A stretch of 46,213 nt of DNA, taken from the NCBI GenBank assembly GCA_008501735.1, contig QQUF01000033.1, forward strand, positions 129,727 through 175,939, in the 5' to 3' direction. Below are positions 1-46,213 of this stretch, in pieces (the first letter of the stretch is position 1; every line of letters begins with the position of its first letter). This DNA comes from Calditrichota bacterium. GTDB taxonomy: Bacteria; CLD3. The notes beneath the pieces are model-generated. The model ran no database searches and had not been told where the DNA came from. It saw only the letters and a list, made by a program, of their open reading frames with translations. Position numbers and translations under genes: made by a program.

Positions 1-186
1 AAAGCTATTATTTTTTCAACTCACAACCTTTCAGAAGTCGAAAGGCTTTGCGACAGAATCGGGATCATTCACAAAGGCGAAATGAAAATGCAAGGAACAT
101 TGCCTGAAATTCTTGATAAGACAGGAACAGAGTCTCTTTCAAATGCTTTTTTGAATTTAGTTGGAGACGAAACTTATGAGATTTAA
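1..186 (+). CDS. ABC transporter ATP-binding protein, C-terminal end (partial)
   Basis: This is the last 61 codons of an ABC ATPase whose 5' part lies outside the window; reading frame 1 is open from base 1 to a TAA at 184-186. The visible part starts with the H-loop (switch) histidine in 'IIFSTHNLSEVERLCDRI' and the following 'IIHKGEMKMQGT' strand, as in NatA/CcmA-type exporters. It overlaps the start of the downstream ABC-2 permease by 11 bases, so the two almost certainly form one exporter, with this protein as the cytoplasmic nucleotide-binding subunit. Substrate cannot be told; NatA-like Na+ export is the nearest named relative by arrangement only. Confidence 0.85.
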   Translation, partial: KAIIFSTHNLSEVERLCDRIGIIHKGEMKMQGTLPEILDKTGTESLSNAFLNLVGDETYEI

Positions 187-2182
187 CGTCATAAAAACAA
201 TTTTCTTAAAAGAATTAAAAGAGACTTTACGAGATAAAAAAGTCCTTTTTATGATGATTTTACTGCCAATGTTTTTGTATCCGATTTTATTCATTGGAGT
301 TAGCGAAATCACTGCTTTCCAAAAGGCAAAACTTGACAATAAAGATTTAAAAATTCTTGTTTCAGAACAAGTTTTCAACTCACCTTTGATTGATGCTTTA
401 AAGGAAATCGAAAACGCCGAAATTGAAACTTCTGAAATAGATATTGAAACTGTTGACTCGTTAAAAAATGCGATTGGGATTTCAATTGAAGGAAATTATG
501 AAGAATCGCTTTCTGCAAATTCTTCCGCTAAATTAAAAATTCTTTACGACTCAACAAAAGAATTACCAGTTTTAGCAAGAAAGAAAGTCAAAGAAAAACT
601 TGCCGACTTAAATAAAGAAATTTTGGGCGAAAGACTTACTAAAATTGGTTTTGATTCAAGTTTCATTGAGCCAATTTCTATAGAATCCGAAGACATCGCT
701 TCTGACGAGGACACTCTTGGAAATATTCTTGGCAAAATCATTCCGTCACTTTTGATTTACTTTTTGTTGCTTGGTGCAATTTATCCTGCAATTGACTTGA
801 CAGCAGGAGAAAAGGAACGCAAAACCTTACAAACAATCTACTCCGCTCCACTTTTGATTCCAGAAATTATTACTGGGAAATTCCTTTTGGTTTACGCAGT
901 AGCACTTGCATCTTCATTTGCAAACATTTTGAGTATGCTCGGAACTTTGGCTTTTCAGTTTTTTATCGGTGAAGGAAGCTCATTAGGTTTTGAACTCAAA
1001 CTTGCATTTTCGTTCAGCAATTTCATTTGGATTTTTATCCTTTTACTCTTGATGGGAAGTTTGATTTCTGCAATCACAATGACGGTTTCACTCTTAGCTA
1101 AATCTTATAAAGAAGCCCAAAGTTTCGTTACCCCTTTGATTGTAGTTTTTATAATTCCGTTAGTTGTAGTGAACCTTCCCGGAATGGAACTCGACGTTAC
1201 AACCGCTTTAATTCCAATTTTGAATGTTTTACTTGCGATGGTTTCGATTTTCAAAAATACAGTTGATTTACAAAATATTTTCCTCGTAGTTCTCACAACT
1301 TTGGGTTATGCAGGACTTGCAATTTTTGCTTCAATCAAAATGTTTAGCAATGAAAATGTAATCACAGGCGAAAAAATCAGCTACAAACAAATCCTACAAT
1401 CCGATGGGAAAAAGTTCTTTGGTGGTAGTGAAGCCTTGCTTTTCTTTTTTGTAGTTTTACTCGTTTACCTTTACATCGGAACTACTTTGCAAACAAAATT
1501 GGATTTAGTTACGGGTTTAATTTTGTCACAAATTGGAATTCTGGGTGGACTTTCACTTTTGGTTGCTTTGAGTTTTAAAGTTGATTTCAAGAAATTTTTC
1601 CAATTCAATCCTTTTGGAGTAAAGGCATTTTTCGGTTCAGTTTTATTAGCTTTTTCAATGTGGCTTCCTTTAGTAATTTTTCAAGAAATGATTCCAATGG
1701 AATACTTGGAAGAATTCGCAAAAGCCCTTGAACCTATCGAATCTTTGCCATTTTTCGCAATGGTTTTAGTAATCGGAGTTTTGCCCGGAGTTTTTGAAGA
1801 ACTTGTTTTTCGTGGCGTAATTTTTTCAGGTTTAAAAAATTCTCACGGCAAATGGACAGTAATTTTGATTTCAGCTTTGACTTTTGGAATTATGCATATG
1901 AGCATTTTTAGGCTAATTCCAACTTTCTTAATCGGAATTGTTCTGGGTATTATCGTTTGGGAAACAAAGTCAATTATCCTAAGCATAATGACTCATACAA
2001 TTCACAATTCACTTTTAGCTTCACTCGAAAAAGTTGGCGAAACAATGTCTCCAGACTACCTATTAATTTTTGAAGAAAATTTTTACTTTTTTGTTTTTGG
2101 AGGTTTAGTTTTGGTAGCAATAGGTTTAATTTTGGTAACTTCTGAAAACAGAAACTTAAAATTTCAGAACGAATTAAAATGA
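176..2182 (+). CDS. ABC-2 type permease fused to CPBP intramembrane protease (NatB-like)
   Basis: The first part is an ABC-2 permease: one N-terminal membrane segment, an extracytoplasmic domain of about 150 residues, then several membrane segments around a 'DLTAGEKERKTLQTI' motif typical of NatB-like permeases. The last ~150 residues are a second membrane domain of the CPBP (CAAX protease/bacteriocin-processing) family: EELVFRG (E541, E542, R546), FGIMH (H574) and HTIHN (H607/H610), so the glutamate and histidine residues of that family are present. I chose the ATG at 176 over an in-frame TTG at 161 because GGAG lies at 163-166. Domain fusions of this kind are known in several phyla. The protease part may process or regulate the permease or its cargo; that is inference. 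Confidence 0.85.
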   Translation: MRFNVIKTIFLKELKETLRDKKVLFMMILLPMFLYPILFIGVSEITAFQKAKLDNKDLKILVSEQVFNSPLIDALKEIENAEIETSEIDIETVDSLKNAIGISIEGNYEESLSANSSAKLKILYDSTKELPVLARKKVKEKLADLNKEILGERLTKIGFDSSFIEPISIESEDIASDEDTLGNILGKIIPSLLIYFLLLGAIYPAIDLTAGEKERKTLQTIYSAPLLIPEIITGKFLLVYAVALASSFANILSMLGTLAFQFFIGEGSSLGFELKLAFSFSNFIWIFILLLLMGSLISAITMTVSLLAKSYKEAQSFVTPLIVVFIIPLVVVNLPGMELDVTTALIPILNVLLAMVSIFKNTVDLQNIFLVVLTTLGYAGLAIFASIKMFSNENVITGEKISYKQILQSDGKKFFGGSEALLFFFVVLLVYLYIGTTLQTKLDLVTGLILSQIGILGGLSLLVALSFKVDFKKFFQFNPFGVKAFFGSVLLAFSMWLPLVIFQEMIPMEYLEEFAKALEPIESLPFFAMVLVIGVLPGVFEELVFRGVIFSGLKNSHGKWTVILISALTFGIMHMSIFRLIPTFLIGIVLGIIVWETKSIILSIMTHTIHNSLLASLEKVGETMSPDYLLIFEENFYFFVFGGLVLVAIGLILVTSENRNLKFQNELK

Positions 2183-2943
2183 AAATTTCAGCTTTACTAA
2201 TTGATTTAGACGGCACAATTTATTCTAAAGGAGAAGTTTTTCCTCAAGCCAAAATCGCATTGGAAAAAATTTCAAGCCTGAAAATCCCTTATAAATTTAT
2301 CACTAACACAACTACAAAAACTCAAAAAAAATTGCTCAAAAGTTTGAAAGAATTGGGAATTGGGGCAAATAGTGAAACTCTTTTTACTGCACCAAAAGCA
2401 GCTTTGAATTTTTGCAAAAGCCAGAATCTAAGGAATGTAAAGTTGGTTCTACAAGACGACAGTTTAGAAGAGGATTTTCAAGAATTAAGTTTAGTTTCAA
2501 AAAATCCAGAAGCAGTGATTTTGGGAGATTTAGGAAACAAATTTTCACTTGAAACTTTGAATCCAATTTTTCAAGATTTGATGAACGGAGCAAAATTAAT
2601 TGCTTTGCACAAAAATAGATTTTGGGAATCAAAAGACAGCTTAACAATGGATTTAGGCTGTTTCGTTTCAGCTTTAGAATTTGCTTCAAACACAAAAGCT
2701 GTTGTTTGCGGAAAGCCTTCAAAAGACTTTTTCGAATTAGCTATTTCAGATTGGGATTTACCAAAAGAAGAAATTGCAATCATTGGTGATGACATTGAAA
2801 CTGATGTTTTTGGTGGACAAAATACTGGTTTAAAAGGTATTTTGGTTAAGACAGGAAAATTTAATCAAAACTTTGTAAACCGAAGCGGGGTTAAACCCGA
2901 TTTAATTTTACAGAACTTTGGTGAAATTTTAAATTATTTTTAG
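2179..2943 (+). CDS. HAD superfamily hydrolase, subfamily IIA (NagD/HDHD2/LHPP-like)
   Basis: The 254-residue protein has HAD motif I DLDGTIY (nucleophile D9, D11), motif II in 'FITNTTTK', the motif III lysine in 'CGKPSK' and motif IV 'IGDDIETDV', followed by 'GLKGILVKTGK', the usual ending of NagD-type phosphatases. Between motifs II and III sits a C2-type cap. This matches subfamily IIA phosphatases acting on small phosphorylated metabolites; the substrate is not deducible. The ATG overlaps the stop of the permease gene (ATGA), indicating translational coupling and co-transcription with the ABC genes. The link between the two functions is not evident. Confidence 0.85.
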   Translation: MKISALLIDLDGTIYSKGEVFPQAKIALEKISSLKIPYKFITNTTTKTQKKLLKSLKELGIGANSETLFTAPKAALNFCKSQNLRNVKLVLQDDSLEEDFQELSLVSKNPEAVILGDLGNKFSLETLNPIFQDLMNGAKLIALHKNRFWESKDSLTMDLGCFVSALEFASNTKAVVCGKPSKDFFELAISDWDLPKEEIAIIGDDIETDVFGGQNTGLKGILVKTGKFNQNFVNRSGVKPDLILQNFGEILNYF

Positions 2944-2975
2944 AGAAGACATTCCACTAAGCAAAAGTTAATTTT

Positions 2976-3842
2976 ATGGAAGAAAAAAAGAAATTTATAA
3001 AAGAACTTACCGCAGGTGATATTGTTACATCATTTTTCTTTTTAGAAAAAATGACTTTGAGAACAAACCGAAACACAGGGCAAAAGTTCATTGAATTAAT
3101 TTTAAGAGATAAAAGTTCTTCAATTTTGGCTTTAGTTTTAGCTAATGCAGAAGAAAAGTTTTTAAAAATTTCCGAAAAATCAGTTGTGAAGATTCGTGGT
3201 AACGTTGGTTCAAAAAATAATAAAAAATTCCTTACAATTGACAAAATCAGACTCATCACTTCTGAAGATGAAATTTCCTCTTATGACTTGATTCCAAGTT
3301 CAACTAAAACTTCAGAACAAATTCTGAAGGCATTAGAATTCAAAGCTAAACATTTCAAAAACATTTATTTACAAAGACTTTGTGAGTTCTTTTTTGCTGA
3401 TGAAATTCTTTTGAAAAAATTTTTTAAAGCACCTGCAAGTTTGGAAGGAAATCATAATTTCTTAGGTGGATTAGCCGAACACACTTTCGGAGTTGTAAAA
3501 GTCTGCGAACTTCTTGCAGAACAGTACCAAAATCTTAATAAAGAACTTTTGATTACTGCCGCAATCTTCCACAAAGTCGGAAAAATCGAAGAATACATTT
3601 ATGAAACTCATTTGGATTTTTCCGAACAAGGAAAACTAATAGGATACATTCCAACAAGTCTCCACATTTTGGAAAAAGGTTTCGACAAAATCTTAGATTT
3701 TCCGATTAAAATTAGCTCAAGCCTCAAGCATTTAATTTTAGCTCAAGACAAAAAATTTATCAAAGAAACACTGCTTTTGGAAGCTGAGGTCCTACAAATT
3801 GCTATCGAAATTGACGTTCTTTTGAACAAGCCGAAAGTTTAG
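2976..3842 (+). CDS. YhaM-like OB-fold/HD-domain protein with degenerate HD site
   Basis: The 288-residue protein has the layout of YhaM 3'-5' exoribonucleases: an N-terminal OB-fold (about residues 8-95, 'LTAGDIVTSFFFLEKM', 'KSVVKIRGNV') and a C-terminal HD-type helical domain starting near residue 115. The first histidine is present in 'GGLAEHT' (H169), but the defining His-Asp pair is His-Lys (H199-K200 in 'IFHKVGKIEEY'), and the 'LKHLILSHHG' segment of the family reads 'LKHLILAQD' (H252, Q257, D258). The usual C-terminal 'D-L-D-A-K' is also changed. The domain therefore probably does not bind two metals as in active HD enzymes. The reading frame is intact, so it may serve as a nucleic-acid-binding or regulatory protein. 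The stop overlaps the convergent aldo/keto reductase stop by 3-4 bases. Confidence 0.75.
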   Translation: MEEKKKFIKELTAGDIVTSFFFLEKMTLRTNRNTGQKFIELILRDKSSSILALVLANAEEKFLKISEKSVVKIRGNVGSKNNKKFLTIDKIRLITSEDEISSYDLIPSSTKTSEQILKALEFKAKHFKNIYLQRLCEFFFADEILLKKFFKAPASLEGNHNFLGGLAEHTFGVVKVCELLAEQYQNLNKELLITAAIFHKVGKIEEYIYETHLDFSEQGKLIGYIPTSLHILEKGFDKILDFPIKISSSLKHLILAQDKKFIKETLLLEAEVLQIAIEIDVLLNKPKV

Positions 3843-4798
3843 TTTTCCAACTCCTTTTTGGCAATTTCAGAAATTTCTTCCAACAAGTCTTTTGAAGGTA
3901 AATTTCCCAAAGCATTAACCGCAGATTCAAGTTGGGCAAAAGATTTTGTTCCGCACAAAGCTGTACTTAACTCCTCAAACTGCAAAACAAACCCAAGTGC
4001 CATTTCCAAACCAGTGTGATTGTTAGCTTTGAGAATCGGCATAATTTTTTCCATTGCGTTGAATTTTGGCTTTCTGTCCGCAGACTTCCACCAAGGAGCG
4101 TGAGAACGTGCATCGGCTTTGTCATATTTTCTGTTCGGAGTTACAGTTCCTGTCAAAATTCCTTTGTCAAGAGTTCCCCAACTCATAAAACCTAAATTCT
4201 TTTCTCGAATAATTTCAAACAAACTTTCTTGCGGATACCTTGCAAACAAATTGAATTCATTTTGCAAAACTTCGACTTGAGCAATTTCACAGGCTTTTTC
4301 GATGTCTTCTGGAAAAGAGTTACCAAGTCCAATGTGGCGAATTTTGCCTTCTTCTTTAGCTTTGTAAAGAACTTCCATTGGTTTGCGAATGTCGTGTTTT
4401 TCGTCGGGCCAATGAATCATAAACAAATCAATGTAATCTGTTTGCAAATCCTTAAGCGATTGGTCGAGCATTTTTTGTGCAATTTTCGGGTCGTTGTTCA
4501 TATCAACTCGTTTTGAACTATCCCAAGTAACACCTGATTTGGAGACGATAAAAACCTTTTCACGCATACCTTTAAATGCTTTCCCAAAACGTTTTTCCGA
4601 AAGTCCAAAGCCGTAAATTGGAGCTGTGTCAAAAAGATTAATTCCAGAATCGTAGGCTTTGTGAAGCAAGTCCAAAGCATCTTTTTCTTCCACAAAACCG
4701 AATCCGTAACCTCCTCCTTCACCACTTACTGCTGCTCCTCCAAAACCAATTTCGGAGACTTCAAAACCTGCTATTGAACCAAATTTTCTGTATTTCAT
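3839..4798 (-). CDS. Aldo/keto reductase
   Basis: The protein (319 residues from the ATG) is a TIM-barrel, NADPH-type aldo/keto reductase with the catalytic tetrad visible: D57 and Y62 in 'FDTAPIYG', K88 in 'IVSKSG' and H129 in 'FMIHWPD'. 'EVLQNEFNLFAR', 'GFMSWGTLDKGILTG' and the C-terminal 'ALGFVLQFEELSTALCGTKS' follow the family. It probably reduces an aldehyde or ketone in the cytoplasm; no specific substrate can be named. I use the ATG at 4798; an in-frame TTG lies 15 bases upstream. The gene is 18 bases after the small outer-membrane protein gene on the same strand, so they may share a transcript although their functions look unrelated. Confidence 0.9.
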   Translation of the reverse strand: MKYRKFGSIAGFEVSEIGFGGAAVSGEGGGYGFGFVEEKDALDLLHKAYDSGINLFDTAPIYGFGLSEKRFGKAFKGMREKVFIVSKSGVTWDSSKRVDMNNDPKIAQKMLDQSLKDLQTDYIDLFMIHWPDEKHDIRKPMEVLYKAKEEGKIRHIGLGNSFPEDIEKACEIAQVEVLQNEFNLFARYPQESLFEIIREKNLGFMSWGTLDKGILTGTVTPNRKYDKADARSHAPWWKSADRKPKFNAMEKIMPILKANNHTGLEMALGFVLQFEELSTALCGTKSFAQLESAVNALGNLPSKDLLEEISEIAKKELEN

Positions 4799-4816
4799 AT
4801 TTTTTGCTTTCAATTT

Positions 4817-5335
4817 TTAAAATAAAAGTCCTGTTAAAAGACTTATCCTTAAACCATTTTTTGAGAAAATAACTGCTAAATCTAAAGGAACATTTGCATT
4901 TCCCCATTCAAAGTTTTTTCCAGCACTTAGAGTTAAAGAAACTCCAGCTAAAGAAACATTTGGACCGATTCCAAATTGAAAATTAGAATTTGTTCTTAAA
5001 CCAATTAGTCCTGTCCAAGAAGGAAAAAATAGATTTTTCTCTAAGCCACCAAACAACAAAATATTTGCAAAATAAAATTCACCTTTTTCATTTGTATTCG
5101 AAATTAAGTGTTCCTTCTGATAGCCAAATTGCATAATAAAATGACCCGTTTTATACTCTGTTTCACCAATTGTAATTTTATCTTTGTCTAAGTAAGTTCC
5201 GCCAATCCTAAAACCAGAATTCTTTGAAAAGAAGTCAAATCCATTATTGTAATGATTTCTTGGGAAGATTTGTGCTTGTGAAATGTTTGAAACAAGAAAA
5301 ACCAAAACAATGGATTGAATTAAAACTAATTTCAT
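4817..5335 (-). CDS. Small exported outer-membrane beta-barrel-like protein, unknown function
   Basis: The 172-residue protein starts with a signal peptide (positively charged start, 'LIQSIVLVFLVSNISQA', cleavage near residue 21). The mature part is rich in alternating polar/hydrophobic stretches and glycine-aromatic turns ('FRIGGTYLD', 'FIMQFGYQ', 'FQFGIGPNVSLAG', 'VSLTLSAG') and ends in phenylalanine, as outer-membrane barrels do. A strong AGGAGG ribosome site lies 5 bases before the ATG. I do not recognise a named family. Similar 'GIGPNVSLAG...VPLDLAV' proteins occur as hypothetical exported proteins in FCB bacteria, from memory. Confidence 0.7.
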   Translation of the reverse strand: MKLVLIQSIVLVFLVSNISQAQIFPRNHYNNGFDFFSKNSGFRIGGTYLDKDKITIGETEYKTGHFIMQFGYQKEHLISNTNEKGEFYFANILLFGGLEKNLFFPSWTGLIGLRTNSNFQFGIGPNVSLAGVSLTLSAGKNFEWGNANVPLDLAVIFSKNGLRISLLTGLLF

Positions 5336-5367
5336 TTTTCCTCCTAAAATTAATTCTTCTTTTGAAA

Positions 5368-5511
5368 CACGGATTAGACGGATTAAAAGATTTTTAAAAC
5401 GAGAGTACTACCTCTCTTTCAGAGTTAGCACCGCAAAATTTATAAAATTTCTTTTTAAATGATTAATTTCTTTAGAAAGAAATAATCGCTCTTAAATCCG
5501 TAAAATCCGTG
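5368..5511. repeat. Inverted repeat pair flanking a REP-like element
   Basis: CACGGATTAGACGGATT at 5368-5384 is matched on the other strand by 5495-5511 (rc CACGGATTTTACGGATT), 15 of 17 bases, enclosing about 110 bases without an ORF. Each arm is itself a near-direct repeat of ACGGATT. Inside are the REP-like segment (5396-5441) and an 18-base hairpin at 5466-5483 (ATTTCTTT-AG-AAAGAAAT). The layout resembles a small non-autonomous mobile repeat between purH and the next gene. No transposase is present. Confidence 0.55.
5396..5441 (+). repeat. REP-like palindromic element, copy 1
   Basis: The segment has a weak hairpin (CTCT-CTTTC-AGAG, 5412-5424) followed by GCACCGCAAAATTT at 5428-5441. The same 14 bases follow a hairpin at 39738-39767, 34 kb away, in the same order (stem-loop, GTT/GTTA, GCACCGCAAAATTT). 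A conserved 3' tail with a variable stem is the pattern of extragenic palindromic repeats. Confidence 0.5.
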
Positions 5512-5545
5512 ATTTAATTTAGCACAACAACCAAGCTAATCAAAA

Positions 5546-7078
5546 TTAATGTCTAAAGTGTCTTTTGCCTGTGAAAATCATTGCGATTCCTGCTTCGTTT
5601 GCGGCTTGAATTACTTCTTCGTCACGAATCGAACCTCCAGGTTGAATTATTGCTTTCACTCCGTTTTGAACTGCTTCGTCAATTCCGTCTCTGAAAGGGA
5701 AAAATGCATCAGAACTCAAAACCGAACCTCCAAGCGGATTCTTTTCGTCAACTGCTTTCATAACTCCGAGTTTTGCAGCGTCAACTCTTGACATTTGACC
5801 TGCTCCGATTCCGATTGTTCTTTTGTCATTTGCGTAAACAATTGCATTTGATTTTACGTGTTTTACAACTTTCCAAGCGAATCTTAAAGCTGACATTTGC
5901 TCGGCAGTCGGTTGTGCTTTTGTTACAATTTTCCAATCTTCTTCTTTATCAATTTCAAAATCATTCTCTTGAATCAAAATCCCGTTTACAACTTTTTTGA
6001 TGTCAAATTCATTAATTTTAAATTCTGAGAAATCGACTTCGAGAAGTCTTAAGTTTTTCTTCTTTCCAAGAATTGCAAGTGCCGTTTTGTCGAATTTTGG
6101 AGCAATTACAACTTCCATAAAAATCTTAGCCATTTCCTCTGCCATTTCTTCGTCAATCGTTCTATTTGCAACAACGATTCCACCGAAAGGAGATTTTGTG
6201 TCAGTCGAAAATGCTCGCCTGTAAGCCTCTGCAATTGAGTCAGCTTGTCCAACTCCACAAGGATTCATATGTTTTAAAATTGCAACTGTTGGTTTTGAAA
6301 ACTCACGAATCAAAGAAATTGCGGCATTTGCATCAGCGATGTTGTTGAATGAAAGTTCCTTACCTTGAAGCTGTTTGACAACATCAAAAAAGTTTCCATA
6401 AAGTGCCGCTTTTTGATGAGGATTTTCACCGTAACGAAGAACTGACTCAAGTTTTAGGTTTGAGTTAAACTGCTGTGGAATTACTTCTTCCGATTGCTCA
6501 GTCAAATAATTTGCAATCAAAGAATCGTAACGGGAAGTGTGATTGAAAGTCTTTTTTGCAAGTTCAATTCTTGTTTCAAGTTTTGTGTTTCCACTTTCGC
6601 TAATTTCTGAAAGTGCTTTCTCGTAATCGCTTGAGTCAACTAAAACTGTAACAAATTTACAATTTTTCGCAGAAGAACGAAGCATTGTTGGACCGCCAAT
6701 GTCAATGTTTTCGATTGCGTCGTCAAAAGTGCAATTCGGCTTTTTGATTGTTGATTCAAAAGGATAAAGATTCACAACAACGAGGTCAATCAAACCGATT
6801 TCCATTTCTTTGGCTTCTTGGAGATGGTTTTCTTTTGAACGGTCGGCGAGAATTCCACCGTGAATTTTTGGCTGTAAAGTTTTGACTCTTCCGTTCATAA
6901 TTTCAGGAAAACCTGTGTAATCAGAAACTTGAATTACCGCAACTCCGTTTTCAGAAAGAAGTTTTGCCGTTCCACCTGTGCTTAGAATTTCAATTCCTTG
7001 TTTATCCAATTCACGACAAAAATCAACGATTCCTGTTTTGTCTGAAACGCTGACTAACGCTCTTTTTATTTTATCCAT
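5546..7078 (-). CDS. purH: Bifunctional AICAR formyltransferase / IMP cyclohydrolase
   Basis: PurH performs the last two steps of de novo IMP synthesis in the cytoplasm. The N-terminal MGS-like cyclohydrolase part shows 'RALVSVSDKTGIVDF', 'ILSTGGTAKLL', 'GFPEIMNGRVKTLQPKIHGGIL' and 'DLVVVNLYPF'; the C-terminal transformylase shows 'LRYGENPHQKAALYG', 'GKELSFNNIADANAA', 'LKHMNPCGVG' with the catalytic lysine-histidine pair, 'SPFGGIVVANR', 'GIGAGQMSRVDA' and 'SDAFFPFRDGIDEA'. Length (510 residues) is normal. I start at the ATG at 7078, which gives the usual short leader before 'RALVSVSDK'; an in-frame ATG at 7090 is the alternative. Either start overlaps the end of pdxJ, so the two are translationally coupled. 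Confidence 0.95.
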   Translation of the reverse strand: MDKIKRALVSVSDKTGIVDFCRELDKQGIEILSTGGTAKLLSENGVAVIQVSDYTGFPEIMNGRVKTLQPKIHGGILADRSKENHLQEAKEMEIGLIDLVVVNLYPFESTIKKPNCTFDDAIENIDIGGPTMLRSSAKNCKFVTVLVDSSDYEKALSEISESGNTKLETRIELAKKTFNHTSRYDSLIANYLTEQSEEVIPQQFNSNLKLESVLRYGENPHQKAALYGNFFDVVKQLQGKELSFNNIADANAAISLIREFSKPTVAILKHMNPCGVGQADSIAEAYRRAFSTDTKSPFGGIVVANRTIDEEMAEEMAKIFMEVVIAPKFDKTALAILGKKKNLRLLEVDFSEFKINEFDIKKVVNGILIQENDFEIDKEEDWKIVTKAQPTAEQMSALRFAWKVVKHVKSNAIVYANDKRTIGIGAGQMSRVDAAKLGVMKAVDEKNPLGGSVLSSDAFFPFRDGIDEAVQNGVKAIIQPGGSIRDEEVIQAANEAGIAMIFTGKRHFRH

Positions 7079-7802
7079 TATTTTTTCCATTTATTAAATC
7101 TGACATTTCTTTGACAGCATTTTCCAAACCTACAAAAACACTTTTTGCGATTATTGAAAAGCCGATATTGTATTCTTCGATGTGAGGAACTTTTAAAATT
7201 TCATAAACATTGTTGTAATCAATTCCGTGTCCAAGCGAAACTTGAAGTCCGATTTCGTGACCAAGATTTGAGCCTTTTACTAATTTTTCGATTTCTTTTT
7301 GTTGTTCAATTTTAGTTTTGGAATTACCAAAAGTTCCTGTGTGAAGTTCGATTACAGTTGCTCCAACTTCTTTTGAAGCACGAATTTGTTTTTCGTCTGC
7401 GTCAATAAAAAGACTAACAACGATTCCACTGTCTTTTAATTTTGATACATTTTCTTTAAGACTTTCAAAATTTCCGACAACGTCTAAACCGCCTTCTGTC
7501 GTAACTTCTTGGCGTTTTTCTGGAACGATTGTAGCCATATTTGGCAAAATTTTGCAAGCAATTCCTACCATTTCAGAAGTGTTAGCCATTTCCAAATTCA
7601 AGTGAGTTTTTACAACCTGTTTAAGGATTTCAACATCTCTGTCATTGATGTGTCTTCGGTCTTCTCTCAAATGACAAACGATTCCGTCAACTCCTGCATT
7701 TTCAGCAATTAAAGCAGCAGCGATTGGGTCAGGGAAATTTTCTTTTCTTGCTTCTCTTAAAGTTGCAACGTGGTCAATGTTTAAACCAAGTCTTTTGTGC
7801 AT
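7071..7802 (-). CDS. pdxJ: Pyridoxine 5'-phosphate synthase
   Basis: PdxJ condenses 1-deoxyxylulose 5-phosphate with 3-amino-2-oxopropyl phosphate to pyridoxine 5'-phosphate in the DXP-dependent vitamin B6 route. The 243-residue protein opens with 'RLGLNIDHVATLREAR', then 'GIVCHLREDRRHINDRDV', 'NLEMANTSEMVGIA', 'PEKRQEVTTEGGLDV', 'IELHTGTFG' and 'VSLGHGIDYNNV', all diagnostic of the family. ATG at 7802 is preceded by AAAGG. It is the first gene of a pdxJ-purH pair on the minus strand. A perfect palindrome lies immediately upstream. Confidence 0.95.
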   Translation of the reverse strand: MHKRLGLNIDHVATLREARKENFPDPIAAALIAENAGVDGIVCHLREDRRHINDRDVEILKQVVKTHLNLEMANTSEMVGIACKILPNMATIVPEKRQEVTTEGGLDVVGNFESLKENVSKLKDSGIVVSLFIDADEKQIRASKEVGATVIELHTGTFGNSKTKIEQQKEIEKLVKGSNLGHEIGLQVSLGHGIDYNNVYEILKVPHIEEYNIGFSIIAKSVFVGLENAVKEMSDLINGKNNG

Positions 7803-7810
7803 TTTTAGCC

Positions 7811-7828
7811 TTTTGAATTAATTCAAAA
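7811..7828. promoter_or_regulatory. Perfect 18-bp palindrome in divergent promoter region
   Basis: TTTTGAATTAATTCAAAA reads the same on both strands and lies 8 bases upstream of the pdxJ ATG, in the 165-base divergent gap between pdxJ (-) and the epimerase gene (+). Its placement suits an operator for a dimeric regulator. Its A+T content makes chance occurrence more likely than for a mixed sequence, so this is only a candidate. Confidence 0.4.
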
Positions 7829-7844
7829 ATTTAAAATAAATTTG
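7812..7844 (+). promoter_or_regulatory. Candidate Bacteroidota-type promoter
   Basis: TTTG at 7812-7815 and TAAATTTG at 7837-7844 are separated by 21 bases and match the -33 TTTG / -7 TAnnTTTG consensus known for Bacteroidota primary sigma factors. Transcription starting near 7852 would give the epimerase gene a leader of about 115 bases. The match is by eye only. Confidence 0.35.
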
Positions 7845-7967
7845 GCGAGAATTTAAGTTTTTGAGTTCTTTTTTCCAACAGATTCTAAAGTTAAAAATTT
7901 TGTAACCAAAAAATCTCGTTTTCGTCAAATAAAATCAACCTTAATTTTAAAAATCGGAGAAATTAAA

Positions 7968-8987
7968 ATGAATGTTCTAATTTTAGGAGGAACGAATTTT
8001 GTCGGACCTCAAATTGCTAAACAACTTCACAACAGAGGGCATAAAGTTTCACTTTTTCACAGAGGAGTTACCGAAGCTCATCACATAATTCCAGAAGAAG
8101 TTCATCACATTCGTTGTGGAAAAGATGGAAAATTGGAAGATTTTCTTGAAGAAATCAAAATCTTTAGTCCTGACGCAGTAATTCATATGACTCCAATAGG
8201 AGAAAAGGACTCAAAAAGGATAGTGAATTTCTTCAAAGGAATTACTGAGAGAATTATTTCAATTAGTAGTATGGACGTTTACCAAGTTTACGGAGTTATT
8301 CACGAAACTGAGAATGTTCCGATAAATAATGAAATTATTACAGAATCTTCACCTTTAAGAACAAACCTTTACCCTTATCGAAAAGATTTTCCTGATAAAA
8401 ATCACGTTCTGCATAACTATGACAAAATTTTAGCTGAAAGAGAAATTTTAGGGGATTCTGAGATTTCAGGAACTATCTTGAGACTTCCAGTGATTTATGG
8501 CGAAAGAGATTTTCAGCACAGATTCTACTCTACTCTGAAAAGATTTGAGGATAAAAGACCTGCAATTTTGCTTGAAGAAACTTTTGCAAAATTCATCATT
8601 TCAAGGGCATTTGTCGAGGACGTAGCTTTCGCGATTGTTTTGGCAACTGAACAAGAGAAAGCAAAGAATCAGGTTTACAACGTTGCAAACGAATATTTTT
8701 TAACTGAAAAAGAAATGAATAAAAAGTTAGCAGAAGTTTTTGGTTGGAAAGGAAAAATTGTTGTCATTCCAGATGCCGATTCAGAGAAAGCAAAAAGTAT
8801 GCGGCAACACATAATTTCAAGCTCAGAAAAAATTAGAACAGAGTTAGGCTACAAAGAACTCTACCCTTTTGAAGAAGGTTTGAAAAAAACAGTCGAATTC
8901 CAAATGGAAAATCCGCCGAAGAAAATTGACCATAAAATGTTTGATTACAAAAAAGAAGACGAGATTTTATCAAAATTAATTACTTAA
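7968..8987 (+). CDS. NAD-dependent epimerase/dehydratase (extended SDR)
   Basis: The 339-residue protein begins with a Rossmann nucleotide-binding signature 'MNVLILGGTNFVGPQIAKQL' and shows 'RIISISSMDVY', 'LRLPVIYGERDF' and 'VYNVANEYFLTEKEM', as in extended short-chain dehydrogenases of the NAD-dependent epimerase family (CSP41/RNA-binding-like branch). The active-site tyrosine is probably in 'HNYDKILAE', where the normal Tyr-x-x-x-Lys spacing is shortened, so the catalytic chemistry is uncertain. It probably acts on a nucleotide sugar or similar carbonyl compound, but it could be a non-catalytic SDR. A good GGAGA ribosome site lies 8 bases before the ATG. It stands alone. Confidence 0.75.
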   Translation: MNVLILGGTNFVGPQIAKQLHNRGHKVSLFHRGVTEAHHIIPEEVHHIRCGKDGKLEDFLEEIKIFSPDAVIHMTPIGEKDSKRIVNFFKGITERIISISSMDVYQVYGVIHETENVPINNEIITESSPLRTNLYPYRKDFPDKNHVLHNYDKILAEREILGDSEISGTILRLPVIYGERDFQHRFYSTLKRFEDKRPAILLEETFAKFIISRAFVEDVAFAIVLATEQEKAKNQVYNVANEYFLTEKEMNKKLAEVFGWKGKIVVIPDADSEKAKSMRQHIISSSEKIRTELGYKELYPFEEGLKKTVEFQMENPPKKIDHKMFDYKKEDEILSKLIT

Positions 8988-9060
8988 ATAAATCGCTTCT
9001 TTTAAAGTTTTCAATATTCATTTTCAATTGCTAAAAAAAATTGTAAATTAATAAATTCTC

Positions 9061-9078
9061 AAGGGTAATTAAGCCCTT
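9061..9078 (+). promoter_or_regulatory. Small hairpin in the leader of the next gene
   Basis: AAGGGT-aattaa-GCCCTT forms a 6-bp stem (one G-U pair) that ends about 13 bases before the GGAG ribosome site of the gene at 9101. It is not followed by a T-run, so it is not an evident terminator. It might affect translation; weak evidence. Confidence 0.25.
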
Positions 9079-9100
9079 AAGCAAAATATGGAGATTAAAA

Positions 9101-9619
9101 ATGTCAAAACAAAACCTGTGGGAAGACATAAAAAAAAGTCTTAAAGAAGGCGTAGATTTTGCAATCAATAAAACTGAAGAATACACTAAAGTTGGTAAAA
9201 TTAAATTAGACATTCTTGGAATTAAAAGAAGAATCGAGAGAGCATTTACCGAACTTGGAGGTATTTCTTACCATCACTCAACTTCAAAGAAAAAGACAGT
9301 TTTAACAAACACTAAAGTCTTTAAAGAAATCATTGGTAAAATCGATGAGCTAAAAGTTGAGTTAGAAGCAAAAGAAAAAGAATTAGAGAAAATCAAATCT
9401 GAGTTCAACATTGTTGACGACGCAGAAGTTACTTTTGAAGAACCGATAACAGAAGTTAAAGTCGAAGATGTTGAGTTTGAAGAAACTGTTGAAGAAAAGC
9501 CTAAAAAGAAAGCTACTCCAAGAAGAAAACCTGCTACTAAAAAAGCTACAACGACTAAGAAAACAACAACGACAAAAAAAACCGAACCTAAAACAACTAC
9601 TGAATCAAAAGAAGAATAA
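9101..9619 (+). CDS. Coiled-coil protein with acidic segment and histone-H1-like Lys/Thr tail
   Basis: The 172-residue protein has three zones. Residues 1-55 are helical and end in 'IKRRIERAFTELGGISYHH'; residues ~65-105 are a charged coiled coil ('KIDELKVELEAKEKELEKI'); residues 107-135 are strongly acidic; residues ~136-172 are a lysine/threonine/proline tail ('KKKATPRRKPATKKATT', 'KKTTTTKK') like histone H1 or AlgP C-termini. No signal peptide is present. The N-terminal part resembles small uncharacterised proteins of FCB bacteria. The tail suggests nucleic-acid binding, but this is inference; some such tails are low-complexity linkers. GGAG precedes the ATG. The sigma-54 regulator gene begins 9 bases after the stop, so the two are probably co-transcribed. 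Confidence 0.7.
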   Translation: MSKQNLWEDIKKSLKEGVDFAINKTEEYTKVGKIKLDILGIKRRIERAFTELGGISYHHSTSKKKTVLTNTKVFKEIIGKIDELKVELEAKEKELEKIKSEFNIVDDAEVTFEEPITEVKVEDVEFEETVEEKPKKKATPRRKPATKKATTTKKTTTTKKTEPKTTTESKEE

Positions 9620-9628
9620 GACTCAAGA

Positions 9629-11053
9629 ATGGAATTTGAACCTTCGATTCTTCTAATTGACGACGAAGAAAACATTAGAAAATTTCTAACTCGCTCTTTT
9701 ACAAAGAAGGGTTACAAAATTAAAACTGCTCCAACCGCCGAAGACGGTTGGAGTATTTTGTCTAAGGAAAAAATAGACATTTTAATTCTAGACATTAATT
9801 TGCCAGGAATGTCTGGAATTGATTTGCTCCAAAAAATCCGCGAAGTTGATGAGAAATCACCATTCATTGTAATGATTACAGCTTATGGCGATGTAAAAAC
9901 CGCAGTTACTGCAATGAAAGCTGGAGCTCAAGACTACATCACAAAGCCTTTTGAATTCGCCGAAATTGAAATCGTAATCCAACAAGCTTCAAAATTTATT
10001 TCGCTTTCCCAAAAAGTAGATATTTTAGAAAAGCAGATTCCGAAACGCACAAGTTTTGGAGATATGATAGCACAAAGTCCTGCAATGTTGGAAATATTCG
10101 ACATTATCAGCAAAGTTTCAAAATCTCCTACCTCAACAATTCTAATCACTGGTGAAACAGGAACCGGAAAAGAGCTCGCCGCAAGAGCAATTCACCAAAG
10201 TTCTAATCGAAGTAAAAAACCCTACATTGCAATAAACTGCACTACAATTCAAGAGACTTTACTTGAAAGTGAGCTATTCGGACACGAAAAAGGCTCGTTC
10301 ACTGATGCAAAAGAACGCAAAAAGGGTTTGTTTGAACTTGCAAATGGAGGAACTATTTTATTAGACGAAATTGGTGATATGGACGTAAAACTTCAAGCCA
10401 AACTTCTTCGAGTTCTCCAAGAAAAGACAATCCGCCGAATCGGTGGCGAAAGTGATATTCCAATTGACATCAGAGTCATTGCAACTACTCATCAAGAATT
10501 AGAAAATGCTGTTTCAGAAGGCAAATTCAGACAAGATTTATTTTTTAGGCTAAACGTAATTCCGATAGAACTTCCACCTTTGCGTAAAAGAAGAGAAGAC
10601 ATTTCAATGCTTGCAGAAGCCTTCCTTGCACATTTTAACAAAGATTTTGGAAAAGAAATCAAAGGATTTAGCGATTCGGCAAAAAAGGCTCTTACTAATT
10701 ACCCTTGGAATGGAAACATTCGTGAACTCAAAAATGTAATCGAAAGAATAGTTCTAATCGAAAGTTGTGAAGAAATTGATGTTCACAATATTCCCAAAAA
10801 TATCTTGGCTTACCTTGGAGAGATGAATTCAAACCAGAAATTTCTACTTTCTTTAGACGAAGATAACTTGAGTTTTAACGATGCTAAAAATAAAATCGTG
10901 AACGAATTTGAAGTCAATTACATCACAAGCCTTTTAGAAAAAACAAACGGTAACGTTACCCAAAGTTCAAAAATTTCTCAGACAGACAGAAGCAGTTTGC
11001 AAAGAATTATGCGAAAACACGGGATTAAATCTGAAAACTTCAGAGATAGTTAA
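9629..11053 (+). CDS. Sigma-54-dependent response regulator (NtrC family)
   Basis: The 474-residue protein has a receiver domain (residues 5-120; acidic pocket D11/D12, phospho-acceptor D55 in 'LILDINLPG', K in 'YITKPF'), an AAA+ sigma-54 interaction domain (Walker A GETGTGKE at 175-182, Walker B ILLDE with D246/E247, arginine finger region '[14 protein letters not shown]') and a C-terminal Fis-type helix-turn-helix ('[21 protein letters not shown]'). It should activate sigma-54 promoters when phosphorylated. The sigma-54 contact loop reads GSFTDA (222-227) instead of GAFTGA. The central Phe-Thr is kept. No complete cognate histidine kinase is encoded in the window. It follows the coiled-coil gene by 9 bases. 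Confidence 0.93.
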
Positions 11054-11122
11054 ATTGAAATCCCTAATTCACAATTACTTAACAACAAAATTTTATATTC
11101 AAATTAATTTGAAAAGCACAAA

Positions 11123-11965
11123 ATGAAAAAATATCTACTTTTAGCACTCACTCTCTTTTTTGTACAAAACTCATTTGCACAAAACGACAATTTTAATGCA
11201 ACACTTTGGACTCAAGTTTCTGCTGAATTCAGAGCTTTAACTTTACAAACTTACAAAAATGCCACTAAAAATTTAGAATCTGCTCTTAAAGACAAAAATT
11301 GGTCAGCAGAAATTTCACAAAGAGAAGGATTCGAAGACCTTACTCCTTGTGTTATTTTGGACATTGACGAAACGGTTTTAGACAACTCAAATTATCAAGG
11401 GCAACTCGTTTTGGACAACTCAAGTTATGCCACAAAAACTTGGGACAAATGGATTAAAATGGCAAAAGCGACAGAAGTCAAAGGAGCTTTAAATTTTGTC
11501 AAAGAAGCTAAAGAAATGGGAATCACTGTTTTTTACTTAACTAACAGAAAATGTATCGAAAGAGACGATTTGGCTTGCCCACAAGAGTTAGAAACAATCA
11601 AAAATTTGGAAACCTTAGGTTTCCCAAAAGTCAAAAAAGAAGAAATTTTACTTCGCTATGAAAGAGAAGAATGGGGTTCAGAAAAAATTTCACGTCGTCA
11701 GGAAATTGCAAAAGACTACAGAGTTTTAATGCTTTTTGGCGATGATTTAGGCGATTTTATACCAGAAGTTAAAAAGAAAATTACTTTTGAACAAAGGTTT
11801 GAATTAGTTGAAAATTTTAATGATTATTGGGGCGAAAAATGGTTTATCTTGCCGAACCCGACTTACGGCTCGTGGTTAGGAATTCTTGGAAAAAATAAAA
11901 GTGAATTCCTCAAAGGTTACAAAACAAATTCAGAAATGGAGCAATCATCTGATGAAAAAAATTAG
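11123..11965 (+). CDS. Exported HAD acid phosphatase, class B / lipoprotein e(P4)-like
   Basis: The 280-residue protein has a cleavable signal peptide (MKKYLLLALTLFFVQNSFA) without a lipobox cysteine, then the subfamily IIIB HAD signature 'CVILDIDETVLDNS' (D80, D82), 'VFYLTNRKC' (motif II), and 'MLFGDDLGDF' (motif IV). 'NATLWTQVSAEFRALTLQTY' and the C-terminal 'WFILPNPTYGSW' are typical of acid phosphatase/5'-nucleotidase e(P4) relatives. It probably removes phosphate from nucleotides or other phosphomonoesters in the periplasm. It overlaps the next exported phosphatase-like gene by 14 bases, so the two are translated together. Confidence 0.9.
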   Translation: MKKYLLLALTLFFVQNSFAQNDNFNATLWTQVSAEFRALTLQTYKNATKNLESALKDKNWSAEISQREGFEDLTPCVILDIDETVLDNSNYQGQLVLDNSSYATKTWDKWIKMAKATEVKGALNFVKEAKEMGITVFYLTNRKCIERDDLACPQELETIKNLETLGFPKVKKEEILLRYEREEWGSEKISRRQEIAKDYRVLMLFGDDLGDFIPEVKKKITFEQRFELVENFNDYWGEKWFILPNPTYGSWLGILGKNKSEFLKGYKTNSEMEQSSDEKN

Positions 11966-13892
11966 CATTCTATTTTTACTTTTTACTTTAATTGGAACTG
12001 TTTTTGCGAAACAGAACAAAAAGCAAACTACTGTAAATTTACTTTTTACGAATGACATTCACGGTGTTTTTACAGAACAACCTGCAACTTTTATGAATCC
12101 AACTCACCCACCAATGCTTTCGGGTTTTCCTGGTTTTGTAACTTATTTAAAAAATATCAAAAAAGACGCTGTTCGCAAAAATGAAGGTGTTTTGGTTTTT
12201 GATTCTGGAAACTTTTTTCAAGGAAATCCAATCGCAGTTTTAGATTCAGGAAGATCTGCAATCGAAATGATGAACGGACTTTACGACGCAATGACACTTG
12301 GACCTTACGACTTCATTTTCGGCTCAAAAAATATCGAAAACCTTTCTGAGCAAGCAACTTTCCCAATCGTTGCTGCAAATTTAAACCCTACAGCAGGTAG
12401 TTTTGCTAAAGTCAAGCCTTTTGTTATCAAAGAGTTTAACGGTGTAAAAATCGGAATTTTAGGTTTAGTTACAGGAAGTTTAAGAAATGCTGTTATTCGT
12501 GCAAATCTCAAAAATTTAAGTCCAGTTTCAGAAGTTGAAGCAATGAAAGAATGGATTCCAAAAATTAAAGAAGCTGGTGCAGATGTTGTAATTATTCTCG
12601 CAAGTGCCGGAATTCCTTACGACCGAGAAGACAAGTACGAAGAATTTTTGACAGAAGTAGATGAAGGACTTGACGTTGAAAATGCTTCATTAAATGCTCT
12701 TGGAGTCGCAAAGTATGCTAAAGGAGCTGATTTGATTTTGACAAGTGGAGCCGGAAGAGGTTACAACGTTCCTTGGTACGACCCCGAATCTCACGTTTAC
12801 GTTTTTCAAAATTATGGAGGCGGCTCAGAATTCGGTCACATAAAAATGAAAATTGATTCCGAGACAAAAAAGTTCGTTGGGTTTGAAAATGCAATCTACA
12901 ACGATGCTGGTCAAACTGCGATGCAAGAAAGATTTCCTGCCGACAAAGAAACAGCTACGAAAGCAAATTCAACACTCGAAAAGGCAATGAAAAATCTTTA
13001 CGATTACAAAGAAATTAAAGCAGAAGTAAAAATTAGCGAAGCCAAAGCAGAAGATTTTAGGGCAAAAAGACCAAACAACTGGGAAGTTCCAAGCGTGAAT
13101 TTGGAAGATGAAATTGACATTATTACTTGGAACTTAGAATTTTTTCCTGCAAGTGACGAAGAAACAATCGAAGCACTTTCTGAAATTATGATGGACTTGG
13201 ACGCTGACATTTTCGCTTTACAAGAGATTAGATACACTGGCTGGTTAAGCGATTTAATGGAAAAAATCCCTCATTACGGATTAGTTGCCTCTCAACAAGC
13301 TTCGTTTATGGATTTAGCAATTGTTTACAAAAAAGATATGTTTCACTTGGTTGGTCAAACTGAACCTTTTGCTGAAAATGATTACGATTATGCAGGAAGA
13401 CCACCGCTTCGAGGAGATTTTATTTACTACAAGAATGGTGAAAACATTCCCCTTTCAATTATTAACCTCCATATGAAATGTTGTAATTCAGGACTTCAAA
13501 GACGTAAAAATGCTGTAAAAAAATTGCATTCTTACGTTGACAAAGAATACCAAAATGGCACAAAAAACTTCATAATTTTAGGTGACTGGAATGATGACTT
13601 AAAAGATGCTCCAGGTGAACACAGTTTTGATTCATTCTTTAACGACGACAGATTTTATTTTGCAAACCAAGAATTAGTTTACGACATCGAACAATCTTCT
13701 TATCCACACGAACCTTGGGTAAGTTACCTTGACCACATTTTAGTTTCAGAATACTTAGTTCCAAAAGATTCAGGTTACAGAATTCAAACAATTTTAATGG
13801 ATAAATTTATGGGCGGAATGGAAATTTATGAAAAATTACTTTCTGACCATAGACCTGTGGCTTTAGGTTTTAAACTCAAAAAGCCATTTTAA
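11952..13892 (+). CDS. Exported fusion: degenerate 5'-nucleotidase domain + EEP nuclease/phosphatase domain
   Basis: After a signal peptide (MKKISILFLLFTLIGTVFA), residues ~25-360 follow the UshA/5'-nucleotidase fold: 'LLFTNDIHG' (D35, H37), 'VLVFDSGNFFQG', 'FPIVAANL', 'IGILGLVT'. Most metal and catalytic positions are replaced: GD is G-N87, GNHEFD is G-P118-Y119-D-F, the 'THLG' histidine is S218, and both histidines of 'GGHSHT' are glycine (266, 268). Residues ~385-646 are an endonuclease/exonuclease/phosphatase (EEP) domain with its residues intact: WN394, QE425, 'INLHMKC', 'LGDWND', 'YLDHILVS', 'SDHRPV'. The second domain is therefore probably active, while the first may only bind ligand. 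ATG at 11952 has GGAG 10 bases upstream; an upstream in-frame extension to 11886 lacks a signal peptide. Confidence 0.85.
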   Translation: MKKISILFLLFTLIGTVFAKQNKKQTTVNLLFTNDIHGVFTEQPATFMNPTHPPMLSGFPGFVTYLKNIKKDAVRKNEGVLVFDSGNFFQGNPIAVLDSGRSAIEMMNGLYDAMTLGPYDFIFGSKNIENLSEQATFPIVAANLNPTAGSFAKVKPFVIKEFNGVKIGILGLVTGSLRNAVIRANLKNLSPVSEVEAMKEWIPKIKEAGADVVIILASAGIPYDREDKYEEFLTEVDEGLDVENASLNALGVAKYAKGADLILTSGAGRGYNVPWYDPESHVYVFQNYGGGSEFGHIKMKIDSETKKFVGFENAIYNDAGQTAMQERFPADKETATKANSTLEKAMKNLYDYKEIKAEVKISEAKAEDFRAKRPNNWEVPSVNLEDEIDIITWNLEFFPASDEETIEALSEIMMDLDADIFALQEIRYTGWLSDLMEKIPHYGLVASQQASFMDLAIVYKKDMFHLVGQTEPFAENDYDYAGRPPLRGDFIYYKNGENIPLSIINLHMKCCNSGLQRRKNAVKKLHSYVDKEYQNGTKNFIILGDWNDDLKDAPGEHSFDSFFNDDRFYFANQELVYDIEQSSYPHEPWVSYLDHILVSEYLVPKDSGYRIQTILMDKFMGGMEIYEKLLSDHRPVALGFKLKKPF

Positions 13893-13956
13893 AAATGCCC
13901 TGTTGAAATTTCGACAGTGGCGATATTTCGACGTTTCCATAACGACAAATTTTATG

Positions 13957-13997
13957 AACCCTTGATTTAAGAGATTGAATCAAGGGTTTTCTTTTTG
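13957..13997 (+). terminator. Rho-independent terminator
   Basis: AACCCTTGATT (13957-13967) pairs perfectly with AATCAAGGGTT (13978-13988) across a 10-base loop and is followed by TTCTTTTT. It ends the phosphatase operon. A second small palindrome, TGTTGAAATTTCGACA (13901-13916), lies between it and the stop codon. Confidence 0.8.
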
Positions 13998-14001
13998 GCA
14001 T

Positions 14002-14030
14002 TAAGTTTGAAAGAATCAGAATCAAACTTA
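14002..14030 (+). promoter_or_regulatory. Inverted repeat overlapping a TAnnTTTG promoter-like box
   Basis: TAAGTTTG (14002-14009) and CAAACTTA (14023-14030) are perfect inverted copies 13 bases apart, ending 7 bases before the ATG at 14038. The left arm matches the -7 TAnnTTTG box of Bacteroidota promoters; no good TTTG box lies at the expected distance. It could be an operator or a leader hairpin; unproven. Confidence 0.35.
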
Positions 14031-14037
14031 CTTCAAA

Positions 14038-14517
14038 ATGGAAAAGAAAATGGAAACCAAATTAAATTTATCGGATTACGGCTCAACTCAACTCCAAGAG
14101 TGGCTGCGAGCAAATCTTGTTGACGGACAAATCGCAAAAAGAAATTCTAATCAAGCAACTAAGTTTTACAATTCAAATAAACAAATGTGGATTGATATTT
14201 TCCATAACACAAATGTTTCTCAAGTAGAGTTTATCCCAAGTGCCTTTTGGGTAATAATTCCAACAGCTGAACAGATTGAAAAGTACATTTCAAGCTTTTG
14301 CAAAAAAAATAAACTTGTTTGGAGCTATGTTTTAAGAGATTTAAATCAACGCCTTATTGAAATTTACAATTCAGACTTAAAACTTATTTATTCAACTTCA
14401 ATGCAATTCAGTAAAGATAAAATTGAAATTCAAGAGTCAAGAATTTTGACATTAAAGTGGATTTGCAACCAAATTCAAAAATCTAATAAATTTTCTCAAA
14501 CAAAAATCGCAGTATAA
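14038..14517 (+). CDS. Hypothetical protein, 159 residues
   Basis: I do not recognise this protein. It has no signal peptide or membrane segment and looks like a compact cytoplasmic alpha/beta protein: 'LNLSDYGSTQLQEWLRANL', 'MWIDIFHNTNVSQVEF', 'AFWVIIPTAEQIEKYISSF', 'ILTLKWICNQIQ'. Two starts are possible, 14038 and the ATG at 14050; the second has GGAAAAG at a normal distance. It lies between a strong terminator and the PrkA-like gene and is separated from the latter by a hairpin, so it may be a single-gene transcript. Confidence 0.6.
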   Translation: MEKKMETKLNLSDYGSTQLQEWLRANLVDGQIAKRNSNQATKFYNSNKQMWIDIFHNTNVSQVEFIPSAFWVIIPTAEQIEKYISSFCKKNKLVWSYVLRDLNQRLIEIYNSDLKLIYSTSMQFSKDKIEIQESRILTLKWICNQIQKSNKFSQTKIAV

Positions 14518-14562
14518 TTTTTTTCACATTTACTACCCCTACTATCTCGAAAAAACTCATAC

Positions 14563-14592
14563 GAAATGTTAACTTTAATTAGTTAGCATTTC
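14563..14592 (+). terminator. 12-bp hairpin, possible terminator or leader structure
   Basis: GAAATGTTAACT (14563-14574) pairs with AGTTAGCATTTC (14581-14592) over a 6-base loop, with a single G-U pair. It lies in the 176-base gap between the hypothetical gene and the PrkA-like gene. The following bases (TAGAGTTTTACC) hold only a short T-run, so termination is likely weak; a role in the PrkA leader is the alternative. Confidence 0.45.
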
Positions 14593-14693
14593 TAGAGTTT
14601 TACCTCCTTCTTTATTAATTTTTTATAAATCACTTCTTGTTTCAAATCTTTTCATTAAATTTTATTTTCAACAAAAATTCTAAGGGTAAAAAG

Positions 14694-17009
14694 ATGAATT
14701 TTGATGCAAATAAAATTATTAATGATTTTATAGACAAAAATGACAACTCTAAGTTAGAAAAGAACTTTTCTTCAATTTCTTTTTCTGAGTTTCTTGAAAA
14801 ACTTTCAGCTAATCCAGAAACTTTTGCAAGAAATTCAGCTGGCTATTTGTCCGATATGTTTGATTTTTACGGTTTTTATGAAATTGACTCCTTTGGTGAA
14901 AAGATTAAACGTTGGAGAGTTTTCGATTCAGTAACTGATTCAAAAAAACGTTATAAAATTATTGGAAATGAGGAAATTCAAAATTACATAGTTGGGAAAA
15001 TTAAATCTTTTTCAAATCAAGACCGCGTTGGAAAAATGATTTTGCTGAAAGGTCCAACAGGAACTGCAAAATCTACTCACTTAATTTGTATTGCTTCTGC
15101 AGTACAAGAATTTTCAAAAACTGAAGAAGGTGCTGTTTACACATTAAGTTGGGAGATTCCTTATAATTTTGGCGAACAATTTGAATTCGGAATTCAACTC
15201 GGGAAAAGTTCTCAAAAGTCAACTCAAAGCAAAAAAAATATTATAAAAAAAACTTGTGACTACAATGACTCTCCTCTTTTCATTTTGCCCAAAAATATGC
15301 GTAAAGATTTTTTGGAAAAGTTGGAAAAAGAACACAACATCGAAGGCAAATTAACAAAAGAAACTAACCTTGATGGCGAACTTTGCGTAAACTGTAATCG
15401 GATTTACAATCGTCTTTTGAATCACTTCAAGGGCGACCACAGGAAAGTTTGGGAACACGTCCAAGTTGACAGAATGATTCTTTCTTTGTTCGGGAATACT
15501 GGAGTTATCAAAATTGACCCACAGAAAAATCCTGATTTTAATGTTAGAGAAGAAAAAATTTGGGGTTACCGAGAACTACCAACGATTATGCACGACATTT
15601 CTTTTATGACACCAAGTTCTGGTGGAATTCATCGTGGAAATCGTGGAATGATTGAATACAGCGATATTTTCAAACGCTCTTCTGAATATTTAAAGTGTTT
15701 GCTTGACGTTGTTCAAGAAGGAATAATTTCTGAAGGATCGATTCGTGTGAATTTAGATTCGGTTTTATTTGCAACTTCTAACGAAGAAGATTTTCTGCGT
15801 TTCACCCAAGACCCACTTTACGTCCCTTTTCGCAGAAGATTAGATTCTGTTGATTTGGGATACTCATTAAAAATTTCTGATGAGAAAAAAATTCACGCAT
15901 CACATTTTAGATTTCTAAAAAATGAATTTGAATTCTGCCCTTTCAGTGAAGAAGCTCTTGCAATTTGGGCAGTTACGACAAGAATGGAAGAACCTATTCA
16001 AACTTTTGAAGACTACAAAAAAGAAGATTTGCAAACCATTGCCAAAATCACTCCTTTACTAAAAGCTCTGGTTTACGACCAAAGAGAACTTCCACAATCC
16101 ACGCTAAATCTTGCTGGAAAAGAAGAGGAAATTTCTTACCAAGAAAACATTACTCTTCAAAAGAATTTGAAATTACTCAGAAGTGAATGGAAGTTCTTAA
16201 AACAATCTGATAAATCTATTAAATATGAAGGACTTATTGGAGCATCGCCGACTGTCGTTGAAACAATTTTACAGAATTTAACAAATGGTAATCCTAGTTC
16301 AATTACTTATTTAGAAGTTATTAAATCTATACAAAATTTTGTGGATAAAAGCAAATTGCATTACGCTTTTATTGGAAGAGGAATCGACCCAAACAAGCCT
16401 TTTTACTTTATCGAAAACAACTTGGACGCAATCGAGAATTATTACAACCAACAACTTATCAAAAACATTCTTGACGCTTCAGGAATAATTGTTGAAAGTG
16501 AATTAGAAATTAAACTAGAAAAATATATTAACTGTCTTAAAACACATTTGACAAAAGAAAAAAGTTATTTCGACAAAGAATCTCAAAAGTACATTGAAAC
16601 TGATTACGATTTTATGGAAAAATTTGAGAGCAATCTTGAAGGGTTTAAAAAAGGAAATATTGAAGACGAAAGAAGTAGGATTCAATTTAAATTGGCTGAA
16701 GGAATTCAGAATCTAAAAAGTAATTTTGAAGGAATCAAAATCACTCCTCAAGTTTATAAAAACATTCTTAATCGTGAAATACAGTTTTATAAAAGACACT
16801 TAATCAAAACTCATTCAAAAAAGTTAAACACCTTAGTTTTAGATACTTTAAGTTATTTAGATAAATTAATTTATGGCGAGGAAATAAGTCAAACTAAGGA
16901 ATTAACTGAAGTTTTAAATTTTGTAAAGAAATTGAAACTAAATGGTTTTCAAGAAAGGAGTTTACGTTCTCTACTTGGTCATTTGATTAGTAAAAAATTA
17001 CTTTTTTAA
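14694..17009 (+). CDS. PrkA-family AAA+ serine protein kinase-like protein
   Basis: The 771-residue protein matches the PrkA/YeaG family: Walker A GPTGTAKS at 120-127, a Cys-x2-Cys pair in 'GELCVNCNRIYNRLLNHF', 'VWEHVQVDRMILSLF', 'NRGMIEYSDIFK' (PrkA 'NRGIVEF'), 'LFATSNEEDFLRF' and 'FRRRLDSVDLGYSL'. PrkA proteins couple an AAA+ module to stress, starvation or sporulation responses; kinase and Lon-like protease activities have been reported for relatives. This protein is about 130 residues longer than YeaG, with an enlarged C-terminal helical part. The partners often found beside prkA (YeaH/DUF444 and SpoVR) are not in the window. ATG at 14694 is chosen for its AAGGG ribosome site; the longer reading has none. 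Confidence 0.8.
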   Translation: MNFDANKIINDFIDKNDNSKLEKNFSSISFSEFLEKLSANPETFARNSAGYLSDMFDFYGFYEIDSFGEKIKRWRVFDSVTDSKKRYKIIGNEEIQNYIVGKIKSFSNQDRVGKMILLKGPTGTAKSTHLICIASAVQEFSKTEEGAVYTLSWEIPYNFGEQFEFGIQLGKSSQKSTQSKKNIIKKTCDYNDSPLFILPKNMRKDFLEKLEKEHNIEGKLTKETNLDGELCVNCNRIYNRLLNHFKGDHRKVWEHVQVDRMILSLFGNTGVIKIDPQKNPDFNVREEKIWGYRELPTIMHDISFMTPSSGGIHRGNRGMIEYSDIFKRSSEYLKCLLDVVQEGIISEGSIRVNLDSVLFATSNEEDFLRFTQDPLYVPFRRRLDSVDLGYSLKISDEKKIHASHFRFLKNEFEFCPFSEEALAIWAVTTRMEEPIQTFEDYKKEDLQTIAKITPLLKALVYDQRELPQSTLNLAGKEEEISYQENITLQKNLKLLRSEWKFLKQSDKSIKYEGLIGASPTVVETILQNLTNGNPSSITYLEVIKSIQNFVDKSKLHYAFIGRGIDPNKPFYFIENNLDAIENYYNQQLIKNILDASGIIVESELEIKLEKYINCLKTHLTKEKSYFDKESQKYIETDYDFMEKFESNLEGFKKGNIEDERSRIQFKLAEGIQNLKSNFEGIKITPQVYKNILNREIQFYKRHLIKTHSKKLNTLVLDTLSYLDKLIYGEEISQTKELTEVLNFVKKLKLNGFQERSLRSLLGHLISKKLLF

Positions 17010-17049
17010 AATCAATAAAATTGAATTAACAATTTTCTAAAAACTTCTT

Positions 17050-17057
17050 TAATTTTG
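17050..17057 (+). promoter_or_regulatory. Candidate -7 box for recN
   Basis: TAATTTTG matches the TAnnTTTG -7 consensus of Bacteroidota and lies 34 bases before the recN ATG. A TTG at 17021-17023 is slightly too far upstream (26 bases) to be a convincing -33 box. No SOS-box-like palindrome was seen here. Confidence 0.25.
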
Positions 17058-17091
17058 ACAGATATTTTTTAGGAAACAAACTTAGAAATTA

Positions 17092-18741
17092 ATGCTTAAA
17101 TCTCTTTACATAAAAAATTATGCACTGCTTGAAGAAGAAAAAATCGAATTTTCGGAAGGGCTAAACATCATCACTGGTGAAACAGGAGCTGGAAAATCAA
17201 TAATTCTCGGTGCCTTGTCTTTGATATTGGGAGAAAGAGTCAAACCAGAGTCAATTCGAAGTGGAAAAGATTTTGCAATTGTTGAAGCAGAATTTGTTGA
17301 CGGAAGCGATAGAATTTTAATCAGGCGTGAAATTAACGGTAAGTCTAACAACAAAATTTCGATTAATAAACGCACTGTAACACTTGTTGAACTCAAAAAA
17401 TTCTCGTCTTACCTAATTGATTCGCACACTCAACACGAGCAACACACTTTACTAAATCCTGAAAATCACATCAACTCAGTTGACGAGTTCGGCGATTTAA
17501 ATTCTTTAGTACAAAGGACGAAATATAGCTTTCAGAAAATAGCGGAACTGAGACAAAAACTTATTCGAATCAAAGCCAAACAAGCAGACTTTCAGCAAAA
17601 AAAAGAATTGTATCACTACCAATTTGAAGAATTGATGAATGCAGAACTCTTTCTCAATGAAGACGAGCAAATCGAAAAAGAGCTTCGGCTTTTACAAAAC
17701 GCCATTAAAATTAAAAAAATGACGTTTGCAATTTGTAATCATCTTTTTGAAAGTGAGAATTCTATTTTTGAACAGCTTCAACTTCAATCTAAAGCGATGA
17801 GTGAGCTTGGAACTTTTGTCGAAGAAGTGAATAAATATTCCGCAGACATCGAAAGTGCTTTGACTTCAATTTCTGAAACATCACATTTTTTATCAAAAAT
17901 TAGTGAGAATGTTGAATTCAACGACGAAAGATTCGAAAGCCTTCAAGAACGCCAAATAATTTTAGACTCTCTAAAGAAAAAATACAAAACCGACCTAAAT
18001 GGACTTTTAGAAAAAATTGCGAAACTACAAACTGAATTAGAGCTTGAACTTTCTTTTGAAAAAGAGTTTAAAGAAACGGTAAAACAGTACGAAATTGAAA
18101 AAAGTAACTACTCTACTCTTGCTTCAAAATTATCAGAATCTCGACGGAAACTTGTTTCAAAAATCGAATTTATGGTAACAAAAGTTTTAGCTCGAATTGG
18201 AATGGAAAAATCACAATTCAAAATTTTGGTGAACAGGTACGAGAACCCAAAAGGAATTGCAGAAATTGACGGTGTAAAATTTTTGTCAAAGGAAAGTGGA
18301 ATTGATGAAGTGGAATTTTACATTTCTACAAACATTGGTGAAAATTTAAAGCCTTTGGCAAAAATCGCTTCTGGAGGTGAGATTTCAAGAATTATGCTTG
18401 CCTTGAAAACTGTAATCGCAAAAGCAAGTTTGACACCAACTTTAGTTTTTGACGAAGTTGATTTAGGAATTTCTGGTAAAATCGCTTTAGCAGTTGGGAA
18501 GACTTTAGCAAATCTTGGCAAAAAACATCAAGTGATTTGCATTACTCATTTGCCTCAAATTGCAGCTCAAGGTGAAAATCACTTTGCAGTTCGGAAAGAA
18601 GTAATTGGTAAAAGAACCTTTACAAAAGTGTCAATGTTGAACGAGAAAGAACGAATTTATGAAATCGCAAAGTTAATCTCTGGCTCAAAAATTACAGAAA
18701 CAAGTCTTGAACTTTCTAAATCTTTACTTTCTGACGGGTAG
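17092..18741 (+). CDS. recN: DNA repair protein RecN
   Basis: RecN is an SMC-like ATPase that acts on DNA double-strand breaks. The 549-residue protein has the N-terminal head with 'LKSLYIKNYALLEE' and Walker A GETGAGKS (29-36), a central long coiled coil (about residues 150-370) and the C-terminal head with signature 'IASGGEISRIMLALKTV', Walker B 'TLVFDEVDLGISG' and 'VICITHLPQIAAQGENHF'. The length is normal. Its stop is separated by only 2 bases from the stop of the convergent TRAP permease gene, and no terminator is visible between them. Confidence 0.96.
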   Translation: MLKSLYIKNYALLEEEKIEFSEGLNIITGETGAGKSIILGALSLILGERVKPESIRSGKDFAIVEAEFVDGSDRILIRREINGKSNNKISINKRTVTLVELKKFSSYLIDSHTQHEQHTLLNPENHINSVDEFGDLNSLVQRTKYSFQKIAELRQKLIRIKAKQADFQQKKELYHYQFEELMNAELFLNEDEQIEKELRLLQNAIKIKKMTFAICNHLFESENSIFEQLQLQSKAMSELGTFVEEVNKYSADIESALTSISETSHFLSKISENVEFNDERFESLQERQIILDSLKKKYKTDLNGLLEKIAKLQTELELELSFEKEFKETVKQYEIEKSNYSTLASKLSESRRKLVSKIEFMVTKVLARIGMEKSQFKILVNRYENPKGIAEIDGVKFLSKESGIDEVEFYISTNIGENLKPLAKIASGGEISRIMLALKTVIAKASLTPTLVFDEVDLGISGKIALAVGKTLANLGKKHQVICITHLPQIAAQGENHFAVRKEVIGKRTFTKVSMLNEKERIYEIAKLISGSKITETSLELSKSLLSDG

Positions 18742-18743
18742 CT

Positions 18744-20702
18744 TTATTTATCTTTAGTTTTCTTTTGCCAGAAATAAAGTGAAGCAAAACCAACTCCTCC
18801 AATTAAATCAGTTTGCCAATCTGGAAAAATCAAAGTTAGAGCAAAAACGAAAAATAAAACCCTTTCCCAAATCGTTGTTTTTCTAACCAAAAACCCTTGA
18901 ATTCCTGCACTCCAAGAAATCATTCCAATAAGTGCTGTTACGAAGACAAAAAGTATTTTCCAATTCGAATCAGCAATCATCAAAAGTTCAGGATTATAAA
19001 TAAAGACAAAAGGCAAAACAAAAGCACTCAAGTCAAATCTAAAAGAATGGAATCCTGTTTCAATTGGGTCAGAACCAGCAATTCCAGCTGCTCCGTAAGC
19101 TGCCAAACCAACTGGTGGAGTGTCATCAGCAACAATTCCGTAATAAAAAACGAAAAGATGGCAAGCAATAAGTGGCAAAGCTGCGTCAATTCCCAAAAGA
19201 GCAGGAACAGTCAAAGTTACCATAATTATGTAAGTTGCCGTTGTTGGCAATCCCATTCCGAGAATTATGCACGAAAACATTGTCAAGATTAATGTTGGTA
19301 AAAGCTGTCCGCCCGAAATTGTTAAAATCAAATCCGTTAGTTTTAATCCCAAACCTGTCAGAGAAAAAACTCCAATAATTATTCCTGCACAAGCACAAGC
19401 CGAAGCAATTCCAACAATGTTTCTCGCTCCTGCTTCCATACTTTCGTAGATTTCAGTGAATGAAACTTTAATCGGATTAATTTCATAATTTTTGTCTTTA
19501 ACTAATAAAATTGCACCTTTAACAATTGTTACCAAAATTGAAAAAACAATACTCCAAAACACAGAAGAAAGAGGTGTAAAATTCTGCACTAAAAGTAAAT
19601 ACAACAAAATAACCAATGGAATTATGTGGTAGAATCCTTTAAACAAGACTTTGAAAAAAATTGGTAATTCTTCTTTTGGAATTCCTTTAACACCCGTTTT
19701 AAGAGCTTCAAGATGGATAATTACAAAAATTGCAAAGTAACTTAACACAGCTGGAATCAAAGCGTGTTTTATAATTTGTGTGTAAGGAATGTCTGTAAAT
19801 TCCGCCATAATAAAAGCTGCTGCTCCCATAACTGGTGGCATTAATTGACCGTTTGTTGAAGCTGCAACTTCGACAGCTGCTGCAATTTTTGGTTTAAAAC
19901 CTGCCTTTTTCATCAAAGGAATTGTAAGAGTTCCAGTTGTAACAGCATTTGCAATTGAACTTCCAGAAACTGAACCGAAAGCAGCACTTGCAATAACGGC
20001 AGCTTTTGCTGGTCCACCACGAAATTTTCCAACTAAAGAAAATGCCAAATCTATAAAAAATTTACCTGCACCTGTTTTATCAAGAAAAGCACCAAAGACA
20101 ACAAACAAAAAGACAAAACTTGCACTAACAGCAATCGGAACTCCAAAAATACCTTGGTCTGTCAAATAAATATGGTCAATTACTCTTGTAAAAGAATAAC
20201 CTCTATGAGCAATTACATCTGGTAAATAAGGACCTAAAAATGCATAAGCAACAAAAACTAAAGTCAAAGACGGTAAAACGGGCGATACAGTTCTTCTTGA
20301 GGCTTCGATGATTAAAATAAAAAGTGTGATTCCAGCAACTAAGTCTAAAGTTGTTGGGTCTCCAATTCGCGAAATCAAATCTTCAAAAAAATAGGCGATG
20401 TAACTTGAAGCCAAAAAGCCTAAAATCCCTAATCCTAAATCAAGAGATGGAAGTTTATCTTTTTCTGATTTTTTGGAAAATGGGTAAAAAAGGAAGCAAA
20501 GTAAAATCACAAACGCAAGGTGAATTGAGCGTTGTTTCATCGCAATAATTCCACCAAAAGCAAATCCACTCAATGCAAAGTAAAGATGGCTTAGAGTCAT
20601 TAAAACTGCCAAAAAAGTTGTGATTTTTTTAGCGACTCCGAAGTAGTTTCTTGCACCAAATTCGGTTGCTTGGACGAGTTCTTTTGCTTCTTTAACTGAC
20701 AT
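18744..20702 (-). CDS. TRAP transporter permease, fused 4TM/12TM (TAXI type)
   Basis: The 652-residue membrane protein is a fused small (4-TM) and large (12-TM) TRAP subunit. The DctM-like part shows 'FLFVVFGAFLDKTGAGKFFIDLAFSL', 'FGSVSGSSIANAVTTGTLTIPLM', 'AAVEVAASTNGQLMPPVMGAAAF', 'GMGLPTTATYIIM' and 'ADDTPPVGLAAYGAAGIA'. Such fusions use Na+-coupled uptake of organic acids together with a periplasmic TAXI-type binding protein. No binding-protein gene is next to it; it must lie elsewhere or be absent. The ATG is preceded by AGAAAG. The gene is divergent from the EamA transporter gene with a 199-base gap. Confidence 0.93.
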   Translation of the reverse strand: MSVKEAKELVQATEFGARNYFGVAKKITTFLAVLMTLSHLYFALSGFAFGGIIAMKQRSIHLAFVILLCFLFYPFSKKSEKDKLPSLDLGLGILGFLASSYIAYFFEDLISRIGDPTTLDLVAGITLFILIIEASRRTVSPVLPSLTLVFVAYAFLGPYLPDVIAHRGYSFTRVIDHIYLTDQGIFGVPIAVSASFVFLFVVFGAFLDKTGAGKFFIDLAFSLVGKFRGGPAKAAVIASAAFGSVSGSSIANAVTTGTLTIPLMKKAGFKPKIAAAVEVAASTNGQLMPPVMGAAAFIMAEFTDIPYTQIIKHALIPAVLSYFAIFVIIHLEALKTGVKGIPKEELPIFFKVLFKGFYHIIPLVILLYLLLVQNFTPLSSVFWSIVFSILVTIVKGAILLVKDKNYEINPIKVSFTEIYESMEAGARNIVGIASACACAGIIIGVFSLTGLGLKLTDLILTISGGQLLPTLILTMFSCIILGMGLPTTATYIIMVTLTVPALLGIDAALPLIACHLFVFYYGIVADDTPPVGLAAYGAAGIAGSDPIETGFHSFRFDLSAFVLPFVFIYNPELLMIADSNWKILFVFVTALIGMISWSAGIQGFLVRKTTIWERVLFFVFALTLIFPDWQTDLIGGVGFASLYFWQKKTKDK

Positions 20703-20901
20703 AATTCTTTCTTTTTAAAATTAGGTTTTGAAGTTAAAGAGAATGTTTAATTTGTCCAATGAAAAAGGAATAGCATTGATTTTAACATTTTAACTTCCAG
20801 TTAAGAGATTGGTAAAATATTGATTTCAATTCTTAAACTCTTTGAAAACAACTCTCTTTTGTTTACAATCATTTCTTTTTTAGCAAAGATTAGGAATTCT
20901 T

Positions 20902-21783
20902 TTGAAACAAAAAACCAAAACATATCTTGCAGATTTTGGACTTCTTTACGCTGCGGCGATTTGGGGCTCAACTTTTTTTATTGTAAAAGAAAGTCTCGAT
21001 TCAATTGACCCTGTTGTAATGGTTGGTTACAGGTTTTCAATTGCAGCTTTAGTTTTAGCGATTTTCCTAAAATTCAAGAAAAAAGCCTTGTTTACAAATT
21101 TCAAAGAAGGCTTAATTTTAGGCTTTTTACTTTGGTCTCTTTACATTCCTCAAACAATTGGATTAGGTTACACTTCTGCTTCAAATTCAGGATTTATTAC
21201 AGGGCTTTTCATAGTTTTTGTTCCTCTTTTTACATTCCTTTTCCAAAAGAAACTTCCTTCATTTTTGAAGAATGTTGCAATTTTGCTCTCATTAATCGGA
21301 CTTTGGTTTCTAACAGGCGGGCTTAAAGATGCAAATTTTGGTGATTTAATCACATTAATAACAGCAGTTTTCTATGCTGCCCATTTGTTTACTGCTGACC
21401 TTTTTGTAAAAAAGGAAATTGACCCAATTGTTCTGAGTTTTCAACAGTTTTTCTGGGTAGGAATTTTTAGTTTTATAACTTCTTTAGCTTTCGATTTACC
21501 ATTTGAGATTCTTACAACAAAAGTAGTTTGGATAGTTTTATTCTTAGCTTTCCTACCAACCTTAATGGCATTTGTAATCCAACTCGTTGCACAAAAATTT
21601 ACTTCACCAATTAAAGTTTCTTTAATTTTCGCACTTGAACCTGTTTTCGCAGCGATTTTTGCTTGGACTCTTGGTGGTGAAACATTTGTCCTACAAAATG
21701 CGTTTGGAGGTTTATTAATATTTATAGGAATGATTCTGTCAGAAATCCCATCGGAAAAAATTAGAATTAATTCAAAAAAATAG
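20902..21783 (+). CDS. EamA/DMT-superfamily transporter
   Basis: The 293-residue protein has about ten membrane segments in two EamA repeats: 'DFGLLYAAAIWGSTFFIVKESLDSI' with the family Trp-Gly-Ser/Phe motif, and 'SPIKVSLIFALEPVFAAIFAWTLGGE' in the second half. Members export metabolites such as amino acids or nucleobases; the substrate is unknown. The start is a TTG with AGGA at 20892-20895; no ATG gives a complete first membrane segment. It is 55 bases upstream of tldD and may be read with it. Confidence 0.88.
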   Translation: MKQKTKTYLADFGLLYAAAIWGSTFFIVKESLDSIDPVVMVGYRFSIAALVLAIFLKFKKKALFTNFKEGLILGFLLWSLYIPQTIGLGYTSASNSGFITGLFIVFVPLFTFLFQKKLPSFLKNVAILLSLIGLWFLTGGLKDANFGDLITLITAVFYAAHLFTADLFVKKEIDPIVLSFQQFFWVGIFSFITSLAFDLPFEILTTKVVWIVLFLAFLPTLMAFVIQLVAQKFTSPIKVSLIFALEPVFAAIFAWTLGGETFVLQNAFGGLLIFIGMILSEIPSEKIRINSKK

Positions 21784-21838
21784 CTTTCTCTTTGTAAATT
21801 GGGCAGCTATTCGAATTATGAAAATAAAAAGGTTTTAA

Positions 21839-23203
21839 ATGAAAAATAGAATAAACGAAGCGATTGCAAAAAGTAAAGCTCGCTACACAGAAATTAGGCT
21901 TGAAGAAAAAGAATTTTCAAACATAATGCTAAAAGGTAAGGAGATTGAAAAAATTTCCAAGAAGTTAGACACAGGTGGAATTGTTAGGTGTTTAGCCAAA
22001 AATGGCGGTTGGGGAATTGCCTCTTTTAACAATCTTGATGAACTCGACAAGCAAGTAGAAATTGCTACAAAATGTGCAGAAGCCGTTAGCAGTGAAAAGA
22101 TTGAAATTGGAGAAACAGAGCCTGTCGTTTTAGAAAAATTTGCAAATATGAAAGAAGACTTTAGGCCACTTTCATTAAAAGCTAAAATGGACGTTTTAGA
22201 AGAATACAACGACATAATCTTGTCTGGAAAAGAGGTTCTTACAAGTGCAATAAATTATGGTGATAGATTTGTAAAATATCATTTTGCAAATTCTGAAGGA
22301 ACTTACATTTATGACGAAAAACCTTTAATTGATTTGTCAATTGGAGCAATAACTGCTAGAAATGGAGACACACAATTTAACTCTCAAGGAGATGCTTTCT
22401 CCAATTCAGGATTTGAAAATGTTAGAAACCAACAAGGTTTTGCTCACTTGGCTTTAAAAAATGCTCAAAATCTCTTAGACGCAAAACCAATGCAAGGAGG
22501 AGTTTACGAGGTTGTAACTGACCAGCTTCTTTCTGGTGTTTTCGTTCACGAGGCATTTGGTCACCTTAGCGAATCAGACTTTCTTTTTGATAATCCTTCT
22601 GCACAAGAAATGATGACAATGGGAAGAAGATTTGGCACTGAGATTCTTAACATAGCTGACAGTGGTGTTGAAGGTGAAATTCTGCCTGGAACTCACATTT
22701 ATGATGACGAAGGAATCCCAATGCAAAGAACTCAACTTGTAAAAGAAGGTGTTTTGGTTGGAAGACTTCATTCAAGAGAAACTGCACACAAGATGGGCGA
22801 AAAACCAACTGGAAATGCTCGTGCAACTGATTACCGTTATCCACCAATTGTAAGAATGAGAAATACTTTTGTTGAACCAGGCAACTCTACTAAAGAAGAA
22901 TTGATTTCCGAAATTAAAGATGGACTTTACGCAGTTGGAAGTTATGGAGGTCAAACTTATTTGGGTGATTTTAGTTTTAGTGCAAGTTTTGGTTATTTAA
23001 TTAAAAATGGCAAAATTGAACAAATGGTTAAAAATATTATGCTTAACGGCAACATTTTTGAAACTCTTTCAAATGTTACTGGAGTTGGAAAAGATTTTGT
23101 TTGGCACTCAGGTGGAAGATGCGGAAAAGGGCAAGGAGGTTTACCAGTCGGAATGGGAGCTCCAAGTTTAAGAATTAAAAATGTTTTGATTGGAGGAGAA
23201 TAA
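21839..23203 (+). CDS. tldD: Metalloprotease TldD
   Basis: TldD and TldE form a heterodimeric zinc protease that degrades unfolded peptides and matures some ribosomal peptides (for example microcin B17 in E. coli). The 454-residue protein carries the zinc motif HEAFGH (237-242) in 'SGVFVHEAFGHLSESD', plus 'YDDEGIPMQRTQLVKEGVLVG', 'ATDYRYPPIVRMRNTFVEPG' and 'GGQTYLGDFSFSASFGYLIKNG'. AAAGG lies before the ATG. The pmbA gene starts 1 base after its stop. No obvious peptide substrate gene is nearby. Confidence 0.95.
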   Translation: MKNRINEAIAKSKARYTEIRLEEKEFSNIMLKGKEIEKISKKLDTGGIVRCLAKNGGWGIASFNNLDELDKQVEIATKCAEAVSSEKIEIGETEPVVLEKFANMKEDFRPLSLKAKMDVLEEYNDIILSGKEVLTSAINYGDRFVKYHFANSEGTYIYDEKPLIDLSIGAITARNGDTQFNSQGDAFSNSGFENVRNQQGFAHLALKNAQNLLDAKPMQGGVYEVVTDQLLSGVFVHEAFGHLSESDFLFDNPSAQEMMTMGRRFGTEILNIADSGVEGEILPGTHIYDDEGIPMQRTQLVKEGVLVGRLHSRETAHKMGEKPTGNARATDYRYPPIVRMRNTFVEPGNSTKEELISEIKDGLYAVGSYGGQTYLGDFSFSASFGYLIKNGKIEQMVKNIMLNGNIFETLSNVTGVGKDFVWHSGGRCGKGQGGLPVGMGAPSLRIKNVLIGGE

Positions 23204-23204
23204 A

Positions 23205-24494
23205 TTGATTAACAAATTAAAAAATAAATTCGATTCATTTGATGTTTATCAAGTTGAATCTACAGACGTTTCAGTTGACTTTACTTCAAGAAGAGGAATT
23301 GTATCTGCTGAACAAAATCAAACTCGTGGTTTAGCAATTCGTGCATTTCAAAATGGAATTATGGGATTTACATCTACTTTGGACTTTACTAACGAAGATA
23401 AAGTTATTCAAAATCTAAAAGAGTCAATTCAATTTGGACAAAAAGTAAACTATAAGTTGCCAAAACCTTCTTCAAACGGAGAAAATGTTTCCGGCACAAA
23501 GTTTTTGGAAATTGCAGAGCTAAAAGAAATCTCAGAAAAACTTAACGAAAAGCTGAAAAAAATTTCTTCTGAATTTGAATTTAAAGGTGGGTTGAGTTCT
23601 TCTCGTTCAAAAATGTCACTTACAAATTCAAATGATGTAAATATTTATCAAGATTTTTCATTTACTTATGGAATGATTCAGTTTAGCAAAACCACTCAAA
23701 ATGATGTAATTATGGACGGCGAACATTTTGACCCCAAAAAATTCGATGACTCGGAAATTGATGCTTTAATTGAAAATATTTCAAAAAGAGTTGTGCTTTT
23801 GAATAAACTTGAAAGCCTGAACCCTAAAAAAATGCCTGTTGTTTTTTCTCCTCAAGGCTCAAAAATTATCACTTCTTCTTTAATTTCTCACCTAAACGGT
23901 TACTCCATTTACCAAAAAACTTCACCTTTAGTTGGTAAAATTGGAGAAAAATTGTTTGACGAAAAATTTTCGATTCTTGACGACCCTACTTGCGAAACAG
24001 GAATTGGAAGTAGAACTCACGACGACGAAGGAACTAAGTCAATAAAAATGCCTTTTATTGAAAATGGTGTTGTTAAGAATTTCTACCATTCTTTAAAAAC
24101 TGCAAACTTGACGAACTCTGAACCAACAGGACACGGAATGAGAGGTGGAATCAATAATTTGCCTTCTCCTTCCAAAAGCAACATTTTAGTTCAAGAAGGT
24201 GAAATTAGCTTTGAAGAAATGATTTCTGATATAAAAGAAGGTATGTTAGTTGATTCTGTAATTGGTCAAGGAATGGCTAATACTTTGAATGGTGATTTCT
24301 CAAATTCAGTCGGAATGGCTTTTAAAATTGAAAATGGAAAAGTTGTAGGTCGAGTTAAAGGTTACGCAATTGCTGGAAATATTTACCAAATGCTCAAAAA
24401 TATTAATGGAATTTCAAAAGATAATGAGTCATTTTTTGGCAGTTACGTTGCACCTTACTTAAGATTTGATGAAATGAACGTTGTCGGAGGTTAG
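23205..24494 (+). CDS. pmbA: TldE/PmbA, partner of TldD
   Basis: The ~429-residue protein is the TldE/PmbA half of the protease: 'SRRGIVSAEQNQTRGLAIRAF', 'PVVFSPQGSKIITSSLISHL', 'TGIGSRTHDDEGTKSIKMPFIENGVVKNF' and 'GRVKGYAIAGNIYQML'. As expected for TldE it lacks the HExxxH zinc motif of TldD and probably has a structural role in the heterodimer. The start is best placed at the TTG at 23205, directly after the tldD stop, with GGAGGAG at 23192-23198. It is translationally linked to both tldD and selA. Confidence 0.93.
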   Translation: MINKLKNKFDSFDVYQVESTDVSVDFTSRRGIVSAEQNQTRGLAIRAFQNGIMGFTSTLDFTNEDKVIQNLKESIQFGQKVNYKLPKPSSNGENVSGTKFLEIAELKEISEKLNEKLKKISSEFEFKGGLSSSRSKMSLTNSNDVNIYQDFSFTYGMIQFSKTTQNDVIMDGEHFDPKKFDDSEIDALIENISKRVVLLNKLESLNPKKMPVVFSPQGSKIITSSLISHLNGYSIYQKTSPLVGKIGEKLFDEKFSILDDPTCETGIGSRTHDDEGTKSIKMPFIENGVVKNFYHSLKTANLTNSEPTGHGMRGGINNLPSPSKSNILVQEGEISFEEMISDIKEGMLVDSVIGQGMANTLNGDFSNSVGMAFKIENGKVVGRVKGYAIAGNIYQMLKNINGISKDNESFFGSYVAPYLRFDEMNVVGG

Positions 24495-24497
24495 ACT

Positions 24498-25871
24498 TTG
24501 ACAATAAACCCAAAAGTAAATTTTCGTTTTATTCCGTCGGTTTCTTCTTTACTTGAAGAAACCGAAATTGCACAAAATCCCTTAGCTCCTCAAATAAAAA
24601 CAGAACTTCTTCGTAAAATCATCAGCGAAGTAAAAAATCTTTCTATTCTACCCGACTCAAAAGAGAAATTCACAACTTTAATATTAGACAAATTTAAAGC
24701 TAAGTTTGAAATTCTAAATTCAAATCCTTACCCGAAAGTCATAAATGGAACTGGAATAATTTTGCATACAGGTTTAGGAAGAGCTTCTTATTCTGAGAAA
24801 GCAAAAGAATATTTGAATGAAACAGTTAAAAATTACGCTCAAGTCGAATTTGATTTGAAAAATGGGAAACGTGGAGATAGGCAATCTGAAATTAAAAAAA
24901 TATTACAAATACTAACTGGTGCTGAAAGTTCTTTAATTGTAAACAACAATGCGGCAGCAGTTTTACTCATTCTCAATACTTTTGCAAAAAATAAAGAGAC
25001 AATCATTTCAAGAGGTGAACTTGTAGAAATCGGTGGTTCTTTTAGAATGCCCGAAATTATGGAAATGAGCCAAACCAAGATGATTGAAGTTGGTGCAACG
25101 AACAAAACTCACCTTAAGGATTACCAAAAAGCAATTTCTGCAAACACGGGACTTTTGACAAAAATTCACACAAGCAATTACAGAGTTTTAGGTTTTACAA
25201 AAGAAGTAACTTTGAATGAAATGGTCTCTCTCGGCAAGAAAAAAAGTATTCCAACTTACTATGACTTAGGAAGCGGTTTGTTTTTTCCACCAAATGAATT
25301 TGGATTGAGCGACGAGCCAACTGTCCAAGAAATCTTACAATCAGGTGTTGATTTAGTCAGTTTTAGTGGAGACAAAGCAATCGGCGGTTCTCAAAGTGGA
25401 ATAATTTTAGGAAGTAAGAAACTTATTGAGAAATTAGCAAAGAATCCATTAATGCGAACATTAAGACCTTGTAAACTCACTTTGTCAGTTTTGGCTGGAA
25501 CTTTACAAGACATACTTTTAGGAAAAGATTCATTTGAAAAAATTCCTGTTTTAAAAATGTTCAATGAATCTAATTCCGTTACAAAGGAACGAGTTAAGAG
25601 ATTTCTAAAATTGGTCAAAACGTCTTCATCTTTTAAAATAGTTGAAACGGAATTAACAGCACAATCTGGAAGCGGAGCATTTCCAATTCAAGAAATTCCT
25701 TCTTATGGAATTGAGATTTCAAGTAATAAATTATCTGATGAAGAGATTTTTCATCTTTTATTAGAAAATTCGATTGTAGGCTATAGACAGAATACAAAAG
25801 TGGTTTTAAATTTTAAAACTATTCACGAAGATGAATTAGAAACTTTAGCAAATAGTTTGAGTGAAATATAA
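24498..25871 (+). CDS. selA: L-seryl-tRNA(Sec) selenium transferase
   Basis: SelA converts Ser-tRNA(Sec) to Sec-tRNA(Sec) with selenophosphate. The 457-residue PLP enzyme shows 'FRFIPSVSSLLEE', 'VINGTGIILHTGLGRASYS', 'LVEIGGSFRMPEIM', 'GATNKTHLKDYQKAI', 'KIHTSNYRVLGF' and the PLP lysine K293 in 'FSGDKAIGGSQSGIILG'. It implies that the organism makes selenoproteins, but selB, selD and tRNA-Sec are not in this window. The TTG start has GGAGG at 24486-24490 inside the end of pmbA, 3 bases after its stop, so it is the third gene of a tldD-pmbA-selA unit, which is an unusual neighbourhood for selA. Confidence 0.94.
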   Translation: MTINPKVNFRFIPSVSSLLEETEIAQNPLAPQIKTELLRKIISEVKNLSILPDSKEKFTTLILDKFKAKFEILNSNPYPKVINGTGIILHTGLGRASYSEKAKEYLNETVKNYAQVEFDLKNGKRGDRQSEIKKILQILTGAESSLIVNNNAAAVLLILNTFAKNKETIISRGELVEIGGSFRMPEIMEMSQTKMIEVGATNKTHLKDYQKAISANTGLLTKIHTSNYRVLGFTKEVTLNEMVSLGKKKSIPTYYDLGSGLFFPPNEFGLSDEPTVQEILQSGVDLVSFSGDKAIGGSQSGIILGSKKLIEKLAKNPLMRTLRPCKLTLSVLAGTLQDILLGKDSFEKIPVLKMFNESNSVTKERVKRFLKLVKTSSSFKIVETELTAQSGSGAFPIQEIPSYGIEISSNKLSDEEIFHLLLENSIVGYRQNTKVVLNFKTIHEDELETLANSLSEI

Positions 25872-25985
25872 AACCTTGTTTCTTTTAATTCTTTTCAAGA
25901 TTCTCTAACCAAAAATTAAGTTTTTGAATTAAATTGGAATTGCAAACCTTCTTTAAGTTTTAAAATTTTTATGGAGCTAATTACA

Positions 25986-26345
25986 ATGAAAAATTTTTTT
26001 TCAATTTTATCAATTTTACTTATTTCTTTCGCAATGCTGAGTTGTGGGGAAAGTGATTTATCTTATGCAAAAGGAAGAGCAGAAGCAAATATTAAGATAA
26101 TTAAAAAATATCTAAAGAAACCTCTCACAGACACAAGAACAATCCCAAACCCAGTAAGAGAAACAGCTTTTATTAAACAAAAACTAAAAATTTCTGAGAT
26201 AGCAAAAATTAGTGAAATTCATACTCTACAAGCTGAAGCACTTTATTCTATGGCGGAAGATGAAATTGACTCGGATTTGGCAAGTAGAATTAAAATGTTT
26301 GCAAGAGAAATGGAAAAAGAATCGAAAGCTATTTTTGAAAGGTAG
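25986..26345 (+). CDS. Small lipoprotein, unknown function
   Basis: The ~119-residue protein begins with a lipoprotein signal: MKNFFSILSILLISFAMLSC, with the lipobox Leu-Ser-Cys near residue 20. The mature part is entirely helical and charged ('AKGRAEANIKIIKKYLKK', 'MAREMEKESKAI'-like end). It should be anchored to the periplasmic or outer-membrane face. I use the ATG at 25986, with GGAG at 25973-25976; an upstream in-frame ATG at 25971 would overlap that ribosome site. The next gene overlaps its end, so the two are probably co-translated. No known family is recognised. Confidence 0.75.
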   Translation: MKNFFSILSILLISFAMLSCGESDLSYAKGRAEANIKIIKKYLKKPLTDTRTIPNPVRETAFIKQKLKISEIAKISEIHTLQAEALYSMAEDEIDSDLASRIKMFAREMEKESKAIFER

Positions 26346-28053
26346 ATTCATTAAGAGTCTTAGATATTTAATATTTTTATTAGTCCTAATTTCTACTCAA
26401 GTTTGTTTGGCTCAATTAGAGCCAAACCTTGAAAAAAGAAACCTCAAGTATAAATTTGGAGATTGGGTTTCAAATCTCCAAGTTGACTTCTGCTACTCAA
26501 TTTCATCAAGTTCAAGAATCGGTTACTTTGGAACTTCTGGTGGAATTCAAAGATTCGATGTTTTAAAAAAAGAATTTATTTCACCACTTACAACTTCTGA
26601 CGGATTCATTGGCAACAAGGCTTATATCGTTGCTTTTGACCGACTCAACTCTACCCTTTGGTCTGCTTCAGATAAAGGAATTTCATTTTGGAGTGAGATT
26701 TCTGAAAGAGTCAGAAATATTTCAAACTCAACAATCTTGATAAAAATCCCACAAATTACTTTTGAAGACCAACTATTTATAACAAACATTGGTTTTGGTG
26801 AAGGAAAAGTATTCTTTAGAATTCAAGCTTTTCAAACTTACTATTTGTCAACTCAAGCAAACGGTTCTGGTTTTTTGTCTTTAGTGGAAGATGTAGATTT
26901 ACCACCGAATATCGAATGGTTTGGTTGGTCACAAAACACCGAAATAGAATTTGAGTCGAATTGGAATTTGGAAGGAAACTTCCGAATGGATTTGCAAGAA
27001 AAGGCTTTTGTAGGAACTGAATTCGAAAAATATCGGATTACTTTCAAACATCAAGATAGATTTGGAATGACTTATTTTGGCACAAATTCAAATCTTCTTG
27101 CAGTTGGTAGAACTGTTGGTAAATTCCTCAAGCCTTACCAAATAGCACCTCTAAAAAAGGAAGTTACTTCGATTCTGTATAACGGAAATGAATTAGTTCT
27201 TGGAAGTAAATTTCCACATAGAAAATTCAAGGGCTTTTCAATTTTTGACTACCAAACTAATTCTTGGAATTACTTTGATTCAAGAGAAGACTATAACATT
27301 CGTGAAGACAGAGTTTTAAAAATCAAAAAAATTGGAAATACATATTTTTTTGGAACTTTGAACGGGCTTGTAACTTACAACTCCGAAACTGATTACTGGA
27401 ATCAATTAACTTTAGCTTCTGGTTTGGCAGATGAAGAAATCAATGATATTATTAAAGTAGGTTCTGAGGTCTGGCTTTTAACTGTACGAGGAATTTCGGT
27501 AGTAACTTTGAACGGTAGTTTGATTTTGAGTAAAGATTTGCGAAAAGATTTTAGAGATAAAGAGTTTTATGAAACAGTTGAAAACAAAGAAACAATTTGG
27601 TTAGCATCAAGTTCGGGCATTTTTATTTACGACAAAAAAGAGAAGACTTTTGAGCTTTTTACTAAATTTGGTGAAAGGACAATTAAGCCCTCTTACAATC
27701 CTGTAAAAAATTTAGCACTTAACAAAACACACCTTTTCTGGAACAATGACGTTGGGGTTTTTAAGATGGATTTGAAAACTCAACAAGTTGAAATTCTTCC
27801 ATTAAAAAGATACCCACTTGGAGAAAAAATTCGAGATATTTTGGTCGACTCTGGTAATCTTTGGTTAGCAACAAATGAAGGACTTTTTGAATTTGAATTT
27901 AAAAATCAAAAATGGACTCACTACACAGAAAAAGACGGTTTACCAAGCGACAATCTTTTTTGTCTTGCTTGGGATTTAGATTTTATAAAAATCGGCTCAG
28001 ACAATGGAATCACAAATTTCTACTGGAACAACCCAAGAAGAATTAAGAATTAA
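26335..28053 (+). CDS. Exported two-component-regulator-type beta-propeller protein
   Basis: After a signal peptide ('YLIFLLVLISTQVCLA') the ~570-residue protein consists of propeller blades of the Reg_prop type, as in the sensor part of hybrid two-component proteins: 'GYFGTSGGIQRFD', 'LWSASDKGISFW', 'YFFGTLNGLVTYN', 'IWLASSSGIFIYD' and 'LWLATNEGLFEF...DGLPSDNLF'. Unlike hybrid regulators it has no membrane segment, kinase or transcription-factor domain after the propeller and no sorting domain. The likely start is the TTG at 26335, overlapping the lipoprotein gene by 11 bases; a longer reading to 26212 would put ~40 charged residues before the signal peptide. It may bind a ligand or interact with the lipoprotein. 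Confidence 0.75.
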   Translation: MKGRFIKSLRYLIFLLVLISTQVCLAQLEPNLEKRNLKYKFGDWVSNLQVDFCYSISSSSRIGYFGTSGGIQRFDVLKKEFISPLTTSDGFIGNKAYIVAFDRLNSTLWSASDKGISFWSEISERVRNISNSTILIKIPQITFEDQLFITNIGFGEGKVFFRIQAFQTYYLSTQANGSGFLSLVEDVDLPPNIEWFGWSQNTEIEFESNWNLEGNFRMDLQEKAFVGTEFEKYRITFKHQDRFGMTYFGTNSNLLAVGRTVGKFLKPYQIAPLKKEVTSILYNGNELVLGSKFPHRKFKGFSIFDYQTNSWNYFDSREDYNIREDRVLKIKKIGNTYFFGTLNGLVTYNSETDYWNQLTLASGLADEEINDIIKVGSEVWLLTVRGISVVTLNGSLILSKDLRKDFRDKEFYETVENKETIWLASSSGIFIYDKKEKTFELFTKFGERTIKPSYNPVKNLALNKTHLFWNNDVGVFKMDLKTQQVEILPLKRYPLGEKIRDILVDSGNLWLATNEGLFEFEFKNQKWTHYTEKDGLPSDNLFCLAWDLDFIKIGSDNGITNFYWNNPRRIKN

Positions 28054-28111
28054 GAATTGTGAACTGGTTAAAGTCTGCAAAAATAATCTATATTTCTTGT
28101 TTTATTTTTAA

Positions 28112-29194
28112 CTACTCGAATTTTAGCTTATACATTTTTTTAAAAACATCAGTGTTGTCGTAAAAACCCCTGAAATTTTCAGAACCTCTTCCGTAAGCAT
28201 AGACAGGAATTAATGCTCCTGTATGATGTTTTGAAGCGAAAATTGTTTCGACTTTACCTTCTTCAACATTTCCGCCTGTAATTGCAATTCCGCCTGTTTC
28301 GTGGTCAGCTGTTACAATGAGCAAAGTTTCAGGGTTTTTATCCACAAAATCAATTGCAATTCCAATCGCCTTGTCAAAATCAACCAACTCTGAAATTAAA
28401 TAATTTTGGTCATTGTCGTGTCCTCCCCAATCAATTTGCGAACCTTCAACCATTAAGAAAAAACCATTTTTATTTGTGGAAAGTTTGTCCAAAGCAATTT
28501 CGGTAGCCAAAGGTAAAAAGTCGCCTCTTCCTTCTGAGATTCGTGGCGTTGCGTCTTTAGCTAAAAGTGCGATGCTTTTTAAGGAATTTGAATTTTGTAA
28601 ATCTTCTAAACTTGTAAAATTTTGAAATCCTCTTGAATTCATTTTTTCCAAAAGATTAACTTTGTCTTTCCGCTCAGTAAAATATTTCAATCCGCCACCA
28701 ATTATTAAATCAGTTTCAGAATTTGCGATATCAGAAGCGATTTCTTCGTGCATACTTCGTTTGTTTTGGTGAGCAACAAAACTTGCAGGAGTTGCGTGAG
28801 TAATTGTAGAAGTTGCAACTAATCCAGTAACACAATTTTTATCTTCAAAATATTCTAAAATCGTTTTAACTGATTTTTTGTTGTCATCTACTCCGATTGC
28901 TCCGTTGTAAGTTTTGATTCCACAAGCAAAAGATGTCGCTCCAGCTGCTGAGTCAGTAACTAACTTATCAGAACTGTGGGTTGTCATTAAACCAATATTT
29001 TTAATCTTTTTTAGATTCAGATTTGATTTTTGTTGGTAATAAGTTGCACTAACTTGAGACAAACCCATTCCGTCACCAATCATTAAAATGATATTTTGAG
29101 GCTTTTGAGTTTTAGTTGAGTTCTTTTCAGAAGAAAATTTTACCGAGCAACTCATTAACAAAGTTGAAAAACTAAGTAAGATAATTTTTATCAT
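28112..29194 (-). CDS. Alkaline phosphatase, lipoprotein
   Basis: The 360-residue protein is a PhoA-superfamily alkaline phosphatase: metal motif 'NIILMIGDGMG' (D41), nucleophile serine S82 in 'LVTDSAAGATSFA', 'TITHATPASFVAHQ', 'EGSQIDWGGHDND' and 'VTADHETGG', with metal-binding Asp and His residues all present. The N-terminus MIKIILLSFSTLLMSC has a lipobox (Cys16), so the enzyme is membrane-anchored outside the cytoplasm. It hydrolyses phosphomonoesters to release phosphate. It is the second gene after the Nudix gene, 9 bases apart on the minus strand. No Pho-box-like repeats were noticed upstream. Confidence 0.95.
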   Translation of the reverse strand: MIKIILLSFSTLLMSCSVKFSSEKNSTKTQKPQNIILMIGDGMGLSQVSATYYQQKSNLNLKKIKNIGLMTTHSSDKLVTDSAAGATSFACGIKTYNGAIGVDDNKKSVKTILEYFEDKNCVTGLVATSTITHATPASFVAHQNKRSMHEEIASDIANSETDLIIGGGLKYFTERKDKVNLLEKMNSRGFQNFTSLEDLQNSNSLKSIALLAKDATPRISEGRGDFLPLATEIALDKLSTNKNGFFLMVEGSQIDWGGHDNDQNYLISELVDFDKAIGIAIDFVDKNPETLLIVTADHETGGIAITGGNVEEGKVETIFASKHHTGALIPVYAYGRGSENFRGFYDNTDVFKKMYKLKFE

Positions 29195-29203
29195 TTTAAA
29201 ACC

Positions 29204-29743
29204 TTAAGAATTTAGGTTTAAGAAGTGAAATGCGGCAATTACTAAAGAATGAGTGATTGTTTTATTTCGGATTAAATCTGGAATTTCCGAAATTGGGATT
29301 TTCACCACTTCGATGTCTTCACCAATATCTAAATTTTGCTGCTTTTCAAGTTTGCAATTTTTTGCCAAAAACATAAAACATTTATTTGTTTGAAAAGCGG
29401 GATTTGGGTGAACCCAACCCAACTCAACAACTTCACTACTAACAAACCCTGTTTCTTCTTCAAGTTCACGGGTTGCACTATGTTTTGGATTTTCATCTGT
29501 CAAATCACAAGCTCCTCCGGGAATCTCAAGTGTAACTTCTTTTGTTCCGTGACGGAATTGTTTAACCATTACAACTTCATTATTTTCAGTAAGAGGAATA
29601 ATGTTTACCCAGTTGTAAGTGTCAAGAATTATTACTTTATGCTCTTTTTGGTCTTTTGGTGAAATCACATTTTCTTTGAAAAGCCTAAAAATTAAAAAAC
29701 TACCCAAAGATTCGTTAGTTTTCGTAATCCATTTTTTTATCAT
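29204..29743 (-). CDS. Nudix hydrolase (ADP-ribose pyrophosphatase-like)
   Basis: The 179-residue protein has a Nudix box 'GGACDLTDENPKHSATRELEEETG' split over residues ~77-100: the core 'RELEEETGF' is exact, while the first part has one residue more than G-x5-E, a variant I recall from other Nudix proteins of the 'PGGAxDxxDxxP' kind. 'MVKQFRHGTKEVTLEIPGG' before the box is typical of ADP-ribose/nucleoside-diphosphate-sugar hydrolases. It probably cleaves ADP-ribose or a similar compound to monophosphates in the cytoplasm. AGAAG precedes the ATG. It heads a two-gene unit with the alkaline phosphatase. Confidence 0.9.
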   Translation of the reverse strand: MIKKWITKTNESLGSFLIFRLFKENVISPKDQKEHKVIILDTYNWVNIIPLTENNEVVMVKQFRHGTKEVTLEIPGGACDLTDENPKHSATRELEEETGFVSSEVVELGWVHPNPAFQTNKCFMFLAKNCKLEKQQNLDIGEDIEVVKIPISEIPDLIRNKTITHSLVIAAFHFLNLNS

Positions 29744-30076
29744 TTTTTCTTCTTATTTTTAAAACATAATAAAAGTGCTTATGAACTTTATAAAATCTAT
29801 TCAATAATCCAAACTAAATTATAGATTTAAAGAAATTTTCTTCATCTTAAAACCTTTTTGAGATAAACCATTTTACATAAGTCAAAAAGCATATTATTTT
29901 AAAAAAGGTTAAACAAAATTTTAAAATTAATACTCTGCTTTTGTTTTTAATAAGAGCAAAAGCCAAAGAGGAACCAGCTCTAATTAGAACTTACTTCTAC
30001 AAATTAGAAGCAGGAACTTTTACTCAAACAAACAAAATGATTTTACTCAAATAATTTTAAATTAAGGAAGAATTCA
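29744..30076. other. 333-base intergenic region between divergent genes
   Basis: No gene was found. The region holds CTTTTTGA (29854-29861) and its inverted copy TCAAAAAG (29882-29889) around a 20-base spacer, and at its right end a 72-base remnant of a type IX sorting-tail coding sequence (29987-30058). AAGGAAG just before 30077 is the ribosome site of the next gene. Confidence 0.6.
29987..30058 (+). pseudogene. Remnant of a type IX sorting-domain tail
   Basis: These 72 bases match 31485-31556 with one mismatch (offset 1498). In frame they encode the last strand of the sorting domain (TYFYKLEAG...NKMILLK) followed by the same TAA. Bases upstream of 29987 no longer match, so this is the 3' stump of a second sorting-domain gene or the scar of a duplication around the intact gene. 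Confidence 0.75.
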
Positions 30077-31552
30077 ATGAAAAGTATAACAAAGACTCTC
30101 GTTACTGCCATTGCTTTAAACTTTGGGATTAGTTCAATTTGTAATGCACAAAAAATGTATTGGACAGATATTGGATCAGATAAAATACAAAGAGCTGATT
30201 TAGACGGTTCTAACCTTGAAGACTTAGTAACAACAGGATTAAGTCAACCTGAAGGAATAGCATTAGATTTAACTAATTCTAAGATGTACTGGGTTGATGT
30301 AGTTACAGATAAGATACAAAGAGCTGATTTAGATGGTTCTAATGTTGAAGATCTTATTACAACTGGTTTAAGTGCAACAGTCGGAATAGCATTAGATTTA
30401 ACTAATTCTAAAATGTATTGGACTGATTTAACTACAGACAAGATACAAAGAGCTGACTTAGACGGTTCAAATGTTGAAGATCTTATCACAACTGGTTTAA
30501 GTGCTCCACAAGGAATAGAATTAGATTTAACTAACTCTAAGATGTATTGGATTGACAGAGGAATTGATAAAATTCAACGAGCAGGTCTAGACGGTTCTAA
30601 TAAAGAAGATTTAGTTACATCAGCAAATTTGGACGATCCAAAAGATATTGCTTTAGATATAACTAACTCTAAAATGTATTGGACTGATAATGGAGAGAAT
30701 AACATCAAAAGAGCTAATTTAGACGGATCAAGCATAGAGGTGTTATTAACAGGATTATCAAATCCATTTGGAATAGAATTAGATCTAACTAATTCAAAAA
30801 TGTATTGGATAGAAGCTAATGCAAAAAAAGTAAGAAGAGCTGATTTAGATGGCTCAAATACAGAAGATTTAGTTAGTGATTTAGACATTCCTCAATTACT
30901 TGCTTTAGGAATTTCAGATACACCTCTTTCTATTGAACTTAGCTCTTTTAACCTTTTCCAAATTGAAAACACAATTCAGTTAAAATGGGTAACAGTTACT
31001 GAAAGTAATAATGAAGGTTTTAATGTTTACAGAAAATCAAGTAGAACTGATTTTGTTCAAATAGCTTCTTTTAAAGGAAATTCAGAACTTCTAGGTGAAT
31101 TGAATTCAACAACATCAAACACTTACACCTTCACAGATAAATCAGAATTTAGGAATAATGAATTTTATACTTATTTCATTTCTGACAATGAAACCAATGG
31201 CACAGAAATAAAACACGAAAACCTAGCTCAAACAATTCTTTTTACCTTTAAAGAAGAAATTGTAAAATCAAAAATTGATTACATTTTAGAACAAAATTTT
31301 CCAAATCCATTTAACCCAAGTACCAAAATTAATTTTCAAATTGCGAAAGAGGGAAAAGTTACTTTGAGGATTTTTAATCTCAATGGTGAACTTATAAACG
31401 AACTTGTTAATGATAATTTAAATGAAGGTTCACACAGTGTAAATTGGAACGGAACAAACAGCGAAGGAAAGTCTGTTTCAAGTGGAACTTATTTCTACAA
31501 ATTAGAAGCAGGAACTTTTACTCAAACAAACAAAATGATTTTACTCAAATAA
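30077..31552 (+). CDS. Secreted YWTD (LDL-receptor-type) beta-propeller protein with type IX sorting domain
   Basis: The 491-residue protein has a signal peptide (cleavage after 'ISSICNA') and six repeats of about 43 residues with the pattern 'LDLTNSKMYWTD...DKIQRADLDGSN', i.e. YWTD blades as in the LDL-receptor propeller. A linker ('ELSSFNLFQIENTIQLKW...NNEGFNVYRK') leads to a C-terminal domain starting 'NFPNPFNPSTKINF' and ending 'SSGTYFYKLEAG', the Por-secretion tail that directs type IX export and surface anchoring. It is likely a surface adhesin or binding protein. The DNA repeats are about 129 bases each. A strong terminator follows. AAGGAAG precedes the ATG. Confidence 0.92.
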   Translation: MKSITKTLVTAIALNFGISSICNAQKMYWTDIGSDKIQRADLDGSNLEDLVTTGLSQPEGIALDLTNSKMYWVDVVTDKIQRADLDGSNVEDLITTGLSATVGIALDLTNSKMYWTDLTTDKIQRADLDGSNVEDLITTGLSAPQGIELDLTNSKMYWIDRGIDKIQRAGLDGSNKEDLVTSANLDDPKDIALDITNSKMYWTDNGENNIKRANLDGSSIEVLLTGLSNPFGIELDLTNSKMYWIEANAKKVRRADLDGSNTEDLVSDLDIPQLLALGISDTPLSIELSSFNLFQIENTIQLKWVTVTESNNEGFNVYRKSSRTDFVQIASFKGNSELLGELNSTTSNTYTFTDKSEFRNNEFYTYFISDNETNGTEIKHENLAQTILFTFKEEIVKSKIDYILEQNFPNPFNPSTKINFQIAKEGKVTLRIFNLNGELINELVNDNLNEGSHSVNWNGTNSEGKSVSSGTYFYKLEAGTFTQTNKMILLK

Positions 31553-31581
31553 TTTTTTTTCTATTAAATAGAAAATTTTCT

Positions 31582-31612
31582 AAAAAGCCCGATAAAATTA
31601 TCGGGCTTTTTT
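31582..31612. terminator. Strong bidirectional-type terminator
   Basis: AAAAAGCCCGATAA (31582-31595) and TTATCGGGCTTTTT (31598-31611) form a perfect stem with an A-run on one side and a T-run on the other, 30 bases after the propeller gene stop. Confidence 0.9.
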
Positions 31613-31687
31613 ATTGCATTTGGACTCAATCAATTTTCTTTTCTATTAATCAAGATTTCATTAGTCATTAATCATTAGAAAGCCTTT

Positions 31688-31721
31688 TTTGTTTTTATTT
31701 TCTGAAAAAAATTTAAATTTG
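31688..31721 (+). promoter_or_regulatory. Candidate Bacteroidota-type promoter
   Basis: TTTG at 31688-31691 and TAAATTTG at 31714-31721, separated by 22 bases, match the -33/-7 consensus. It lies between the terminator and the TTG start at 31762, so it could start the transcript of the secreted-protein genes that follow. Confidence 0.4.
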
Positions 31722-31761
31722 CACTTTAGTTCAAAACTTTAAAAAATATTGGAAAATAAAC

Positions 31762-34700
31762 TTGAAAAAATTTACTCTACTCTTTCTGACAATTAGTCTA
31801 AATGTTTTTGCTCAAAGCTCACCTGTTGATACTTTACGAATTATGACTTACAACATACTTGACTTTCCTGATGCAATCGGAACACAGAGAGTTCCGTCTT
31901 TCCGTACTGTAATTGATGAAGTTCAACCTGACATTCTGGTTGTCCAAGAAATGCACACAAGTAGCGGTGTAAACGAATTTCTTGACGATGTTTTGAATTT
32001 TACAACTCCAAACCTCTACTCTAACGCTCCATTTATTGACGCAAGTTTTGACACCGAAAATGCACTTTTTTATAAAAGCTCAAGTGTTAATTTTATTTCT
32101 CAAGACACGATTTTGACAAACATTCGAGCAATTTCCGAATACACTTTGGAATCAAATACTTTTGTTCCTCAAGAATTCAAAATTTATTCTGTTCACTTAA
32201 AATCCTCCGAAGGTTCTGCAAACGAACAACAAAGACTTGTTGAAGCAACAATTCTGCGAAACAGAACAAACCAATTACCAATCGGAACCGAATTTATGGT
32301 AGTTGGAGATTTTAATCTTTACTCTGACCAAGAACCTGCTTTCCAAAAACTTATCGGAAGTGAAGCGAACAACAACGGAAGATTTCGCGACCCAATTAAC
32401 CAATCAGGAAATTGGCACAACAATTCATCTTACAGCCAAATTCACACTCAATCTACACGAACTTCAAGTGTTGGAAGTGGTGGAGCTCTCGGAGGTCTTG
32501 ACGACAGATTTGACTTCATTTTGCCTTCTTACGGAATGAATGATAATTTTGGAATCGACTTCCTACCTTCTACTCACATTGCCTTCGGAAATGACGGAAA
32601 CCATTACAATCAATCAATAAATTCAGGTTCAAATTCGGCAGTTTCTTCGGTAGTTGCAAATGCTTTGAATTTTGCTTCTGACCACTTGCCTGTTGTGATG
32701 GATTTTGCAGTTTACAGTTTGGCAGATTCAACAAATCCACAAATCAACTCTGCTTCTGCTTTGAACTCAAACACTGTTCGTGTTCAGTTTGACGAAAATA
32801 TTTCTCAACAAACTGCCGAATCAGTTTTGAACTATTCTGTAAACAACGGACTAGGAAATCCAACAACTGCCGTTCAGTTTAGCGGAAATCAAGTTGACCT
32901 AACTTTTGCACAAAACATTGTAAGTGGTATCACTTACATTTTGACTGTAAACAACATTCAAGACACTGACGGAAATCTAATTGACCCGAATTCAACTACA
33001 ACCTTTTTCCTTTCACTAACTCCTTTAGCTGGTGATTTGGTGATTTCAGAATTTTTCAAAAACCCATCTGCTGTTAGCGACAGTGACGGAGAATTTGTAG
33101 AAATTTACAATCCAACAGCAAATACTTACGACTTGAACGGCTTAACCCTAAGAGACAACGGAACAGAATCTCACACAATTAATAGCCCAAATCCTCTTCT
33201 AATTCAACCAAATGACTTTTTTGTCTTCGGAATAAACGGAGATTCTAACACAAACGGCGGTTTTCAAGTTGATTACGTTTACGAAACTTTCTTTTTGAGT
33301 AATTCTACAAACGGCGACGAAATAGTTCTTACTGACGGAGCTACAATCATTGACGAAGTAATTTTTTCAAATGCTTTAGGTTTTCCAAATCCAACTGGAA
33401 GTTCATTGGAATTGAGTTCTTTGAATTCCGATAACTCAATTGGTTCAAATTGGCAAGTCTCAACTATTCCGCTTGGAAACGGAGACTTTGCAAGTCCAGG
33501 ATTTTTCTTTGAAACAACTCCTCCAACAATTGACACTGTTCAGGTTTTGACTGCAAATTTAATTTCTGTTGAGTTCTCAGAAGCAGTAAACTTAGCTACC
33601 TCACAAAATCCGAGCAATTACTCTATTGACAATTCAATTGGGAATCCTGTTACAGCAAATTTTGCAAGTGGAAGCACTCACGTTATTGAACTAACTCTTC
33701 CACAAAATTTAACTTCTGCAACTTTTACTTTGACTGTAAACAATGTTCAAGATTTAAGTGGAAATGTGATTTTGCCAAATTCAACTGCAATTTTTTCTTA
33801 TACTGCTCCTGACCCAATTGAAATAATTATTACAGAATTTATGCGAAATCCATCAGCAGTCAGTGACCTTGCTGGAGAATTTGTTGAGCTTTACAATCCG
33901 ACAAACAGTCCGATTAACATTGACGGTTTTATCCTCAAGGACAACGACATCGAAACTCACACAATTGACAACGGTGGTTCTCTGCTCATTCCACCAAATG
34001 ATTTTCTTGTTCTCGGAATCAACGGAGATACAAACACAAACGGCGGAATTAATGTTGATTACGTTTATCAAAATTTCTTTTTAAGTAATTCTTCAAATGG
34101 AGATGAAGTTGTAATCGAAGCAAATGGAATTGTACTTGACGAAGTGATTTTTTCAGATGCATTAGGATTTCCGAATCCAAGTGGTAAGTCTTTAGAAATT
34201 TCATCTTTAACAGCAGATAATTCAATAGCTTCAAATTGGATAGAATCGACGAATCAACTTCCAAGTGGTGATTTTGCAACTCCCGGATTTTTCACAACTG
34301 CTGTTCCAACTCCTCCGACTATTGACACGATTTTGGCTTTAAATACTAATTTAATTTCGGTTGAGTTTTCAGAAAGTGTTGATTCTACAACTGCATTAGA
34401 CCAAAATAATTATTTTATCAACAACTCAATCGGAAATCCAAGTTCTGTAAGTTTTGCAATTGGAAGTTCAGAAATTGTAGAACTTACACTTTCACAACCG
34501 CTCACAAATGGCAACTTTACTTTGACTGTGAACAATGTTGAAGATTTAGACGGAAATGTAATTTTACCAAATTCAACGGCTAATTTTTCATACACAACAT
34601 CCGTTGTTGTAAATCTTGTAATTACAGAAATAATGAAAAATCCGACTGCTGTAAGCGATTCTGATGGTGAATTTGTTGAGATTTTTAATCCAACAACAAA

Positions 34701-35313
34701 TCCGATAAATATTGATGGATTTGTTTTAAGAGACAACGGAAGTGAATCTCATACAATTGATAATGGAGGTTCCTTAATAATTCAACCAAACAGTTTTCTT
34801 GTCCTTGGAATTAACGGTGATTCAAATGTAAACGGTGGAATTATAGTTGATTACGTTTACTCAACATTCTTTTTGAGCAATTCAGCAAATGGAGATGAAG
34901 TAATTCTCGAAGACAATGGAATTGTAATTGATGAAGTGATTTTTTCAAGTTCTTTAGGATTTCCAAACCCAACTGGAAAATCAATTGAAGTAACATCTTT
35001 GACAGTTGATAATTCATTAGGCTCAAATTGGACGGAAGCTACAAACCAACTTCCAAATGGCGACTTTGCAACTCCTGGTTTTTTCGGAAGTTCTGCACAA
35101 ATTGATGCTCCAAGTGTTTCAATTCAGATTTCAGGGACAGATTTAATTCTAAGTTGGAGTGCTGTAACAAATGCAACAAACTACGATGTTTACGAATTGG
35201 ATTTGCTTTCTCAAGTGGAATCTCTTTTGGGTAACTCTACAAGCCTTAACTTTACAATTAACAATTTTTCATTAAATTCACAAAAATATTACTTTGTGAA
35301 ATCGAAAAATTAA
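31762..35313 (+). CDS. Large secreted EEP nuclease/phosphatase with Ig-like and lamin-tail repeats
   Basis: The 1183-residue protein has a signal peptide (MKKFTLLFLTISLNVFA) and an EEP domain to about residue 320 with 'IMTYNIL', 'LVVQEM', 'YSVHLKSS', 'VVGDFNLYSD', 'DDRFDFILPS' and 'SDHLPVVMDF', all active-site residues present. Three copies of an SbsA-type Ig domain ('LISVEFSEAV...FTLTVNNVQDLSGNV') alternate with three lamin-tail domains ('VISEFFKNPSAVSDSDGEFVEIYNP...GDEIVL...VIFS'). The end is an FN3-like module ('LILSWSAVTNATNYDVYE') without the usual type IX sorting domain. It is probably an extracellular DNase or phosphodiesterase. The TTG start is needed to include the two lysines of the signal peptide. 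Confidence 0.9.
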   Translation: MKKFTLLFLTISLNVFAQSSPVDTLRIMTYNILDFPDAIGTQRVPSFRTVIDEVQPDILVVQEMHTSSGVNEFLDDVLNFTTPNLYSNAPFIDASFDTENALFYKSSSVNFISQDTILTNIRAISEYTLESNTFVPQEFKIYSVHLKSSEGSANEQQRLVEATILRNRTNQLPIGTEFMVVGDFNLYSDQEPAFQKLIGSEANNNGRFRDPINQSGNWHNNSSYSQIHTQSTRTSSVGSGGALGGLDDRFDFILPSYGMNDNFGIDFLPSTHIAFGNDGNHYNQSINSGSNSAVSSVVANALNFASDHLPVVMDFAVYSLADSTNPQINSASALNSNTVRVQFDENISQQTAESVLNYSVNNGLGNPTTAVQFSGNQVDLTFAQNIVSGITYILTVNNIQDTDGNLIDPNSTTTFFLSLTPLAGDLVISEFFKNPSAVSDSDGEFVEIYNPTANTYDLNGLTLRDNGTESHTINSPNPLLIQPNDFFVFGINGDSNTNGGFQVDYVYETFFLSNSTNGDEIVLTDGATIIDEVIFSNALGFPNPTGSSLELSSLNSDNSIGSNWQVSTIPLGNGDFASPGFFFETTPPTIDTVQVLTANLISVEFSEAVNLATSQNPSNYSIDNSIGNPVTANFASGSTHVIELTLPQNLTSATFTLTVNNVQDLSGNVILPNSTAIFSYTAPDPIEIIITEFMRNPSAVSDLAGEFVELYNPTNSPINIDGFILKDNDIETHTIDNGGSLLIPPNDFLVLGINGDTNTNGGINVDYVYQNFFLSNSSNGDEVVIEANGIVLDEVIFSDALGFPNPSGKSLEISSLTADNSIASNWIESTNQLPSGDFATPGFFTTAVPTPPTIDTILALNTNLISVEFSESVDSTTALDQNNYFINNSIGNPSSVSFAIGSSEIVELTLSQPLTNGNFTLTVNNVEDLDGNVILPNSTANFSYTTSVVVNLVITEIMKNPTAVSDSDGEFVEIFNPTTNPINIDGFVLRDNGSESHTIDNGGSLIIQPNSFLVLGINGDSNVNGGIIVDYVYSTFFLSNSANGDEVILEDNGIVIDEVIFSSSLGFPNPTGKSIEVTSLTVDNSLGSNWTEATNQLPNGDFATPGFFGSSAQIDAPSVSIQISGTDLILSWSAVTNATNYDVYELDLLSQVESLLGNSTSLNFTINNFSLNSQKYYFVKSKN

Positions 35314-36126
35314 ATGCCCAAAAAACTAAAAGAATTGCGAGACAAACTTCATTCAATAATTTTTGAAGCAGAAACAAAAACTGGTAAATTTTTTGATGTA
35401 GTTTTAATATTTTTCATTCTATTAAGTGTTATTGTTGTAATGCTTGATAGTATGGAAGAAGTACGAACTACTTACCAAAATGAACTTTACATTGCTGAAT
35501 GGTTTTTCACAATTATTTTTTCACTCGAATATATTTTGAGAGTTTTTGCACTTTCGAGACCTTTAGTTTACGCAAAAAGTTTTTTTGGGATAGTAGATTT
35601 GTTATCAATTCTGCCGACTTATTTAGGCTTTTTCCTTCCGGGAACACATTACTTAGTTACAATTCGGATTCTCAGAATTTTAAGAGTTTTCAGAGTTTTA
35701 AAACTTGTCCAATACGTCGGAGAATCAACAACTTTAATTAAAGCCTTGGTTGCAAGTAAACGAAAAATCATTGTTTTTCTTTTTGCTGTCTTAACATCAA
35801 CAATAATTTTAGGTTCATTAATTTACATTGTGGAAGGTAAAGAAAATGGATTTACAAGTATTCCAAGGAGTATTTATTGGGCAATTGTAACTTTGACAAC
35901 CGTTGGTTATGGAGACATTTCACCCCAAACTAACTTTGGACAATTTATAGCTTCAATTGCAATGATTATGGGTTATGGAATTATCGCTGTTCCAACAGGA
36001 ATTGTAACAGTTGAAATGTCAAAAGCAATGAAAGCAACAAATACTCAAAATTGCATAAATTGTGGTTTCGATGAACACGATAATGATGCAAAGTTTTGTA
36101 AAATTTGTGGGAAAAGTTTATTCTAA
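35314..36126 (+). CDS. Voltage-gated potassium channel with C-terminal zinc ribbon
   Basis: The 270-residue protein has six membrane segments: S1 'VVLIFFILLSVIVVMLDSM', a charged S4 'RILRILRVFRVLKLVQYV' and a pore with the K+ selectivity filter TVGYGD (196-201). It is a Kv-like subunit expected to form tetramers. After S6 ('MIMGYGIIAVPTGIVTVEM') there is a cytoplasmic Cys4 zinc ribbon: C247, C250, C262, C265 ('NCINCGF...KFCKICGKSLF'). The ATG directly abuts the stop of the lamin-tail gene, so it is probably read from the same transcript, although their functions look unrelated. Confidence 0.93.
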   Translation: MPKKLKELRDKLHSIIFEAETKTGKFFDVVLIFFILLSVIVVMLDSMEEVRTTYQNELYIAEWFFTIIFSLEYILRVFALSRPLVYAKSFFGIVDLLSILPTYLGFFLPGTHYLVTIRILRILRVFRVLKLVQYVGESTTLIKALVASKRKIIVFLFAVLTSTIILGSLIYIVEGKENGFTSIPRSIYWAIVTLTTVGYGDISPQTNFGQFIASIAMIMGYGIIAVPTGIVTVEMSKAMKATNTQNCINCGFDEHDNDAKFCKICGKSLF

Positions 36127-36193
36127 ATTCCAATGGTCTTTCAACAAATATTTCTTTAAATTGAAAAATTATTTTAACAAAAGGATTTTCAAA

Positions 36194-37267
36194 ATGAAAT
36201 TAATAATTACTTCATTCACTTTATTTCTAGCTATTTGTTTACAGACAGTAGAAGCAGCAAAAATCTTAGTTGACCAAACTTCTTCACAGTACACAACATT
36301 AACCCAAGCAATTTCAGCAGCAACTTCAGGTGATACAATTATTGTCTATCCTGGAACTTATAGTGGCTTTACAACATCAGTTTCAAAAAATTTAACCATA
36401 ATCGGGACAAACCCACTTGGAAATGATGGAAATATTGGTTCTGCTGGAAGTACAATTTTTTCTTCAGGGATTATTTATTCAAATTCAAATAATTATTTTC
36501 GTTTTATGAATTGTTATGTACAGGGAAGTATTGATGTTACTGCAAATACTGGTAGCGTCAATTACAACATTGTTCAAAACGGAGAAGTTGAAATAAATAA
36601 CGCACAGACTTTTGAAGTTCTCAATAATTTTGTTGACAATAGTAGTGGTGTTGACGCAATTGATGTTAACAACTCAAGTAACGTTACAGTCGCTGGGAAT
36701 ATCATTAAAACGACTTCTTCTTCAAGTAGTGGTGAAGGAATCGCTATAACAGGTGATAATAATTTAGTTACTAATAATGTTGTTTTTGGTTACTACTATG
36801 CAATTTTCTTTACAAGTTCATCAAATTCTATTGTTATTAATAATATTATTTATGATGCTTACCAATATGCAATTTACTGTAGTGTTTCTTCACAAACGAA
36901 TGTTATTGCAAATAATTGTCAATATTCAAGCCCTAGTGGATTTGTAATTTCACCTGCAACACAAGACGGTGGTGGAAATCTTAATAATGTTGACCCAAAC
37001 TTTACAACTTTGAATACTACTTTTCAATTTGGAAGCTCGAATTTGACTTTGTTGCCTGGTTCTCCTTGCATTGATTCAGGAAACGCACTTTTAACAGACA
37101 TTGATGGAAGTGCAAGTGATATGGGAGTTTATGGAGGGATTTCTCCATTTAATTCAGAGTTTATAAAATTTCTGCCAGAAATCGTTGCCCTTGGAGTGAC
37201 GCCTGTAATTGTTGCTCCCGGAGGAAATGTTACAGTTTCAGGTTCTGCAAAAACAATCGGTCAATAA
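36194..37267 (+). CDS. Secreted right-handed beta-helix protein
   Basis: The 357-residue protein has a signal peptide (MKLIITSFTLFLAICLQTVEA) and a beta-helix of the pectate-lyase/NosD-like type: 'QYTTLTQAISAATSGDTIIVYPGTY' is the usual entry, followed by Asn-rich rungs ('NSSNVTVAGNIIKTT', 'NNLVTNNVVFG', 'NSIVINNIIYDA') and the 'GSPCIDSGN...DIDGSASDMGVYGG' exit. The last ~20 residues ('PVIVAPGGNVTVSGSA') look like the first strands of an Ig-like domain that stops early. No sorting domain is present. The ATG at 36194 has AGGA upstream; a longer frame overlapping the channel gene lacks a signal peptide. Confidence 0.85.
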   Translation: MKLIITSFTLFLAICLQTVEAAKILVDQTSSQYTTLTQAISAATSGDTIIVYPGTYSGFTTSVSKNLTIIGTNPLGNDGNIGSAGSTIFSSGIIYSNSNNYFRFMNCYVQGSIDVTANTGSVNYNIVQNGEVEINNAQTFEVLNNFVDNSSGVDAIDVNNSSNVTVAGNIIKTTSSSSSGEGIAITGDNNLVTNNVVFGYYYAIFFTSSSNSIVINNIIYDAYQYAIYCSVSSQTNVIANNCQYSSPSGFVISPATQDGGGNLNNVDPNFTTLNTTFQFGSSNLTLLPGSPCIDSGNALLTDIDGSASDMGVYGGISPFNSEFIKFLPEIVALGVTPVIVAPGGNVTVSGSAKTIGQ

Positions 37268-37282
37268 AAGAAAAAATTCAAT

Positions 37283-39715
37283 TTGAAATTATTCAAAATT
37301 AAAATTTTTCTACTTTTACTCTGCTCTTTCCCAATTCCAAAAGGCATTTTTGCACAAACAAGTTTAGCAGGAACAAATCTAGTTACTGGTGAATATTTTT
37401 GGGACAACGACCCGAACTTTGGAAACGGAACAACTTTTACTTTTACTCAAGACGATTCTATTGACTTCTCGGAAATTGTTAGTACAACAGGACTCACTAA
37501 AGGTGTTCACAAACTTTATTTTAGATTTAAAGATTCAGCTAATTTATGGACGCAAAAACAACACGTTCTCGTGAATGTGAATGAAGCTTCAAACCAACCT
37601 GAATTTGCAGGTGCAAACTTAGTTACTGGAGAATATTTTTGGGGCAACGACCCAAATTTTGGAAACGGAAATCCTTTTACTTTTACTCAAGGCGATTCGA
37701 TAAATTTCTCGGAAATTGTAAGTACAGCAGGACTTACAAAAGGTGTTCACAAACTTTATTTTAGATTTAAAGATTCAGCTAATTTGTGGACTTCAAAACA
37801 GCACGTTTTAGTGAATGTGAATGAAGCTTCAAACCAACCTGAATTTGCAGGTGCAAACTTAGTTACTGGAGAATATTTTTGGGGCAACGACCCAAATTTT
37901 GGAAACGGAAATCCTTTTACTTTTACTCAAGGCGATTCGATAAATTTCTCGGAAATTGTAAGTACAGCAGGACTTACAAAAGGTGTTCACAAACTTTATT
38001 TTAGATTTAAAGATTCGGCTAACTTGTGGACTGACAAACAACACGTTTTAGTGAATGTGAATGAAGTTTCAAACCAACCTGAATTTGCAGGTACAAACTT
38101 AGTTACTGGAGAATATTTTTGGGACAACGACCCAAGTTTTGGAAACGGAAATCCTTTTACTTTTACTCAAGGCGATTCAATTGATTTTTCAGAAATTGTA
38201 AGTACATCAGGACTCACTAAAGGTGTTCACAAACTTTATTTTAGATTTAAAGATTCAGCTAATTTATGGACGCAAAAACAACACGTTCTCGTGAATGTGA
38301 ATGAAGTTTCCAACTTACCCGAATTTGCAGGAACAAACTTAGTTTCTGGTGAATACTTTTGGGACGATGACCCAAGTTTTGGAAACGGAACAGCTTTTAC
38401 TTTTACTCAAGGCGATTCGATAAATTTCTCGGAAATTGTTAGTACAACAGGACTCACTAAAGGTGTTCACAAACTTTATTTTAGATTTAAAGATTCAGCT
38501 AATTTGTGGACTTCGAAACAACACGTTTTAGTTAATGTGAATGAAGCTTCAAACCAACCTGAATTTGCAGGTGCAAACTTAGTTACTGGAGAATATTTTT
38601 GGGACAACGACCCAAGTTTTGGAAACGGAAATCCTTTTACTTTTACTCAAGGTGATTCAATTGATTTTTCAGAAATTGTTAGCACAACAGGACTCACTAA
38701 AGGTGTTCACAAACTTTATTTTAGATTTAAAGATTCAGCTAACTTGTGGACTACAAAACAACACGTTTTAGTGAATGTAAATGAAGTTTCCAACTTACCC
38801 GAATTTGCAGGAACAAACTTAATTTCTGGTGAATACTTTTGGGACGATGACCCAAGTTTTGGAAACGGAAATCCTTTTACTTTTACTCAAGGTGATTCAA
38901 TTGATTTTTCAGAAATTGTTAGCACAACAGGACTCACTAAAGGTGTTCACAAACTTTATTTTAGATTTAAAGATTCAGCTAACTTGTGGACTACAAAACA
39001 ACACGTTTTAGTGAATGTAAATGAAGTTTCCAACTTACCCGAATTTGCAGGAACAAACTTAATTTCTGGTGAATACTTTTGGGACGATGACCCAAGTTTT
39101 GGAAACGGAACAGCTTTTACTTTTACTCAAGGCGATTCAATTGATTTCTCGGAAATTGTTAGTACAACAGGACTCACTAAAGGTGTTCACAAACTTTATT
39201 TTAGGTTTAAAGATTCAGCTAACTTGTGGACGGGTAAGCAATTTGTTTTGGTTAGTGTTCAAGATGGAAGTCTCGGAGATTTGCCATTTTTCATAACTGA
39301 TGTGGAGTATTTTTGGGACAACAACGACCCGGGAGAAGGAAATGCAAATTTAATCGGAAATTCAGAAAACTTTTCGGCTGTGCTTTCAACAACAGGTTTG
39401 ACAGTTGACCTTCACACTATAAATGTTCGAGCAAAAAATAATCTTAACATTTGGAGCGACCCAAAATCATTTTTGATTGGAGTTGGTTCAATGGCACTTT
39501 TTATTGATGTTGTAAATGATGACGTTCAGCTTTCTTGGTTAGAAGACCCAAGTGCTTTGGCTTATGAAATTTACAGAAGTACAAGTCCGACTAACTTACA
39601 AGACTTAACTCAACTCTCTCCTTACACAACTGTTACTCTCACAAATTTCACAGATTTAAATGCCGCTTCTTCGGGAATGACAAACTATTTTTATAAAATT
39701 AAAGCAATTCCTTAA
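37283..39715 (+). CDS. Secreted protein of eight near-identical 80-residue repeats
   Basis: The 810-residue protein has a signal peptide (cleavage near 'GIFAQT'), then eight tandem 80-residue repeats of the type 'GTNLVTGEYFWDNDP.FGNG...FTFTQGDSI.FSEIVST.GLTKGVHKLYFRFKDSANLW', a ninth, diverged copy ('FITDVEYFWDNNDPGEGN...GLTVDLHTINVRAKNN') and a C-terminal FN3-like module ('VQLSWLEDPSALAYEIYRS...NYFYKIKAIP'). 'EYFWD.DP.FGNG' repeats occur in many exported proteins of FCB bacteria, their function being unknown; an adhesive or structural surface role is likely. The TTG start is needed for the signal peptide. The gene follows the beta-helix gene by 15 bases. Confidence 0.85.
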   Translation: MKLFKIKIFLLLLCSFPIPKGIFAQTSLAGTNLVTGEYFWDNDPNFGNGTTFTFTQDDSIDFSEIVSTTGLTKGVHKLYFRFKDSANLWTQKQHVLVNVNEASNQPEFAGANLVTGEYFWGNDPNFGNGNPFTFTQGDSINFSEIVSTAGLTKGVHKLYFRFKDSANLWTSKQHVLVNVNEASNQPEFAGANLVTGEYFWGNDPNFGNGNPFTFTQGDSINFSEIVSTAGLTKGVHKLYFRFKDSANLWTDKQHVLVNVNEVSNQPEFAGTNLVTGEYFWDNDPSFGNGNPFTFTQGDSIDFSEIVSTSGLTKGVHKLYFRFKDSANLWTQKQHVLVNVNEVSNLPEFAGTNLVSGEYFWDDDPSFGNGTAFTFTQGDSINFSEIVSTTGLTKGVHKLYFRFKDSANLWTSKQHVLVNVNEASNQPEFAGANLVTGEYFWDNDPSFGNGNPFTFTQGDSIDFSEIVSTTGLTKGVHKLYFRFKDSANLWTTKQHVLVNVNEVSNLPEFAGTNLISGEYFWDDDPSFGNGNPFTFTQGDSIDFSEIVSTTGLTKGVHKLYFRFKDSANLWTTKQHVLVNVNEVSNLPEFAGTNLISGEYFWDDDPSFGNGTAFTFTQGDSIDFSEIVSTTGLTKGVHKLYFRFKDSANLWTGKQFVLVSVQDGSLGDLPFFITDVEYFWDNNDPGEGNANLIGNSENFSAVLSTTGLTVDLHTINVRAKNNLNIWSDPKSFLIGVGSMALFIDVVNDDVQLSWLEDPSALAYEIYRSTSPTNLQDLTQLSPYTTVTLTNFTDLNAASSGMTNYFYKIKAIP
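37367..39286 (+). repeat. Eight tandem 240-bp repeats
   Basis: Units start at 37367 and recur every 240 bases exactly, with no indels. Units 2 and 3 are nearly identical until about 38020, and units 6 and 7 are identical over about 195 bases (38626-38820 versus 38866-39060). This points to recent duplication or gene conversion, and the copy number may vary between strains. The repeats lie inside a coding sequence and are far too long for a CRISPR array. Confidence 0.95.
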
Positions 39716-39730
39716 AGTTGAAAAAGTAAG

Positions 39731-39769
39731 CGTTACGACGGCTTGAAGCCGTTGCACCGCAAAATTTTA
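39731..39769 (+). repeat. REP-like palindromic element, copy 2
   Basis: ACGGCTT-G-AAGCCGT (39738-39752) is a strong hairpin, followed by GCACCGCAAAATTT (39754-39767), identical to 5428-5441. It sits in the 64-base gap between two convergent genes, the usual place for extragenic palindromes, and may act as a terminator for either side. Confidence 0.55.
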
Positions 39770-39779
39770 CTCGATAATT

Positions 39780-41306
39780 TTACTCATCTTTACAAACTTC
39801 TTTAAGTAAATCTTGAAACCACTTTTCATTTCTGACAAAATCCAAATCTGTGTCTTCTTTGAGGTGTTTACAATTTGGAAGCCTTCCTTTTTCTTTAGAT
39901 TTCAACAACCATTTTTTAGAGTTTTCAGAGTCTTTTAATAAAGAGTAAAAACAAGCTAAATTATAACTTCCTATACCTTCTTTTATTTTTTCAGCTTGCA
40001 AACAAACATCAACTGCTTGTTTTAATAATTCTATTTTTTCTTCACCTTCTTTCGTTTGTGCAAAAAATGAAAATGCATTTCCTAAATTGTTAAATGCTTC
40101 GTGGTAGTCTGGTTTGAGTTTAACAGATTCACGAAAAATCGATATTGATTCTTCAAATAATTTTGATTGTTCTGAACCTGACTTCGTTTGTGCAAAATCT
40201 CTAAGTGCTATTCCTAAATTATAAAATGCTTCGTGTTTGTCTGGTTTGATTTTAACTGATTCACGGTAACTCGATATTGATTCTTCAAATAATTTTGATT
40301 GTTCTGAACCTGACTTCGTTTGTGCAAAAAATGAAAGTGCATTTCCTAAATTGTAAAATGCTTCGTGATAGTCTGGTTTGATTTTAACTGATTCACGGTA
40401 ACTCGATATTGATTCTTCTAATAATTTTGATTGTTCTGAACCTGATTTCGTTTCTGCAAATTTATAAAGTGCATTTCCTAAATTGTTAAATGCTTCGTGG
40501 TAGTCTCGTTTGAGTTTAACAGATTCACGGTAACTCGATATTGATTCTTCTAATAATTTTGATTGTTCTGAACCTGATTTCGTTTCTGCAAATTTATAAA
40601 GTGCTATTCCTAAGCGAAAATGATAAATTTCATTTTCAGGATTTAATCTTATTAAAGATTTCCAATAAGATACTGCATCTTCCCAGATTTTATTTGCTTC
40701 AGCTCTTAGGGCAAAAGCAAATAATTTTGACTCTGCATCAACTTCCTTGTTTGAAATTGCTTCTTCGACAACTTCTTTTTCTTTTTCTGTGAGTTGACTT
40801 TGTTCACTTTCATTTGTTTTTGGTTCTTCAAGTTTAATTTTCTTTAACTCAGCTTCAATATTTTTTGCTTTAGATTTTGTGGCTTCAATTTCTTCTAAAC
40901 TACCTTTAGCTCGAAAAACAGTTTCTTTAATCCCATCTAAATACTCTTTTGATTTTTTTAAATTTTGTTCACTTTCCTCTCTTATTTTTTTAGTAAAAAT
41001 AAAAGGAAAGACCACTCCACCAACTGCAATTAAAGCAATTAGAACTCCACAAATCGTTAGCCACCAATCAATTTTCTTCCACTGAGTTTCGATTAGTTTT
41101 TCTTGTGTCTTTTGATTTTGCAATTTTTGGCTTCTTAGCTCTTCTTGGATTATTTGGAATTGGTCTTTTTGGAGTTTTAGTTCTCCTTGTAACAATTCCA
41201 ACTTTAAAGATTCTTGAGTAATTTTGGTCGAATCTTTTTGTGCAAAAGCGAAATTTACAAAGATGTAAAAAATGAGAAGAAAAGTTATTTTTATTACAGA
41301 TTTCAT
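39780..41306 (-). CDS. Membrane-anchored TPR protein with tandem 44-residue repeats
   Basis: The 508-residue protein has a signal peptide (cleavage near 'FAFA'), a coiled coil (~residues 30-75), one membrane segment ('WWLTICGVLIALIAVGGVVFPFIF', about 77-100), a second coiled, charged region and then TPR units. Four consecutive units are 44 residues each, with a 10-residue insertion relative to the 34-residue TPR: 'SKL.EESISSYRESVKIKPD.HEAF.NLG.AL..FA.TKSGSEQ'. The end 'KEDTDLDFVRNEKWFQDLL' is common in TPR proteins. It probably mediates protein contacts; which side of the membrane carries the TPR part is unclear (signal peptide plus one membrane segment suggests the cytoplasm). The gene converges on the repeat gene with a REP-like element between them. 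Confidence 0.8.
   Translation of the reverse strand: MKSVIKITFLLIFYIFVNFAFAQKDSTKITQESLKLELLQGELKLQKDQFQIIQEELRSQKLQNQKTQEKLIETQWKKIDWWLTICGVLIALIAVGGVVFPFIFTKKIREESEQNLKKSKEYLDGIKETVFRAKGSLEEIEATKSKAKNIEAELKKIKLEEPKTNESEQSQLTEKEKEVVEEAISNKEVDAESKLFAFALRAEANKIWEDAVSYWKSLIRLNPENEIYHFRLGIALYKFAETKSGSEQSKLLEESISSYRESVKLKRDYHEAFNNLGNALYKFAETKSGSEQSKLLEESISSYRESVKIKPDYHEAFYNLGNALSFFAQTKSGSEQSKLFEESISSYRESVKIKPDKHEAFYNLGIALRDFAQTKSGSEQSKLFEESISIFRESVKLKPDYHEAFNNLGNAFSFFAQTKEGEEKIELLKQAVDVCLQAEKIKEGIGSYNLACFYSLLKDSENSKKWLLKSKEKGRLPNCKHLKEDTDLDFVRNEKWFQDLLKEVCKDE
40050..40613 (-). repeat. Tandem 132-bp repeats within the TPR gene
   Basis: Equivalent positions recur at 40147, 40279, 40411 and 40543, exactly 132 bases apart, with only a few substitutions between units. 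They encode the 44-residue TPR units and, like the 240-bp repeats, look recently duplicated. Confidence 0.9.
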
Positions 41307-41382
41307 TTTTATATTTCCTTAATATCTCAATCAAGAAAAACTATTTTAGAATTTATTCAAAATAATTTCTCTAATTTTTACG

Positions 41383-41415
41383 TTAAGTAATTTCTTAGAA
41401 TTTAATTTTACTTAA
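41383..41415 (+). promoter_or_regulatory. Inverted repeat upstream of the TPR-DHp gene
   Basis: TTAAGTAA (41383-41390) and TTACTTAA (41408-41415) are perfect inverted copies separated by 17 bases and end 13 bases before the ATG at 41429, within the 122-base divergent region between two TPR genes. Could be an operator; the sequence is very AT-rich, so chance is possible. Confidence 0.25.
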
Positions 41416-41428
41416 AAGAGTCAAAGAA

Positions 41429-42859
41429 ATGTCAGAACTTGCCCAAAAACTAAACGAAATCGCAGATTCAACTGGAATCACAAAAGTCAATTTGCTTAAT
41501 GCGGTTGCTTATTCACTTCACACTTCTAAAGTAGAGAAAACTAAAGAATTTGCTTTAGAAGCATTGAAGCTTTCACTTGAACTTAATTATGGTTTAGGTA
41601 TTGCCGAGAGTAACAAAAATTTAGGAATTTACTTTATTGTTAGCGGTAACAATACTAAAGCTGAACACCACTCAAGAATCGCTTTAAAAGAGTATTCAAA
41701 AGTTAAAGACATTTCAGGAATTGCAAATATTTATAATATTTTGGGTGTTATTGAAAGAGATAAAGGAAATTTGAAAGAGTGTATAAATTTTTATTACAAG
41801 TCATTAGAGATTCGGGAAAAATTGGGTGATAAAAAAGCAATTGGACAAGTTTTAGATAATATTGGAAACTCTTACCACAGTTTGAATGATTTCCAAAAAG
41901 CATTGGAATATCACCAAAAAGCAACTGATTTATTTGAAGAAATTAATTACAAAGATGGTCTTGGAGCGAGTTATAATAATATTGCAAACTGTTACGACAA
42001 GTTCAAAGACTCTGTAAATGCCATCAAATATTATTTTAAAGCTGTAAAAATTTTAGAAGATTTAGATAACAAACAATATTTGGCAAATGCACTTCAAAAC
42101 ATAGGAAATATTTATCTGGAAAGTAAGGAATTTGATGATGCTTATGAAAATTACATTAAAGCTTTTAATCTTCGCAAAGAATTAAACGATAAGCAAGGAA
42201 TGGGAATGTCTTGTATTGCATTATCAAATTATCAAAACAAATTAGGAAAAAAGAAAGAGGCAATTAAATTTTTATTAGAAGGCTTAGAATTATCTAAGGA
42301 AAACTTTGAAATTGTAATGAGTATCTTAGAAGAATTGGCAGAAATTTATGAACAAATCGGAGACTTAAAAAATTCTAATCATTACTTGAAAGAGTTCTTA
42401 CAAATCCAAAAAGAATTTTTCAATAAAACTCGTGAAGAAAGAGTTTTAGAACTAAAATCAAAATATGAGTCCGAAAAGAAAGAAAAGGAAAATGAGATTT
42501 ACCGACTTAAAAATATTGAACTTGTAAGAATTAATGAACAATTAGACAAAGCCCTCAAAGAACTTCAAGAGGCTCAAGAGAAATTAGTCGAATCAGAAAA
42601 ACTCAAGGTTTTTGTAGCCACAACTGTAACTGCAAATCACGAACTAAACCAGCCATTAGCAATTATTAAAGGAAATATTGATTTGATAAAAATGTTAAAC
42701 AAAGATGAGAAATTAGAAAAATTTATTCAAACGGCTTCAACTTCCATTTTTAGATGCAGTGAAATTTTGGACAAACTAAATAAAATCAAAAAGCCAAAAT
42801 TCATAAACTATGCAGGTTCAGTAAAAATGGTTGATTTAAAAAGCGATTCTGAGGGATAA
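41429..42859 (+). CDS. Cytoplasmic TPR protein ending in a histidine-kinase DHp domain (no ATPase domain)
   Basis: The 476-residue protein has no signal peptide. Residues ~15-330 are about seven TPR units ('NIYNILGVIERDKGNLKECINFYYKSLEI', 'GASYNNIANCYDKFKDSVNAIKYY'). A long coiled coil (~335-392, 'LKSKYESEKKEKENEIYRLK', 'ELQEAQEKLVESEKLK') leads to a DHp/HisKA-type helix with H404 in 'TANHELNQPLAIIKGN', the H-E-L-N-Q-P-L form of DctB/NtrB-like kinases. The protein then ends after ~70 residues with no N, G1 or G2 boxes of an ATPase domain, and the convergent gene begins 7 bases later. It could be a phosphotransfer or dimer partner phosphorylated by another kinase, or a relic of a kinase. Confidence 0.85.
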   Translation: MSELAQKLNEIADSTGITKVNLLNAVAYSLHTSKVEKTKEFALEALKLSLELNYGLGIAESNKNLGIYFIVSGNNTKAEHHSRIALKEYSKVKDISGIANIYNILGVIERDKGNLKECINFYYKSLEIREKLGDKKAIGQVLDNIGNSYHSLNDFQKALEYHQKATDLFEEINYKDGLGASYNNIANCYDKFKDSVNAIKYYFKAVKILEDLDNKQYLANALQNIGNIYLESKEFDDAYENYIKAFNLRKELNDKQGMGMSCIALSNYQNKLGKKKEAIKFLLEGLELSKENFEIVMSILEELAEIYEQIGDLKNSNHYLKEFLQIQKEFFNKTREERVLELKSKYESEKKEKENEIYRLKNIELVRINEQLDKALKELQEAQEKLVESEKLKVFVATTVTANHELNQPLAIIKGNIDLIKMLNKDEKLEKFIQTASTSIFRCSEILDKLNKIKKPKFINYAGSVKMVDLKSDSEG

Positions 42860-42866
42860 TTTTTTC

Positions 42867-43352
42867 TCAAAAGAATTGTTGAAAAGAGTTACCGCTTCCC
42901 AATTTTCCAATTTCATTCATTAACTCATCAACATCTTCGACTTGCTTAATTTTCGGGTCAATTTCCCAACTTCCCAAAGAAAAAACCGGTTTTCCAAGTT
43001 GTAGTGCAAAAGCAATTTCAGAAAGTGTTCCAAATTTTCCGTCAATTGCTACAACAATTTGTGCAGTTCGGATAATTACGATATTTCTGCCAATTCCCAT
43101 TCCTGTTGCAATTGGAATTTTAATGTAAGGATTTGCAGTTTTTACGTCTTCGCTTGGTAAGATTCCGATTGTTGTTCCGCCATTTTCAAAAGCTCCTTTG
43201 CTTGCAAATTCCATAACTCCACCAAGTCCACCACAAACTAAAGTAAAATTAAATTCGGCTAATCTTTTCCCGACTTCGTAGGCAAGTTTTTCGGTTTCCT
43301 TACTACACTCTCCTCCACCAATTACAGCAACAATTTTTTGTTTTTCATTCAT
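42867..43352 (-). CDS. LOG-like Rossmann-fold protein (TIGR00725 type)
   Basis: The 161-residue protein belongs to the SLOG/LOG-like Rossmann family: 'VAVIGGGECSKETEKLAYEVGKRLAE', 'VCGGLGGVMEFASKGAFENGGTTIGILP' and 'VAIDGKFGTLSEIAFALQLGKPV', where the usual PGG.GT.xE motif is GKFGTLSE. Relatives include cytokinin-riboside phosphoribohydrolases and nucleotide-binding sensor proteins; this small type is mostly uncharacterised. Its ATG overlaps the end of the cytochrome gene by 8 bases, so it is translationally coupled to it. No reason for that coupling is evident. Confidence 0.85.
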   Translation of the reverse strand: MNEKQKIVAVIGGGECSKETEKLAYEVGKRLAEFNFTLVCGGLGGVMEFASKGAFENGGTTIGILPSEDVKTANPYIKIPIATGMGIGRNIVIIRTAQIVVAIDGKFGTLSEIAFALQLGKPVFSLGSWEIDPKIKQVEDVDELMNEIGKLGSGNSFQQFF

Positions 43353-45789
43353 ACATTTTTTCTAACTCTTCAATTGAAGTGAGTTCGTGAATGTGGATTT
43401 TATTTCCTTCTTTTGCAAATTCTGGATTTTTTGCAACAAATTTCCCAAAATATATTTGGTCTAAATCGTCATCTTTATATTTTTCAAAAAGTTCTTTGTG
43501 TTCTTTTGTCTTTTCCAAATCGCCAATTTCTTTGTAACAAAGCATCAAATTAAAATGAGCATCTTTCCTTTCAGGGTCAATTTCCAAAAGTTTGTTGAAA
43601 GTTTGAACAGCATCGGAATATTTTTTTCTCAAATATTGTGTTCTTCCTAAATTCAAAATCACATTTCTTGCTAAAGGAAAGTCAGTTAGAACTTCTTTGA
43701 ATTTACTTTCAGCTTCGTCCAAATCCCCTTCAAGTTGTAAAATTCTACCAAGTTGGATTTTCGCTCGAACACAATTTTCGTCAATTTCTAAGGCTTTTAA
43801 TGAATTCTTTTTTGCTTCTTGAATTTTGCTGTTTTGAATTAAAGAGATTCCCAAATTCACAAAACCATCAGCATAATCGGGTTTGATTTCTGTTAGGAGA
43901 TTGAATATTTTTTCGGCACCAAGAAAATCACCTTGAGCTAACAAACCAATTCCGTAATCGTTCAAATCTCCCCAACGAATTTTATCTGACAAAATCCCAC
44001 TGAACTCTTTTCCAGTTATAATTTTCACAGAATCTTGAGCAATTGGAAAAATTGGGAAATTTGGAATTTCTTCGCCCTCATAAACAAAATTTAGAAATTG
44101 GGAATTGAACTTATTGTGATTCAATTTCGCTACAAAAGTAATCTCTCCCAAAGAATCAGGAATTTGAATTTTGTAATGCACAACTTGTGATTGACTCGGC
44201 GGAATTTGGTGGTTGTAAAGGATTGTTTTCCAATTCCAAACATCTCTTCGTTGTATCCTATTTCCATCTCCGTCAAGCAAAAAACCATTAAGAAAATGTG
44301 CTGTCGAATCAATTTCATTCTCAATTCTGTAACCGCTTACAAGAATCGTCTTTTCATTATTTTTAACTTCAAACTCTAACCAATCGGAAAATGAATCAAT
44401 GACTCCACCCGGATATTTGTGTCCAACTCCTTTGTTCCTAATAACAACATCAACAATCAAATCTTTACCTGTTGGAATAACTGATTTTGGCGAATCCAAA
44501 GGCATTGAAATTTTTGTAAAATCTTCAGGAATTGTTGAGATATTACTTTTAGGAAATTCTTTAACCGCTACAATTGATACTTTTAGTTTCGAGTCTTGAA
44601 GAAAATTTTTGACTAACTCAATTTGCGTAGAATCATTTTTCAGAAATGGAATTGCAGTGTTTGCTGCGTGAAATCTGTGACCTTTAATTTTACCATCTTT
44701 AGAACCGAAATCTTCTGAATCAACTAAAGGCATATGGCAACTTCTACAATTTTTCGGATTTTCAGGCAAGTAAAAAGATTCAGGATTGTTTCTTGTTGTT
44801 CCGCTATAATGCCAAGCATCAAATTCATTTTGCCCTCTTTTCCAAGTGTAATCATTAATTTCTTTTGTAACACCAACTTTATGACAACTACCACAAAGTT
44901 GATGGTTATTCAAAAAAGGTTTTGAATAAGTCTCTTTATGAATTCTTGGATTTAGCTTGACCAAATAATTTGAAAAATCTTTTGCCTCGTGATAAAATGG
45001 ATAATTTTTACTAACCTCAAAAATATAATTTGCGTTTCCTTTTAAAGATTCAGTTCCAGAGATTGAATGGCAAACAATGCAGGTGATTCCGGAATTTGCT
45101 TCTTGCGAATTTTTGTCAAATCCTTCTTTGAAATTTCCTGTAAACATTACAATTGGGTCGTGGCAACTTCCACAAAAATTTGTTTTCTCAAAACCGACTT
45201 CTTTTTCCATCAACTCGAAAGTCTTTTTGTAAAAAATATTATTAAAACTTGAATTATGATGAACTGATGAATTCCATTGCTCAAAAATATCAGAATGACA
45301 TTTTTTACAGTTTTGAGATTGATTTAAATTCGCAAAATCTGAAAAAGAATCGGTGGTATTTTTGAAAACGGCTGAAGTATTTGGGAAAGTCTTGGTAAAC
45401 GTGGTTTCAAATTTTGAGAATAAAACGATACAAACAAAGGAAATTAAAGTTGCTCCCAAGGAGCTAAAATTTATATAATTCTTATTTTTGAAACTAAAGG
45501 CTAAGACATTAACAAATAATGCAAGACTTGAAATAATGTGAACTTTAAGAAATAAATCTGATTTAGAAAGGAGTGGTGCAAAAAAGAGTAAAAGTCCACT
45601 TAGGTTTGCAAAAAGCGTAAAGTAAAATGAAACTTTGTGATTAGATTTTTTAAAAAACCAAGAAAAATAAAACCCACAAATTATATGAATTGGCGAAAGA
45701 ACAAAGTGTAATTGTGGAGAAACCCCTTTTAAAAAGCTGAGGATTATGAAACAGAATTCAAAAGTTAATGCAAAACTAAAAAGTGCCAT
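43345..45789 (-). CDS. Membrane-anchored five-heme cytochrome c with C-terminal TPR domain
   Basis: The ~814-residue protein has three parts. Residues 1-130 are five hydrophobic segments ('FEFCFIILSFLKGV', 'FVLSPIHIICGFYFSWFF', 'HIISSLALFVNVLAF', 'LGATLISFVCIVLF'). Residues ~155-360 hold five CxxCH heme sites at about 161, 206, 237, 299 and 348 ('NCKKCHSDIFEQW', 'FCGSCHDPI', 'TCIVCHSISG', 'LCGSCHKVG', 'NCRSCHMPL') in the style of cytochrome c554-like multiheme proteins. Further on comes a beta-rich part and then TPR units (~640-790). It is probably a periplasmic electron carrier or reductase attached to the membrane. Its ATG overlaps the upstream stop in TGATG, so it is coupled to the partial TPR gene; a GTG one codon earlier is an alternative start. 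Confidence 0.88.
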   Translation of the reverse strand: MALFSFALTFEFCFIILSFLKGVSPQLHFVLSPIHIICGFYFSWFFKKSNHKVSFYFTLFANLSGLLLFFAPLLSKSDLFLKVHIISSLALFVNVLAFSFKNKNYINFSSLGATLISFVCIVLFSKFETTFTKTFPNTSAVFKNTTDSFSDFANLNQSQNCKKCHSDIFEQWNSSVHHNSSFNNIFYKKTFELMEKEVGFEKTNFCGSCHDPIVMFTGNFKEGFDKNSQEANSGITCIVCHSISGTESLKGNANYIFEVSKNYPFYHEAKDFSNYLVKLNPRIHKETYSKPFLNNHQLCGSCHKVGVTKEINDYTWKRGQNEFDAWHYSGTTRNNPESFYLPENPKNCRSCHMPLVDSEDFGSKDGKIKGHRFHAANTAIPFLKNDSTQIELVKNFLQDSKLKVSIVAVKEFPKSNISTIPEDFTKISMPLDSPKSVIPTGKDLIVDVVIRNKGVGHKYPGGVIDSFSDWLEFEVKNNEKTILVSGYRIENEIDSTAHFLNGFLLDGDGNRIQRRDVWNWKTILYNHQIPPSQSQVVHYKIQIPDSLGEITFVAKLNHNKFNSQFLNFVYEGEEIPNFPIFPIAQDSVKIITGKEFSGILSDKIRWGDLNDYGIGLLAQGDFLGAEKIFNLLTEIKPDYADGFVNLGISLIQNSKIQEAKKNSLKALEIDENCVRAKIQLGRILQLEGDLDEAESKFKEVLTDFPLARNVILNLGRTQYLRKKYSDAVQTFNKLLEIDPERKDAHFNLMLCYKEIGDLEKTKEHKELFEKYKDDDLDQIYFGKFVAKNPEFAKEGNKIHIHELTSIEELEKMYE

Positions 45790-46213
45790 CACTCATAACC
45801 ACTTAGTCCAAAAGAAGCAAGTTGGTTTGCGATTGTTTCAGGGTCTGAACCTGTAAGGCTCGGAAGGATTACTGACAAATGTTCAGCCGATTTTTCATAA
45901 TCTTGGAGGATAAAATAATTATGAGCTAAAAGTAATCTCAAATTTTGTGGATTTACAGAAGAATCGTAATCGAAAGAATAAGCAGAATCCAATTCTAAAA
46001 GGCTCTCTAAAATTAAGGCAGAACGTCGAAAATCAAGACTTTCGTAATTTAAAATGCCTAAACCTGAAATTGCATTTTTATAATTTGTATTACGTTCTAA
46101 AGCGGAATTAAAAAAAGTAAAACTTTCAGTAAAGTTTTCTAATTTTAGATGACACCAAGCAATCCCTGTTTCAATTTCGGTTTCATCTTCTCCTCTTTCA
46201 ACCGCTTTTTCAA
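45789..46213 (-). CDS. TPR protein, C-terminal part (partial)
   Basis: The frame is open from the window edge at 46213 down to TGA at 45789-45791; a short ORF starting at an internal TTG (45992) is only part of it. The 140 visible residues are helical TPR-like repeats: 'GIAWCHLKLENFTESFTFFN', 'NAISGLGILNYESLDFRRSA' and 'LLLAHNYFILQDYEKSAEHL'. The 5' end is missing. TGATG overlap with the multiheme cytochrome gene shows that the two are translated together; this protein may assist the cytochrome or belong to the same surface/periplasmic complex. No heme motif is present in the visible part. Confidence 0.8.
   Translation of the reverse strand, partial: EKAVERGEDETEIETGIAWCHLKLENFTESFTFFNSALERNTNYKNAISGLGILNYESLDFRRSALILESLLELDSAYSFDYDSSVNPQNLRLLLAHNYFILQDYEKSAEHLSVILPSLTGSDPETIANQLASFGLSGYE

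Follow-up and report, generated by a model that had tools for sequence, protein, structure and literature searches.

The 46,213 nucleotides of Calditrichota DNA analysed here (the window) belong to a contig of 176 kb, in a genome of 4.1 Mb. One of its open reading frames runs from the ATG at 11952 to a stop codon ending at 13892 (11952..13892, +), and encodes a fusion protein of 646 aa. The protein consists of a signal peptide, a degenerate UshA-type domain, a linker and an EEP domain, as judged from the reading frame, the family matches and 51 aligned full-length homologues. The predicted signal peptide (residues 1-19; 11952..12008, +) reads MKKISILFLLFTLIGTVFA/KQ and is without a lipobox; direct reading of the N-terminus makes it plausible. 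The degenerate UshA-type metallophosphatase domain (about residues 27-345; 12030..12986, +) was delimited by alignments with active relatives and has the fold of 5'-nucleotidases. The linker (about residues 346-384; 12987..13103, +) was taken from the AlphaFold2 model, with low confidence at residues 352-361, and is followed by the EEP (DNase-I-like) domain (about residues 385-642; 13104..13877, +), which was assigned by PF03372, its invariant residues and its fold. The mean pLDDT of the model is 87 (90 for the EEP alone); both domains were predicted with confidence and the linker poorly, and how the domains are placed relative to each other was not confidently predicted (pTM 0.66).

The start codon of the fusion gene overlaps the 3' end of a gene for an acid phosphatase of the HAD type (11123..11965, +). 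Its product matched PF03767 with 127 bits, well above the cut-off of that family, and contains the HAD motifs DIDET and GDDLGDF; the score against the e(P4) model TIGR01533 was 203 bits, just under the cut-off of 216. The gene was called e(P4)-type, not a TIGR01533 member, and its product is likely an exported 5'-nucleotidase. Further upstream (9101..11053, +), a small basic protein and an NtrC-type response regulator belong to a neighbourhood common to the window genome and a relative of the same family. A PrkA-type AAA protein of about 790 aa (window 14637-17009, +; L044:5763-8072, +) scored far under the cut-off of the PrkA kinase family, and its gene adjoins recN in both family members. 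The Rfam search gave no match.

Loss of the metal site and replacement of the C-terminal domain

The first half of the fusion matched PDB 3ivd in a sequence search (E 2e-18) and also the NCBIfam UshA/YfkN/SoxB models, and Foldseek assigned the model of this domain to the 5'-nucleotidases (E about 1e-21). The UshA-type N-terminal fold is thus kept, as the initial annotation had proposed. UshA-type enzymes depend on two metals, a catalytic His and a C-terminal domain that binds the substrate; the dinuclear site of UshA is formed by D41, H43, D84, N116, H217, H252 and H254. Only the first two of the seven ligands survive in the window fusion (D35 and H37). Alignment with four active relatives showed that N87 replaces the bridging Asp, P118 and Y119 replace the N-H of GNHD, S218 replaces the His of the GH motif, and G266 and G268 replace both His of GHxH. 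Moreover, I122 stands for the Asp ending GNHxxD, which is the Asp of the His-Asp dyad; this dyad is therefore replaced by Y119 and I122. Among 70 active homologues, D87, N118, H119 and H266 were each conserved in 70/70 and H268 in 69/70, and therefore the substitutions in the window are not chance variation.

The active relatives match both PF00149 and PF02872 (the latter strongly), whereas neither Pfam profile matched the window fusion, which carries PF03372 instead. Thus the C-terminal substrate-binding domain is absent, and the EEP domain occupies the place of the C-terminal 5'-nucleotidase/nucleotide-binding domain. The initial annotation had listed N87, P118, Y119, S218, G266 and G268, all of which were found where it placed them; however, it did not include I122, this exchange of domains, the overlap with the acid phosphatase gene or the outer-membrane operon of most homologues. 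Given the requirements of these enzymes, and the observation that the His117Ala variant of CpdB is essentially inactive on 3'-AMP (PMC7922932), the N domain of the fusion should not be expected to hydrolyse nucleotides, and its description as a pseudoenzyme is supported by the sequence.

Residues were counted in an alignment of 52 fusions (the query and 51 full-length homologues), and the metal site is degenerate in 51/51 of the homologues. Position 87 is Asn in 51/52 and Ser in 1/52, position 266 is Gly in 49/52, and position 218 is variable (27 His, 23 Ser and 2 Asn). D35 is present in 47/52 and H37 in 50/52, which together with the 27 His at position 218 might be taken as a sign that a single metal is still bound (with D35, H37 and perhaps N87 as ligands) and that the domain is a reduced or altered hydrolase, the protein being bifunctional. 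This appears improbable, because the catalytic position 119 and position 268 are His in 0/52 of the fusions, the substrate-binding C domain is missing, and the CpdB variant mentioned above is essentially inactive on 3'-AMP.

Two further UshA-type domains with degenerate ligand residues were seen (L012, G030:C20; L023, G038:C46), and LysM domains come after one of them; dead UshA domains may have had more than one origin. In addition, three UshA-like proteins (L041, G000:C41; L042 and L043, G001:C229) have one in-frame TGA and CxxCH haem-type motifs, and resemble the UshA-like (seleno)protein model. The window contains a selA gene (24498-25871), and therefore selenocysteine use is likely.

The second half of the fusion matched PF03372 with 45.5 bits, compared with a cut-off of 24.5, and has the complete catalytic set of the EEP superfamily (N394, E425, H507, D545, N547, D594, H595, D632 and H633), in agreement with the initial annotation. 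These residues are invariant across the 52 aligned fusions, bar one ambiguous letter. The closest structures in Foldseek were a Bacteroides EEP protein, DNase I, DNase1L3 and TDP2; the sugar phosphatase BT3783 (mannosyl-6-phosphatase) and nocturnin appeared further down the list. No real match was found for the EEP domain in a PDB sequence search, for which the query was slightly truncated, and the domain is 29-43% identical to aligned lone EEP proteins. Fold and context point to a putative nuclease.

A clade of fusions under purifying selection

The N-domain alignment was scanned against 84,980 species genomes, which gave 80 loci. Five of these are full-length fusions with degenerate UshA residues, all from Marinimicrobia; the other 75 encode UshA-like proteins that have no EEP and, in nearly all cases, retain the full set of ligands. 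A profile search was also made in 245 genomes of the phylum Ca. Marinimicrobia/Fidelibacterota. Among the matches listed, full-length fusions occur in 52 of the 245 genomes (54 genes) and ordinary UshA proteins of 544-564 aa in another 23, and no genome had both. Support for the initial interpretation was to come from a clade sharing both the substitutions and the fusion, and the search for such a clade was thus strongly positive. The parts of the fusion are of known kinds, and the finding is confirmed as widened from one protein to a family. In G557 the fusion is apparently split into two ORFs; this was distrusted, as the sequence is full of ambiguous bases.

The dN/dS between close fusion pairs was about 0.08 for the UshA part and about 0.05 for the EEP part. 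Both domains are under purifying selection, and therefore the dead UshA domain keeps some function. Chance, pseudogene decay and misassembly were ruled out as sources of the fusion, because there are many intact relatives, the dN/dS is low and the flanking genes are ordinary.

The fusions form one clade in the N-domain tree (support 100/99; 98/94 with the motif columns dropped) and one group in the EEP tree (92/85). In the full-length tree, the query is sister to 21 Marinimicrobia fusions that have Ser218 (joint group 100/100), although the rooting of this tree was imposed. Ser218 is common to the query and these 21 proteins, most of which also have Tyr119 and Ile122. No fusion was found in other genomes of the window's phylum, nine phylum genomes being covered. 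Since the query is nested among the Marinimicrobia fusions and its own phylum has none elsewhere, the simplest assumption is that a Marinimicrobia-like donor passed on the gene; the window copy was probably acquired horizontally, with some doubt left by the imposed rooting and the long branch of the query.

The family relative encodes an active UshA in the neighbourhood that it shares with the window (response regulator, small basic protein, RecN and PrkA-like AAA), with an N domain 37-38% identical to the query. The fusion might accordingly have been formed in situ in the window's lineage from such a gene, independently of the Marinimicrobia fusions. The trees make such descent in place very unlikely: both the N-domain tree, with or without the motif columns, and the full-length tree put the query with the Marinimicrobia fusions, in the latter case with the Ser218 subclade, and a tree joining the query with the UshA of the relative was marginally rejected (p-AU 0.045). 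Moreover, slot and strand within the shared neighbourhood are not the same in the window and the relative.

The pairing with an e(P4)-type gene is not confined to the window. Such a gene lies just before the fusion in six Marinimicrobia fusion operons, and is broken into two ORFs in G566; a search of the flanks of the 75 UshA loci that lack EEP gave none. Joint transfer of the e(P4) gene and the fusion was considered; however, the e(P4) tree places the window gene and the Marinimicrobia operon genes on separate branches. The pairing therefore looks independent in the two groups, like a repeated replacement of the lost phosphomonoesterase.

Operon context and possible role

The UshA gene or the fusion is immediately preceded, in 54 of the 80 loci, by two genes, one for an HhH_3 protein (about 830 aa) and the other for a FadL/Toluene_X-like protein (about 450 aa); several further loci have only one of the pair, or are cut by a contig end. 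The ComEA-like HhH_3 protein is probably an outer-membrane barrel, considering its length and C-terminal Phe. The fusion loci show the same gene order as the active-UshA loci, with the fusion in the operon slot of UshA, and in many of them a lone EEP lipoprotein gene is added downstream. In L054 the reading frame continues, across a masked stretch, into a second EEP domain. An EEP gene also lies downstream of active UshA in the operon of L114, and this arrangement suggests a possible way for a fusion to arise. The operon of HhH_3-barrel, FadL-like protein and UshA was seen in most of L053-L132, which include Marinimicrobia, Cloacimonadota, Calditrichota, Eisenbacteria, Krumholzibacteria, Zixibacteria and others.

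The window genome carries its HhH/FadL pair on another contig, without a neighbouring UshA gene, and the pair of the family relative likewise stands without UshA; therefore, docking to this pair in the window genome would have to act in trans. In both genomes the pair adjoins a weak PorP/PorV-like gene (L151:4773-8754 and L152:4450-8433).

HhH proteins can, by analogy, handle extracellular DNA in Gram-negative bacteria, because natural transformation in Riemerella requires a helix-hairpin-helix protein (PMC8459023). The Marinimicrobia lineage UBA2242 was recovered from DNA-fed cultures (PMC8630151); the accessible text of that source names extracellular nucleases for other lineages, not for UBA2242. 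The operon is present in a UBA2242 genome (L070), with an active UshA.

The fusion might well be the secreted nuclease of a nucleic-acid-scavenging system, in which the dead UshA domain is kept for docking or binding; a role in feeding on nucleic acids is probable. The DNase-I-like EEP domain of the secreted or periplasmic protein would cut extracellular nucleic acid. Deprived of its second metal site, bridging Asp and His-Asp dyad, the UshA domain would be non-catalytic; selection would retain it as a module for docking or nucleotide contact, derived from the UshA that formerly held the operon slot of the fusion. It may keep the nuclease at the outer-membrane machinery of HhH-barrel and FadL-like porin, and the terminal phosphate would be removed by another enzyme, in the window by the overlapping e(P4)-type acid phosphatase. 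Nuclease activity, the docking role and nucleic acid as substrate are the three elements that we infer; the HhH/FadL operon slot, the downstream EEP lipoproteins, the e(P4) pairing and the DNase-like EEP model are consistent with the nuclease. The proposal of the initial annotation, i.e., a disabled first domain serving as a substrate-binding or targeting module, holds as regards the pseudoenzyme by sequence, the intact EEP, the clade and a role retained under purifying selection; substrate binding or targeting is what this role may be.

The EEP fold is also found in sugar phosphatases and nocturnin-type NADPH phosphatases, which argues against the nuclease. The EEP domain could instead be a non-nuclease phosphodiesterase or phosphatase on lipids, sugars or dinucleotides, in an operon that handles those compounds; BT3783 and nocturnin are among the fold matches, and FadL-type porins are classic carriers of lipids or hydrophobic compounds. 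This is rather unlikely, considering that DNase I, DNase1L3 and TDP2 are among the best fold matches, that the operon contains a protein with the HhH DNA-binding motif, and that two types of nucleotidase are involved, UshA as the ancestral partner and e(P4) as the second. A broader picture may tentatively be drawn, in which the HhH-barrel, the FadL-like protein and UshA (or the dead-UshA/EEP fusion with an EEP lipoprotein, with or without the e(P4)-type phosphatase) would form a widespread, undescribed outer-membrane system for nucleic-acid utilisation in Marinimicrobia, Cloacimonadota, Calditrichota and related phyla, the dead UshA having been recycled as a docking part for a DNase.

Relation to known enzymes

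The UshA/CpdB/CD73 family (PF00149 and PF02872) shares with the fusion the N-terminal fold, many non-catalytic motifs and the signal peptide, and an active UshA-like protein holds the same operon slot in related phyla; however, the fusion has lost five of the seven metal ligands and the His-Asp dyad, and its C-terminal domain is exchanged for EEP. In ExeM/NucH proteins, such as ExeM from Shewanella (PMC6085458), an exported nuclease-type EEP also follows an accessory N-terminal region, which there is a lamin tail and an OB-fold-like region and here is the dead UshA domain. The fusion is without LTD and scored 32 bits against NF033681, the ExeM/NucH model, with a cut-off of 300. The lone EEP lipoproteins and EEP+LTD proteins of related bacteria share the EEP domain, some being encoded directly downstream of the fusion, but have no UshA domain. 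The Bacillus YhcR also unites nuclease and 5'-nucleotidase parts in one exported protein; however, its nucleotidase part keeps the residues and the C-terminal domain, and its nuclease part is of another type.

No description of the combination, the clade or the operon exchange was found in the open-access literature searched, and so the initial view that the arrangement is undescribed stands within that scope. The fusion is a clear case of a secreted pseudoenzyme: a catalytic domain was disabled, another enzyme took the place of its substrate domain, and selection has maintained the disabled domain in dozens of species. The operon is, moreover, a candidate for the means by which abundant uncultured bacteria could feed on nucleic acids.

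The window encodes a second secreted EEP protein of 1183 aa (31762-35313, +), with Big_5 (bacterial Ig-like) and lamin tail domains, whose EEP part is only distantly related to that of the fusion. Another protein, of 810 aa (37283-39715, +), matched many unrelated Pfam families, weakly and at scattered places, and may hence be repetitive or of low complexity.
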